A stretch of 52,164 bases of DNA, taken from the NCBI RefSeq assembly GCF_001748285.1, contig NZ_BDGT01000039.1, forward strand, positions 1-52,164, written 5' to 3'. Origin of the DNA: Thermogemmatispora onikobensis. GTDB taxonomy: Bacteria; Chloroflexota; Ktedonobacteria; Ktedonobacterales; Ktedonobacteraceae. Under the pieces are notes generated by a model. The model was not told where the DNA came from. It did no database searches and worked only from the letters and a program-made list of their open reading frames with translations. Position numbers and translations under genes: made by a program. Below, in pieces: positions 1 to 52,164 of the stretch; the stretch's first letter is position 1; each line of letters opens with the position of its first letter.

Positions 1-445
1 AACCAGCTCCAAACACCACAAACATCACCTCACGGTGGCAGGGGTCTCGATCCGCTTGTGGATACTGAAAGAAACTCAAGATTTGCTTTGGCTGCAATGT
101 CGAAATCGGTGGCAGGGGTCTCGATCCGCTTGTGGATACTGAAAGTGGCCGAAAAGCATTCTTTCCATAGCAGCGGTGGGGAAGTGGCAGGGGTCTCGAT
201 CCGCTTGTGGATACTGAAAGGAGATGCGTAACACGCGCCGCCACTGCGTCGCCGGCAGCAAGTGGCAGGGGTCTCGATCCGCTTGTGGATACTGAAAGCT
301 GCTCTGCGTATTTTTCCACGAGCCGCTTCACGAGTGGCAGGGGTCTCGATCCGCTTGCGGATACTGAAAGGCGGTAAACGGAATGGTACCGGTCTTGTTA
401 CGCTACAGGTGGCAAGGGCCTCGATCCGTTTGGGGATTCTGAAAG
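1..445 (+). CRISPR. CRISPR array 1, trailer end (6 repeats in window)
   Basis: Six 37-nt direct repeats lie at 35-71, 109-145, 184-220, 262-298, 334-370 and 409-445. The unit begins GTGGCAGGGG and ends GGATACTGAAAG. The five unique spacers between them are 35-41 nt, and positions 1-34 look like one more spacer, so the array continues to the left. Repeat 5 has one substitution (cttgCgg). Repeat 6 has five (caAggGcc, ccgTttgGggatTct). A decayed last repeat marks the trailer, so the leader should lie left of the window. The ACTGAAAG end recalls the ATTGAAA(C/G) ends of many type I and III repeats, but the subtype cannot be fixed without cas genes, and none are visible. Confidence 0.97.
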
Positions 446-602
446 GTCGTCGATACCGCAAAACAAGCAATAAAAACGCGAAGGAGGTTTTCCCTCCCCC
501 GCGCCTGCAGTCAAGCAATCACAACAAGGAGCCTGCCGCCCAGGCAGCCGAGCCAGGACCTGGTCAGTCGCGACACCACACCCCAACCACAGCCCAGCAA
601 CC

Positions 603-1067
603 TCAGCCCACCGCCCGCCTGAGTAGCTCCCTGATCCGCTCCTCCTCAGACGGCCCCAGCGCCGTCAGCGCATAGGCCGTCGGCCACATCTGTCCCTCAT
701 CCAGATGAGCCACATCGTTGAAACCCAGCGTCGCATAGCGCGTCTTGAACTTCTGCGCCGGCTGGAAAAAGCAGACGATCTTGCCATCCCGCGCATAAGC
801 CGGCATCCCATACCACGTACGCGGCGCCAGCTCTGGTACACACTCCTTCACCAGCTCGTGCAAGCGCAGTGCCAGACTGCGATCCGGCTCGCTCAGCTCG
901 GCAATCTTCGCCAGTACCTCCTGCTCGCCCTGCTCCCGATCCTGACTGGCCTTCAGCTCGCGCACCCGCTCCCTCATCGCCGCGCGCTCGGCCTCCGAAA
1001 AGCCCTCAGATCCCTGACCTCTGGCTCTGGCCCCGTGGGACCTCCCCGGCTTATCAGCCTGACTCAT
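603..1067 (-). CDS. DUF1801 (YdhG/YdeI-like) domain protein
   Basis: A 154-residue soluble protein. The C-terminal half carries the typical DUF1801 run: [19 protein letters not shown], then [11 protein letters not shown], then MWPTAYALT. The N-terminal 50 residues are charged and helical. The family has a frataxin-like fold with suggested metal or iron handling, but no settled activity. The ATG at 1067 is preferred over the TTG at 1076 because AGAGGAGG lies 11 nt upstream of it. The gene stands alone between the CRISPR trailer and the GH4 gene. Confidence 0.85.
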
Positions 1068-1237
1068 ACCAAACAAAACCTCCTCTCATATCCAGCGCGT
1101 TGCAGCTATCCACACACAGGCCATCAACAGGCCCAACCGGTCCAACCCAGCAGGCAGCCACAACAGCCGACACTCGCATATACGAGCTTTATTCTCTCTG
1201 ACCAGCAGCCAGACGGCAAGGCTCCACCCTCATTCAC

Positions 1238-2545
1238 CTAGGTAAAGGCCGTCAAAGCGGCCCGCTCAGCCTCCCACAACTCATCAAAGAGCTGGCTCAG
1301 CTCCTCCAGCGAACAGACCGCCGCACTCAACGGATCAAGGAACAAAGCATAGCGCGCCGGCTCCCGCCGCCCCGTCAGCAGCGCCTCACAGAGCAACTCG
1401 TGTACCGCCATATGGGCCCGATCCAGGGCCGCCAACTGCTCCGGCAGCCGTCCGAAATGAATAGGCTGCACCCCATTGCGATCCACCAGACAGGCCACCT
1501 CGACACAGCCATCCGGCAGATTCTCAATCAGTCCCACGTTGCGCACATTGCCATAAATCACCGTTGGCCTGCCCGTCACGATGGCCTCGATGATCTGGGA
1601 ACCATACTCAAGGCTGCGCTCCCAGGGAATATCACGCTCGCCCGTCAGCATCTCCTCAATGGCATGCTCGCCCTCGCGGCGCCAGGTCGGCCAGTTACGG
1701 GCATAAAAGCCCGACTCGCCCAGATAGCCGGCCCGACAATAGCGCGCGATCAGCTCCGGGCGCTTACGGAAGTACGGCACATACTCCGAAAAATGCCCGC
1801 TGCTCTCCGTCACAAAGGCCCCAAAATGGAGCATCGTCTCAAAGCGCACCGGGTCCAGCTCGTAGACCTCGGGGCGCCGCGCGCGCTCGCGCAGACGCGG
1901 ATACAGATCCTCGCCCCGCCAGCGCAGCTCAGTAAACCAGGCCAGATGGTTGATCCCAGCGCAGCGCCATTCCAGCTCTTCGTAAGGCACCTCCAGATAA
2001 TGCGCCAACTGGCGCGAGGTCCACTGCACACTATGGCACAGCCCCACCGTGCGCAGGCGCGTCCCCCGCAGAGCCGCCAGCGTCAGTGCCGACATCGGAT
2101 TCGTATAGTTCAGCACCCAGGCTCGCGGACACAGCTCCTCGGCATCGCGCAGGATCGCCAGCCAGGCCGGTCCCGTACGCAGCGCCTTGAAGATCCCTCC
2201 AGGACCAATCGTATCGCCGATACACTGATCGATCCCATATTTCAAAGGAATCTCGTAGTCCTGGCGCACATAGTCTAGCCCGGCCACCTCGATCGTATTG
2301 ATCAAGAAATCGCTGCCTGCCATCACCTTGCGCCGCTCCGTCGAGGCTTCGACACGCCAGCGCTTGCCGCTGCGCTCGATCAGCTTCTCGGCGATACGGT
2401 GGGCCAGCTCCAGCCGCCGCGCATCCACATCAACCAGGGCAAAGGTCCCCTCATCCAGCCCCTCGCAGAACAGCACATCGGTCATCAGTTGACGGGCAAA
2501 GACGGCGCTCCCGGCGCCCATCATGGTGATCTTCACGTGGGTCAC
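1238..2545 (-). CDS. GH4 family glycosidase, alpha-galactosidase (MelA)-like
   Basis: A 435-residue NAD+- and Mn2+-dependent glycosidase of family GH4. The N-terminal Rossmann motif is KITMMGAGSAVFARQL. The metal-site signature GLCHSVQ places Cys170 and His171, and GINHLAWF follows about 30 residues later. CHSV at this site is typical of the alpha-galactosidase branch rather than the alpha-glucosidase branch. There is no signal peptide, so it acts in the cytoplasm on imported oligosaccharides. The start is GTG at 2545 (VTHVKITMMG), with AAGGAGG 9 nt upstream; a longer reading frame to 2605 lacks a ribosome site. No sugar transporter is adjacent. The subfamily and exact substrate are inferred. 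Confidence 0.9.
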   Translation of the reverse strand: MTHVKITMMGAGSAVFARQLMTDVLFCEGLDEGTFALVDVDARRLELAHRIAEKLIERSGKRWRVEASTERRKVMAGSDFLINTIEVAGLDYVRQDYEIPLKYGIDQCIGDTIGPGGIFKALRTGPAWLAILRDAEELCPRAWVLNYTNPMSALTLAALRGTRLRTVGLCHSVQWTSRQLAHYLEVPYEELEWRCAGINHLAWFTELRWRGEDLYPRLRERARRPEVYELDPVRFETMLHFGAFVTESSGHFSEYVPYFRKRPELIARYCRAGYLGESGFYARNWPTWRREGEHAIEEMLTGERDIPWERSLEYGSQIIEAIVTGRPTVIYGNVRNVGLIENLPDGCVEVACLVDRNGVQPIHFGRLPEQLAALDRAHMAVHELLCEALLTGRREPARYALFLDPLSAAVCSLEELSQLFDELWEAERAALTAFT

Positions 2546-2644
2546 GACCTCATGCCTCCTTGGCGCTCGCAGGCGCGGTAGCCTGAGCCGACCGACCGCA
2601 GCCACCGGCGTACTGCCATGCCAGATTGTCCATCATCTGCAGTC

Positions 2645-2653
2645 AGTATAGCA
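2645..2653 (-). promoter_or_regulatory. Extended -10 promoter for the GH4 gene
   Basis: On the minus strand TGC-TATACT (extended -10) lies about 100 nt upstream of the GH4 start. No good -35 is visible at 16-18 nt. Transcription would start near 2638. Confidence 0.4.
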
Positions 2654-2732
2654 TCTGCCACAGGCCGCGGGCGAGCCAGCCAGCCGGGTCCCGCTTTGCC
2701 AGAGAGTGCCAAGAGACGCGACTCTTGCTTGC

Positions 2733-2761
2733 TTGACATGGCTGCCACGATCTGCTATACA
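2733..2761 (+). promoter_or_regulatory. Sigma70-type promoter for the TPP-riboswitch leader
   Basis: TTGACA (2733-2738), 17-nt spacer, TATACA (2756-2761). The predicted start near 2768 is about 35 nt before the riboswitch and fits a leader transcript reading into the NCS1 permease. Confidence 0.8.
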
Positions 2762-2802
2762 GGTAGCAGGCAACACCGTTGCAGATAAAGGAGAAACAGG
2801 CA

Positions 2803-2942
<140 letters not shown>

Positions 2943-3254
2943 TTGATCCTATTGCCTGCCCCGCAGGCTGGGGCAGCCCCCAAAGCGAGCAGCCTAACGA
3001 TCCCGAGGTGCTGGCGGAGAGACAGGCACGAGCCAGCACCCTCGTTCCTTGGCATCAACGCCCGATCGATCAGCCAGCTCCCCCACCAACGCAAACAGAG
3101 CAGCCGCAGCCCCTCTGTCGCCCTTGGGACAGACCGGTACCTCTGCCACTCCAGTGCCTGCCCCTTGGTGAACCATCCAGGCTGTAGTTAGTCCAGCCAG
3201 CGGCTTGACGCACCCCACAGAGCGCAAGCTGTCAAAGAAAGGAGCAAGCCAATT

Positions 3255-4823
3255 ATGGAGCCAGCAATGGAGCCACAGGAATCAGGCAGCGGCATCCTGC
3301 AAGTACGGGGAGTAGAAGCAGATGATTTCCTCAAAGTCGAGCGCCACGGCATGGAGCCGATTCCCGAAGCTGATCGGCATGGCAGCGCGCGCGAGCTGGC
3401 ACTTGTCTGGACTGGAGCAATGGCCAATTACCTATCGCTCCTGACCGGGGCCCTGGCCATCGGGGCCCCGCTCGTGCTGGGTCTGAGCCAGGGACAGCTT
3501 GGCCTGCTTGACAGCGCCATTGCCATCGTCATCGGCTGCGCCCTGGCCGCCGCCCTGCACGGTCTGACCAGCGCCACCGGCGCCCGCACCGGTACTCCGC
3601 AAATGGTCTTCGCGCGCGCCGTCTTTGGGCACCGCGGCGCCTATCTTGGTGCCTTCCTGACCTGGCTGATGGCCGTCGGCTGGTTCGCCGTCGACTGCGT
3701 CATCGGCGGCTGGGCCCTGGTGCAGCTCGCCAGTCTGGTCGGCCTCCCCAGAACGCCGCAGACCGCCCTCATCGCCATCGCCCTCGTCCTCATCGCCTCC
3801 GTCATCGTCGCCGTCTACGGACATCAGACCGTCCACGTCTTCGAAAAGTACGGCGCCATCGTCTTCATGGCCTTCTGCCTCCTGCTCTTCATTGTCCTCT
3901 TCCCGCGCATCAACTGGAGCCTGCCGACCACAGTTCACGGGCCGGCGCGGCTGGCCGCCATTGTCACCGGTGGCGGCTTCATCTACGCCCTCATTGCTTC
4001 CTGGATTCCCTTCGCCTCCGACTACTCGCGCTACCTGCCCACGCGCACGCGCGCCGGCAGCATCGCCTGGTGGGCAGGGCTGGGGATCGGCCTGCCAACG
4101 GCCCTGTTGGGCATCCTTGGCGTCGCCCTGGCCACCATCAACCCGGCCAATCCTGATCTGCTGAGCGTCATCACCGGCGCCGCGCCTCCCTGGCTGCTGG
4201 TCCCCTTCCTGCTCTTCGTGGTTCTGGGCGAAATCTGGGCCAACTACTTCGACGTCTACACCGCCGGCCTGGTGGCCCTGGCGATGGACATCCCGCTCCG
4301 GCGCTGGTGGTCGGCCTTCCTCTGCGGCCTCGTCGGAGCGGTGGGCGTCGGCTGGATCGGCTTTTTCTCCCGCTTCAGCTTCAGCGAGGCCCAGACCTAC
4401 AGCGAGCTGGTCAACCGCTTCCTCAACGTCTACATCGACTTCCTGCTCCTGACCTACCTGTGGGTGCCGGCCTGGGCCGCCGTGCTCCTCATCGACTTCT
4501 TCGTGCTGCGCCGGGGACGCTATGCCGCTGCAGAGCTGACGCGCGGGCGGGCCGGACGCTACTGGTATCGCGGCGGCGTGGCCTGGCGAGCCGTTCTCTC
4601 CTGGCTAGTGGGCTTCGCCATTACCATCCCCTTCATCGGCTCGGCGACCTTACCCTGGCTGAGTCAGCCGTGGCAGGGGCCATTAGCCCACCTGTTAGGC
4701 GGCATGGACCTGAGCGGCATCATCGGGGCCGTCGTCAGCGGCCTCCTCTACCTCCTGCTGAACCTGCCCCGCCTGCGCCAGCGGCCCGCCGCCAGCGCTG
4801 CAGAGATGGCAGCCGCCAGCTAA
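3255..4823 (+). CDS. NCS1 family permease, probable thiamin-precursor (HMP) transporter
   Basis: A 522-residue polytopic inner-membrane protein of the nucleobase:cation symporter-1 family. It begins with a roughly 45-residue cytoplasmic segment (VERHGMEPIPEADRHG), followed by about twelve hydrophobic helices. GTPQMVFARAVFGHRGA and the SWIPFASDYSRYLP stretch are typical of the cytosine/purine permease branch. Family members carry nucleobases, hydantoin or the thiamin pyrimidine hydroxymethylpyrimidine. The upstream TPP riboswitch points to a thiamin precursor, as for CytX. GGAG lies 10 nt before the ATG at 3255; a second in-frame ATG is at 3267. Substrate is inferred from regulation only. Confidence 0.9.
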   Translation: MEPAMEPQESGSGILQVRGVEADDFLKVERHGMEPIPEADRHGSARELALVWTGAMANYLSLLTGALAIGAPLVLGLSQGQLGLLDSAIAIVIGCALAAALHGLTSATGARTGTPQMVFARAVFGHRGAYLGAFLTWLMAVGWFAVDCVIGGWALVQLASLVGLPRTPQTALIAIALVLIASVIVAVYGHQTVHVFEKYGAIVFMAFCLLLFIVLFPRINWSLPTTVHGPARLAAIVTGGGFIYALIASWIPFASDYSRYLPTRTRAGSIAWWAGLGIGLPTALLGILGVALATINPANPDLLSVITGAAPPWLLVPFLLFVVLGEIWANYFDVYTAGLVALAMDIPLRRWWSAFLCGLVGAVGVGWIGFFSRFSFSEAQTYSELVNRFLNVYIDFLLLTYLWVPAWAAVLLIDFFVLRRGRYAAAELTRGRAGRYWYRGGVAWRAVLSWLVGFAITIPFIGSATLPWLSQPWQGPLAHLLGGMDLSGIIGAVVSGLLYLLLNLPRLRQRPAASAAEMAAAS

Positions 4824-5128
4824 CGGCTCCTATTCCGCAATCTATCCAGCCAGAGCTACAAGGGTTAGCGTTGGGGAGAGATGGAGGCCGCTGGGACGGG
4901 CTTTCGGGAATCGAAGGTCCCGTCCCCCCGTTCCAGGCACGCTTGACAGACCAGAGAAAATCTAGCCAGAAGGACCCTCAGCCACCGCGGGCGGCTCCTC
5001 TCTCCTCCCTCTCCCGAGAACGTCGAGCGCCGGGAATGGGAAGCACTCAGGGAGCCGGCCAGCAAGACAAGCCGAGAGCTAGCAAGATAGAGACGAGGTC
5101 AATCAAGAGAAGAGACGGGTTTCTGACG
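4824..5128. other. Intergenic region between NCS1 permease and queE
   Basis: No convincing gene or RNA was seen. A TTGACA occurs at 4943-4948 but has no matching -10. No preQ1 riboswitch pattern was recognised in front of queE. The upstream extension of the queE frame through this region has no protein similarity that I recognise. Confidence 0.5.
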
Positions 5129-5830
5129 ATGTTGGTGATGGAGATTTATCGCTCGATCCAGGGCGAGGGCAGCCTGATGGGCGTGCCGACAACGTTTGTG
5201 CGCTTCTTCGCCTGCAACCTGCGCTGCTCGTGGTGCGATACTAAGTACTCGTGGAGCGTGCGCGAAGGCGGGAGCTGGGAAACGCTCCCTCCCGAGACCG
5301 TCGCCGAGCGGGTGAACGCCCTCGGCGCCCGCCATGTGGTCCTCACCGGCGGCGAGCCAACGCTCCAGAAGGAGCTGCTCCAGCTCGTTACCCTGCTGAA
5401 AACCCAGGGCCACCACCTGACCGTCGAGACGAACGCCACCATTTTCCCTGCTCTGGCCGTGCCGCTGATCGACCTGTGGAGCCTCTCGCCCAAGCTGCCC
5501 AGCGCCGGCAGCGGGGCCAACTACCTGCGCCATCCTGTCATCGAGCAGTTTTTACATAGCCTGCTCCCAGAACAGCAGCAGTGGAAATTTGTGGTGCGCG
5601 ACGACTACGACGAGCAGGCCCTGCGCGCCTTGCTGGAAGCTCATCCGCTCTTCAAGGAGCGTCATCTGCCCATTATTCTGCAACCGGAGGGCAATGCCGC
5701 CTTGCCCGATTACCCCACCGCATTGGCCTGGCTGGCCGAGCGCGTGCGCGACCCCTTCTGGGATCAATACAATGTGCGCGTCCTGCCGCAGCTGCATGTC
5801 CTGATCTGGGGACGCCGCCGCCTGGTCTAG
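5129..5830 (+). CDS. queE: 7-carboxy-7-deazaguanine synthase QueE (radical SAM)
   Basis: A 233-residue radical SAM enzyme that converts 6-carboxy-tetrahydropterin to 7-carboxy-7-deazaguanine in the queuosine and 7-deazapurine pathway. The opening EIYRSIQGEGSLMGVPTTFVR and the cluster motif C29-x3-C33-x2-C36 (CNLRCSWC) are diagnostic. LTGGEPTLQ follows as the SAM-binding GGE motif. The ATG at 5129 is chosen because the homologous N-terminus begins there; the ribosome site is weak, and 5138 is an alternative. The reading frame stays open far upstream (to 4307), but that part overlaps the permease out of frame and is not protein-like. No queC, queD or queF is nearby. Confidence 0.95.
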   Translation: MLVMEIYRSIQGEGSLMGVPTTFVRFFACNLRCSWCDTKYSWSVREGGSWETLPPETVAERVNALGARHVVLTGGEPTLQKELLQLVTLLKTQGHHLTVETNATIFPALAVPLIDLWSLSPKLPSAGSGANYLRHPVIEQFLHSLLPEQQQWKFVVRDDYDEQALRALLEAHPLFKERHLPIILQPEGNAALPDYPTALAWLAERVRDPFWDQYNVRVLPQLHVLIWGRRRLV

Positions 5831-6108
5831 CCTCAGGAAGAGAGAGAGAGAGAGGAAGGAAGCCAGGCAGGAAGAAGAGAAGGCCACTGGCAGGCGGCTC
5901 AGGGAGCAATGGGCTTTCCCTGCCCTGCTTGCGGCTTCCCTGCTACAGCTAGAAGTGTAGCCGATCTACGTGAAAAGTCAACTTTCATCGGATTTCGCGG
6001 AACAAATGGCCCAACTCTCCTAGCATGCACCCGCTGCCCGCCTGGCGTACCCTACCTCACTGCCTATGCCCTGTCGGCTAAGTGCTCTCTTCCTGTCTAG
6101 CTGCTCCC

Positions 6109-6138
6109 TTGACAGCGTTGAGCACGGAAAGCTATATC
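6109..6138 (+). promoter_or_regulatory. Promoter of the GH30-CBM2 gene
   Basis: TTGACA (6109-6114) is followed after 18 nt by TATATC (6133-6138); with a 17-nt spacer the hexamer reads CTATAT. The predicted start near 6145 leaves a leader of about 230 nt before the ATG at 6375. Confidence 0.65.
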
Positions 6139-6195
6139 TCTCATTGAGTGTCTTTCATCTTAAGTAGTCACTCACATCCAAGATAGCCCATAGTT

Positions 6196-6239
6196 TGCTG
6201 AAAATTTTCAGCAGGGGAAATGAGACTGAAAATTTTCAA
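6196..6239. promoter_or_regulatory. Paired palindromic operator candidates
   Basis: TGCTGAAAATTTTCAGCA (6196-6213) is a perfect 18-bp palindrome. A second copy with the same 12-bp core TGAAAATTTTCA lies at 6227-6238. Their centres are 28 bp apart. Both sit just downstream of the predicted transcription start, where a bound repressor could block elongation of the GH30 message. The binding protein is unknown. Confidence 0.6.
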
Positions 6240-6374
6240 GCAGGGAACACAGGAAAGTGAGTGTGGTGCCCGTTCCTCCCTCCAGGAGAAACGAGGCCAC
6301 CTCACTCAACGTGGCCCGCGAGAGAGCGGACCACACAGGCAGTCGTTGCTTTGGCTGTTCAAGGAGGAAAAGCG

Positions 6375-8273
6375 ATGTCTAGCAACCAGCCGGCAAGGAG
6401 AGCCGGCAGGCTCCTCGTAAGCGTCCTACTGCTGACGAGCCTCGCCGTCAGCGCCGCGCGCTCTCTCTCGACACACACAGCCTACGCCGCCAGTGCCATT
6501 ACCGTGAATGGGGCGACGCGCTATCAGACGATCGATGGCTTCGGCTTCTCCGGGGCCTTTGGCCCCGCTCAGGAGCTGGAGCAGTCACCCAGCAGCACCC
6601 AACGTCAAATTCTGGATCTGCTCTTCAGCACCAGCAGCGGAGCCGGCTTCTCGATCCTGCGCAACTTGCTGCCCTCGGACCAGGCCCACACTATCGAACC
6701 CAATAGCCCCGGGAGTCCAAACGCCACGCCGACCTACGTCTGGGACCACGATAGCTGGGGCCAGGTCTGGCTCTCTAAGCAGGCCCAGAGCTACGGCGTC
6801 ACGCAGTTCTACGGCGACGCCTGGAGCGCCCCCGGCTTCATGAAGACCAACGGCAATGAGACCAACGGCGGCGCCCTCTGCGGCTCACCGGGCGCGAGCT
6901 GCAGTAGCGGCGACTGGCGCCAGGCTTACGCCAACTACTTGCTGCAGTACTACCGCGACTACCTCAGCGATGGCATCCGCCTCACCCAGATCGGCGCCTT
7001 CAACGAGCCAAATCTCTCGACCTACTATTCGAGCATGGTCATGAATCCGACCCAGACCGCCGACTTTGTGGCCATCCTGGGGCCAACGCTGCGCGCGGCG
7101 GGAGTAACGCCACAGGTCGTCTGCTGCGACGGCGAGGGCTGGGACAGCGCCCAAAGCTACGCCAACGGCATCCTCGCCAATCCAACGGCCAATAGCTACC
7201 TCGACCTCTTCTCCAGCCACGGCTATACCGCGCCTCCCACAACGCCGATCACAGGATTGGGCAGCCGCCATGTCTGGCAAACGGAATGGGCCAAGTTCGA
7301 TGCGGCAGACTATAGCTGGGACGACGGCGGCGATGGCTCCGGCTTCTACTGGGCCCAGCAGATCTACACCGGTCTGACCGCCGCCAACCTGAACGCCTTC
7401 TTCTATTGGTGGGGCGTCAACTTCAATGCCAGCGACAATGGCTATCTGATCAATGTGGTCAATGGTACCGTGACGCCAGCCAAGCGCCTCTGGAGCTTCG
7501 CCAACTATAGTCGCTTTGTGCGCCCCGGAGCGACGCGCATCGGCGCCACCAGCAGCGATACTACACTGGAGGTGACGGCTTTCCTCAACGCCAATGGGAC
7601 GCTGGCCATCGTGGCCCTCAATACCTCCTATAGCGCGGTACCGGTGACGCTTTCGCTGCAGGGCCTCACCCTGCCCACCAACGCAAGCGCCGTGCCCTAT
7701 GTGACCGACGCCAGCCATAATACAGAGGCTCAGGCGCCGTTGACCGTGCAGAATAATAGTTTCAGTGCCACGATTGCCGCCCGCCAGCTGGTGACCTACG
7801 TGATCGCTGGCAGCTCCTCAGCGACGCCTACGCCCGCACCTTCTCCAACGGCGGGACCCTCGCCTACTCCTTCACCTACCGCAACACCAACAGCGACCGC
7901 GGCCCCCACTCCAACGCCAACGCCTTCCCCAACTCCGGGAGCGGGCACCAGCTGCGCGATCCATTATGTGGTCAACTCGCAGTGGCCTGGGGGCTTCAGT
8001 GCCCTGATCCAGATTACCAATACGGGGCCGACCCCGATCAACGGCTGGCAGCTTCAATTCACCTTCCCCAACGGGCAGACGATCACTCAGGGCTGGAACG
8101 GCTCCTTCAGTCAGAGCGGCAGTACAGTCACGGTGACCAATCTCTCATACAATGCCACAATCCCGGCAGGCACCACGCTCGGCGCCTCGCCCGGCTTTAA
8201 CGGGACCTGGAACGGCAGCAATACCCCGCCCACAGGGTTCAGACTGAATGGCGTCAATTGCACCACTACCTAG
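6375..8273 (+). CDS. Secreted GH30-family glycoside hydrolase with C-terminal CBM2
   Basis: A 632-residue exported enzyme. Signal peptide: residues 1-40 (RR, hydrophobic core LLVSVLLLTSLAVSA, cleavage probably after AYA). Catalytic (beta/alpha)8 and beta-sandwich region: about 41-470, starting YQTIDGFGFSGAFGP, which is typical of GH30. The acid/base is Glu211 in FNEPN and the nucleophile is Glu304 in QTEW. A Pro/Thr-rich linker (about 475-525) leads to a CBM2 module (about 527-632) with conserved tryptophans (QWPGGF, NGWQL, QGWNG). GH30 members act on xylan, beta-1,6-glucan or glucosylceramide; a xylan-type substrate is a guess. The ATG at 6375 has AAGGAGGAAAAGCG directly upstream. Confidence 0.92.
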   Translation: MSSNQPARRAGRLLVSVLLLTSLAVSAARSLSTHTAYAASAITVNGATRYQTIDGFGFSGAFGPAQELEQSPSSTQRQILDLLFSTSSGAGFSILRNLLPSDQAHTIEPNSPGSPNATPTYVWDHDSWGQVWLSKQAQSYGVTQFYGDAWSAPGFMKTNGNETNGGALCGSPGASCSSGDWRQAYANYLLQYYRDYLSDGIRLTQIGAFNEPNLSTYYSSMVMNPTQTADFVAILGPTLRAAGVTPQVVCCDGEGWDSAQSYANGILANPTANSYLDLFSSHGYTAPPTTPITGLGSRHVWQTEWAKFDAADYSWDDGGDGSGFYWAQQIYTGLTAANLNAFFYWWGVNFNASDNGYLINVVNGTVTPAKRLWSFANYSRFVRPGATRIGATSSDTTLEVTAFLNANGTLAIVALNTSYSAVPVTLSLQGLTLPTNASAVPYVTDASHNTEAQAPLTVQNNSFSATIAARQLVTYVIAGSSSATPTPAPSPTAGPSPTPSPTATPTATAAPTPTPTPSPTPGAGTSCAIHYVVNSQWPGGFSALIQITNTGPTPINGWQLQFTFPNGQTITQGWNGSFSQSGSTVTVTNLSYNATIPAGTTLGASPGFNGTWNGSNTPPTGFRLNGVNCTTT

Positions 8274-8302
8274 CTCAGGCTGCCTTTGCCCGAGGCTGGC
8301 AG

Positions 8303-8320
8303 CAGGCCGTCGGCGGCCTG
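8303..8320 (+). terminator. Putative terminator hairpin after the GH30 gene
   Basis: CAGGCCG-TCGG-CGGCCTG: a 7-bp GC stem with a UCGG tetraloop, 30 nt after the stop, followed by a pyrimidine-rich tract but no clean U-run. Confidence 0.45.
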
Positions 8321-8784
8321 GCCTCTCTTCCACAGCGTCTTGAGGTCAGGCAAGCCTTCCTCTCTCCCTCCCTGCGATGGTAAGTAGAGAGGAAGAGAGA
8401 AAGGGCACCGAACCGATCCGCTCAAGGCCCCTCTCCTCATCTGGCTCGCCCGATAGCGCTGTCCTGCGCACTGGCCGCCGCGATCGCTCTGGCCCCCACT
8501 CCGTTCAGGGCCAGGGCCTTGCAGCGGTAGCCAGGACAGCGCTGGCTTGCTCCCTGGGACGCCCAGCGCAGCGCACCAGGCTCCTGGTCGATCTTTCTTC
8601 CTCTGGCGAGGGGCAGGTGGTGAGCTGTCGCTCACATTGCTCTGCTCTCACGCTTTCTGCTATCATAGAAACAGTTGTGTTTGCTGATCTTCTCACGTTC
8701 GACGGGCTGTGCTCGCGCGATCACTCGCTGATACGCCTGACGCGCAGCAGGATGTCTCGCGCATGTTCTTGAAGGGAGGCTTTC
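8321..8784. other. Intergenic region with a second inverted repeat
   Basis: CTTCCTCTCT (8356-8365) pairs with AGAGAGGAAG (8386-8395) around a 20-nt loop. Nothing else was recognised; the open frames here have no ribosome sites and no protein-like composition. Confidence 0.45.
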
Positions 8785-8976
8785 GTGAAACAGGCATTCA
8801 CCGGACGCCTGGCTGCTGGCCTCGTCCTGATCCTCGTCGCCATTGTGCTCCCGCTCGTGCTCTGGTTCGCCGCCGGGGGACGAGCCGTTGTTGTCGGCCT
8901 CACTGGTAGCCTGCTTGCATTGATCTTCGGCATCTTTCTGCTCGTCGGCATCTTCCCGCCACGCGCCAGGAGCTGA
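8785..8976 (+). CDS. Small two-helix membrane protein, unknown function
   Basis: A 63-residue protein that is almost entirely two hydrophobic helices (AAGLVLILVAIVLPLVLWFA, then VVVGLTGSLLALIFGIFLLV) with an Arg-containing tail. The GTG start has GGGAGG 5 nt upstream, which supports translation. I do not recognise a family. It stands alone, about 175 nt before the nuclease-like gene. Confidence 0.6.
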   Translation: MKQAFTGRLAAGLVLILVAIVLPLVLWFAAGGRAVVVGLTGSLLALIFGIFLLVGIFPPRARS

Positions 8977-9008
8977 ACCGCATCAGAGAGGATCAGACCA
9001 GCCCGCTG

Positions 9009-9030
9009 CCTGACTGGTACGCCAGTCAGG
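9009..9030 (+). terminator. Perfect stem-loop after the small membrane protein
   Basis: CCTGACTGG-TACG-CCAGTCAGG: a 9-bp perfect stem with a 4-nt loop, 33 nt after the stop at 8976. No U-run follows, so termination is only one reading. Confidence 0.4.
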
Positions 9031-9150
9031 AGACTATCCTCATGAAGGAGCGCTTGCGAAACTACCCGCATGGGGTGGGATCTGGGTAGGCATCTCCTTA
9101 CTGAAGGAAGTGTCACCTGGTGGCACGTGATAGATGGAGGGAGCAGTCCA

Positions 9151-10026
9151 ATGGCCAGCACTCCGGTTCCGGTACCCTACGAAGACCGGGAAGCCTTCAT
9201 CCTGGGAGACAGCTTTGACCAGGAGCTGGTCAGGCGCGGCTGGCAATTGCAGCAGGTACGCCGGCCCTATACTGATCCCCTGGTGCTTCGGCAGCCCTGG
9301 CTGCGTTGTCCCAATGGCAGCCAGTACAGTGAGCGCGCCCTGTACCGCTGCTTGCTGGCTACCTCTGCTCGTCACGCCTTGCGCCGGCTGCTGGAGCGGC
9401 TTCCTTGTCTCTATGGCGATCTCCTCGCAGCCAGTCCTGGTGAGCTGCCCAATGATCGCCTTCTGCAGATGCTCATCGACCAGGAGCTGCTGCTCCGAGA
9501 GGGGGCCGCTGTCAAAGCGGGTCCTGCCTTGGAGCGCCTTTACGATCTGGGCCATACACTAGAGTGGCTGGTCGCCGAGTGGCTGCGACTCTACTGTGTG
9601 GGACACTACGAGCGCCTCGTGCCGGTGCGTCACGGCGTGAGCCTGGCCTCCCCAGCCATCCCGGGCGATCTGGATGTCCTGGCCTTTCCCGATGAGGGTC
9701 CCGTGCTGATCGAATGCAAGTCGCGGAGCAAAGCGATCGAGGAGGACCACTTCGTGCGCTTTGTGGCACGAGCACGCCTGCTCCGCCCCTTCGCGGCCAT
9801 CTTCCTCGTCGATATTGAAAACCCGCTTCCCAAACAGCGTCTCAGTCAGTACGCGCACGCCCTGCAGCGGCTAGGGTCTGCCCCTCCGCACGGTTCAGGT
9901 GGCTTTTACTTCACCGCCGAGCGCATCTATCTGGTGAATACTTCGCTGAGCTTCGCTCAGCGCCTACACGAGGTGCTGGAGGACGCCCGTCGCCGCCAGC
10001 CCAGCTCAGCGCGAGCGCAAGGCTGA
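9151..10026 (+). CDS. PD-(D/E)XK nuclease-like protein
   Basis: A 291-residue soluble protein of unknown role. The segment PGDLDVLAFPDEGPVLIECK gives Asp175 and Glu188-Cys-Lys190, the D...ExK core of restriction-endonuclease-like folds. It is preceded by helical segments that include the LGHTLEWLVAEWLRLY helix, and followed by ARLLRPFAAIFLVDIENP, which fits the next strand. The ATG at 9151 is chosen over 9070 because GGAGGGAG lies 7 nt upstream. There is no partner methylase or helicase adjacent. It could be a repair or restriction nuclease, or a catalytically inactive relative; the family is inferred from the motif only. Confidence 0.7.
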   Translation: MASTPVPVPYEDREAFILGDSFDQELVRRGWQLQQVRRPYTDPLVLRQPWLRCPNGSQYSERALYRCLLATSARHALRRLLERLPCLYGDLLAASPGELPNDRLLQMLIDQELLLREGAAVKAGPALERLYDLGHTLEWLVAEWLRLYCVGHYERLVPVRHGVSLASPAIPGDLDVLAFPDEGPVLIECKSRSKAIEEDHFVRFVARARLLRPFAAIFLVDIENPLPKQRLSQYAHALQRLGSAPPHGSGGFYFTAERIYLVNTSLSFAQRLHEVLEDARRRQPSSARAQG

Positions 10027-10180
10027 GGCCCCCACGCCAGCCTGGCTTGCTCACGTACCAGCCAGCGCTATTGCCCTTCCCACAGAGACCCCTCCCTATC
10101 TCCCCACCCATCTGGGCTATGCCGGCGGCGCTCCTCGCCAGTTCGGCATCAGCGAAGCACACGAGAGAGTAGAGGCGTAT

Positions 10181-10202
10181 CAGACATCTTGGCTGATGTC
10201 TG
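10181..10202. other. Inverted repeat between the nuclease-like gene and the sigma region
   Basis: CAGACATC (10181-10188) and GATGTCTG (10195-10202) form an 8-bp stem with a 6-nt loop. It may be a terminator or an operator; no U-run follows. Confidence 0.35.
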
Positions 10203-10270
10203 TATCACGCCGCTCAGGGGTGGCAAGGGCTTAATAGAGGGATCATAACTTTTCAAACAAGGAGCGAATA

Positions 10271-10588
10271 ATGTACAAGATTGTTGATAACGCTCCTGAA
10301 CAGATCACTCAGCGGGTCCCGGATCGGCAGAGGACTGGCCTGCGGGCGCCGCTGACTGGCTCTGCTCGCTTGCTATCTGCGCCAGAGTGTGGAGGAGCCA
10401 GCGAGACCGCCATGACAGGGATGCGTGGTAACGAGCGCGGACGGGAGCTTCTTCCTGAAGTGGTTGTAGGGGGCGTTCTACTGTTTTCTTACGTTCCTCC
10501 ATTCTTTGAGGTCTGTCAAGTCGTAGATGAGGAGTTCGGTACCCAATGGAGCAGGACGATCTTTCTCAAGGGATTGAAACGGAGCTAG
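10271..10588 (+). CDS. Hypothetical 105-residue protein overlapping the sigma-factor start
   Basis: An ATG at 10271 with AAGGAG 6 nt upstream opens a 105-codon frame. Its last 43 nt overlap the start of the sigma-factor gene. The protein has no recognised domain; residues 60-80 (LPEVVVGGVLLFSYVPPFF) form one hydrophobic stretch. It may be a translated upstream ORF coupled to the sigma gene. The composition is less protein-like than its neighbours, so this is a weak call resting mainly on the ribosome site. Confidence 0.35.
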   Translation: MYKIVDNAPEQITQRVPDRQRTGLRAPLTGSARLLSAPECGGASETAMTGMRGNERGRELLPEVVVGGVLLFSYVPPFFEVCQVVDEEFGTQWSRTIFLKGLKRS

Positions 10589-11097
10589 TCAGCCTGCGCC
10601 CCGCCCTGGAGCGCTTTTTCCGGCGGCAGCTGCACGACTCCTCAGCGATCGACGATTGCGTGGACGAGACCTACGCCCGCGCCTACCAGAGTTTACGTCA
10701 GCGTGCCCTGCCCCTTTACCATCCTCGCGCCTGGCTCTTTAAGATCGCACGGCGCGTCCTGGCTCAATATCGGGCAGAGGAGCAGAAGCGCCGGCGTACG
10801 GGTCAGATCCAATATTACGCAACAACCGACGGTGAGTTGCGCTCCGAGATCGATGATCTGGCCGATGACGCTGAACAGCAGCCGGAGGCACTGGTAGAGC
10901 GGCGTGATCAGGCGCGTCTGCTCGCTCTCAGTCTTGAGGCTTTGCCCCGCTATGAGCAGACGGCAGTGATGTTACATTTCTCGGGCCAGTCAGCGCGCGA
11001 GATCTCTGCCCAGACAGGCCGTCCTCGGAGGACGGTCAACGACGATATTCGTCGAGGGATCAGCCGCTTGCGCCGTCTGGTTCACAACCTCGACTGA
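10546..11097 (+). CDS. ECF-like sigma-70 family RNA polymerase sigma factor
   Basis: A 183-residue protein with the two domains of an extracytoplasmic-function sigma factor. Region 2 spans about residues 15-80 (DDCVDETYARAYQSL, then HPRAWLFKIARRVLAQY). Region 4 spans about 125-180, with a helix-turn-helix at SAREISAQTGRPRRTVNDDIRRGISRLR. No region 1 or 3 is present. No classical anti-sigma gene follows; the next gene encodes a HEAT-repeat protein that could serve a regulatory role (inference). AGGAG lies 12 nt before the ATG, a long spacing. Confidence 0.88.
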   Translation: MEQDDLSQGIETELVSLRPALERFFRRQLHDSSAIDDCVDETYARAYQSLRQRALPLYHPRAWLFKIARRVLAQYRAEEQKRRRTGQIQYYATTDGELRSEIDDLADDAEQQPEALVERRDQARLLALSLEALPRYEQTAVMLHFSGQSAREISAQTGRPRRTVNDDIRRGISRLRRLVHNLD

Positions 11098-11270
11098 GGC
11101 TCCGAATGAGTTGCTCTTGTCTTGATGATGAGCCGAGAGCGAACAGCGCTCACAATCGCTCGCCTCACTGGGCGGCCAGCGCTAACGCCAAGGTAGCGCC
11201 AGCCGCGGCGGAAACGAGCTCGGAGAGAGAGAAGCATCTTTGAGAAAGACAGCAGGGGAGGATTTGCTTC

Positions 11271-12737
11271 ATGTATCAGAACAGCGCTGAACCTTGCACG
11301 GGGCCGCTGCGTGCCAGGGAGCAGCCCCCTCAGCCTCACGAGAGCTGGCAACGCTTGCTCTCCCCGGTACGTCAGTCGGCGCTCCGCCCGCTCCATCTGG
11401 TGCCCACCAGCGGAGAGGATCAGCTCACGAGCGCTGACACTGAGGCCCATCTTGTTCAGGCTCCCCCTACAGGCGGAGCAGCGGCGGGCGAGGAAGATGA
11501 TCAAGGCAGCCAGGAAGCGGCGATGACCCTCGGAGAAGTCCCCCGGCTGCGCCCCCTGCCTGATGACGGCGAGGCCATCGTGAGCCAGCTGGCGCAAGCC
11601 CTGGAGCAGCGGACCAGCTTACCACGTGACCCGCTCCTGTTGGCTCTGACACACTCTTCCTGGCGCGTACGCGCTGAGGCGGTGCGCCTGCTCGGCCTGA
11701 GCGGCGAGCCACAGATCGAGTTGCTGCTCAAGGCCCTGGGCCAGGAAGCCCACGAAGCAGTGCGCGAGGCCATCGTCTGGTCACTGGGGCGCTTGATCCC
11801 CGCCTTCCTGGCCGACGAGCAGCTACGCAGTGCCTGGTTGGCCCGCCTGCGAACAACCTTGATCGCGCTGGTGCAGGCCGACGATTGCTGGCTGGTGCGT
11901 GAGGCCGCCGCCTGGGCCTTGGGATGCTTAGGCTGGGCCGCCCCCCTGGAAGCGCTGCGCCAGGTACTGCTGAGCGACGGCGATGAGGAGGTCTGCGCGG
12001 CAGCAGCCCAGGCCCTGGCCTTGTCGGGCAAGCGCATGGCGCGGGCCTATCTGCTGGAGGCCCTGGAGAGGGTCGAGTTACCTTTCTTGCAGGAGACGAT
12101 CCGTGAGGCATTGGCGGAACTCGACGAGGCCCTGGCTCGCACAGCAGCCCAGGCACAGCAAGCCCGCCGGTCAAGCTCGCCGCTGCGTCAGACGCTGCTG
12201 GCTCTGCGCGATTTCCTGGAGGATCGCCGTGGCACTTTGCTAGAGCCACGCCTCCTGCTAACAGAACAAGGGCCGGTCCTGGTACTATGGTGCACCTATC
12301 AGGCGAAGGAGCGACGACTGCAGGAGGTACTCGAAGCTCTGCCCCAGGACCTGTGGACGCAGGCTTCGATCGCCCCTCTCGCGGCAACCCAGCGCTCGGG
12401 CGATCGGGTGCTGCGCCTCCTCGGCCAGCGTCTGGCCCAACACTGCCAGCAGTCTTCCTGTCAGGAGGTCCTGATGCTTTCAACGACCATCTGTCGTCAG
12501 GCTCAGGCTCAGGCTCAGACTGAGTCGTCGCTGCTGCTGGAGCAGAGCCGTACCTGCTTGCGCGTCATCATTATCGGCGTGAGCGAGTCCGAGGTGGATC
12601 GCAACAAGCCGCCCGTGTTGCGCGAGCTGGCCCTGGCCTGGCAGGCAACGACCCAGGAGGCGCCGCTCTGCGAGCAGGACCCGTGCGATCTGCATCTCTG
12701 GTACCAGCCTTGCCGCGGTTGGGCCAGCCAGGGCTAG
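11271..12737 (+). CDS. HEAT-repeat protein downstream of the sigma factor
   Basis: A 488-residue soluble protein. The first 110 residues are low-complexity and polar. Residues about 115-290 contain HEAT-like helical pairs (SSWRVRAEAVRLLGLSGEPQI, AHEAVREAIVWSLGRLIPAF, CWLVREAAAWALGCLG, DEEVCAAAAQALALSGK). The C-terminal 190 residues are globular with no recognised fold. HEAT arrays are usually protein-binding scaffolds. Its position 173 nt after the sigma factor, on the same strand, suggests a functional link. GGGGAGG precedes the ATG at suitable distance. Confidence 0.8.
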   Translation: MYQNSAEPCTGPLRAREQPPQPHESWQRLLSPVRQSALRPLHLVPTSGEDQLTSADTEAHLVQAPPTGGAAAGEEDDQGSQEAAMTLGEVPRLRPLPDDGEAIVSQLAQALEQRTSLPRDPLLLALTHSSWRVRAEAVRLLGLSGEPQIELLLKALGQEAHEAVREAIVWSLGRLIPAFLADEQLRSAWLARLRTTLIALVQADDCWLVREAAAWALGCLGWAAPLEALRQVLLSDGDEEVCAAAAQALALSGKRMARAYLLEALERVELPFLQETIREALAELDEALARTAAQAQQARRSSSPLRQTLLALRDFLEDRRGTLLEPRLLLTEQGPVLVLWCTYQAKERRLQEVLEALPQDLWTQASIAPLAATQRSGDRVLRLLGQRLAQHCQQSSCQEVLMLSTTICRQAQAQAQTESSLLLEQSRTCLRVIIIGVSESEVDRNKPPVLRELALAWQATTQEAPLCEQDPCDLHLWYQPCRGWASQG

Positions 12738-12930
12738 GCCGAGGTGACCAGGACCAGCTCAGGCAGCTCCCCTGGTTGCGCCTCCTGCCACTTTGGCCGC
12801 TGCCTCAGCTTCATTCTTCAGCGAGCCGGCTGCTGATCAGGGATGAGGTTGAGATGGCTCCGGCGGCTGCTCGGGGTCAGCAGAGCGACGTCGACGACCA
12901 GGTCCCCGAACACAGCGCTGGGTGGGACGG

Positions 12931-13353
12931 CTACACTTGCGCCGTATGCTCCCTCTCGAAGAGCCAGAGGTCGCTCAGGCGCCAGAGGCGGTCGTGAACA
13001 TAGCTTTCTCCCAGACAGAGCGCTTCGGCCCAGAGGAGGATCAGCAAGGGCGGCAGCCAGAGCGCTGGGGCCACAAGCGCTCTCCATTGCCAGCTTAGCC
13101 AGCCCAGGGCTATGATGAGCAGCGCCACCAGGATGGCGCCACTGGTGGCCAGCAGAAAGGAGCGCCGATGACGACGCCGAGCCACCAGGAGGCCAACAGT
13201 CAGCATACGCTTGAGCCGCCCACGCGCGTGCTGCAGTGTATCTCTCCATTTGTTCCAACGTGCCGAGAGAATCAAAGCCAGCGGCAACATGATCACGATG
13301 GCCACCAGGAGCAGAACCAGTAAGAGCATTATCCCTTTAAACAAGGCCAGCAT
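12931..13353 (-). CDS. Membrane protein, unknown function
   Basis: A 140-residue protein with about three to four transmembrane segments: one at the N-terminus (MLLLVLLLVAIVIMLPLALIL), then FLLATSGAILVALLIIALGWL and LVAPALWLPPLLILLWAEAL. An Arg-rich loop (RGRLKRMLTVGLLVARRRHRR) separates them. No family is recognised. It converges with the HEAT gene and is followed on its upstream side by another minus-strand hypothetical gene. Confidence 0.65.
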   Translation of the reverse strand: MLALFKGIMLLLVLLLVAIVIMLPLALILSARWNKWRDTLQHARGRLKRMLTVGLLVARRRHRRSFLLATSGAILVALLIIALGWLSWQWRALVAPALWLPPLLILLWAEALCLGESYVHDRLWRLSDLWLFEREHTAQV

Positions 13354-13439
13354 TGCTATCTTCTTTCACTCATTCACCTGATCAGCAGGCAAGAGAGGCG
13401 CCGGTATCCTCCGACGAAGGCCCGCACTGAGAGGCGGCT

Positions 13440-14099
13440 TTAGTGCCAGTGGGCCAGCAGCTCCCCGAGGAAGGTAGCCAGCGTTTCGAGTATGCCGCCA
13501 GCCACCTCTTCGACCAGAAGGCTGCGCCGCTGGGGAGGCGGACCACTCTGCTCTTGTCCGAGCAGGAGGATGTAGGGACTGAGCGTTATCAGCAGTGGCA
13601 GCTCGGGCAGGCCATCGGCGGCAGGAAAGAGCTGAAGCTGGCAGTGTTTCAGGTGGGCAGCAGGACGCTGCCAGGCCGCCATATGTATGCGCAAGAGGGC
13701 CGGTCTTGCTTCTTGCTGGGCCGAGGGAGCCGGCTGACAGGTACAGCTGGCGAGCGGGACCTCGCGCTGCCAGAACCAGGAGTAGCAGCGGCCAGTGGCC
13801 AGCAGCAGGCGCAGCTCCGGCCAGCGGCTCGCGCCATCGAGACAGGCCAGCGGCCGAGCTTCTGCAGTCCTGCCATGGGCAGAGTCAGGATAGATCTTGA
13901 CTGCAGGATCAAAGAGCCGCTGGCCCACAAAGAGCCAGCTCTCACTTCCGCAGGTCGCCAGGATCTGCGTCGGCCTCTGCCGATCCCGCTCAAAGGTGGC
14001 CAGCTCGACGCTCCCTCGGCGCAGAACCAGGTAGCTCCGGCTACGCTCAGGCTGTACCCAGAGCAGTGGCCGTTCACTGCGATCGTCGGATACTTGCAT
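13440..14099 (-). CDS. Hypothetical protein, 219 residues
   Basis: A soluble protein with no signal peptide or membrane helix. The N-terminal half alternates short hydrophobic strands (SYLVLRRGSVELATFERD, TQILATCGSESWLFVGQRLF) in a way that suggests a beta-rich, tubby/LURP-like fold, but I cannot confirm that. It contains several cysteines (CTCQPAP, LKHCQLQ). It lies between a membrane protein and the TPR protein on the same strand. Confidence 0.6.
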   Translation of the reverse strand: MQVSDDRSERPLLWVQPERSRSYLVLRRGSVELATFERDRQRPTQILATCGSESWLFVGQRLFDPAVKIYPDSAHGRTAEARPLACLDGASRWPELRLLLATGRCYSWFWQREVPLASCTCQPAPSAQQEARPALLRIHMAAWQRPAAHLKHCQLQLFPAADGLPELPLLITLSPYILLLGQEQSGPPPQRRSLLVEEVAGGILETLATFLGELLAHWH

Positions 14100-14179
14100 C
14101 TGGTTCCCCCATATGTAAACGGTGTTTGTTCGCTTGCTCCCCTGTAGTGAGAAGCTGACGCTCTTGAAGCGGGAGCGCG

Positions 14180-16423
14180 CTAGCGAATCAGTGCTAACAG
14201 ACGCGAGAACATAGGTCTGAAGAGCGCACGCAGGTGCTTGTCCGAAGAGGCTGGCTGCTGCCGCAAGGTCTGCAGCTCTTCATAGCGCTCGCTCGCTTCG
14301 TCGAGGCGGCCTAGAAGGGCCAGCAGGAGAATCTGACAACAGCGAGGTACGGGATCGCCGGGCATCACCAGAGCAAGGCGCTCGTAGACGGCGAGAGCTT
14401 CCTCCCCTCGGCCCAGACCGCTCAAGAGGAGCGCCTGCTGATAGAGGGCCTGGCGATCGTCAGGGCGCCGCCGCAGCCGTTGCTCGCAAGCAGCCAGCTC
14501 CTTTTCGGCCCGCTGGCGGATGATCGACTGCTGCTCCGTCTCCTGTGGGAGCAGCGATGAGGGAGAGGAGGCAGTCCGCCAGTGGAGGCGCAGCGCCTGC
14601 AGCAGGGTTCCCAGGGCCTCACTATAGCGCCCCAGCTCTGCCAGCACACAGCTCTCCTGCAGGACTACCCTCGTGTTCTCGGGCTGGAGCTGGCGAGCGT
14701 ACTCATAGGCGACCAGCGCCTCGCGATAGCGCAAGAGCCTGGCCAGAACACCGGCCTTGTTGGAAGCTGCCCAACGATGGCCTGGGTCAAGTCGCAGGGC
14801 CTCCTCAAAGACCGCCAGGGCCTCCCTATAGCGGCCCAGCGACGCTAAAGCGGTCCCTTTGCCGTTGAGGGCGGCCACATAGTCTGGTCTGAGTCGCAGG
14901 GCCTCCTCATAGGCTACCAGCGCTTCCCTATAGCGCTTCAGTTGGTGCAGGACATAGCCCTTGTGCACCCAGACACGGTCATAGCTCGGGTTCAGACGCA
15001 GGGCCTCCTCATAGGCCGCCAGGGCTTCCTGATAGTGTTGCAGCCGCTCCAGAGGCAGGCCGTAATAGTAGTGGGAGCCAGCCAGGTCCGGCCAGCGGTG
15101 CCGGACGTGCGCAGCAAGCTGCAAGCCCTCCTCGGGATGCCCCAGCGTGAGCAACAACTCACACTTGAAGAAAGAAAAGCTGGCCTCTTTCTCACTATCG
15201 AGGCGCCCGGCCTCGCCGCACACAGCCAGGGCCTCTTCGCAGGCAGCCAGGGCCTCTTCGTCACGTGCCAGGCGCCATAAAGCCGCTACCCGTACGTACC
15301 ATAACTCAGCATCCTCACGATCGCGCTGCAGCCCCTGGTCCACCGCCTGCAGCGCCTCCTCGGCGCGCTGCAATTTCAGGAGCACCTGAGCTTTTTCGAG
15401 CCAGGGAGCGCTTTCCGGCTCAAGCTCGCAGGCCCGCTCATAGGCGGCCAGGGCTTCCTCGTAGCGTTCCAGCTCTTGCAAGGCCCAGCCGCGCGCCCGG
15501 TGCAGGTCGGAATCAGCACCATCAAGGAGCAATCCTTGATCAGCCGCCTGCAGGGCTTCCTCAGCTCTCCGCAGAGCCAACAGCGCTATGGCCTTTCTCC
15601 AGAAGAGCGATGGCCCTGACTTCAGCTGAAGGGCGTGCTCAAAGACCGCCAGCGCCTCTTCATAGCGCTCCAAAGCATGCAGCGCCCTCCCTCTGCCTTC
15701 CCAGGAGAAGAGATCTGTTGGACAGAGATCCAGGGCCTGGTCATAAGCCGCCAGCGCCTCCTCATAGCGCTTCAAAGCTAGCAGCGCCTCTCCGCGGTTC
15801 TTCCACAACCAGAGATCTTCCTTATCGATGCGCAAGCCTTGATCGCAGGCCTCCAGCGCCTCGCTATATTGCTCCAGTTGCAGCAAGCAGTCGCCCTTTG
15901 CCGCCCAGGCAGCAACATTCATGGGATCAAGCCGCAGGGCCACCTCATAGGCTGCCAGCGCTTCAGCTCTTCGTTCGAGTGCCTCCAGGACGAACCCTTT
16001 CCTCAACCAGCTCTCCGCCTCGCGGGGATTCCTCTGCAATAGCTCTTCATAAAGAGTTAGGGCCTGATCATAGGCGGCTACAGCCTTGTCACTGTTGTCC
16101 AGCCCGCTGAGAGTCACTCCAAGGTAATAGGAGCATTTGGCCTGACGCTCCATCCTCTCCGGTAGCATCCGGCTCAATCTCTCAAAGATTGTCAGCGCCT
16201 CTTCATAGCGCTCCAGCGCGTTCAGTGCTCTTCCTTTCAACAACCAGAGATCCCAGGCCGCTTCCTCACTCTGGTTGCTCAGCTTCAGAGCCTGCTCTGC
16301 CGCCTCCAGAGCTTCCTTGTCGTGGCCCTTCCTCATCCAACGTTCTCCCTGCTCCAGATAGCGCTGCCAGCTCGGCGGCTCTTCCTCCTGTCCCTCCGTC
16401 TCAGCACTCTTCATATTCTTCAT
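14180..16423 (-). CDS. Large tetratricopeptide-repeat protein
   Basis: A 747-residue protein made almost wholly of about 18 TPR units with a 34-residue period. The recurring consensus is like RYEEALAAYEQALRLDP followed by W..KG..L..L. It has no signal peptide, membrane helix or enzymatic domain, so it is probably a cytoplasmic scaffold. The ATG at 16423 (MKNMKSAE) is preferred to 16489 because AAAGGAAAAGGA lies just upstream. The DNA repeats are diverged rather than identical, which suggests an old expansion. Confidence 0.88.
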   Translation of the reverse strand: MKNMKSAETEGQEEEPPSWQRYLEQGERWMRKGHDKEALEAAEQALKLSNQSEEAAWDLWLLKGRALNALERYEEALTIFERLSRMLPERMERQAKCSYYLGVTLSGLDNSDKAVAAYDQALTLYEELLQRNPREAESWLRKGFVLEALERRAEALAAYEVALRLDPMNVAAWAAKGDCLLQLEQYSEALEACDQGLRIDKEDLWLWKNRGEALLALKRYEEALAAYDQALDLCPTDLFSWEGRGRALHALERYEEALAVFEHALQLKSGPSLFWRKAIALLALRRAEEALQAADQGLLLDGADSDLHRARGWALQELERYEEALAAYERACELEPESAPWLEKAQVLLKLQRAEEALQAVDQGLQRDREDAELWYVRVAALWRLARDEEALAACEEALAVCGEAGRLDSEKEASFSFFKCELLLTLGHPEEGLQLAAHVRHRWPDLAGSHYYYGLPLERLQHYQEALAAYEEALRLNPSYDRVWVHKGYVLHQLKRYREALVAYEEALRLRPDYVAALNGKGTALASLGRYREALAVFEEALRLDPGHRWAASNKAGVLARLLRYREALVAYEYARQLQPENTRVVLQESCVLAELGRYSEALGTLLQALRLHWRTASSPSSLLPQETEQQSIIRQRAEKELAACEQRLRRRPDDRQALYQQALLLSGLGRGEEALAVYERLALVMPGDPVPRCCQILLLALLGRLDEASERYEELQTLRQQPASSDKHLRALFRPMFSRLLALIR

Positions 16424-16729
16424 TCGTCCTTTTCCTTTCTTCTCAAGAGAAGAGATCTTGAGATTTAAGTCAACCAATGCAATAATCAAAAGCTGCCACG
16501 TCTGGGCGTGATCTGTCCTCGGTGTGTCACTAGCGTCAGGCGAGCCTGTGTCTGCATCTGCTGACCGTCCGTCAGGCTTCCCCAGTCATTTGAAAGCTAT
16601 CCAGCTAAGCCAGAGAGCTGGAGGGAGCTGAACTTGCCTGTGGGCCTTTCCCGTCGCTGGCGCTCATCTATAGGGGAGAGGAGGTCGTGGGCAGCGCTCT
16701 GCTTTCCCCTGGATGACTCCTTGCCTTGT

Positions 16730-18052
16730 TCAGTCGGTCAGCGCCGGCACCCAGTCTTCTCCCACGTTCAGGGGCAACGGTAGCACTATCTTCCATTCCT
16801 CCTGCCCGTTCTCCTTTGCCAGGGCATGCAGGACAAATCGTTCTACTCCACCCGATGCTGTTGTAAACAGATAGATCTCGCTCTTTCCCACTATCAGACG
16901 GCTCGGTCCTGGCTCTTCACTGGTGGCTGGCAGTTTCTGCCAGAGCACTCGTCCGCTTTGCCCATCCAGTGCCGTCAACTGTCCTTGCCCGTCCAGCAGA
17001 TAGAGCACCTTTCCGTCTACCACCCCTTGCACCGGCACCACATCGAACCCGAAGACGCCCGGCAGTTCAATCGACCAGCCCTCCTCTCCATCCGCCAGCC
17101 GCAGCGCGCTCACCTGCAGCTTTTGCTCCTGCTCCACATCCTTTGCGACATAGAGCCAGCCCTGCCCCGCGGCAAGCAGCCGATATTCGAAAGCACGCCA
17201 TCGTGATCCGCTCGCCTGCCACAGCTGTCGCCCGTCGTTAGCGTCTATTGCGATAACCCCCTGTGACAGATCCAGGCAAAGCACCCCATTTCCCAGCGCC
17301 ATAGCCATCGGTTGTTGATCGCGCCCTTCTGGAAAGCTCCTTTGCCAGCGCGGCTGCCCCGTGCGTGCGTCCAGAGCCACCACCAGAGCAGATCTCTCTG
17401 GCACTGTCAGTAAATCATCTCCTACGACATAAACCATCCCCTCTCCCACCAGAGGCATCAGTTCGACCCCCGTCGTTGTCCGATTGGCCTCCTTCTGAGG
17501 GAGCTGATAGCTCCAGCGGCTCTGCCCATCGTTCACTGCCAGTGCCTCTACCGCCTTCACATCCCTCCGATAGACCAGCCCGGCTACCTTGTCCACCGCT
17601 GGCACTCCCCAGCCGTCATCAAGAGACTCTGAATCCTCCGCTCCCCAGCGAACCGTTCCATTCTGAGCGTTCAGGACCAGCAGATAGCCATCCGCGGTAT
17701 TGGCGTACAGATTCTGCCCGGCACGAGTTATTGTCATAAACCCTAACAGGTCGCTGTAAGAAGTGTCTTTCGAGCGCAGCAGTCGGCACCAGCGCGGGCG
17801 CCCACTGCCGGTATCCAGCGCATAGAGCCATGTATTCAGCCCTACATAGAGAGTGGTCTCTGCTGGCTCGTTGCCACCAGCAGGCTGGCCGAGCCTGCTG
17901 ACTTGTACCTGCGACTGAGCCGCCGGGCAGGGCACCGTCTCCATCTGCACGGGCGGCGGCATCTGGCAACCCAGTAGACTCACCAGCAGCCAGACACACC
18001 CTAAGAACAGCTTCCACGAGGCGCGTGCAAACTTCTGCCATCGCTTGCTCAC
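16730..18052 (-). CDS. PQQ-type beta-propeller lipoprotein (copy 1)
   Basis: A 440-residue predicted lipoprotein. The signal sequence ends in the lipobox LLGC, with Cys29 the acylated residue. The remainder is a beta-propeller of PQQ-enzyme-like repeats (LYALDTGSGRPRWCR, LLVLNAQNGTVRW, VVALDARTGQPRWQR, LTALDGQSGRVLWQK). The repeats resemble BamB and other PQQ-like propellers; PQQ binding is not implied. The start is GTG, with GGAG 9 nt upstream. It is the last of three tandem paralogues; the DNA encoding its N-terminus is nearly identical to that of the neighbouring copy. Confidence 0.88.
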   Translation of the reverse strand: MSKRWQKFARASWKLFLGCVWLLVSLLGCQMPPPVQMETVPCPAAQSQVQVSRLGQPAGGNEPAETTLYVGLNTWLYALDTGSGRPRWCRLLRSKDTSYSDLLGFMTITRAGQNLYANTADGYLLVLNAQNGTVRWGAEDSESLDDGWGVPAVDKVAGLVYRRDVKAVEALAVNDGQSRWSYQLPQKEANRTTTGVELMPLVGEGMVYVVGDDLLTVPERSALVVALDARTGQPRWQRSFPEGRDQQPMAMALGNGVLCLDLSQGVIAIDANDGRQLWQASGSRWRAFEYRLLAAGQGWLYVAKDVEQEQKLQVSALRLADGEEGWSIELPGVFGFDVVPVQGVVDGKVLYLLDGQGQLTALDGQSGRVLWQKLPATSEEPGPSRLIVGKSEIYLFTTASGGVERFVLHALAKENGQEEWKIVLPLPLNVGEDWVPALTD

Positions 18053-18229
18053 GAGCGCACACTCCGTCTGTTCTGACCTTGACCCCTCTAAAGACGAAGA
18101 CGCAACTTTGCCTCTAGCTTCCAGTCATGAGATCTACACGCTGCACCTATCGAGTACGATAATGTTCTTTTGTTCCCAGAAAGAGGGAGGGGCCAGAGGC
18201 ACGCTCTCCTCCCCCGCGTTCTCCTGCTC

Positions 18230-19558
18230 TCAGCCCGCCAGGACCGGTATCGGCCAGCCCTGGCCTACGGGCAAAGGTAGCGCCACATTCCATTCCTCCT
18301 GCCCATTCTCCTTTGCCAGGGCATGCAGGACAAAATGTTCCTCTTCGCCAGGGAGTGCCACAAACACATAGACGTTGCTCCCCCCCACTACCAGGCGGCT
18401 CGGGATGCTTCCCCCATTACGGCGGCTTGCTAGTTGCTTCTGCCAGAGTATTCGCCCGTTCTGCCCATCCAGCGCCGTCACCCATCCCTGTCCATCAACC
18501 AGATAGAGCATCTTCCCGTCTACTCCCCCTTGCAACGGCGCAGCCACACGGTCAAATCCTCCTGTCAGCTCAGCCGACCAGCCCTCCCGTCCATCCAGCA
18601 GCCGCAGCGCGCTCACCCGTATCTGCCCTGTCTGCCTGGCCTTCTCCACCACATAGAGCCAGCCCTGGCCTATTGCCAGCGGCTGGTAATCCAGATCCCA
18701 ATCTCGCCATTGCGCACGGCTCACCTGCCACAGTCGTCGCCCATCGCTGGCCCTTATCCCAAGGATCTGGCCTTCGTAGTCCAAACAAAGCACTCCATTC
18801 CCCAGTAGCATCGCCCGTGGCTGCTGATCAGGGAGAAACCTGTCAGGGATGCCCAATTGCCAGCGCAATCGCCCTGTGCGCGCATCCAGCCCTATCACTT
18901 CCGGCCCTCCCCCCTGCGGTGTCGACACTCTACCACCCACGACATAGACCATTCCCTCAGCCGCCACCGGCATGAGATAAACGCTGGCATTCCCTGGGAA
19001 TGCATAGCTCCATCGCCCTCGCCCATTGTTCATATCTAGCGCCTCTACCCTCTTCAGAGCGACCCGATAGACCTGTCCGACCGTCTCATCCACGGCTGGC
19101 ACCATCCAGGATTCCCCGCTGAAAGCCATCAATTTCATCTCTGCTTGCCAGCGGATTTCCCCATTCTGCGCCTTCAGTGCCAGCAGATAGCCATCGGCGG
19201 TATTAGCGTAGAGCGCCTGCCCACCACGCGCGATCGGCTCGAAACCTGAGAGGGCATAGAGAGGAGTGCTTTTCCAGCGCAGCAGTCGGCACCAGCGCGG
19301 GCGCCCACTGCCGGTATCCAGCGCATAGAGCCATGTACTCAGCCCTACATAGAGAGTGGTCATTACGGGCTCATCGCCACCAGCAGGCTCAGCTAGCCTG
19401 CTGACTTGTACCTGCGACTGAGCCGCAGGGCAGGGCACCGTCTCCAGCGACACGCTTGGCGGCGTCTGCTGGCAACCCAGCAGACCCACCAGCAGCCAGA
19501 CACACCCTAAGAACAGCTTCCAGGAGGGACGCGCAAACCCGGGCGACTGCCCTTTCAT
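18230..19558 (-). CDS. PQQ-type beta-propeller lipoprotein (copy 2)
   Basis: A 442-residue predicted lipoprotein. The signal core WKLFLGCVWLLVGLLGC matches that of copy 1 almost exactly, and the propeller repeats are of the same type (LYALDTGSGRPRWCR, VIGLDARTGRLRWQ, VTALDGQNGRILWQK). Its start codon overlaps the stop of the 47-codon gene upstream (ATGA, 19555-19558), which indicates translational coupling. The role is unknown; surface-exposed binding or scaffold functions are typical for such propellers. Confidence 0.88.
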   Translation of the reverse strand: MKGQSPGFARPSWKLFLGCVWLLVGLLGCQQTPPSVSLETVPCPAAQSQVQVSRLAEPAGGDEPVMTTLYVGLSTWLYALDTGSGRPRWCRLLRWKSTPLYALSGFEPIARGGQALYANTADGYLLALKAQNGEIRWQAEMKLMAFSGESWMVPAVDETVGQVYRVALKRVEALDMNNGRGRWSYAFPGNASVYLMPVAAEGMVYVVGGRVSTPQGGGPEVIGLDARTGRLRWQLGIPDRFLPDQQPRAMLLGNGVLCLDYEGQILGIRASDGRRLWQVSRAQWRDWDLDYQPLAIGQGWLYVVEKARQTGQIRVSALRLLDGREGWSAELTGGFDRVAAPLQGGVDGKMLYLVDGQGWVTALDGQNGRILWQKQLASRRNGGSIPSRLVVGGSNVYVFVALPGEEEHFVLHALAKENGQEEWNVALPLPVGQGWPIPVLAG

Positions 19559-19698
19559 GATCTCAATGCTCCTCCTTTCTCAGCACTATCCTCCGCCGAC
19601 GCTGACGACGAAAGAGCCAACAGTTTGTTGATGAGGACCTGGGCCTCTTTGACAGAGTGCAGTTCGCTGCGCTGTTTTTCTCCAGATCGCTCATTCAT
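19555..19698 (-). CDS. Small 47-residue protein between PQQ lipoprotein genes
   Basis: MNERSGEKQR..., a charged N-terminus followed by a helical, leucine-containing middle (VKEAQVLINKLLALSSS). GAAGG precedes the ATG by about 4 nt, and the stop overlaps the next start by 4 nt. The tight overlap on both sides supports a real small gene. No family is recognised. Confidence 0.5.
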   Translation of the reverse strand: MNERSGEKQRSELHSVKEAQVLINKLLALSSSASAEDSAEKGGALRS

Positions 19699-19718
19699 GC
19701 TTCCTTCTTTTCCCTGGC

Positions 19719-21038
19719 TCAGGCTCCCAGCACTGGCACGATCCAATAGCCTCTCTCCCCAAAGGTCATCTCCCACTCTACCTTTCCGCTCACACGGTCC
19801 ACCGCGTGCAGCACATAGGGTCCGTTGGCCTCCAATCCACTCGTGAGAACATAGACCGTATTTCCTTCGACTACTGGCTGACTCATTGGCATCCAGTCAT
19901 GGCCGACGTTAGCGGCGATTTGCTGCCTCCAGAGCTTATGCCCGCTGCCTATCTCTAGCGCTTCCAGCCCTCCATCCTCGCCTGTCAGATAGAGCGTCTG
20001 TCTGTCCACCACCGTCCAGAGGTCCCCTCCTTCCTCAGCGGTCACCTTCCAGAGTACCCGCCCGCTCGCTGCCTTCACCGCCCAGAGCTGCGGATTCTTT
20101 CCCGCCTCAATCTGCAGGTAGAAGACCCCTTCCGCTGCACCAACCAGCCTGGAGTAAGACGTTCCCTGCAGCTGTATCTCCCAGAGCAGCTTGCCATCGG
20201 TCACGCGTATCCCCAGGAGTCCCTTCCCGTTGATCAGCAGGCCGATCACTCCTTGCTCCGCCTTCAATGGCTCTTGCAGGCGTAAATTTTTTCCCAACGG
20301 CCAGAGGTGCTCCCACAAGCGCTTCCCTGTTTGCGCCTCCACCCCCAGTAAGAGGAGGTTCTCGGTATTGGAGCCTGCTCTCGTGTAGACCGATACTGCT
20401 GCCACTGCCACATTTCCACTGACCTTCGGTAGCAGCCTTGGCAGTACCTGCGACTTCGCTGGCAGCCCCTGGCTGAGATTCTGCTGCCAGCGCATCTTCC
20501 CGTCCGTGCTCCCGACGGCATAGAAGCCAATGCTACTATCTACTCCATAGATGAGCTGTCTCTGCTCATCTACCGTTGGCGCCTCCCAATCCTCATCACC
20601 GAAGAAGTCATAATTCTCTGCCACCCACCGCACCTGTCCGCTGTCTGCATCGAGGGCCACCAGTCTTCCCTCGTCTGTTCCGCTATAGAGGCTGTGACCA
20701 CTACGCCTCAGTGCCGCAAAGTCGGGGGTGATACTCTCTTCCTCGCTATCCGTAGACACCAGCCGCCGGCACCACAGCACTCTCCCCCGCTGCCCATCAA
20801 TCGCGTAGAGGCGATCGTGATCACCTACGTAGAGCAATGCTTGCCCTTGACCATCAGCGCGAGCCTGCCCTCTGAATAGTACTCGGTCCCCTGTAGCCCC
20901 ACAGGGAACAGTACTCAGAGGTACAGCACTCGACTGGGGGAACGATGGCTGACAGGCGGAGATGGTTCCTATGAGGAAGACCAGGCTGAGCACCCGCAGA
21001 CTTGCCCACTTTGTTCCGTTGAGCAGCTGACGAAACAC
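19719..21038 (-). CDS. PQQ-type beta-propeller lipoprotein (copy 3, most diverged)
   Basis: A 439-residue predicted lipoprotein with lipobox ISAC (Cys29) and the same propeller design (LYAIDGQRGRVLWCRR, LVALDADSGQVRWV, LWAVKAASGRVLWKV, LEALEIGSGHKLWRQ). It is clearly less similar to copies 1 and 2 than they are to each other, so it probably represents the older duplication. The GTG start has AAGGAGGGAAGGAA upstream. It is the first large gene of the minus-strand run 21384-16730. Confidence 0.88.
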   Translation of the reverse strand: MFRQLLNGTKWASLRVLSLVFLIGTISACQPSFPQSSAVPLSTVPCGATGDRVLFRGQARADGQGQALLYVGDHDRLYAIDGQRGRVLWCRRLVSTDSEEESITPDFAALRRSGHSLYSGTDEGRLVALDADSGQVRWVAENYDFFGDEDWEAPTVDEQRQLIYGVDSSIGFYAVGSTDGKMRWQQNLSQGLPAKSQVLPRLLPKVSGNVAVAAVSVYTRAGSNTENLLLLGVEAQTGKRLWEHLWPLGKNLRLQEPLKAEQGVIGLLINGKGLLGIRVTDGKLLWEIQLQGTSYSRLVGAAEGVFYLQIEAGKNPQLWAVKAASGRVLWKVTAEEGGDLWTVVDRQTLYLTGEDGGLEALEIGSGHKLWRQQIAANVGHDWMPMSQPVVEGNTVYVLTSGLEANGPYVLHAVDRVSGKVEWEMTFGERGYWIVPVLGA

Positions 21039-21192
21039 TTCCTTCCCTCCTTACAACCGGCGAACCTAAAAGCCGGGAAGAGCGCATCCGACCTCTTGAT
21101 AGGACTGCTTTGCCAAGCTCTGAGCCTGCTCATTATGATAGGTGGCCAGCCGGCCATCGGGCTGAATGGCTCCTTCGCTGTAGAGGAGAGCG

Positions 21193-21384
21193 TTAGCACT
21201 TTGCTTCCGCAGAGAGCCAGTTTCTCTCCCCCCAGCGAGTGCTCACCAGGGCTGATACTGAGTCTGCAGCCAGGCCGTAGCACAGAGGGTCGCCCCCAAT
21301 GAGGCAGTCGGCAGCCTCCGCTGCAGGCCCACCAGACTCATCAGGAGCTACACATTCCTCATTAGCAGCTTTCATCTGTAACAT
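21193..21384 (-). CDS. Small 63-residue ORF at the head of the PQQ operon
   Basis: MLQMKAANEECVAPDESG..., with AAGGA about 6 nt before the ATG at 21384, only some 15 nt downstream of the predicted transcription start. The peptide is acidic, contains four cysteines and has no recognised domain. It may be a genuine small protein or a leader ORF; the matching promoter and ribosome site are the only support. Confidence 0.4.
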   Translation of the reverse strand: MLQMKAANEECVAPDESGGPAAEAADCLIGGDPLCYGLAADSVSALVSTRWGERNWLSAEAKC

Positions 21385-21405
21385 TCTATTCCTTCTGCCA
21401 TTTAC

Positions 21406-21434
21406 TCTATAGCAGATATATTTACGATAGTCAA
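21406..21434 (-). promoter_or_regulatory. Promoter of the PQQ lipoprotein operon
   Basis: Minus strand: TTGACT (21434-21429), 17-nt spacer, TATAGA (21411-21406). The predicted start is near 21399, in a locally AT-rich stretch. Confidence 0.7.
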
Positions 21435-21790
21435 TACTACCAGCGAGAAAACTCGCCAGCGATCTGTTGCCTTCTGCCCTCTGCTGGAGACCATCGTCCA
21501 TCTCACGCCTCCCTCCCTTCTGCTAATCTTTGCGCAACTGGGCAGGAGGCACCTCCAACTCTTCTCGAAATAGCTCATCTACTGGATTGCCAGCTCTGCC
21601 AGCTCTCTCTTCCTATGCCTCCCAGCGTCGTCTCATCATGTCCCGTCGCCTCGGTCCGCGTCTCCGCATGTGCCTCCCACGGACGCAGACGGGTCCTGCC
21701 CCTGCTCGTTCCCCTGTACCGTGTCCGCCGTCAGGAACTGCCCTTCCTCAGACCCTTCGTCCCTCCCCCTCACCCGATCGATGCCCGCTC

Positions 21791-22597
21791 TCATTCCCCT
21801 CTCTGCTCTTGCTCTGCTGCCTCTTCTTCAGCAAGCTCCCTCAGCCCCTGGCTTACCCTCCAGACCAGCAGGCCTATGGTGTATACCAATGCCGCTATGG
21901 GCAGCATCAGCCACAGCGCTGCCCCCCCCAATTCCACCAGGTTCCCCGCCAGCCCCCGCAGACCCTCCTCCTGCACCCCTCTGAGCAGCTCATGGCGCAC
22001 CTCCGGGCTGACTGCCACCAGCCCAACGACCAGTCCTCCCCAGACCACCACCGCCCCACATCCCACCGCCTGCACCCCCTGCCTCCATCTCCTCTCTGCC
22101 CTCGCCTTCTCCCACCCCTTCAGCGTTCTCCCCACGGCTGCCGCTCGCTCCTCCAGCAGCTGCTCTAGCTCCTCCTTCCCCTCATAGAGCCTCGGCAGCA
22201 GCCACTCCGGCTCTCCCCTCCCTTTCTTGACCACTCGCCAGCCCCACGGCTCCCGCCTGATTTCCCGCACCTGCTCCCAGCGAACCACCCAGGTTCTCCG
22301 CACCAGCTCCTGCAGCTCTACCCATCCCTCCTCACCGACCACCAGCCTCCGCCGCAAGCCCAGCAGCTCCCCGGCGGAACCCACCCCGAACCCGAGCAGG
22401 AGCGCTGACAGGAAGGCGAGGTCCCCTGGCCCCTTCCGCCACAGGACCAGGACGACCACTCCAATCCCCTCTCCTAGCAGTCCCCACCAGCTCACGCGCA
22501 ACCACCGCCTCGTCCGAAAGGCAGCCAGCGGCCTGCCCAGCTCCAGACGCTCTAGCAACTGCTGATCCTTCACAGCGATGCCCATAGTTTTACGCAT
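21791..22597 (-). CDS. Membrane protein with PH-like middle region, unknown function
   Basis: A 268-residue protein. Two hydrophobic segments near residues 33-70 are followed by a soluble stretch (about 80-165) with short strands (RRLVVGEEGWVELQELVRRTWVVRWEQVREIRREPWGWRVVKKGRG) that resembles bacterial PH-like domains. Two more hydrophobic helices follow (VGCGAVVVWGGLVVGLVAV, LWLMLPIAALVYTIGLLVW) before an acidic tail. The GTG/GAG-heavy codon use is normal for this genome. GGAAGGA precedes the ATG. No family name is certain. Confidence 0.65.
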   Translation of the reverse strand: MRKTMGIAVKDQQLLERLELGRPLAAFRTRRWLRVSWWGLLGEGIGVVVLVLWRKGPGDLAFLSALLLGFGVGSAGELLGLRRRLVVGEEGWVELQELVRRTWVVRWEQVREIRREPWGWRVVKKGRGEPEWLLPRLYEGKEELEQLLEERAAAVGRTLKGWEKARAERRWRQGVQAVGCGAVVVWGGLVVGLVAVSPEVRHELLRGVQEEGLRGLAGNLVELGGAALWLMLPIAALVYTIGLLVWRVSQGLRELAEEEAAEQEQRGE

Positions 22598-22982
22598 CTC
22601 TTACCATTCCTTCCTTTGCAAACACAGGTACTCATCAACTGTCTGGCAAGGACCCTTTAGCTAGCAGCTCTCTCCACACCCCTCACGCCCCATCGTCTAA
22701 TCGACCAGCGGAGCAGGGGGCGCCGCTCTAGCTCCACCAACAAGGGGCTGATGAAGAACACGGCTCTGTTGCCGGCGGCCAACCGCTCCCGGTCAGTCCT
22801 AACCGAGAACCCGCGCCGGACTGGCTCCCCCCGCCAGCTGCGCCCATCCCTCTCTCGGTCGCCCTGCTCTCCTCTCACTCAGACGGCACGGCAGCCATCC
22901 CTACGGCGACAAGATAATGCAGCACACAGATGAAAATAGCCTTTGCCCGCTTCCTCATGCTTTAACCCAGCGCTATTCTCTC
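22598..22982. other. Intergenic region, nothing recognised
   Basis: Apart from the ribosome site for the gene ending at 21791, no promoter, repeat or coding frame with a ribosome site was found. Confidence 0.4.
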
Positions 22983-23930
22983 TCACCATCGAGCTGGGCT
23001 CTCCTTCCTGCCGCCTGCACCGGACCAGCTCCCAGATCTGCCACTTGCGCCTAGAAGACACCAGAAGGCCAGCCGCAGCAGCAGCACCTCCATCACCACC
23101 CACCAGCCACCCCCAGGCAGCGCCAGCCCCACGCCGGCAGGCCAGAGTCCGAACCAGATCTGCCCCACCGTCATCCCCAGCGCCAGCATGAAGAGTACTC
23201 CCATTCCTAGCACCAGCACCCAGATCCACACTCGCGACATGGCTTCCCAGAAACGCGTCCGACGTGCCAGGCCGAAACGTGTAAGCCAGACCAGCAAACG
23301 GAACCCCAGTGCTCCCAGCCCCACCAGCAGCACACTCAGGCTCAGCCGCCAGAGCAGCCCCTGCTCCAGCCACAGCGAGCCGCCCACCCCCACGACGACC
23401 GCCAGCAGCCAGAGCACCAGCGAGGCAACACCCCTGGCTCCCCTTCTTGTGGCTCGCCACCCGCGCCACCAGCGCGGCAGCACCCACCGGCTCAGGCGGA
23501 TCAGCTCCGGCCCCACCAGCCAGCTCATGCGCAGCTCCAGCACCAGCGCCCCTGTCATAAACGCTCCCGCCAGCGCCTGCTCTCCCACCCATAGCCAACG
23601 GGGCTGCTGTGGCCCGGCAGGAATCAGCCTCAGCCAGCTGCCCCACAGCAACGCTCCCAGTAACCACACAAAGCATGGACCGACCACCACCGAGAGCCGC
23701 TCTGTCTCTGCCTCTGTCCCCCCCTCACTCTGCCCCACCAGCCCTTCCCCACTCAGCTCCTCCTCCTGGAGCCACCACAAGAGCACGCTCACCAGTCCCC
23801 ATGCCCCCAGGGCCACCACCCCTTCCGCCAGAAAGCAGAGCGCCAACAGCTGCTGCCAGACGACCACCCCCATGAGCGCTATGCTTGCTGCCCACAGCAA
23901 CACAGTGCCGCGCACTGACAAGACCCGCAT
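22983..23930 (-). CDS. Polytopic membrane protein, unknown function
   Basis: A 315-residue protein with about eight hydrophobic helices and unusually high Trp, Leu and Val content (LLWAASIALMGVVVWQQLLAL, FVWLLGALLWGSWL, VASLVLWLLAVVVGVGGSLWL, WIWVLVLGMGVLFMLALGM). The ATG at 23930 (MRVLSVRG) with GAGGGGG upstream is preferred to a TTG at 23951. It follows the 99-residue membrane protein by 54 nt, so the two are probably co-transcribed. No family is recognised. Confidence 0.65.
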   Translation of the reverse strand: MRVLSVRGTVLLWAASIALMGVVVWQQLLALCFLAEGVVALGAWGLVSVLLWWLQEEELSGEGLVGQSEGGTEAETERLSVVVGPCFVWLLGALLWGSWLRLIPAGPQQPRWLWVGEQALAGAFMTGALVLELRMSWLVGPELIRLSRWVLPRWWRGWRATRRGARGVASLVLWLLAVVVGVGGSLWLEQGLLWRLSLSVLLVGLGALGFRLLVWLTRFGLARRTRFWEAMSRVWIWVLVLGMGVLFMLALGMTVGQIWFGLWPAGVGLALPGGGWWVVMEVLLLRLAFWCLLGASGRSGSWSGAGGRKESPARW

Positions 23931-23984
23931 GATGGATGTTCCCCCTCTCAAGGACTTCCTTATACTGGCCCAGGCCAGCAGCCG

Positions 23985-24284
23985 CTACTTCGTAGCGAAC
24001 ATGACTGCTACGATGATCCCTGTACACATGATCCAGAACAGCTGATCCAGCTGCTTCCGCCACACCTCCTGCACCGCCTCCTCGTGCGCTTCCACCTGGC
24101 TGAGTCGCTCGCAATGCCGCAGCAGCAGCACTTGCAGCGCCCACCCCACCAACACTCCCCACAAGACGTGGTAGAGACCAGCCACCGCCTCAGCCATCAC
24201 CAGTAAGCCGCTGCATAGGCTCAGCCAGCCCCTATAGTGCAGAAATCGCCCCTCAGCAGGGGGGCGTTCAGCCTCAGTGTTCAT
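23985..24284 (-). CDS. Small membrane protein, 99 residues
   Basis: Two hydrophobic helices near the N-terminus (YRGWLSLCSGLLVMAEAVAGLY, VLWGVLVGWALQVLLL), a charged helix (QVEAHEEAVQEVWRKQLDQ) and a final helix (LFWIMCTGIIVAVMFATK). AAGGAGG lies 12 nt before the ATG. No known family; it probably belongs to a unit with the 315-residue membrane protein. Confidence 0.6.
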   Translation of the reverse strand: MNTEAERPPAEGRFLHYRGWLSLCSGLLVMAEAVAGLYHVLWGVLVGWALQVLLLRHCERLSQVEAHEEAVQEVWRKQLDQLFWIMCTGIIVAVMFATK

Positions 24285-24366
24285 CGCAACCAGTTTCCTC
24301 CTTTCCTATCCTCCAGCCCTCCCGAGCCGGAGTCGCTTCCCAATCTTGCTTGCTGGGAACCGGGTT

Positions 24367-24775
24367 CTATGCCAACTGGACCCCCCAAGCCCAGGTATGA
24401 GTCCAACAAGTAGGTCTGGCTGGTGAGCAGCCGGCACCGTTGTAGCTGGTCTGCACCGTCTCGCTGGCGCCAGTGACAGTGATGGTCTCGGCAATCTGCC
24501 GCCCACGTGCATCATAGGTATAGCAGTAGGAGCCGCTGAGATTGGCCGGACCGCTGAAGCGCTCGCCAGTCACGCGGCCCACGCCTACGTTCTCATTGGC
24601 GGTGCTGTCGTAGGTGTCGGCAACCCAGGCGCCGGTGGGGGGTGTTGCTGCTGTTACACCACAGCAGCCGATTGAGACCGTCGTAGCCGTTCTGTCGCGC
24701 CTGCCAGGCAGCAGGCGCTTCCTCTGGATTGGCGGTCTCCCCCTGGTCCCTTGCTCCAGACTCAAGCACATGGGC
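24367..24775 (-). pseudogene. RHS/YD-repeat protein remnant, frameshifted
   Basis: YD-repeat-type sequence is split between two minus-strand frames. The upstream part reads AWQARQNGYDGLNRLLWCNSS. The frame then changes near a C-run at about 24641-24646, and the downstream part reads GAWVADTYDSTANENVGVGRV, then YCYTYDARGRQIAETITVTG. Such repeats belong to RHS and wall-associated toxins. There is no intact start, core or toxin domain, so this is a decayed 3' piece. It lies downstream of a strong minus-strand promoter with no intact gene between. Confidence 0.75.
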
Positions 24776-25646
24776 AGGCCGAAACAAGCCGACGTCCCGG
24801 GAAGGAGGGGGGGAAAAGCAGCGCGTGGAAAAGGATCTGCCTGCACCTGGGCCGGGCTGGCAACCAGGACCGTTCTCTCCTTGAAAGAGGCAGACAGGCC
24901 GTCCGTAATTACTCCTTCCTGTTGGCTTCTCTCCACAGCAGGAGACGCGGAAAGAAGGAGCATCCGAGAGGGGGGAGTGACCGGGGCGAGGGGTCAGGCT
25001 TCAGGAATGATTCCTATACAAGTGCAGGGAAAATAAAAAGACCTTTGCAAACAACGTCGTCCAGCCTGGCACCGACAGCCTCAACGCAGTTCGCATGGAG
25101 AAAGCTACTACAGGTGCAGCGCTGCGTCCATGCCTCCTGTTATGATCGCTCTCCCTTGAAAGGCTCCTGCTGGCTGAGAGTATAACAGGAATAGCTCTGC
25201 CTGTCAAGTGTAATCGACTTTCCTGTTAATTGAGAGGGATAGAAGAGGAAAGCAGGCAATGTAAGCCGGGACGACGTAACGCTCAAACTCCCTTCCGCTC
25301 TTCTCCCTAGGGTGCTCGCCAGGTAGGAGCTTAGGAAAGATACGGGTGGATTTCCTGCGCATCTATAGCGTATACTCTTTATAGAGGAACTTATTATCGC
25401 TTGGTTGTTTTGGTGATGCGTAAGGAGGTGAGAAGGGCGAAGAGTCCACCCATGCGCAGAGCGATCCGGCGTCAGCTTGATGAGGGCATACGCACCCCAC
25501 CCTGGCCCTCAGCTCCAGCTGACAGCGACGAGGTGAGTCTCCTCTCTTCGCCGGCGCTCGCTCTTTCTGAACAGTCAGACAATCATCGATCGCCGTAGCC
25601 CTTGTCTTGTCTGTTGCCTTTCTCTGGAGAGGAGTTCGAGAGCCAT
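24776..25646. other. Long intergenic region between the RHS remnant and the Cys-rich gene
   Basis: It holds a minus-strand promoter at 25179-25207. An isolated AAGGAGGTGAG at 25422-25432 has no well-placed start codon. Around 25365-25390 there is an AT-rich stretch with TATACT (25371-25376) but no clear -35. A minus-strand frame at 25001-25096 ends in a T-rich stretch and has no ribosome site. Confidence 0.4.
25179..25207 (-). promoter_or_regulatory. Near-consensus minus-strand promoter, no clear gene behind it
   Basis: TTGACA (25207-25202), 17-nt spacer, TATACT (25184-25179). Transcription would start near 25172 and read toward the RHS remnant and the small membrane protein genes. Confidence 0.75.
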
Positions 25647-26225
25647 ATGCAGACCGTGCAAACCCGCCTATCTGCCTCGTATCTGCTCAAGGGCAACCTG
25701 GCCGGCGCCCGCGCTTGTAGCTGTTCCTGCAATCCTTGCGACTGCAACCCCTGCGAGTGTCCCGGAGCCAGCCGTTGGCCAGGCTGGCGCCTGAGTCTCT
25801 ACCAGCTGGTCGAGGGCCACTTTGAGAAAATCTCCTTCCACGGCCATGAGCTGCTCCTGCTCTGTCTGGCGCTGCCCCAGCGCGAGGCCGAGCCGACCTC
25901 CTGGCAGGAGGTGATTTTGTGCGAGACCTCCGCCAACCCGGCCACCGTACTCAAGCTGCTAGAGGAGGTCGAGCAATATCTGGAGGCCCTCCCCGCTGAG
26001 GCGGAAGGAGCAGCCTCCCAGCCAACCCGACGGGCTGTCTACGCCGTGCCGCTGGTCTACCGGCAGGAAGGAACCACACCGCTGCTGCGCGTAGAATTCG
26101 ATCCCACAACGGCCCGCCGGCTGCGCGCCGCCGAGCCTGGACCGGCATACCCACCGCCAGCCTGGTCTTACAATGGTCCCCTGGCCCCGCGCAGCTCCTT
26201 CATCTGGCAGTCGCCACTGCGCTGA
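25647..26225 (+). CDS. Cys-rich protein, DUF1326-like
   Basis: A 192-residue protein. Near the N-terminus is a dense cysteine cluster, CSCSCNPCDCNPCEC (seven Cys in 15 residues). It follows SYLLKGNLAG and precedes a VEGHFEKISFHGHELLL segment. That order (strand, CxC..CPC-like cluster, 'eGhf..i...G' segment) resembles DUF1326 proteins, but the match is by eye only. The cluster suggests metal binding, and the convergent neighbour is an HMA-domain metallochaperone-like protein. GAGAGGAG lies 12 nt before the ATG at 25647; a frame to 25602 has only a TTG. Confidence 0.65.
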   Translation: MQTVQTRLSASYLLKGNLAGARACSCSCNPCDCNPCECPGASRWPGWRLSLYQLVEGHFEKISFHGHELLLLCLALPQREAEPTSWQEVILCETSANPATVLKLLEEVEQYLEALPAEAEGAASQPTRRAVYAVPLVYRQEGTTPLLRVEFDPTTARRLRAAEPGPAYPPPAWSYNGPLAPRSSFIWQSPLR

Positions 26226-26256
26226 GCCAGCCCAGCCCAGCCCAGCCCAGCCCAGG
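26226..26256 (+). repeat. Pentanucleotide tandem repeat (CAGCC)n
   Basis: About five to six copies of CAGCC follow the stop codon of the Cys-rich gene directly. The tract is a likely site of slippage. Confidence 0.85.
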
Positions 26257-26292
26257 CCGGATTGGGCCGGGCAGCCTCCCACATGCAAGCGA

Positions 26293-26353
26293 AAGAGGCG
26301 ACAGCCGGCGTGGACCGTCTGGGCCGTCGGGATTGTCTGGACTGTCGCCTCTT
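26293..26353. terminator. Bidirectional terminator-like hairpin between convergent genes
   Basis: AAGAGGCGACAG (26293-26304) pairs perfectly with CTGTCGCCTCTT (26342-26353). The 37-nt interior is GC-rich and can pair further. It lies between the Cys-rich gene (+) and the HMA gene (-), whose stop is at 26366. On the plus strand a TTCCTCTTC tract follows. Confidence 0.6.
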
Positions 26354-26365
26354 CCTCTTCAGCAC

Positions 26366-26680
26366 CTAGCCACTCAGCCCGGTCGCGCGCTGCTCTCCTG
26401 CGGCGCCGTCAGCCTCCCTCAGCTCGCCCGGTACATGGCCACAGGCCCGCACCGCCTCAGCGATCCGCTCCAGCCCCAGCTCCTCACGCGCGTAGCGCAG
26501 GGTCACCGTCCTGGTCGGCAAGGCAGTGGCGACGATCTCCAGGCCGGGGAGAGTCCCGAGGGCATCCGCGACGCGCTTGAGGCAGCCTCCACAGCGCAGA
26601 CTGGGAATGTGCAGCACCACCGTCGCCAGCTTCTGGCCGGGCGCGTCCACCATCTTCTCACGCTTCATTTCTGTCACCAT
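26366..26680 (-). CDS. HMA-domain (copper chaperone-like) protein
   Basis: About 104 residues. The segment ATVVLHIPSLRCGGCLKRV carries the CxxC metal-binding motif of heavy-metal-associated domains; VADALGTLPGLEIVAT and TVTLRYAREELGLERIAEAV complete the ferredoxin-like fold. The usual GM before CxxC is replaced by SLR. The start is uncertain: 26680 (MVTEMKRE) is chosen because the predicted promoter is at 26748-26777, which makes 26740 almost leaderless; 26653 is another option. No copper ATPase is nearby. Confidence 0.82.
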   Translation of the reverse strand: MVTEMKREKMVDAPGQKLATVVLHIPSLRCGGCLKRVADALGTLPGLEIVATALPTRTVTLRYAREELGLERIAEAVRACGHVPGELREADGAAGEQRATGLSG

Positions 26681-26747
26681 CCCACCACGAAGAGAACTAC
26701 TGGTAGCCACACGAGGGCCTGACTGGTCCTGTCTGGCCACCGCCTTG

Positions 26748-26777
26748 ACTATACAGGAGGGCCTTTCTGGCTGTCAT
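26748..26777 (-). promoter_or_regulatory. Promoter of the HMA-domain gene
   Basis: Minus strand: ATGACA (26777-26772), 18-nt spacer, TATAGT (26753-26748); predicted start near 26741. Confidence 0.5.
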
Positions 26778-26837
26778 GAGGCCTCTCCCGTATTTTTCTC
26801 TCAGGTCTTTTCCCGAGGAGATCGCGGCCAGCTCAGC

Positions 26838-27794
26838 TCAACTATCGTCCGACTCGTCGCTCTCTTCCTCAAAGGGTCCGTCCGGCAGCTCGTCATCTGC
26901 ATCAATGGGGATCGGGATGGGGACAGCAAAGGGCAGCCGCGAGATCTCCAGTCGCCAGCTACCTAGCAAGGCCCCAACGAGCAGAGCGGCGCTCGCCAGA
27001 GCCAGCCCATTGTTGAGAGGGGTATGCGCCACCCAGGGGTAGGAAACGCCCAGCAAGAGGAGGAGGACGCAGGACCAGACGAGTAGGCGCCCTCTGAGCG
27101 TATGGACAAGACTGGCCTGGGATGTGCTCAAGATACCCACAAAGGCCGTCATCATTCCACGCTCCAGCCGGCTACTTTGGGCCAGGCCGATCGCCATCAG
27201 ACCACAGGAGAGCAGCCCAGTCAGCACGATCAGCACGCAGGAGATGGCCACGCCCTGGCGCCAGTTACTGCGGTAGTGCCAGTTCACGCCGATCAACACC
27301 GGCAGGCAGCAGACCAGGGCAAGCAGCAGCGGCTGCCACCAGAGGCCGCGCAGCTCCGCCAGCGCCAGCAGCATCAGGAAGAGCACGCATCCGCCTCCTG
27401 ACAGCAGACGCCACCAGAAACGCAACTGCCTCCCCCGAGCGAAGAGGAACGAGAGCAGCACCACGAGCCAGGGAGTAACGAGGAGAAGAAGACTGTACCC
27501 GGCCAGCATTGTCAGAAACGCTACGCCGGTGAAGGCCAGATAGATGAGCATGGAGACCAGATAGCCGCCCGGCGCGATTGAAAGCCCGGGCCGCTCCAGG
27601 TTCAGGCTGATCACCAGAGCTATCAGGAGGAAGATAGCTATGCCGAAAGCCTGACGCTCAGCGCTCTCAGGCAGCAGGATCGCAAAGACGACGACGATCG
27701 TCATCGTCAGAAAGAGCGTGATCATAAGTGGCCGCGACAGATTACGAGTACGAGCGAGGGCTGACTGCAACGGCCCTCGGGGTCTACCGAGCAT
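26838..27794 (-). CDS. Polytopic membrane protein A (paralogue of 31221-32108)
   Basis: A 318-residue protein with about nine hydrophobic helices and an acidic C-terminus (DADDELPDGPFEEESDESDDS). No family is recognised. Aligned by eye it matches the protein at 31221-32108: ELRGLWWQPLLLALV against LERWWQPPLVSLLL, and MMTAFVGILSTSQASLVHTLRGRLLVW against LVALFCCYLSTVGGTPILSTRDRLGLW. The start at 27794 is chosen because GAAGAAAGG is just upstream and the frame beyond it is not membrane-like. Confidence 0.7.
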   Translation of the reverse strand: MLGRPRGPLQSALARTRNLSRPLMITLFLTMTIVVVFAILLPESAERQAFGIAIFLLIALVISLNLERPGLSIAPGGYLVSMLIYLAFTGVAFLTMLAGYSLLLLVTPWLVVLLSFLFARGRQLRFWWRLLSGGGCVLFLMLLALAELRGLWWQPLLLALVCCLPVLIGVNWHYRSNWRQGVAISCVLIVLTGLLSCGLMAIGLAQSSRLERGMMTAFVGILSTSQASLVHTLRGRLLVWSCVLLLLLGVSYPWVAHTPLNNGLALASAALLVGALLGSWRLEISRLPFAVPIPIPIDADDELPDGPFEEESDESDDS

Positions 27795-27925
27795 GGGCAA
27801 ACCTTTCTTCTGAACAGAGCGCCAGACAAAGGGTTCACGCCGAAGAGCAGCAGCTGCGCTATACTCGCTCGGCATCCGGTCCGGCCTTAGCGTTCCTGGG
27901 CTTCCGACTCGCTTTCTGTCTGTGC

Positions 27926-27955
27926 AGTGTAGCAGGCTTGCACATATACTGTCAA
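27926..27955 (-). promoter_or_regulatory. Promoter of membrane protein A
   Basis: Minus strand: TTGACA (27955-27950), 18-nt spacer, TACACT (27931-27926). Predicted start near 27919, about 125 nt before the ATG. Confidence 0.7.
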
Positions 27956-28030
27956 CATGACTCACTGGTCTTCTTCTTTCTGGTTGCCTGGCCCCTCCTA
28001 TGTTGCGCTCCTATCGCTGGCCAGCCTCTT

Positions 28031-28059
28031 TTGACAGCTGACTTATATGTCCATATAAT
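28031..28059 (+). promoter_or_regulatory. Perfect-consensus sigma70 promoter of the methyltransferase gene
   Basis: TTGACA (28031-28036), 17-nt spacer, TATAAT (28054-28059). Predicted start near 28066, leader about 104 nt. Confidence 0.85.
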
Positions 28060-28169
28060 TCTACCCGTAGGAGAGTGATACGCGAATGGCTCATGTGAGA
28101 CAGCCATCCCAATCACCTGCTCGTCTGAGAAACCCTGACTCATTTGTGAAGAGGAAACAGAGGTAGGAC

Positions 28170-29057
28170 ATGCTGAGGTGGTTCCGACGCAAATCTGCGC
28201 AATCTCGCCCATCCACCACCAAGGTCTACGATTACGCCAACCGACCCACCAGCCTCACTGAAGAGAACGTCCCTATCCCTTACATGCTACCCAAGGATGA
28301 CCGTGAGGTCAACCGCCTGGATTTCCAGCACTACATGCTGCGCTACGCCCTGCGCAGCAATTATCTGGCGCCCATCGTAGAGCCGAAGCGCATCCTCGAT
28401 GTTGGCTGCGGCACCGGGCGCTGGCTGGCAGAGATGGCTCAGTTCTTTCCCGAAGCCCATCTGATCGGCCTCGACCTCAACCTGCCGACCGCCTCACCTT
28501 CATTCCCGCCGAACTGTACCTTCCGCCAGGGCAACCTGCTCGATGGCCTTCCTTTCTCCGCTGGCAGCTTCGATTTTGTCCATCAGCGCCTCCTCGTCTT
28601 CGCCCTGCCAGCGGATCGCTGGCCGCTGGTGATCCAGGACCTGGTGCGCGTGACACGTCCCGGTGGCTGGCTGGAGCTGGTCGAGGTTGATCCGCTCTTC
28701 CAGCGCAGCGGCCCGGCCACGACGCGCATGCTGCAGCTCATCGTGGCAGCCTGCCAGAGCCGTGGTATTGATCTGAAGATGGCCCCCCGCCTGGAGCCAA
28801 TGCTGCACGAGGCTGGACTGCTCCACGTAACGGCTCAGGTCATCTCGATTCCTATCGGTGACTGGGGCGGTCGCCTGGGCAATATGGCACGCACGGACTT
28901 CGCCGCTGGCAACCAGACGATCGCCCCCCTGGTGGCAGCCACAACAGGCGCCAGCATCGAGGAGTACCAGCAGCTCGCCACTGCCTGGCTGCACGAGTGC
29001 GAAGAGTACCGTACCTACTGCAATTTCTATGTGATCTACGGCCAGCGCCCCCAGTAA
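28170..29057 (+). CDS. Class I SAM-dependent methyltransferase
   Basis: A 295-residue cytoplasmic protein. Motif I is ILDVGCGTGRW (Asp77, Gly79, Gly81, Gly83), followed by the acidic motif II in LIGLDLN. NCTFRQGNLLDGLPF and FDFVHQRLLVFALP correspond to later SAM-fold motifs, and VTRPGGWLELVEVD is typical of small-molecule methyltransferases in the UbiE/ubiquinone-like branch. The substrate cannot be read from sequence. GAGGTAGGAC precedes the ATG. It is transcribed from a consensus promoter, so expression is probably constitutive. Confidence 0.88.
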   Translation: MLRWFRRKSAQSRPSTTKVYDYANRPTSLTEENVPIPYMLPKDDREVNRLDFQHYMLRYALRSNYLAPIVEPKRILDVGCGTGRWLAEMAQFFPEAHLIGLDLNLPTASPSFPPNCTFRQGNLLDGLPFSAGSFDFVHQRLLVFALPADRWPLVIQDLVRVTRPGGWLELVEVDPLFQRSGPATTRMLQLIVAACQSRGIDLKMAPRLEPMLHEAGLLHVTAQVISIPIGDWGGRLGNMARTDFAAGNQTIAPLVAATTGASIEEYQQLATAWLHECEEYRTYCNFYVIYGQRPQ

Positions 29058-29236
29058 GAACGGTCGGGTCGCCCACTCACTCACCCACTGACAGCGCTCT
29101 AGCTCAGCTCTGTTGTCTTGCGCCAGGGTTGCTGCTGCTGCTATCGTAAAAGAGAGAAGCAGGCAGAGAGGCCGCCTTGCCGAGACGATCGCTGCCCTGG
29201 CAAGACGGCAAGTGCGGTGCCAGGAGGGAGGAGCTG

Positions 29237-30478
29237 ATGCATTTTGAGAGCGCGCTGCTGATTGCATCGCTGCTGTTACTGTTGAGTGTGCTGGCCTGGA
29301 AGATTGCCGGGAAGCTGGGAATTCCGGCGCTGTTGCTCTTTCTGGGCCTGGGAATGCTCGCCGGCTCGGATGGTCCGGGCGGGATCTATTTCGACGATGC
29401 TCAGCTGGCGCAGGCGGTGGGCATCGTGGCCTTAGTGCTGATTCTCTTCGCCGGGGGATTGGAGACGCGCTGGTCGGCGGTGCGCCCCGCCCTCGGCGGC
29501 GCTCTGTTGCTCTCGACGCTCGGCGTGCTGCTGAGCGCTCTTGTGGTGGCCCTGTTCGCCGTCTGGCTGCTCCACGCATCGCCCCTGGAGGGCCTCTTGT
29601 TAGGCGCCTTGATCTCGGCGACCGACGCGGCGGCAGTCTTCAGCGTGCTGGCGGCGCGCAATCTGCGCCTCAGTGGCCAATTGCTCCCGCTCCTAGAGCT
29701 GGAGTCGGGCACAAACGATCCAATGGCGGTCTTTTTGACGCTCGGCCTGATCCGTCTCCTGAGCGAGCCGGAGACCTCGCCTCTCAGTGTCCTGTTGCTC
29801 TTTGTGCAGCAGATGGGGATCGGCCTGGCGCTGGGACTGGTGATCGGACGACTGGCCGTTTGGCTGATCGTCCGGCTGCATCTCGATGTCGAGGGCCTCT
29901 ATCGGGTGCTGACGATCGCGCTGGCGCTCTTTACTTACGCGGTTACGGCGCTGTTGGGCGGCAGCGGCTTCCTGGCCGTTTATCTGGTCGGGCTGCTGCT
30001 GGGCAATAGCCGGGTGGAAGGCATTGAGCGCATCGGACGCTTCCACGATAGTCTGGCCTGGCTGATGCAGATTGCCATGTTTCTGATTCTGGGTCTGCTG
30101 GTCTTCCCGTCGCGTTTGCCTGCGGTGGCCCTCGCCGGTATGCTGATTACGCTGGTGAGCGTCCTTGTGGCTCGTCCGCTGGCGGTCTTGCTGGCGCTGC
30201 TGCCCCTGCGGCGTATGCCGCTGCGAGAGAAGCTCTTTGTGGCCTGGGTGGGCCTGCGCGGGGCGGTGCCGATCGTGCTGGCAACCTTTCCTTTGCTGGC
30301 AGGGCTGCCTCGGGCGGAACTGCTCTTCGACCTGGTCTTTTTCGTGGTGCTGGCCTCAGTACTGTTGCAGGGCACAACGGTGCCACTGGTGGCACGCTGG
30401 TTGGGTGTGGCCCGACCGGCTCTGGCTTCAGCTCCAGGCGCTCCCGCGTCCGAGGCTTCTCCGTCAGTCCCGGACTAG
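29237..30478 (+). CDS. CPA1-family monovalent cation/H+ antiporter (NhaP2-like, short)
   Basis: A 413-residue inner-membrane antiporter with about 12-13 helices. LGMLAGSDGPGG, FAGGLETRW, ISATDAAAVFSVLA and the active-site LESGTNDPMAV (Asn-Asp pair) are typical of the potassium/proton branch of CPA1. The protein ends soon after the last helix (VPLVARWLGV), so the C-terminal regulatory TrkA-C domain of full-length NhaP2 is absent. The ATG at 29237 with GGAGGGAGGAG upstream is preferred to 29177. Ion specificity is inferred. Confidence 0.9.
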   Translation: MHFESALLIASLLLLLSVLAWKIAGKLGIPALLLFLGLGMLAGSDGPGGIYFDDAQLAQAVGIVALVLILFAGGLETRWSAVRPALGGALLLSTLGVLLSALVVALFAVWLLHASPLEGLLLGALISATDAAAVFSVLAARNLRLSGQLLPLLELESGTNDPMAVFLTLGLIRLLSEPETSPLSVLLLFVQQMGIGLALGLVIGRLAVWLIVRLHLDVEGLYRVLTIALALFTYAVTALLGGSGFLAVYLVGLLLGNSRVEGIERIGRFHDSLAWLMQIAMFLILGLLVFPSRLPAVALAGMLITLVSVLVARPLAVLLALLPLRRMPLREKLFVAWVGLRGAVPIVLATFPLLAGLPRAELLFDLVFFVVLASVLLQGTTVPLVARWLGVARPALASAPGAPASEASPSVPD

Positions 30479-30499
30479 GTCGTGTCCGGCCTGCCCGCT

Positions 30500-31093
30500 T
30501 CAGGCCCGGTCAAGGGCCGCTTTGAACTCTTCTTCGGTCAGGGGCCAGTTGAGCCTGATGCCTTCGTCGGTGATGGGAGTGACCAGCCCGTCGTGGAGGC
30601 GAAAACGACCGCTGGGGCCACCGACAACCAGGTAGTGCCCGGGACGAAACGGGCGCAGAAAGAGGATAGCCCCTTCACCGATCTGGAAGAGCGGATCATC
30701 CTGGACAGAAATTTGCTCCCCGTTGAGAAGACCGCCGGTCTGATGGATGATCAGTTCGCTCCCTTGGCCATCTCCTTGCAGCAGGTATCGCGGATTGTAG
30801 AGGAGGCGGCTGACACGCAAACGGAAGTCGGTGAAGGGAACGCCATCTTCGACGGTCTGGGAGTCAATGGCGACGATGGTTCCTTCGACCGCCAGGGCAG
30901 AGGCCCGCTTCAGGCTACCCAGGTCACGGTAGAATTCGGCCCATGAAATGGCCAGCCGCCCTGTGCCTTGCCCACCGCCCGCTGCACTACTCCTCCCAGC
31001 GCAAGCGTTGAGGAGAATAAGCAGGCCGACCAGTAGCAGGAGGCGGGTATGCCGCCAGCGTGGCCCGAGAGTGCTTCCTCTATTGAGAGGCAT
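30500..31093 (-). CDS. Predicted lipoprotein, unknown function
   Basis: A 197-residue exported protein. The signal sequence HTRLLLLVGLLILLNAC ends in the lipobox LNAC; a Ser/Gly linker follows. The mature part is beta-rich (ALAVEGTIVAIDSQTVEDG, DFRLRVSRLLYNP, SELIIHQTGG, VGEGAILFLRPF-like) and resembles small OB-like or barwin-like extracellular domains, but no family is certain. The ATG at 31093 has GAAGAAGG close upstream. It converges with the antiporter gene, with the two stops 21 nt apart. Confidence 0.7.
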   Translation of the reverse strand: MPLNRGSTLGPRWRHTRLLLLVGLLILLNACAGRSSAAGGGQGTGRLAISWAEFYRDLGSLKRASALAVEGTIVAIDSQTVEDGVPFTDFRLRVSRLLYNPRYLLQGDGQGSELIIHQTGGLLNGEQISVQDDPLFQIGEGAILFLRPFRPGHYLVVGGPSGRFRLHDGLVTPITDEGIRLNWPLTEEEFKAALDRA

Positions 31094-31220
31094 GTGCCTT
31101 CTTCCCCCTCTCTGTCGGTGCATGATTGCTCGCTGTCAACGAGGCCCTACAAGCAGGACGCTGGTCGGAGGTCGAAGGTTCCCGTTAACGTCGGCTGGCG
31201 CGCAGCACAATCAGAGAGGA

Positions 31221-32108
31221 TTATGGTCGCGCCGGCCTGCGCTGTCGCGGCAGCAGCCAGAGGGCGAGTATGGCCCCCAGCAGGCAAGCCAGGCTGCCGA
31301 GGGTCAGGGTCCAGCTGAGCGAGTCGGGAACGGTGGCGCTGGCAAGGTAGTAGGAGCAGCAGAGGAGGAGCAGGACCAGGGTGAGCCAGAGGCCAAGACG
31401 ATCACGGGTGCTGAGGATAGGAGTACCTCCAACGGTACTTAGATAGCAGCAGAAGAGGGCTACCAGGCCAGGTGGCAGGCCAAGGAGCTGCCCCAGGCCC
31501 ACCAGCAACGAGAGGACCACCAGGAGGGTCGTGGTCTGCACGATGACGCGCGTAATGGCCAGGCGCCTGTCGTCTTCCAGCCGCGGGAGACGCCAGACCA
31601 GCAGGATGGTCGGGATGCCGAGCAGGAGGCTCACCAGTGGAGGCTGCCACCAGCGCTCCAGCAGGTCGGCCAGCATGGTCATGACGAGTACGGCCACCAG
31701 ACAGACGGCTCTGAAGCTGTCCCCCACGACTCTGGCAGCCTGCGGGGCCGCCGCTGCGGACCAGCGGCTGAGCAGGACGAAGGCCAGCGGGCAGACAAAA
31801 AGGGGCCAGCTCTGGGAGACGAGGATGGCCTGCAGAGCCGCCAGATAGAAGGCCACCGTGATGAGCAGGGCTACGACGTAGGAGCCGAGCGAGGCACTGG
31901 CTCCGACTAGCTGAATGCAGAGGGCGAGGAGGAGGAAGAAAGTGACCTGCTGCGCATTGGCGAGAGCCAGTTTGGGAACTAGCGGGCTGAGGTAGGCTGA
32001 AGAAAGGACAACCAGGCCACAGCTGACAGGAACGACAATCAGCATGAGGCCGGCCAGCAGGCGCAGGCCACTGTCATTTCTGGTCACTCGCGCTGGATCA
32101 GGCTGCAT
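31221..32108 (-). CDS. Polytopic membrane protein B (paralogue of 26838-27794)
   Basis: A 295-residue protein with nine to ten hydrophobic helices (LLAGLMLIVVPVSCGLVVL, LGSYVVALLITVAFYLAAL, LWLTLVLLLLCCSYYLASA) and a basic tail. It shares order and motifs with the protein at 26838-27794 and lacks that protein's acidic tail. The ATG at 32108 (MQPDPARV) lies about 85 nt downstream of a good promoter start. No enzymatic motif was found. Confidence 0.7.
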   Translation of the reverse strand: MQPDPARVTRNDSGLRLLAGLMLIVVPVSCGLVVLSSAYLSPLVPKLALANAQQVTFFLLLALCIQLVGASASLGSYVVALLITVAFYLAALQAILVSQSWPLFVCPLAFVLLSRWSAAAAPQAARVVGDSFRAVCLVAVLVMTMLADLLERWWQPPLVSLLLGIPTILLVWRLPRLEDDRRLAITRVIVQTTTLLVVLSLLVGLGQLLGLPPGLVALFCCYLSTVGGTPILSTRDRLGLWLTLVLLLLCCSYYLASATVPDSLSWTLTLGSLACLLGAILALWLLPRQRRPARP

Positions 32109-32200
32109 CACTGGCCCTGGCCCTTCTTTTTCTCCGCTGACGCGCTTCCTCGTTGCTCTGCCGGGCCAGATCAGGGGTCTGGCCCTCCCCTCTACCAGCG

Positions 32201-32229
32201 AGTGTAACAAGGGGCGACGGTTCTGTCAA
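32201..32229 (-). promoter_or_regulatory. Promoter of membrane protein B
   Basis: Minus strand: TTGACA (32229-32224), 17-nt spacer, TACACT (32206-32201). Predicted start near 32194. Confidence 0.75.
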
Positions 32230-32262
32230 CGTATAAGGAATGGGAACGCGGGCCAGGCCAGG

Positions 32263-32290
32263 CAGGCAGCGTCTCTGCTGATGCTGCCTG
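32263..32290 (-). terminator. Possible terminator after the ferric-reductase-like gene
   Basis: CAGGCAGC / GCTGCCTG, 8-bp stem with a 12-nt loop, 85 nt beyond the stop at 32375 on the minus strand. No U-run. Confidence 0.35.
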
Positions 32291-32374
32291 TGCAAGCCGG
32301 TCGGGGAGGGCAGGAGCAAAATGGAGGGCGACCTGGCCCTGGCCCTCGCACAACACATGCCTGTCGATGTAGAT

Positions 32375-33136
32375 TTAGTAGCGACGCAAGGGCTGCGATG
32401 GCTGGGGCGCCCGCCACAGCTCCGCAGGAGGAGCAGCGGCTCCGCCCTGGGTTGGCGGCCTTACAGCGCCGGTACCGGTAGTTCCCCATACTCCTGGCCG
32501 CTGAAACTGGCGTGGGGCCATTGCCTGAGCTGGTCCCGGTCGCGTCTGAGCCTGCTGGGCCTGTAGCCGTGCTTGAAGCTGGACTCGCTCTTGCTTTGTG
32601 CGCCGCGCGACCTGCACCCGCCGCCAGAGCAGCCAGCCCACCGCCCACAGGCTGCCACCATAGAGGGCCAGCGCCCACCAGCTTTGGGTGTCACTGCCGC
32701 TGCCCAGCCCGTGCAGGGTGGCCAGGCCGAAGAGCAGCAAGGTGAGCAGGTGCAGTCGGCGCCACCAGCGATAGCCGATATGGGGACGCAGCAGGGTGCT
32801 GATGCCGATGGCGATCCCCAGGTAGAGGGCGCAGATGCCCAACGCCATCCAGATGGGCCGATAGTGGCTGGCCAGAGGGATCAGGATCTCGTTCCAGCCG
32901 AAATGCGTAAAGGGGTCAACCCAGACGGCCAGAATATGGAGGCCGACAAAGATGGTCGCCAGCAAGGTCAGAAAATTGTGCAGCTCATTGTTCAGCAATC
33001 GCGGCCAGCGCGCCGGCGATTGTAGCTGCGCCGAGAGCGCCAGCCCGGCGCAGACCGCCAGCGTCAGCAGGAGGTAGGCCGTCAGACCGCCCGCCCGCGC
33101 CACATTCCAGGTCACACTCTGCCAGATTGTTGCCAT
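32375..33136 (-). CDS. Ferric-reductase-like transmembrane haem protein
   Basis: A 253-residue protein. Five to six helices span residues 1-185, with histidines in the positions of bis-His haem ligands (NNELHNFLTLL, VGLHILAVW, RRLHLLTLLLFGLATLHGLG). That fits the ferric reductase-like membrane domain (YedZ/MsrQ/FRE group). The C-terminal 65 residues are Gln/Pro-rich and disordered. It follows the ApbE gene on the same strand, so electrons may pass between its haem and a flavinylated extracytoplasmic partner (inference). The ATG at 33136 has GGAAGAGAAGG just upstream; the longer frame to 33481 is not protein-like. Confidence 0.82.
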   Translation of the reverse strand: MATIWQSVTWNVARAGGLTAYLLLTLAVCAGLALSAQLQSPARWPRLLNNELHNFLTLLATIFVGLHILAVWVDPFTHFGWNEILIPLASHYRPIWMALGICALYLGIAIGISTLLRPHIGYRWWRRLHLLTLLLFGLATLHGLGSGSDTQSWWALALYGGSLWAVGWLLWRRVQVARRTKQERVQLQARLQAQQAQTRPGPAQAMAPRQFQRPGVWGTTGTGAVRPPTQGGAAAPPAELWRAPQPSQPLRRY

Positions 33137-33263
33137 AGACCTTCTCTTCCTTTTACATAGAGCGGCGACTACTCGCCTTTTTTCTTCTTCTCCATCCATC
33201 AGATCTGCCGATGAGCAACGGCTCTCTTCATCGATGCGCTGCCCTGCCCATATCCCGGGCTGG

Positions 33264-34349
33264 CTATGGCTTCCTTTGTTCCGCTGCTCGCTGCCCGGCT
33301 CCCTCTTGCCAGGCGGCCATAAGATGAGTCGGCCAGGAGGCGACGCTCTGCCAGCCTCCATCTTCGTGAACGAAGAGGCCAGCCAGACCGTGGCGGCGCA
33401 GGAAGGCCGGGCCTTCTTCGGGGCCGAGAATGAACGCCACTTTGGCGGCCACCTCGGCCTGCTCACAGCGATCGGCAGCAACAGTCACCGACCAGAGTCC
33501 GTTGGCGACGGGCAGGCCCGTGCGCGGGTCCAGCAGGTGATGGCGCAGGATACCGTCCCGCCACCAGCGACGGCGGGCAATTCCCGAGGTGGCCACAGCT
33601 CCACGGCGCAGGGGAATGGTCCAGCCGCCACGTCGTCCCGGAATGGCAATGGCCCAGTGTTCGCCGTCGGGAGGCAGACCAGCAACGGCCAGGTCGCCGC
33701 CGGCGTTGACCAGGGCCGGTACCAGACCCCGTCGACGCAACGCTCCTAGAGCTGTATCGACGGCCATCCCTTTTGCAATGCCGCCAAAGTCCAGCTGCAC
33801 CCCAGTCGGCAGGCGCACCCGCCGCGTCACCGGGTCGACCTCAATGTGGCGCCAGGCCCCACCAGACCAGCTCTCTCCTGCTTCGCCGCCCAGACTGCGG
33901 CTGCTGCTCCTCTCCGCTTGCTCAGCAGGAGCCGTCTCCCTCGCCTGCTCCAGAAGCTCAAAGCTGCGATCGTAGCCCAGGTGCAGGAGCTGTGGCAGCA
34001 GCGTCGGATCATAGAGGCCGTCGCTGGCGGCTGCAGCTTCCAGAGCTCGCGTGAGTACCACATAGAGCAGTTCGCTCACCGCTACCCACTGGCCAGCATG
34101 GCGATTGAGATGCGTCAGTTCGCCCTGGGGGCGGAAGCGGCTCAAAATCGCTTCCCAGCGGGCAAAAAGGTCAGCAATCAGCTCGACACCCTGCTCGCTT
34201 CCTTCTACGGGAAGCAGGTAGCTGACAGTGGTGCCCATCGCCTGGAAGCTGCCACGTACCATCCCCGGCGGCGTCACATACGGCGCCTCAGCAGACTCAG
34301 GAGACGCCGCTGCCGCTGTGGCCCTGTCCGAAAGTTGGCTGGCTGCCAA
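33264..34349 (-). CDS. apbE: ApbE-like FAD:protein FMN transferase
   Basis: A 361-residue enzyme that attaches FMN to Ser/Thr of extracytoplasmic redox proteins. Family motifs: GSFQAMGTTVSYLLP, DGLYDPTLLPQLLHLGYD, VQLDFGGIAKGMAVD, ALVNAGGDLAVAG and HHLLDPRTGLPV. There is no obvious signal peptide. A TTG start at 34349 is preferred, since AAGGAGGGG is 6 nt upstream; this overlaps the preceding gene by 53 nt. An ATG at 34388 (91-nt overlap, no ribosome site) and an ATG at 34262 are alternatives. The gene lies between the Ser-rich membrane protein and the haem protein. Confidence 0.92.
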   Translation of the reverse strand: MAASQLSDRATAAAASPESAEAPYVTPPGMVRGSFQAMGTTVSYLLPVEGSEQGVELIADLFARWEAILSRFRPQGELTHLNRHAGQWVAVSELLYVVLTRALEAAAASDGLYDPTLLPQLLHLGYDRSFELLEQARETAPAEQAERSSSRSLGGEAGESWSGGAWRHIEVDPVTRRVRLPTGVQLDFGGIAKGMAVDTALGALRRRGLVPALVNAGGDLAVAGLPPDGEHWAIAIPGRRGGWTIPLRRGAVATSGIARRRWWRDGILRHHLLDPRTGLPVANGLWSVTVAADRCEQAEVAAKVAFILGPEEGPAFLRRHGLAGLFVHEDGGWQSVASWPTHLMAAWQEGAGQRAAEQRKP

Positions 34350-35094
34350 AGTTATCCCCTCCTTGCTGATTGAAGAAGCCGTTGCCATCTTGAGATGAGC
34401 TGCTGCCCGCCGAGGAGCTGGAAGATGGCGAAGAAGACGAGCTCGATGAGGATGAGCTGGCCCCGCTGCCGCTGCTGCTGGCATTGGTCGACGATGACGA
34501 TGATGATGACGACGACGAGCTATTGCCGCTGGCTGGCGTGCTGATCTGAGATTGCGAGCCAGACGACGACGATGAGGAGGCAGTGGCACTGGCCTGGTGG
34601 AATGCCACCAGAGCGCTAAAGGTGCCGAAGCCCGCTACGGCCAGGGCCACAGCCCAGCGCTTCAGTCGCTGGGCCAGGCGCCTCGCCTGCTCTTTGGGCA
34701 TGCTAACCCCTTTCTTCTGCTTCTGGCGCGATGACGCACCTGCCGGCGTGGCGGCTGCTCCCGGCGGCCAGGTCGCTGGCGACGGGAGCTTTTCGGAGCC
34801 CGGCCCGCTCCGGGGCGAGAACGGTTGATGCCAGGAATGAGTGGTCGCAGGTATGGGCACGGTCTCCCACCCGGTTCCCGGGGTGTTGCCTGGGCCGTAA
34901 GAGCCGTAGGGAGGATAGGCGTAGGGAGCGGAGGATCTATAAGGATTCTCTCCACGAGCATCGCTCGAAGAGGGATAGGCTCCGCCATAGGTTGCATTGG
35001 ATCGGTAGGAGCCAGAAGCTCCATAGCCGCCATAGGAGTCGCCGGCGCTGCCAGTGCCCGCGGCGGTATTTCGTTCTCTTCTCTCATCGTGCAT
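34297..35094 (-). CDS. Ser-rich single-pass membrane protein
   Basis: A 265-residue protein. Residues 1-130 are Gly/Tyr/Pro/Ser-rich and probably cytoplasmic. A basic stretch (KEQARRLAQRLKRW) leads to one membrane helix at about 147-168 (AVALAVAGFGTFSALVAF). The outer part (about 170-265) is a run of Ser with few other residues, ending in a Gly/Phe/Asn tail. It has no known domain. The Ser-rich tail could be a target for O-glycosylation, or for flavinylation by the next-gene ApbE, but the usual FMN-acceptor motif is not present. Its 3' end overlaps the ApbE gene. GAGAGGTG precedes the ATG. Confidence 0.75.
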   Translation of the reverse strand: MHDERRERNTAAGTGSAGDSYGGYGASGSYRSNATYGGAYPSSSDARGENPYRSSAPYAYPPYGSYGPGNTPGTGWETVPIPATTHSWHQPFSPRSGPGSEKLPSPATWPPGAAATPAGASSRQKQKKGVSMPKEQARRLAQRLKRWAVALAVAGFGTFSALVAFHQASATASSSSSSGSQSQISTPASGNSSSSSSSSSSSTNASSSGSGASSSSSSSSSSPSSSSSAGSSSSQDGNGFFNQQGGDNFGSQPTFGQGHSGSGVS

Positions 35095-35155
35095 GGTTTC
35101 ACCTCTCGTGTGTAGAGCCCCTCGCGAAAGTAGAGCATCAGACTTGACAACCTCT

Positions 35156-35200
35156 AGCTTATCAGGCGTTTCTTAGGCTTTCATTGGAGAAAGATGAGAA
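35156..35200 (-). promoter_or_regulatory. Activator-type site and -10 of the Ser-rich/ApbE operon
   Basis: Minus strand: TTCTCATCTTTCTCCAAT (35200-35183), which contains the direct repeat TTCTC with a 9-nt period. After 21 nt comes TAAGCT (35161-35156). There is no -35 consensus, as expected of a promoter that needs an OmpR-type activator. The same arrangement precedes the GtrA gene. Confidence 0.6.
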
Positions 35201-35319
35201 GCTTCTTACTCAGGCCCTCGGCTCAGCGACTTTTTCTGAGAGAGGCCCATTGCTCTGCTCAGCCTCTCCTCGCTCTCACTGATTCATCCTTAGCTATGCC
35301 ACGCCACGATGAGAATTGC

Positions 35320-35337
35320 ATTGGAAGAACATGAGAA
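35320..35337 (-). promoter_or_regulatory. Third, degenerate copy of the shared motif
   Basis: Minus strand: TTCTCATGTTCTTCCAAT, three mismatches to the other two copies, about 230 nt upstream of the Ser-rich gene. CATAGC follows at the corresponding distance but is a poor -10. Confidence 0.4.
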
Positions 35338-35665
35338 CTCTCTCGCTCGCTGCCAGGAGAGAGCCGTCCAGACAGGAGAAGTCTCTGACGCGCGCAAGCG
35401 CCAGAGAACGCCAGGCGGCTGGGATCAGGCCCAGCGCCGTAAGCCAGAAGAAAAGCAGGAAAGAGAGGCCACACCGGTTCGGGGGCAGCTCTACCGATGT
35501 GGTTGCTCGCAACTGAAGGCCCTGCCAGGCGGCAACGGCACCGCCCTGCCTACGCCGGACGGACGCCATGCTGCAGTGGCCCCTGTGGCAACCTGGACCG
35601 GGACCAGGCCGCCCAGAGGAAGGAGCGTTAACTCCAGGATGGGCCACAGACTGGCAGGAAGGTAG

Positions 35666-37126
35666 TCAGGCCAGGCTGCAGCTCACGCCGTTAACGCTGA
35701 AGGACGTCGGATTCGCATTGGCTGTAGTCCAGGTGCCATTGAAACCGGGGGCCGGGCTGACACTTGCACCGGCTGCCACGCTGCCGTTATAGGAAGCGTT
35801 GGTCACCGTCACCGTGCTGCCCGACTGGCTGAAAGTCCCATTCCAGCCCTGGGTTACCGCCTGCCCGGACGGGAAAGTGAAGGTCAGCCGCCAACCGTTC
35901 CAGGCTGTCGTTCCCGTGTTGGTGATCGTCAGACTGGCGGTGAAGCCACCCGGCCACTGAGCCGTCACCGTATAGCTCACGCGGCAGCTCGTGCCAGCGG
36001 ATGCCGTCGGGGTCGGCGTCGGTGTGCGCGTCGCTGCTGCCGTTGGCGTCGGTGTTGGCGTGCGCGTCGCGCTGGCGGTTGGCGTCGGGGTCGGCGTCGC
36101 ACCGCCGCTGGAACCGTTACCGCTCACGATACCCACCCCGGAGTAGGTCGTCACCTCATTGATGAGGTCGCTGACCGGATCAAGGGTGTAATTGTAGGGA
36201 GCCGTTGTAAAGGTTCCGACCTGGGTAATGTCGACCGTCGCCCCGCCGTAGTCGTTGCCGCGAGCATTGGCGAAGCCATCCTGGGGGCTATCGCCGGTCG
36301 TCGTCAGGGCAACATCGACGTTACGAAAGACGTTGTTCTCAACCAGCACCTGGGCGCCCATGCGCGAATGGATGGCGCTGCCATCTACGTTCTGGTAGTA
36401 GTTGTTGTAGATGTGGCCAGTGCCAAAGCGCAGGCTGGGCAGGCGCGAATTAACACTATAGAACCAGTTGTGATGGTAGGTCACATGGAGATGACCAGTG
36501 TCCTCCGAGGCATTCGAGTCAGAGTGGCCCACCAGCGAGACCTTGTAGTGGTCGTGCAGGCGGTTCCAGGAGACTGTGATGTAGTCGGAGGCGTGAGTGA
36601 TGTCGACCAGACCATCGTAGTAGTCTTTGCCGTGGTCCATGTCCGAGAAGAGGTTGTTGTGATCGACCCAGACATGCTGCGAGTGCTCGATATGGATGGC
36701 ATCCCCGCTGGTGTTGCCATCGGCGCGCACAAAGGAGATGCTCAAGTTGCGAATGATCACGTTGCTCACATCCTTGAGCGAGAGGCTGATGCCGACCAGC
36801 GAGGCCGTGGAACCCACACCGATGATGCTGGTGTTGGAGCCAACATCGACATCGGTGTCGCCCGTGATCGTGCCGCTAACGTAGACGATCTTGGGCGAGG
36901 AACCTTTGACAGCGTTTTGCAGAGCAGAAAGCGTGCTGACGGTGGTCACGCTACCGCCGGCGCCACCAGTGGTGCCGGCTCCATAGCCAACAAGCTGATC
37001 AACGGGGGCCGCCGCCGCCGTGTGTGTCCCCAAGAACACGGGTATGAGGGCTAGCCCGCCTCCGACGAGGACGAGCAGCGTCAGGACAATGACCCATAAT
37101 AGCTTCCTGCTTCCGATTCGCTTCAT
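35666..37126 (-). CDS. Secreted pectate lyase (PL1) with C-terminal CBM2
   Basis: A 486-residue exported enzyme. N-terminal signal or anchor: [25 protein letters not shown]. The parallel beta-helix catalytic part (about 45-335) shows the PL1 landmarks [37 protein letters not shown], the Asp/His-rich calcium region, and RLPSLRFG, whose first Arg is the catalytic base. A Pro/Thr/Ala linker with near-identical PTPTPTA units leads to a CBM2 module (about 385-486) like that of the GH30 enzyme at 6375. It would cleave pectate outside the cell. The ATG at 37126 has AAGGAGG 9 nt upstream; the frame to 37204 is open but not needed. Confidence 0.93.
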
Positions 37127-37291
37127 GCGCACATTCCTCCTTGATGCTTCGACTGAGGGTCCTCCTCTTGCGGCTGCAGCACAGGACGCTATCAGGGCGA
37201 TCAATCGAAAGAAACGAGCACCGCGGTTACTTACAGCAATGAGGCTCTCGCCCTTGTGCTACAGCATAGATCATATCAAATGTGCAGTTTC

Positions 37292-37320
37292 ACAATACCA
37301 GATCATTGGGCTGGCGTCAA
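37292..37320 (-). promoter_or_regulatory. Promoter of the pectate lyase gene
   Basis: Minus strand: TTGACG (37320-37315), 17-nt spacer, TATTGT (37297-37292). Predicted start near 37285, leader about 160 nt. Confidence 0.6.
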
Positions 37321-37499
37321 TATTCTGGCCGCTTCTCCTGCTACAGCGGGCGGGCTGGACAGAGACGTTTATCGCGTGAAACCGGTTCTCAGCTTGCTTC
37401 ATTGGCCATAACTCATCTATTATCAGAGCATACCAGAAAGTACCATCGATAGTAATTGCGTCGGGTGGGGCAAGAGGGGAGCGAAGGGCAGCACGCAGA

Positions 37500-37542
37500 G
37501 CGGGTCGGCTGCTGCTCTGGATGAGCAGGGGAGCCGACCCGC
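37500..37542 (-). terminator. Terminator hairpin of the GtrA/PMT operon
   Basis: GCGGGTCGGCT (37500-37510) and AGCCGACCCGC (37532-37542) give an 11-bp perfect stem; CTGCTC/GAGCAG inside it adds 6 bp. It lies 114 nt past the PMT stop and ahead of the pectate lyase promoter. No U-run follows. Confidence 0.6.
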
Positions 37543-37655
37543 CCGCTGGTAGGAACAAGGTAGGACAGGACAGGTCAAAGGGAGCGCGAGACGGGACGCG
37601 GGCGCCCGCACGCAGGAGGGGCCGGTGGCCCCGTCTCGCTGGGTGTCTGCTTCGT

Positions 37656-40055
37656 TTAGCTGCCGGTGTATTCGTAGAGCTGGGTGCCGCCGCCGAAGCC
37701 ACCATTGCCGCCTGTGCTGGCGGATTGCCAGGCGCTGGTCGGCACCTGCTTGCAGTGCTGGGTGATCCAGCTAATCAGCGCACTCTGACCACCACCAGGG
37801 CCACCCCCGCCAGCGCCATTGATCAGGAAGAAGCGCACCTGGCCGCTCTCCACCAGCTGAGCCAGCTTGGCCGGCGTCAGAATTGGATCGGAGCCAGAGA
37901 AGCCACCCATCGCCATTACCGGCTGGTTGGTGGCCAGAATGATCGATTCAGCCTCGTTGGAACTCATGACGGCAACCAGGTACTTGGCGCCGTTGCGATG
38001 AGCCTGGAGGTAGTTAATGAGGGCCGTATTGGCGCTGAGACCTTCACCGCCGGCCCCATTGGGACGCTGGCCGTTCTGCCCAGCGGCACCCCGCTCAAAG
38101 TTTCCAGAGGAGGGGCGATCGCCAGCGCTGCTGTTGCCCGCTCCATTGAAGGCCCTGAAGCCGCCGGTTCCCAGGCCGCCAAACTGGTTGCCCGGGCCAG
38201 CCGTTGGAAGGCTGGCGGCTTCGCCGCGCAGGACAGGGATGAAGGACCAGACCGCTGGCGTGAGCTGCAAGGCGACGAGCGCCACGACCAGGGCCGGCAC
38301 CAGCACTTGCACGCGCTCGCGCAGGAAGGGCACGAAGCGCGCCATGAAGAGGATGAGGGCAGCCAGAGCGCAGGGGACGGCGATCAGGGGGATCAGCCAG
38401 GTGCCCCAGGCCGGATTACTGGTGATGATGTGGAGCTGCTCTAGAGCTGTCAGGAGCAAGGCCAGCGGCAGCAGCCAGCCGCGCCAGCCACGACGACGAT
38501 AGTCGTGCCACATGACCACCACACCAATGCCGAAGAGGGCAGAGACCGCCGGGGCCATAGTGGTCAGGTAGTACTGATGGAAGAAGCCCGCCATCGAGAA
38601 GAAGACTGCAGTCGTCAGCAGCCAGACGCCCCAGAGGATCAGCCCTTGTTGCTCGGGGTCCCCTCGGAAGCGTGGGCGTCGCTGCCAGGCAATAGCCACG
38701 ATAGCGAGCAGGGCTAGCGGCAGCAGCCAGACAATCTGGCCTCCCAGCGGCTCGTCGAAGAGGCGGAAAGGGCCGGGCGTGCCGGTGCCAAACATGCCGC
38801 CTCCCTGGCCCTCTGGCGGCTGCCCCACATTGTTAATTACGTACTGATTATCAGGGCCGGGGTTGCCTGCAGGAGTGGTGGTTGGGCCGTTGCTGCTCCC
38901 GTTACCGCTATTCGTGTTGCCTGTTCCGTTGTTTGGACCATTGCCCGGCGTCGCCCCTTGAGACGAGGGGGTGCTGCTCTGTGAGGGCCCCTCTTCAGTG
39001 CCCGCAGGTGGTTGCCCGCCTGGCTGGAAGTAGCCGTTCGCAGGCGGTGTAGCGGCATTGCCATTAGTACCGCTGCGATTCGATGAGCCACCACTACTAC
39101 TACTGGAGCTATTGCCACCGTTCCGCTCAAAGCTTGGAGGTCTCATATTGCTGCGCGCGCCCGGCCCAAAGCCAAATTGCCCAAGGAGACGCTGAATACC
39201 GTTGTAGCCCAGGGCCAGGCTGATCTCAGAGTTGTCCTGGCTGGAGCCGACGTACGGACGGGCTGAGGCCGGGGTCAGGTCGACGGCCAGGGCCCAGGAT
39301 AAGGAAACGGCCAGCATGAGCACGGCGGCCAGGGCCAGATGACCGATGCGCACCCACATGCGCCGTGGGGCAGCCAGCAGGTAGAGCAGGCCGTAGGCTG
39401 GCACAACGAGGTAGGCTTCGAGCATCTTGATGTTGAAGCCTAAGCCGACAAAGAGAGCGCAGAGCAGCAGCCAGCGCAGTTTCCCTGTCTCGGCAGCCCG
39501 CATGACGGCCCAGGCGCCGAGCAGCATGACAAAGACCAGTGTGCTATCGATGGTGTTGTTCCGGTTGGTGACGACACTGATGGGGCTGATGGCCAGAGCC
39601 AGGGCTGCTAGCAGGCCGGCGGTGGTGCCAAAATGTCGCTGCACAAGATAGTAGAGCAGCAGAACGGAGAGGACACCCGCCAGGGCCTGGGGCAGCAGAA
39701 CGCTGAAGGCCGTGAAGCCGAAGATTTTGGCGCTGGCAACCTGCAGCCAGAAGCCCAGGGGCGGTTTGTCGATGGTGACGAAACCACCAGGATCAAAGGA
39801 GACGAAGAAAAAGTTGTGCCAGTTATCGAGCATGCTGCGCACGCCCGCGGCGTAGTAGAGGTTGCCAAAGCCGTTGGCTCCGAGCTGGTAGAAGTTGAGA
39901 AAAACCGAAAGCAGGGCGATGGCCGCTAAGGCGAGGCGCCGCCAGAGCGGTGGCCAGTCCCACGTTGTGGTCGATGGTGGCGTTGTGTCAGCGGCCAGCG
40001 GCTGCTCGATCTCTGGCAGGGCCGGAGTCGGAGCCGGGGTCGGTGTTTCCATCAT
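37656..40055 (-). CDS. PMT/ArnT-like (GT39-type) glycosyltransferase with a low-complexity loop
   Basis: A 799-residue polytopic membrane glycosyltransferase that should use a polyprenyl-phosphate sugar on the outer membrane face. After a Pro-rich N-terminus, about residues 40-290 hold the PMT_2-type core: GNLYYAAGVRSMLDNWHNFFFVSFDPGGFVTIDKPPLGFW carries the conserved acidic loop, followed by YLVQRHFGTTAGLLAALALAISP. Residues about 295-420 are an insertion rich in Gly, Asn, Ser and Pro. More helices follow, then a periplasmic domain with a LATNQPVMAMGGFSGSDPIL segment. It starts 32 nt after the GtrA gene ends. Substrates are unknown. Confidence 0.85.
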   Translation of the reverse strand: MMETPTPAPTPALPEIEQPLAADTTPPSTTTWDWPPLWRRLALAAIALLSVFLNFYQLGANGFGNLYYAAGVRSMLDNWHNFFFVSFDPGGFVTIDKPPLGFWLQVASAKIFGFTAFSVLLPQALAGVLSVLLLYYLVQRHFGTTAGLLAALALAISPISVVTNRNNTIDSTLVFVMLLGAWAVMRAAETGKLRWLLLCALFVGLGFNIKMLEAYLVVPAYGLLYLLAAPRRMWVRIGHLALAAVLMLAVSLSWALAVDLTPASARPYVGSSQDNSEISLALGYNGIQRLLGQFGFGPGARSNMRPPSFERNGGNSSSSSSGGSSNRSGTNGNAATPPANGYFQPGGQPPAGTEEGPSQSSTPSSQGATPGNGPNNGTGNTNSGNGSSNGPTTTPAGNPGPDNQYVINNVGQPPEGQGGGMFGTGTPGPFRLFDEPLGGQIVWLLPLALLAIVAIAWQRRPRFRGDPEQQGLILWGVWLLTTAVFFSMAGFFHQYYLTTMAPAVSALFGIGVVVMWHDYRRRGWRGWLLPLALLLTALEQLHIITSNPAWGTWLIPLIAVPCALAALILFMARFVPFLRERVQVLVPALVVALVALQLTPAVWSFIPVLRGEAASLPTAGPGNQFGGLGTGGFRAFNGAGNSSAGDRPSSGNFERGAAGQNGQRPNGAGGEGLSANTALINYLQAHRNGAKYLVAVMSSNEAESIILATNQPVMAMGGFSGSDPILTPAKLAQLVESGQVRFFLINGAGGGGPGGGQSALISWITQHCKQVPTSAWQSASTGGNGGFGGGTQLYEYTGS

Positions 40056-40087
40056 AGCGTTTCGGGTCCTTTCCTCCTCGACAGAGT

Positions 40088-41017
40088 TTAATGGACGTGC
40101 GGTGTTTCTGATGTCAGGATGCTCCCTTCGGCAGGCGATGGCCCCCTTTGGGGGGAAGGCTGTTGCTCGGATGCAAGATGCTGTCCCGCCGCTCTTTGTG
40201 CAGGCCGACGCTGGACAAAGACCCAGAGCCGCAGGCCAAGATAGGAGATGAGGGCGGTGCCACCGATGGCTACGACTTTGGCGGCGTTGGTCCAGAGGGC
40301 CGGGTTGACCAGGACGTGCTGCAGGGCCAGGCCGGCCAGCCAGAGAATGCCACTGCTCCAGAGGCTGCCGCTGATGGTGATGAGGGCAAAGCGCCAGAGT
40401 TCGCCGCTCGCGATTGGCTCACGCTGGCCAAAAGTCCAGTATTTGTTGAGAATAAAGCTGTTGATGGCTCCAGCGCAGTAGGCGACGATGTTGCAGGCCA
40501 GCAGCAGTGGCGTGCTTCTGATGGCTAAGAGCCAGACCAGGGCGTTGAGAACCAGGATATCAACCAGGGTGTTGAGTCCTCCAGTGACTGCGAAGCGCAG
40601 GAGCTGGCCAGGGTTCCAACTCGCTCGCCGCTGCTTTCCATCGGACTCAGCTGCCACAACCTGCTTGCTCTGATCTGGGTCAGTCTGCCCGGTGTTCGGT
40701 CCATTCAGACCCGGCTGCCCCTGCTCGACCAGGCTGGCAATGAGGGCCTCGTCCTGGCCGGTCGGTACGAGGGCCAGGGAGATGGCCAGCCCCGGCTCCG
40801 GCAGGCTGAGCCGATAGAGCTTCGTAGGCCGCAGGATGCGCTGCGATTGCTGGGCATGCCGCGACTGCAACTGGCCCTGGCTCAGGTGCGCTTGCCGTGT
40901 CATAACGGGTTGTGGCTCAGGTGCGTCGCTAGCGCTTTCTGTGCGTCGCGCCAGACTGCGTTTTCCCCGAGCAGAGCCGCTGGCTGGTTCACCGGCTGGC
41001 CGTTCTAGCAGAATCAA
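40088..41017 (-). CDS. GtrA-family membrane protein with long N-terminal extension
   Basis: A 309-residue protein. The GtrA domain occupies about residues 140-275, with four helices: LLRFAVTGGLNTLVDILVLNALVWLL, PLLLACNIVAYCAGAINSFILNKYWTFG, then two more. GtrA proteins are thought to flip or supply polyprenyl-phosphate sugars, which fits the PMT-type gene 32 nt downstream. The first 138 residues are polar and probably disordered, unusual for a family commonly near 130 residues. The start is TTG at 41017 with AGAGGAG 8 nt upstream. A shorter start near 40905 cannot be excluded. Confidence 0.85.
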   Translation of the reverse strand: MILLERPAGEPASGSARGKRSLARRTESASDAPEPQPVMTRQAHLSQGQLQSRHAQQSQRILRPTKLYRLSLPEPGLAISLALVPTGQDEALIASLVEQGQPGLNGPNTGQTDPDQSKQVVAAESDGKQRRASWNPGQLLRFAVTGGLNTLVDILVLNALVWLLAIRSTPLLLACNIVAYCAGAINSFILNKYWTFGQREPIASGELWRFALITISGSLWSSGILWLAGLALQHVLVNPALWTNAAKVVAIGGTALISYLGLRLWVFVQRRPAQRAAGQHLASEQQPSPQRGPSPAEGSILTSETPHVH

Positions 41018-41263
41018 TGCTGTCTCTCCTCTTTCTCATTCGGTTGTTCTCTACTTCGTGTGCTTTACTCTGCTGTTTTCTGTTGAATGCTCTATGTCTG
41101 ATGCGGTCTTCGCATGTTCGCTCCGTTGCTGTTCCTGCATCATCTATTGCCAGAACCCTTCGGCGAGTTGCTCCAACGATGGATGACTCTAGATGGGCCT
41201 GCTCCCGCCCGGTCGCCTCTCTACTCTACCGATGCCCGTTCTCAGGGCCTGCCCGTTGCCTTT

Positions 41264-41317
41264 AGCATAGGGGTCTTTCTTTGAAAAAAGATTGGAGAAA
41301 GATGAGAATTTTCCAAT
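41264..41317 (-). promoter_or_regulatory. Activator-type site and -10 of the GtrA/PMT operon
   Basis: Minus strand: TTCTCATCTTTCTCCAAT (41308-41291), then 21 nt, then TATGCT (41269-41264). The site is also framed by ATTGGA (41291-41296) and TCCAAT (41312-41317). It is identical over 18 bp to the site at 35183-35200, with the same spacing to the -10-like hexamer. Confidence 0.6.
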
Positions 41318-41402
41318 GAACGGTGGCGGAAGCCCCTCGCTCCCGCTGTCTGCTGCTTGCGCGCCGGGCCCTGCTCCGCCCAAGATGCCCTGTTTTGTCG
41401 AC

Positions 41403-41431
41403 TTGATCTAGCGATGCCGATATAGTACAAT
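41403..41431 (+). promoter_or_regulatory. Promoter of the three-gene defence-like operon
   Basis: TTGATC (41403-41408), 17-nt spacer, TACAAT (41426-41431). Predicted start near 41438. The TTG at 41431, which opens the longest frame, lies inside the -10 and therefore cannot be the start codon. Confidence 0.65.
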
Positions 41432-41487
41432 TGGCGACAGGCATCACGGTTGCGATGTGCGTCAGGTCCGCTAAGGAGCAATTTCCT

Positions 41488-44400
41488 TTGAGTGGTTCGG
41501 GTAGTGATCCTTCAGACCCGGTAGCCTTTCCTCCATCCGAGCAGCCGCCCCGTCGACACCGGCCTCACGAGGAGGAGCAGGCCCAGTGGCCAGCTTCTCA
41601 TATTGATCTTGTGCAACATCCCCAAGAGGGTAGCCACCCCAAACCGCCAGCCGAGGGCGTTGAGTCGCTGACCGGGTTGGCAGCTCCCATCTCTTCCCCA
41701 AAAGTCCTAGCCGCTTGGGAGCAGGGTGTTTCCTGGCGAGCAGGGCCGCCCGATTTCGGCGCTGATCCCGAGGTGGTGCGGGCGGTGGTGGAGGGTGAGC
41801 GCCTCTCGTACGCTTTTCTGCTGAATCCGACCTTTGCTGCTGAGGTCTCGCTCATTGATCCTTTGCCCCATCAGCGCATGGCCGTCTATGAGCATATGCT
41901 GCTGCAGCCGCGCCTGCGCTTTCTGCTGGCGGACGACGCCGGGGCGGGGAAAACGATTATGACTGGCCTGTATATCCGCGAGATGCTCAGTCGCCGCCTG
42001 ATTGGGCGTGTCTTGATCGTGCCGCCGGCGGGCCTGGTTGGCAACTGGCAGCACGAGCTGCGCTCGCTGTTTAATCTGCCGTTCCGCATCGTGTTGGGCA
42101 GCGAGGCGCGCGAGGGCAATCCTTTTGTGGGGCCGGCGAGCGATCTGCTGATTGTGAGCGTCGATACGCTGGCGGGCGAGCGCCTCTTTCGGCGGCTGCA
42201 GGAGCCGGAGGTCGAGCCATACGATCTGGTGGTCTTCGATGAGGCCCATAAGCTGAGTGCGAGCTACGATAGCGATGGGCGCCTGCGCGCGACGGAGCGC
42301 TATCGCCTGGCTGAGGCCCTGGCTGGCATTCCCACGGATGACGCGCGCTGGTCGCTGTCGTGGAGCTGCCATCATGTGTTGTTGTTGACGGCGACGCCCC
42401 ATATGGGGAAGGCTGACCCCTATTATTGTCTGTGGCGCTTGTTGGAGCCAGAGCTGCTTTCGACGCGCCAGGCTTTCGAGCAGTTTCCGGCCCAGGCACG
42501 CCGGCGCTATTTCCTGCGCCGCGTGAAGGAGGAGCTGGTGACGCTCGATGGGCGCCCGCTTTATCCGCCGCGCATCGCGACGACGCTGCGCTACAAGCTG
42601 AGTCCCGCCGAGCAGGAGTTATATGAGGCCACGACCGCCTATATTCGCACGACCTATAACCGCGCGCTCCTTTTGAATCGTGAGGCGGCCCGTCTGGCGA
42701 TGAGCGTTTTTCAGCGTCGTCTGGCCAGTTCGACCTATGCTCTGCTGCGCTCGCTGGAGCGACGGCTGAGGCGCCTCGATGAGTTGATCGCCCAGGTGCG
42801 CCAGGGCGAGCTGCCGCTCTCGCGCCTGCATCAGCTTCAGGTTCAGGCGGCTTCCTCTCGCCTGAGCGATCCGCTGGAGACGAAGACCGCCGATGAGGAG
42901 GAGAGTGTGGCGGGTGAGGAGGAGCACGAGCGGGTGGAGCAGGAGATCCTGCAACTGGTGCTGGCTGCGTCGCTGCAGGAGTTGGAGGCGGAGCGCGCTC
43001 AGGTGGCCGGCCTGCTGCAGCAGGCTCGTCGGGTCTATGAGCAGGGGGCGGAGGCGAAGTTTGAGAAGCTGCGCGAGGTGTTGCGCGATCCGCGTTTCGC
43101 TGGCGAGAAGTTGATTATTTTTACGGAGCATCGCGATACGCTGGTGTTTTTGCAGGGGCGTCTGGAGGCGCTGGGCTTTACGGGCCAGCTGGCGCTGATC
43201 CACGGTGGGATGACCTATACGGAGCGCGAGCAGGCGGTGGCGTTTTTCCGCAGGCCGCTGGCCGAGGGCGGGGCGCGCTATTTGCTGGCGACGGATGCCG
43301 CCGGCGAGGGGGTCAATCTGCAGGTGGCCTGGCTGCTGGTGAACTACGATCTGCCCTGGAATCCGGCCCGTCTGGAGCAGCGCATGGGGCGCATCCATCG
43401 CTATGGCCAGCGCCACGATTCGGTTTACATTATCAATCTGGTGGCTGGCAATACGCGCGAGGGCTATGTGATGGAGCGCCTGCTGGAGAAGTTGGAGGCG
43501 ATCCGTCAGGAGCTGGGCAGCGATAAGGTCTTCGATGTGATTGGGCGCCTGCTTGAGGGTGTGTCGCTGCGCGAGTATATGGAGCGTGTGGTGCTGGGGC
43601 CGGCGGAGGAGACGGAGGAGATCGGGCGGCGTCTGGAGGAGTCGCTGACGGCCCAGCGGGTGCGCGCCGCGCAGGAGGAGGAGCGTCGCCACTATGGGCT
43701 GAGTGCGGAGCCGGGGGCCGATGCGGTCAGGCGAGAGCTGCCACGTCTGCGTCAGGAGCTGGAGCGCGAGGGCTATCGTCGGGTGCTGCCGGGCTATGTG
43801 CGGGCCTTCGTGGAGCGGGCGGCGCCCCTCCTCGGGTTGAGGATCGAGGAGCATGGCGATGGGACGTTCGCCCTGCATGAGCAGACTCCGGGGGCGCTGA
43901 CCTGGTTGGAGCCAGCTCTGGAGCGCTATCCGCCGCGCTGCCGGGCGCGTCTGACGGTGACTCCGCCGCGCGCTAATGAGGAGGCGATCTTTCTCTATCC
44001 AGGCGAGCCGCTCTTTGATCGGCTGCGTGATCTGCTCTGGGGGCGCTATGGTGAGGAGGCCGGGCGCGGGGCGGTCTTTGTTGATCCGATGGCGCGCCGT
44101 CCGTATGTCTTCTCGCTGTTGCGCCTGGCGGTGCGGCGCGAGGCTGAGCCGGGACTGCGGGCGTTGCAGCACCCCGAGCTGGTGCAGGTGACGCTGGTCG
44201 GACTTTGTCAGGAGGAGGATGGGACGCTCAGGCAGTGCCCGGCGGAGCAGCTGCTGCTCTTGCGCGCCGGTGGAGGCGAGCAGCAAGCGCGGGCGCGACA
44301 GGTGCTGCAGCAGCTGGGACCGCGCTGGTCGGAGTTGACGGCGCGGGCGCTGACCTTTGTGCGCGAGACGATCGGTGGCCGCTTGCTGGCCGAGCGGCGG

Positions 44401-45096
44401 GAAGCGCTGCTGGGAACAGTGAGGGAGCGGCGTGCGTTTTTGGAGCGGGCTTTTACCTATCAGGAGGGGGAGCTGGCCGAGCGGCGCCGGCGCTTGTATG
44501 AGAAGGTTCAGGCCGGTGATGGGCGGGCGAAGGGGGAGCTGACGCGCGTGAAGGCTCTACAGCAGTCGCTGCAGCAGAGGCGGGCGGCAGCTCTGGCAAC
44601 GCTGAGCCGTGAGCCGGAGCTGTTGGCGCTGAGCGAGGTGAGTCTGCTGGCGCAGGCGCTGGTCCTGCCTTCGACTGATCCCGAGGATGAGCAGCGCTAT
44701 GCGGCAGCGGTGGAGGAGATGGCGATGCGGGTGGCACGCGCGTATGAGGAGGAGCGTGGGGCGCTGGTGTGGGATGTGTCGACGCCGGAGAAGGCGCGGG
44801 CCGCCGGGCTGGAGTCCTGGCCGGGCTTCGATTTGCTCTCGCGGCGCCCTTCGGGCGAGGAGCGGGCGATCGAGGTGAAGGGGCGTGTCGGGACTGGCCC
44901 GATTGAGATGACGGAAAATGAGTATCGGCGCGCGCAGAATCTGGGTGCAAAATATTGGTTATATTGCGTTTTCGAATGTGAGAAGCTGGCTCCGGTGCTG
45001 CGGCGCGTTCAGAATCCGCACGCGAAGCTGACCGCCTATCCAAAGGGCGGGGTGCTCTTTTCGCCGACGGATATTCAGCGCGCCGCCGAGGAGTGA
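41488..45096 (+). CDS. SNF2-family helicase/translocase with C-terminal DUF3883
   Basis: A 1202-residue protein. The N-terminal 110 residues are Pro-rich. The SNF2 ATPase follows: Walker A DDAGAGKT (Lys155), DEAH box at 251-254, LTATPH (motif III), then the helicase-C part with GGMTYTEREQAV, LLATDAAGEGVNLQ and QRMGRIHRYGQ. A long charged middle region includes coiled-coil-like stretches. The C-terminus carries a DUF3883-like domain with Asp1115 and Glu1129-Val-Lys1131. The start is TTG at 41488, since AAGGAG lies 9 nt upstream. It should translocate along DNA as the motor of a defence or restriction complex with the next two genes (inference). Confidence 0.92.
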   Translation: MSGSGSDPSDPVAFPPSEQPPRRHRPHEEEQAQWPASHIDLVQHPQEGSHPKPPAEGVESLTGLAAPISSPKVLAAWEQGVSWRAGPPDFGADPEVVRAVVEGERLSYAFLLNPTFAAEVSLIDPLPHQRMAVYEHMLLQPRLRFLLADDAGAGKTIMTGLYIREMLSRRLIGRVLIVPPAGLVGNWQHELRSLFNLPFRIVLGSEAREGNPFVGPASDLLIVSVDTLAGERLFRRLQEPEVEPYDLVVFDEAHKLSASYDSDGRLRATERYRLAEALAGIPTDDARWSLSWSCHHVLLLTATPHMGKADPYYCLWRLLEPELLSTRQAFEQFPAQARRRYFLRRVKEELVTLDGRPLYPPRIATTLRYKLSPAEQELYEATTAYIRTTYNRALLLNREAARLAMSVFQRRLASSTYALLRSLERRLRRLDELIAQVRQGELPLSRLHQLQVQAASSRLSDPLETKTADEEESVAGEEEHERVEQEILQLVLAASLQELEAERAQVAGLLQQARRVYEQGAEAKFEKLREVLRDPRFAGEKLIIFTEHRDTLVFLQGRLEALGFTGQLALIHGGMTYTEREQAVAFFRRPLAEGGARYLLATDAAGEGVNLQVAWLLVNYDLPWNPARLEQRMGRIHRYGQRHDSVYIINLVAGNTREGYVMERLLEKLEAIRQELGSDKVFDVIGRLLEGVSLREYMERVVLGPAEETEEIGRRLEESLTAQRVRAAQEEERRHYGLSAEPGADAVRRELPRLRQELEREGYRRVLPGYVRAFVERAAPLLGLRIEEHGDGTFALHEQTPGALTWLEPALERYPPRCRARLTVTPPRANEEAIFLYPGEPLFDRLRDLLWGRYGEEAGRGAVFVDPMARRPYVFSLLRLAVRREAEPGLRALQHPELVQVTLVGLCQEEDGTLRQCPAEQLLLLRAGGGEQQARARQVLQQLGPRWSELTARALTFVRETIGGRLLAERREALLGTVRERRAFLERAFTYQEGELAERRRRLYEKVQAGDGRAKGELTRVKALQQSLQQRRAAALATLSREPELLALSEVSLLAQALVLPSTDPEDEQRYAAAVEEMAMRVARAYEEERGALVWDVSTPEKARAAGLESWPGFDLLSRRPSGEERAIEVKGRVGTGPIEMTENEYRRAQNLGAKYWLYCVFECEKLAPVLRRVQNPHAKLTAYPKGGVLFSPTDIQRAAEE

Positions 45097-45153
45097 GCTG
45101 CTTGCTCCTATGGTATTTCTTTCCCCAGTATATCGCTGTTAAGGAATATGGTT

Positions 45154-48100
45154 ATGCATGAGGAGCGTCGCCTGATTGAGGTCGATTTCCCTTTGAAGCA
45201 GACGTCTCTTGATGCGGTGCATGAGAAGAATGTGCGCCACGGGCATCTGTCAACGTTGCATATCTGGCCGGCGCGCCGTCCCCTGGCGGCCTGTCGCGCG
45301 GCCCTGCTGACGGCTTTGCTGCCGGCCCCGGAGTCGGAGCAGCAGCGGCGCCAGTTGTTGCAGCGCATTGCCGGACGAGTGAAAGATCCGACGCGCCAGC
45401 GCCAGCGGCAGGGGGCGCGTCGTCTGGAGCATCAGGAGGAGACTGAGGGGGGGGTCCTGCACTGGGGACGGGAGACGGATGAGGCGCTGGAGCCGTTTCG
45501 CCAGGAGATTCGGGCGGCTCTCGGCGGGCGGGCGCCGCGGGTGCTTGATCCGTTCGCTGGCGGTGGGGCTATTCCGCTGGAGGCCATGCGCCTGGGCTGC
45601 GAGGTGACGGCCATCGATCTGAATCCGGTGGCCTGGTTTCTGTTGAAGTGCACGCTGGAATATCCCTGGCACCTGGCCGGGGAGCGGCGCCGGCTGCCGG
45701 ATTTTGTGCTGGGCTGGCGCCCTTTTATGGAGGCTTATCTGAAGGCTCAGGGCCTGAAGGGAACGAGGCTGGAGGCGGCGCTAAGGCAGCTGGGAGTGAA
45801 TGGAGCAGGCGAGGGAGCAGAAGCGGAGGAGTCGCCACGACAGCATGAGTTAACTGGTCTGCAGGTCGCTGTGAGTCTGGAGGCCGAGGCGGCCTGGCAT
45901 GTGCGTGCCTGGGGCGAGTGGGTGCTGCAGCGTGCGCGGGCGGTGCTGGCAGGCTACTATCCGACGGTCGATGACAGGCCGACGGTGGCTTACCTGTGGG
46001 CGCGAACGATGCGCTGCAAGAATTGCCGGGCGACGGTGCCGCTGCTCAAGACGCGCTGGCTGGCCAGGACGGGGAAGAAACGGGTGGCGCTCAAGATGGA
46101 GCCAAACGCTGAGCGGACAGGCGTGGTCTTCGAGATCTGGGAGGATGTGCCGCTGCCGACGGGGACGGCCCAGGAGCGCCGGGCTTTTGAGCGCCGCGTG
46201 GGCGGGGGGACGATGTCGCGCACAGGGGTGACCTGCCCCTGCTGCGGGACGGTGATCAAGATGGAGGATATCCGCTTCGAGGGGATGGCGGGCCGCCTGG
46301 GAACAGTGCTGACGGCGGTGATCGTCGAGGGCAAGCAGGGGAAGGAGTATCGCTTGCCGACGGAGGAGGAGCGCCGCGCCGCCGAGGAGGCGGCTGACGC
46401 GCTGCCGGCCCTGTTTGCGGCGATCCCTTTCGGTCTGCCAGAGGAGCCTTTGCCCCGCGGTGGCCCGGGGGCCAGCCGTGCTTTTTCGGTGGATGGCTAC
46501 GGCTTCTCGCGCTGGCATCAGCTCTTTACTCCGCGCCAGTTGCTGGCCCTGGGGACCTTCGTACGCGAGACGCGCGCCGCACGCGAGGAGCTACGCGCCC
46601 TGGGCTACCCACCGCACTGGGTGGAGGCCATCAGCGCCTATCTGGCGCTGGCGATTGATAAGCTGGCTGATTATGGGGCGGCACTCTGTACGTGGCATGT
46701 GAGCGGGGAGAAGATGAGCCACGTCTTTGTGCGCTTCTCTCTGCCAATCAGTTGGGACTACGCAGAGCTTAATCCGATCTCCAATTCTACAGGTAACTAT
46801 CGGGCCTGCCTTACATGGGTCAGTGACGTCTTAGAGCATCTCTTGCGCGCAGCAACAGGCTCCCCGCAGCCACGTGTCTTGTGCCAGTCAGCTCTCACCG
46901 TCTCAGTCGAGCCAGTTGACCTGATTTTAACAGATCCTCCCTACTACGACGCCATCCCCTACTCCGACCTGATGGACTTCTTCTACGTCTGGCTGCGGCG
47001 CAGCCTGCACGGCCTCAGCCCCGAGATCGACGCCGTCTTTGCCGCGCCGCTAGCCCCTAAGTGGGATCATGAGCGCAACGACGGCGAGCTGATCGACGAC
47101 GCCAGCCGCTTCGGCGGCGACCGTCAGCACTCGCGGGCCGCCTACGAAGATGGCATGTACCGCGCCTTCCAGGCCTGCTACCGCGCCCTACGCCCCGATG
47201 GGCGCCTGGTCATCGTCTTCGCCCACAAGCAGCCTGACGCCTGGGAGACCCTGGTCGCGGCCCTCATCCGCGCCGGTTTCGTCGTCGAGGCCAGCTGGCC
47301 CATTCAGACCGAGATGAGCAACCGCACACGCGCCCTCTCCTCCGCCGCTCTGGCCTCCTCCATCTGGCTGGTCTGCCGGCGGCGGCCCGAGAGCACGCGC
47401 CCCGGCTGGGACAAGACCGTCCTTGCCGAGATGCGCCAGAACATCACTGAGCGCCTGCGCCACTTCTGGGACGTCGGCATTCGCGGCCCCGACTTCATCT
47501 GGTCGGCCACCGGCGCGGCCCTCGAAATCTACAGCCGCTACCCGGTTGTCAAAAAAGCCGACCAGCCGGGCCAGCTCATGAACATCAGCGAATTCCTGCG
47601 CCACGTCCGGCGCATCGTCGTCGACTTCATGGTTGGGCGCGTCCTCAGCCAGAGCGGGGACAGCATCAGCGAGCTGGACGACCTCACCGCCTACTACCTG
47701 TTGCACCGCTATAGCTTCGGCTTCGAGCCGGTACCCAGCGGCGTCTGCATCCTCTACGCCATGTCCTGCGGCCTCAGCGATCGCGACCTCGTGCAGCGCT
47801 ACGACCTGCTCAGCCGCGGCACCCCAGCCAGCGCCAGCAACGGCAGCACCCCCGACGAGGACGACGAGGAGGAGGACGAGGGCGCCGAGGAGGTCAACGG
47901 GAGATCAGGTGAGAGCAGCGGCAGCAACCTGCGCCTCAAAAGTTGGCAGCAGCGTCGTCAGCCGCACCTCGGCCAGAGCGTCAACGGCAAAGACGACGAG
48001 CCACCCCCGCTCATCGACCAGGTCCATCATCTCATGCACCTGTGGAAGGCCGGCGACGTCCGCCCCGTCAACGACTACCTCGACCACCAGATGCTCGACC

Positions 48101-48288
48101 ACAAGCCGCTCTTCCGTGCCCTGCTGCAGGCCCTCATCGAGCTGGCCGCCGAGAGCAGCGATGAGCGCTCCCTGCTGGAGAGCATCAGCAACTATCTCGA
48201 CCAGCGCAAAGGCTTGCCGAACCAGAGCCTGCCATTCAGCCAGGTCCAGGCAAGGCCCTCTGTTCCATCCCGCAGCAGGCCAGAATAG
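45154..48288 (+). CDS. DUF1156 adenine-specific DNA methylase with Zn-ribbon
   Basis: A 1044-residue DNA methylase of the COG1743 type. It begins with the DUF1156 signature (LIEVDFPLKQTSLDAVHEKN, HLSTLHIWPARRPLAACRA). The SAM site is VLDPFAGGGAIPLEA (132-138 for DPFAGGG). A zinc ribbon follows, with cysteines 288/291 (CKNC) and 361/364 (CPCC). The catalytic motif is DPPY at 594-597 (LILTDPPYYDAIPYSD). The C-terminal third has an acidic, low-complexity stretch (DEDDEEEDEGAEE). ATG 45154 is preferred over 45148, which is only 2 nt from the AAGGA. It probably methylates adenine for self-recognition; the target sequence is unknown. Confidence 0.93.
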   Translation: MHEERRLIEVDFPLKQTSLDAVHEKNVRHGHLSTLHIWPARRPLAACRAALLTALLPAPESEQQRRQLLQRIAGRVKDPTRQRQRQGARRLEHQEETEGGVLHWGRETDEALEPFRQEIRAALGGRAPRVLDPFAGGGAIPLEAMRLGCEVTAIDLNPVAWFLLKCTLEYPWHLAGERRRLPDFVLGWRPFMEAYLKAQGLKGTRLEAALRQLGVNGAGEGAEAEESPRQHELTGLQVAVSLEAEAAWHVRAWGEWVLQRARAVLAGYYPTVDDRPTVAYLWARTMRCKNCRATVPLLKTRWLARTGKKRVALKMEPNAERTGVVFEIWEDVPLPTGTAQERRAFERRVGGGTMSRTGVTCPCCGTVIKMEDIRFEGMAGRLGTVLTAVIVEGKQGKEYRLPTEEERRAAEEAADALPALFAAIPFGLPEEPLPRGGPGASRAFSVDGYGFSRWHQLFTPRQLLALGTFVRETRAAREELRALGYPPHWVEAISAYLALAIDKLADYGAALCTWHVSGEKMSHVFVRFSLPISWDYAELNPISNSTGNYRACLTWVSDVLEHLLRAATGSPQPRVLCQSALTVSVEPVDLILTDPPYYDAIPYSDLMDFFYVWLRRSLHGLSPEIDAVFAAPLAPKWDHERNDGELIDDASRFGGDRQHSRAAYEDGMYRAFQACYRALRPDGRLVIVFAHKQPDAWETLVAALIRAGFVVEASWPIQTEMSNRTRALSSAALASSIWLVCRRRPESTRPGWDKTVLAEMRQNITERLRHFWDVGIRGPDFIWSATGAALEIYSRYPVVKKADQPGQLMNISEFLRHVRRIVVDFMVGRVLSQSGDSISELDDLTAYYLLHRYSFGFEPVPSGVCILYAMSCGLSDRDLVQRYDLLSRGTPASASNGSTPDEDDEEEDEGAEEVNGRSGESSGSNLRLKSWQQRRQPHLGQSVNGKDDEPPPLIDQVHHLMHLWKAGDVRPVNDYLDHQMLDHKPLFRALLQALIELAAESSDERSLLESISNYLDQRKGLPNQSLPFSQVQARPSVPSRSRPE

Positions 48289-48453
48289 GGCAGCCGCACT
48301 TTCCTGACCTGCCGCCCGACCTGCTCCTGCTCCGATCGCCGCAGTGGGCCAGGCCGGAGCGGGCAGGCTGGCCTCAGTCAGCCCCAGGAGAAAGTACCCT
48401 GATTGGAGGAGATGTACGAGCAAGACAGGCAAAGAAGAGGGAGAGAGGAATCT

Positions 48454-51400
48454 ATGAGCACCAGTACACACCGGTGGCATCCCTGGCATGGGATCGTGCG
48501 CCTGCGCGACGAACTGCTGAGTGGCGACCTCAGCCTGGCCAGCTTTGCCGCCGACCTCTATGACGTCGTCATGCAGCGAGGCAACTCGCTCTACCGCGAG
48601 CCGGACGAATTCTTCTCCTTCACCTATCCCACGGCCAACATGCGCCGTCTGGCGCGGGAAGTCATGCAGCGCCTGGCCGGGCGCAGCGATCGTGCTGTCT
48701 ACCAGCTCGAGCTATACTACGGCGGCGGCAAGACCCACACCCTCATCACCCTCTATCACCTGGCTCGTCGGCCCGAGAGGCTTCCCAAGCTGCCCGCCGT
48801 CGAAGAATTTCTGGCAGCCATCGGTCTGAGCGCCCTGCCGCGGGCGCGCATCGCCGTGCTGGCCTTCGACAAGCTTGACCCAGAGAAGGGCCTGGAGATC
48901 CCGGGACCTGGTGGCGAGCGACGTCGATTGCGCCATCCCTGGAGCATCCTCGCCTACCAGCTCGCCGGCAGCGAAGGGCTGCGCCTGATCCACGGCGAGG
49001 ACCAGGACGCGGAGCGCGAGACGCCGCCGGCGGAGGAGCTGCTTGCCAACCTCCTTTCGCTGCCGGCCCGCCAGGGAGATGCCACCCTGGTTCTCATGGA
49101 CGAGGTCCTCATCTATGTCCGAGAGAAGGTCGGCCTTGATCCTGTCTGGCGCTGGCGCATGAGCGACTTTTTCCAATATTTGACGCAGGCCGCCAACAAG
49201 GTGCCCACCTGCGCCGTCGTCGTCTCGCTGCTGGCCAGCGACCCGCGCAAGCGCGACGAGCTAGGGCGCGAGCTGAGCAACGAGCTACAAGAAATCCTCG
49301 GACGCCAGCGCGAGCCGGTTTTCCAGCCGGTCGAAAAAGAGGACCTTGCCGAGGTGCTGCGCCGGCGCTTCTTCACTCCCGACTCCATCCGCAACCGCGA
49401 CCTTTTCCGTCCCCAGGCCATCTTTGCCGTCAACGGCATCGCCTCCCTTGTCGAAGAGGTTGCCAGGCATCGTCACGAACTTGAGGAGCGCATTGTCAAC
49501 AGCTATCCCTTTCATCCCGATCTCATCGACCTCTTCTACGGCAAATGGACCGACCTGCAGACCTTCCAGGGTACGCGCGGCACGCTGCGCAACTTTGCCC
49601 TGGCCTTGCGCGACGCCGCCCGCTGGGACCCCTGCCCGCTGGTCTCCGCCAATGCCTTCATTGGCCCGCCCAACGGCAGCGGCCTCTCGGAAGTCGCCCA
49701 CGAGCTGGCCACCACCGCCGAAAACGAATCGTACGAGGGCCGACGCCAGGCCTGGAGTGCGATCCTGGAGAGCGAGCTAGAGAAGGCGCGCCAGATCCAG
49801 CGCTCCTTTCCCTCATTGCGGCACTTTCGCGAGGTCGAGCAGGCGGTTTTTGCCACCTTCCTGCACTCGCAGCCCGTGGGCAAAGATGCCAACCTGCATG
49901 AGCTGCTGCGCCTCATCGGCCAGATGAGTCCCGATCGCATTGCTCTGACGCAGGCCCTGAAGCAGTGGACCGAGGTCTCCTGGTTTCTCGACGAGAGCAC
50001 CTGGCATGAGAGAGAGAAACTGGACGAGGAGGGCCAGGAGCTGCCCAAGGTCTGGCGTCTGGGGGCGCGACCCAACCTGCGTCAGATGCACCACGATGCC
50101 TGTCAGAACATCAGTCCCGAGGCTGTCGAGCACCATCTGCGCCGTGAAATCGAGGAGTGTCGCTATCTCTTCTCGACCAGTGGCGAGCGGCATCCGCCGC
50201 GCGTGCACAAGCTTGCCCGGGAGCCGCGCGATGTAGATGACGACGGTGATCTACATCTGGTCATCCTGGGGCCAGAAGGGGCCTGCCGTCCCGGGCATCC
50301 CTCGGAGCTGGCCCTGCGCATCCTGAACGAGAAGAGCGGTCCCGAAGCGCCGCGCGTCTATCGCAACGCCGTCATCGTGGTAGCTCCCTACACGCGCGGG
50401 CTGGATGGTGCCCGCGAGGCCCTGCGCAGCTATCTGGGCTGGCTCGACGTTGAGGAGCGACTCAAGCGCGAAGAGCAGGAGGTCGACAGCAATCGCCAGG
50501 CGCTGCTGGAACGCGAGAAGAAAGAGAGCGAGACGCGCCTCAAGGAGCTGGTGCGCGAGAGCTACTGCATTGTGGTGGCGCTCTCGGTCAACAACGAGGC
50601 GGAGGCATTTCAGATCAAGCTCACCGAGAGCAATCTGTACGCCTCGCTCAAGGCTGATGAGCGTGTGCGCATCTCGGAGCAGCCGATCGAGGCAGAGGCT
50701 CTGCTGCCGGGCGGCCCCTATGAGCTATGGCGTCCGGGCGAGAGCGCGCGGCGTTACAAGGATGTGCTGGAGGCCTTCGCCCAGTTCGTGCACCTGCCGC
50801 GTATTGTCGACCGCCAGGCCATCAGGCAGACCCTGATCAATGGCTGTCTGCAGGGACGCTTTGTTTTTCGTCAGCCGCGGCCCGATCGCAGCTATCGCAC
50901 CTTCTGGCGGCAGCGTCCCGATGAGGAGGTGCTGCGCGATCCGGCGCTAGAGGTGGTCTTGCCCGAGGCGGCCAGTCTGACAGAGCTGGCGCCTGAGCTG
51001 TTGCAGCCTGGGGTGTTGCCAGAGCTGTGGGAGGGTGAGGAGCTGTCTCTCAGTCGGCTCTCTATCTACTTTGGCGGCGGTCAAGTCGTCCATGAGCCGC
51101 GCGATGGTTACAGTGAGCTGTTGGCCATTCCGCAGGCTGAGCCGCGGGTGATCAGGCAGGCGGTGCGCGAGGCGGTGCGGGGGCGACAGCTCTGGTTATT
51201 GAGCGGGCAGAGCAGCTTTTTGGGGGAGGAGGTGGCTGAGGATGTGCTGTTGAGCGAGGGGGCACGTCTGAGGCGCCCGCCGGAGCCGTTGGCGGCCAGT
51301 GAGATTCTGCCTGAGCGGCTGCCGGAGGCCTGGCGTGGTGAGCAGACGACGGCGCGGGAGATCGCTGATGCGTTGGCCAGGCGTCTGGGTGTGCCCTTGC

Positions 51401-51846
51401 CCTGGCTGACGGTGCGGGCGGTCATTGAGGATGCTTTTCAGCAGCGTCTGCTGGAGCGCAGCGTCGACTCAGGTCCCTGGCCGTGTGACTATGCGGGGGC
51501 GCGGGCGGTCAAGATTGTGGTGACGCGCCAGGAGCCGGTAGTGGTGGCTGGCCTGCAGAGCACGCTCATGGGGGCGGCAGGTGTGAGCGCCGCGCGTGAG
51601 CAGCCCACGGCTTATGTGTTGCCGCTGCGCGCGGAGGCGACGCTTGAGAGCGGCGAGCTTCAGAATTTGGCTGAGGTAGTTGGCGAGCTGTTTAAGATCT
51701 GTGGGGACTACAATCTTACTCTGCGTCTTCAGGTTGGGATCGAAGTTGAGCCGGCCAGCCGTGTGACGGGGGAGGCCTTGCAGCGTTTGAATGCTGTGTT
51801 GGGCGAGGTGGCACCTGGCTTGAGGTTGCGCTCTTCTTCTGCCTGA
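48454..51846 (+). CDS. DUF499 AAA+ family ATPase
   Basis: An 1130-residue protein of the COG1483/DUF499 type. It starts WHPWHGIVRLRDELLSGDLSLASFAADL and runs into Walker A ELYYGGGKTHTLITLYHLA (GGGKT from residue 90). Walker B is LVLMDE (212-217), and VSLLASDPRKRDELGRELSNELQEILGR follows. The large C-terminal part is helical with charged segments (REKKESETRLKELV). The ATG at 48454 is preferred to 48403, with GAGAGGAA just upstream. It shares a strand with the helicase and methylase and ends before a strong terminator, which closes the operon. Its precise task, perhaps sensing or DNA loading, is unknown. Confidence 0.92.
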   Translation: MSTSTHRWHPWHGIVRLRDELLSGDLSLASFAADLYDVVMQRGNSLYREPDEFFSFTYPTANMRRLAREVMQRLAGRSDRAVYQLELYYGGGKTHTLITLYHLARRPERLPKLPAVEEFLAAIGLSALPRARIAVLAFDKLDPEKGLEIPGPGGERRRLRHPWSILAYQLAGSEGLRLIHGEDQDAERETPPAEELLANLLSLPARQGDATLVLMDEVLIYVREKVGLDPVWRWRMSDFFQYLTQAANKVPTCAVVVSLLASDPRKRDELGRELSNELQEILGRQREPVFQPVEKEDLAEVLRRRFFTPDSIRNRDLFRPQAIFAVNGIASLVEEVARHRHELEERIVNSYPFHPDLIDLFYGKWTDLQTFQGTRGTLRNFALALRDAARWDPCPLVSANAFIGPPNGSGLSEVAHELATTAENESYEGRRQAWSAILESELEKARQIQRSFPSLRHFREVEQAVFATFLHSQPVGKDANLHELLRLIGQMSPDRIALTQALKQWTEVSWFLDESTWHEREKLDEEGQELPKVWRLGARPNLRQMHHDACQNISPEAVEHHLRREIEECRYLFSTSGERHPPRVHKLAREPRDVDDDGDLHLVILGPEGACRPGHPSELALRILNEKSGPEAPRVYRNAVIVVAPYTRGLDGAREALRSYLGWLDVEERLKREEQEVDSNRQALLEREKKESETRLKELVRESYCIVVALSVNNEAEAFQIKLTESNLYASLKADERVRISEQPIEAEALLPGGPYELWRPGESARRYKDVLEAFAQFVHLPRIVDRQAIRQTLINGCLQGRFVFRQPRPDRSYRTFWRQRPDEEVLRDPALEVVLPEAASLTELAPELLQPGVLPELWEGEELSLSRLSIYFGGGQVVHEPRDGYSELLAIPQAEPRVIRQAVREAVRGRQLWLLSGQSSFLGEEVAEDVLLSEGARLRRPPEPLAASEILPERLPEAWRGEQTTAREIADALARRLGVPLPWLTVRAVIEDAFQQRLLERSVDSGPWPCDYAGARAVKIVVTRQEPVVVAGLQSTLMGAAGVSAAREQPTAYVLPLRAEATLESGELQNLAEVVGELFKICGDYNLTLRLQVGIEVEPASRVTGEALQRLNAVLGEVAPGLRLRSSSA

Positions 51847-51914
51847 GTATGGAGGATGGATCTTTTCCTTTTGCTCGTTGCCATCTGCTGAGTAAGGAGA
51901 GCAGAGAAGCAGAG

Positions 51915-51950
51915 TGAGCGCCGGGTGGCATGCCCGGCGCTCATGTTTTA
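51915..51950 (+). terminator. Rho-independent terminator of the defence-like operon
   Basis: TGAGCGCCGGG (51915-51925) and CCCGGCGCTCA (51933-51943) form an 11-bp perfect stem around a 7-nt loop, followed by TGTTTTATT. It lies 68 nt past the DUF499 stop. Confidence 0.92.
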
Positions 51951-51985
51951 TTGCTGGACGCTTTTCCTCCCCTCCTCCTCTCCTT

Positions 51986-52164
51986 CTTTCAGTATCCACC
52001 TTTCAGTATCCACAAGCGGATCGAGTCCCCTGCCACGGGGGTAACCTATCCTACTCCTGACCTCAATAATGCCCCTTTCAGTATCCTCTAGCGGATCGAG
52101 TCCCCTGCCACGGGGGTAACCTATCCTACTCCTGACCTCAATAATGCCCCTTTCAGTATCCTCT
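51986..52164 (-). CRISPR. CRISPR array 2, trailer end, opposite orientation
   Basis: Repeats on the minus strand lie at 52000-52036 and 52075-52111, with a partial one from 52150 to the window edge. The first differs from array 1's repeat at one base. The second and third read CCTCT where the first has CCACA. Two 38-nt spacers (52037-52074 and 52112-52149) are identical to each other. A 14-nt copy of the repeat end (51986-51999) adjoins the first repeat. The array reads in from the right, so this is its trailer; the leader lies beyond the window. Confidence 0.95.

Follow-up and report, generated by a model that had tools for sequence, protein, structure and literature searches.

The operon and its products

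The window, by which we mean the whole stretch of 52,164 nucleotides that was analysed, carries three large genes on the forward (+) strand that together span 41.4-51.85 kb and are followed by a strong terminator, as follows from the ORF listing and a signal scan (all features below lie on this strand). The ORFs run from 41431 to 45096 (hmaA, 1221 aa counted from the first TTG), from 45148 to 48288 (hmaB, 1046 aa) and from 48403 to 51846 (hmaC, 1147 aa; the start is most likely the ATG at 48454, behind a good ribosome site, GAGAGAGGA). The intergenic gaps measure 52 nt (hmaA/hmaB) and 115-166 nt (hmaB/hmaC), so that there is no room for a fourth gene. The intrinsic terminator (51914-51944), a 14-pair stem with a T run, tops the 11 hits obtained, where shuffled sequences lead one to expect 6.3. 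Upstream of hmaA three promoter-like sites are clustered within 41281-41431 (41281-41309, 41398-41426 and 41403-41431), all weak with 9 of 12 matches each; the region holds 4 such sites versus 1.2 expected. The co-directional trio with its strong terminator, on which the original prediction was built, is thus present. The PADLOC profiles HmaA, HmaB and HmaC match the three products within this one locus, with E-values of 3.9e-169, 2.4e-118 and 2.2e-89, respectively, which bears out the proposed helicase-methylase-ATPase operon of the defence type.

HmaA (41677-45096; delimited by Pfam, the PADLOC profile and pN/pS) is a SNF2/RapA-like helicase that combines the Pfam domains SNF2/Helicase_C with a C-terminal, nuclease-like NOV_C domain (= DUF3883). 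The helicase motifs are intact, and the PD-(D/E)XK-like NOV_C domain (44710-44988, E = 3.3e-16) reads G-F-D...E-V-K, with the D at 44830, the E at 44872 and the K at 44878. The element [IL]-E-V-K, preceded by a D at near-equal spacing, recurs in all 31 complete trios that were collected (see below). DUF3883 was named 'a novel REase domain' in 2013 (Anantharaman et al. 2013, PMC3710099). On the basis of the motif HmaA is predicted to carry a fused PD-(D/E)XK nuclease, and the earlier assertion that the operon comes without a nuclease fails on this point.

The first part of the hmaA frame is open and apparently non-coding. Within codons 1-100 (41407-41706) pN about equals pS, both in the comparison with T. 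carboxidivorans (pN 0.08-0.16, pS 0.11-0.14) and in that with T. tikiterensis (pN 0.41-0.52, pS 0.53-0.54), and downstream of codon 100 the pN/pS ratio of the former comparison drops to about 0.1-0.25. Given that the first 100 codons lack a clear protein-level constraint and the later ones are constrained, translation probably starts at TTG 41677 or GTG 41773, i.e. 80-115 codons past 41431, a position that would then probably lie within or just ahead of the 5' UTR. In three related loci of the same HmaC clade (L123, L131 and L132) an HTH_3 domain forms the start of the helicase (E about 1e-10, over the curated cut-off), and the N-terminus of the T. tikiterensis helicase shows an apparent remnant of it, below threshold. 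The leader in the window appears to be what is left of such an N-terminal HTH, which is eroded here and preserved whole in some relatives. The TUDOR-like N-terminus assigned to canonical Type-1 helicases (PMC12839542) was not recovered by alignment in the HmaA of the window, which has the eroded HTH in its place; a term search of the main text of that 2026 survey returned no mention of an HTH on the helicase. The presence of HTH_3 instead of TUDOR is a small domain variation and does not make a new kind of system.

HmaB (45148-48288; Pfam DUF1156 and N6_N4_Mtase) has intact methylase motifs, with motif I (DPFAGGG) at 45547 and DPPYY at about 46933. Its Zn-ribbon (46015-46245) is formed by C290, C293, C363 and C366, which are invariant across nine relatives. 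The DPPYY motif marks amino-methyltransferases. Because of this motif we read HmaB as an amino-methyltransferase and not as an m5C enzyme, and it probably modifies DNA at N6-adenine; the family was first annotated as m5C enzyme by Payne et al. 2021 (PMC8565338). HmaB was modelled with AlphaFold2 at a pLDDT of 82.5 and a pTM of 0.83. Foldseek searches of the PDB with this model returned Rossmann methyltransferases as weak matches that all failed to reach E <= 0.001, with no DNA methyltransferase among the matches listed, so that a DNA-bound template for HmaB is lacking. A sequence search of solved structures yielded no meaningful relative of HmaB or HmaC, and RapA as the nearest one to HmaA. 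The open literature searched contained no report of an m6A motif for any DUF1156 methylase or for Thermus pVV8.

HmaC (48454-51846) is a DUF499 AAA+ ATPase with an intact Walker A element (GGGKTH, about 48721). A domain check of the complete trios found no N-terminal HEPN domain on it. In the HmaC tree the window and the other Thermogemmatispora copies fall in an 11-row clade with a support of 100, whose members are without HEPN, and the HEPN-bearing rows all form one separate group. The HmaC of the window scores about 299 bits, versus about 1000-1440 bits for canonical HEPN-type members. Judged by domain content and tree position, the operon belongs to the non-HEPN branch of Hma.

Spread of the trio and genomic context

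HmaC is present in 72 of 301 genomes of the phylum, and complete trios were recovered 31 times, from Chloroflexota and one Thermus locus. Nearly all (30 of 31) have the order A-B-C on one strand. Both gaps are shorter than 400 nt in 14 of the 31, which are thereby as compact as the operon in the window, and about half have extra sequence between the genes. The Thermus plasmids have the helicase gene in opposite orientation and genes for Fic, HicAB-like and HTH proteins in between. Considering these spacings and the plasmid loci, accessory genes are common yet not obligatory; a trio always accompanied by further genes, named beforehand as an argument against a self-sufficient three-gene unit, is not what the count returned.

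The window comprises the whole of contig C39, and its end falls within a CRISPR array whose repeat is 37 nt long (a plain tandem repeat was considered and rejected). Contig C31 of the same genome ends in the same repeat. In T. aurantia and T. carboxidivorans the array starts about 140 nt past hmaC and is followed by a Druantia-type DruE1 helicase. Since the DruE of the present genome is located on C31, the two contigs probably join through the array. The genes upstream of the operon are ordinary (GtrA, mannosyltransferase). The locus is a defence island that consists of Hma, the CRISPR array and the Druantia helicase, a setting that supports the defence reading. The description of the operon as a closed unit overlooks these surroundings: the array follows directly and, in the relatives, the Druantia helicase lies beyond it. 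The same genome has a second Hma, of the HEPN type, on contig C29.

The resemblance of HmaA to RapA, its nearest solved structure, could be taken to mean that the operon encodes a housekeeping or regulatory assembly of a RapA-like helicase and an orphan methylase. We consider this highly improbable, given that the RapA model, with a cut-off of 576 bits, reaches no more than 130 and the HmaA profile 563 bits, and that the trio is conserved, has the nuclease motif throughout, is patchily spread and resides in a defence island.

Exchangeable loops in HmaB

Comparison of the window with the T. aurantia operon revealed that HmaA and HmaC are 99.3% and 99.6% identical, as against 91% for HmaB. The lower figure is due to residues 500-598 (46645-46941; core 504-529), a cassette just ahead of the DPPY motif that is only 42% identical, where the rest of the compared region reaches 99%. 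Two smaller patches likewise switch, namely residues 437-453 (loop 1, 46456-46506) and residues 715-742 (patch 3, 47290-47373), the latter co-varying with the cassette (loop 2). All three segments lie mostly in loops of the AlphaFold2 model. The Zn-ribbon portion of the proposed target-recognition insert shows no switch. The cassette type of T. aurantia is shared with T. carboxidivorans (79%), which has a more distant backbone.

The same pattern is found in two further sets. The second, HEPN-type Hma of the genus has an HmaA of 99.1% and an HmaC of 98.6% identity, together with an HmaB with swapped segments. In ten Thermus thermophilus plasmid loci HmaA is 96.8% identical, with differences confined to residues 1-60 of the frame as read from stop to stop, and HmaC 99.2%, varying only in its last residues, as against about 54-55% for the HmaB loops. 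What is new here is that three independent sets of near-identical operons keep HmaA and HmaC almost constant and swap two loops of HmaB. Moreover, the alleles of loops 1 and 2 occur in all four combinations, in Thermogemmatispora as well as in Thermus, so that the two are exchanged separately.

Among 66 HmaB proteins the two loops follow the backbone least (Spearman rho of 0.13-0.25 versus a median of 0.66), a ranking that holds for alignable windows, with the unalignable linker near residues 195-235 set aside. The similarities of loops 1 and 2 are themselves uncorrelated (rho -0.03). Among the 56 pairs with a backbone more than 85% identical, loop 1 is less than 50% identical in 36 and loop 2 in 34; as the sequences are related and the pairs not independent, these correlations are descriptive, and the three lineages constitute the independent replicates. 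The same window scan detected no comparable exchange in HmaA. In HmaC it returned residues about 901-950 as correlating poorly with the backbone, a badly aligned stretch; the window near residue 906 was rejected as a second specificity region for that reason. Loop alleles also recur on distant backbones: loop 2 of the window is 65% identical to that of T. thermophilus HB8 on a backbone of 36%, and recurring classes (ALGFRVQ.YG, RNFWT..YG and GRAFSV..YG) span different phyla with backbones that are 35-50% identical. The alignments thus indicate that each HmaB loop is exchanged without regard to the backbone or to the other loop.

Proposed mechanism and specificity

We propose that Hma is a defence system akin to restriction-modification, in which HmaB alone sets the motif for both self-methylation and restriction, a reading that we consider likely. 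HmaB would bind a short DNA motif, set through its two exchangeable loops, and methylate the host copies, probably at adenine, such that methylated motifs are spared. HmaC, a BrxC-like AAA+ ATPase, would probably assemble or load the complex on DNA. An unmethylated motif would, via the ATPase of HmaC, trigger translocation and cleavage by HmaA, the SNF2 translocase with the fused PD-(D/E)XK (DUF3883) nuclease, and DNA carrying such a motif would be destroyed. A change of a single allele could then re-target self-marking and restriction together.

The role of HmaB as the sole specificity factor is suggested by the homology with BREX, a system in which methylation and phage targeting are both dictated by PglX alone (PMC11341690), and by the fact that HmaA and HmaC remain unchanged while the HmaB loops change. 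The latter bears directly on an alternative in which Hma works as described, with invader recognition residing mainly in HmaC (through its alpha+beta, wHTH and C-terminal RRM-like parts) and HmaB merely marking self. A role of the ATPase in invader recognition has been proposed for Type-1 BR (PMC12839542), and residues 901-950 of HmaC are poorly conserved across families; nevertheless, HmaC is 98.6-99.6% identical in the three operon sets whose HmaB loops differ, and if it had an independent target, a shift in the target of HmaB by itself would strip the host of its protection. We therefore regard recognition by HmaC as unlikely.

The variable loops may contact the DNA and read its bases. In alpha-class methylases the target recognition domain is found between motifs I and IV. 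The HmaB loops are situated there, a position that argues against the idea that they do not read DNA and vary in an arms race with methyltransferase inhibitors encoded by phages. Such an arms race would fit the exposure and low confidence of the loops in the AlphaFold2 model, as well as the binding of the phage protein Ocr to the TRD of BrxX in BREX (PMC11842806), but the recurrence of loop classes across phyla is rather what one would expect if DNA recognition had only a limited number of solutions, and we deem this explanation quite improbable. With HmaB as the DNA-reading component, specificity may also be combinatorial: the two loops, present as a limited number of cross-phylum alleles that recombine independently, would each read part of the target, and HmaB alone would re-target methylation and restriction, which we hold to be somewhat better than an even bet. 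If so, loop alleles paired with methylomes could provide a recognition code for the family. In this respect the near-identical operons, with nearly all of their differences in two loops of HmaB, amount to a natural experiment; it predicts that in Hma the specificity subunit is HmaB, the part played by PglX in BREX.

Relation to known systems

The neighbourhood had been treated as unnamed in the original prediction. Judged by the three profile matches in one locus and the same-strand three-gene organization, the operon is an Hma system, alias Type-1 BREX-related (BR), so that the system is already known and the window provides one more member. The outline of a DUF499 ATPase with R-M components and a SNF2 helicase fused to DUF3883 dates from 2013 (PMC3710099). 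The name Hma was given to a putative defence system of helicase, methylase and ATPase, found in 26 phyla and presented as a candidate (Payne et al. 2021, PMC8565338); the systems reported as tested in that study are Zorya III, Hachiman II and Lamassu II. A later survey described the Hma systems anew, under the heading of DUF499-centred 'BREX-related' systems (Rakesh & Krishnan 2026, PMC12839542), with core components in common with BREX. Type 1, consisting of just these three genes, was reported in 2446 taxa, with an active C-terminal PD-(D/E)XK REase on the helicase in 79% and an optional N-terminal HEPN on the ATPase (about 56% with, about 44% without). The operon thus adds a member of the non-HEPN branch to a widespread, barely tested defence family, and what the analysis contributes beyond that is evidence that HmaB contains a specificity module which is exchangeable and possibly combinatorial. 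An HmaA homologue of Halomonas has reportedly been studied experimentally (Liu et al. 2024, cited in PMC12839542).

Several related systems were considered and rejected. For Type-2 BR, or DUF499-DUF1156-PLD, the scores remain below the cut-offs (92 of 1200, 189 of 1000 and 151 of 1100 bits). For DISARM, the DrmD model stays at 337 bits where the cut-off is 610, and drmA/drmB do not occur in the operon, in agreement with the initial view that this is not DISARM. For Type-3 BR and BREX, PglZ and iSTAND/BrxB are absent from the operon, with just three genes between promoter and terminator.

The window has the same three proteins in the same gene order as Hma (PMC8565338), but its HmaC scores far lower than that of canonical HEPN-type members and its HmaB carries DPPYY, at odds with the m5C assignment made by Payne et al. 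With Type-1 BR it shares the gene set (DUF499 ATPase, DUF1156 methylase of the N6 type with a single Zn-finger, SNF2 helicase, no extra core gene) and the predicted C-terminal REase on the helicase, recognized by G-F-D...E-V-K. It differs in that its helicase is without the TUDOR-like N-terminus, some branch members having HTH_3, which is eroded in Thermogemmatispora. The HEPN-DUF499/SNF2-DUF3883 R-M operons (PMC3710099) likewise combine the helicase-DUF3883 fusion, R-M components and the DUF499 ATPase, but the HmaC of the window has no HEPN. The DUF499-DUF1156-PLD proteins (NCBIfam NF042962-4; Type-2 BR) have a homologous ATPase and methylase; neither their H.K....D motif on the helicase nor a DUF3780 gene was found in the operon, and there is no fourth ORF, as had been anticipated. 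Finally, Type-1 BREX resembles Hma in that a single methylase, PglX/BrxX, corresponds to the proposed sole specificity factor. The operon lacks PglZ, BrxB, BrxA and BrxL, however, and the putative target loops of HmaB are nested inside the methylase instead of being C-terminal as in PglX/BrxX.

Organization of the defence island

The Thermogemmatispora defence island is of the composition Hma-CRISPR-Druantia. Directly behind hmaC, the window carries a CRISPR array with the repeat GTGGCAGGGGACTCGATCCGCTAGAGGATACTGAAAG, which is truncated by the contig end; the window's first spacer is present twice. The array coordinates are 51986-52164 of the window and 2229-2910 of L010, an extracted locus. 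Ten further copies of this repeat form the end of C31, another contig of the genome, and a Druantia-type DruE1 helicase is sited past the array (C31, 65056-70575; loci L051, 17024-22597, and L047, 20663-23389). The genome also encodes a second complete Hma operon, which is of the HEPN-DUF499 type and resides on contig C29 (locus L009, 2635-12819). Elsewhere in the window, two polysaccharide-degrading enzymes (GH30-like and pectate lyase; 6261-8273 and 35666-37204) each have a C-terminal CBM2.

HmaB, HmaC and their relatives

Within Thermogemmatispora HmaB (window 45148-48288), residues 195-235 and 890-923 constitute low-confidence, poorly conserved linkers. Relatives of HmaB are encoded on 45 'viral' contigs of IMG/VR (L131-L175), candidate origins of which are prophages, satellites or mis-binned chromosome. 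The HmaC frame is broken in two relatives (L039, 2468-5842; L052, 4904-8224), by either decay or assembly error; the G029 match is reported to contain one TAA and the frame of L052 is split.

Comparison with other Hma loci

In the Hma loci of Thermus plasmids (L053-L062) the helicase is inverted and adjoins ParB. The methylase and the ATPase of these loci are surrounded and separated by Fic and HicAB/RelE-like genes and by two HTH genes. At the N-termini of some HmaA helicases of the window's branch (L123, L131, L132), an HTH_3 domain, eroded in the window, replaces the TUDOR domain that PMC12839542 assigns to canonical Hma helicases.
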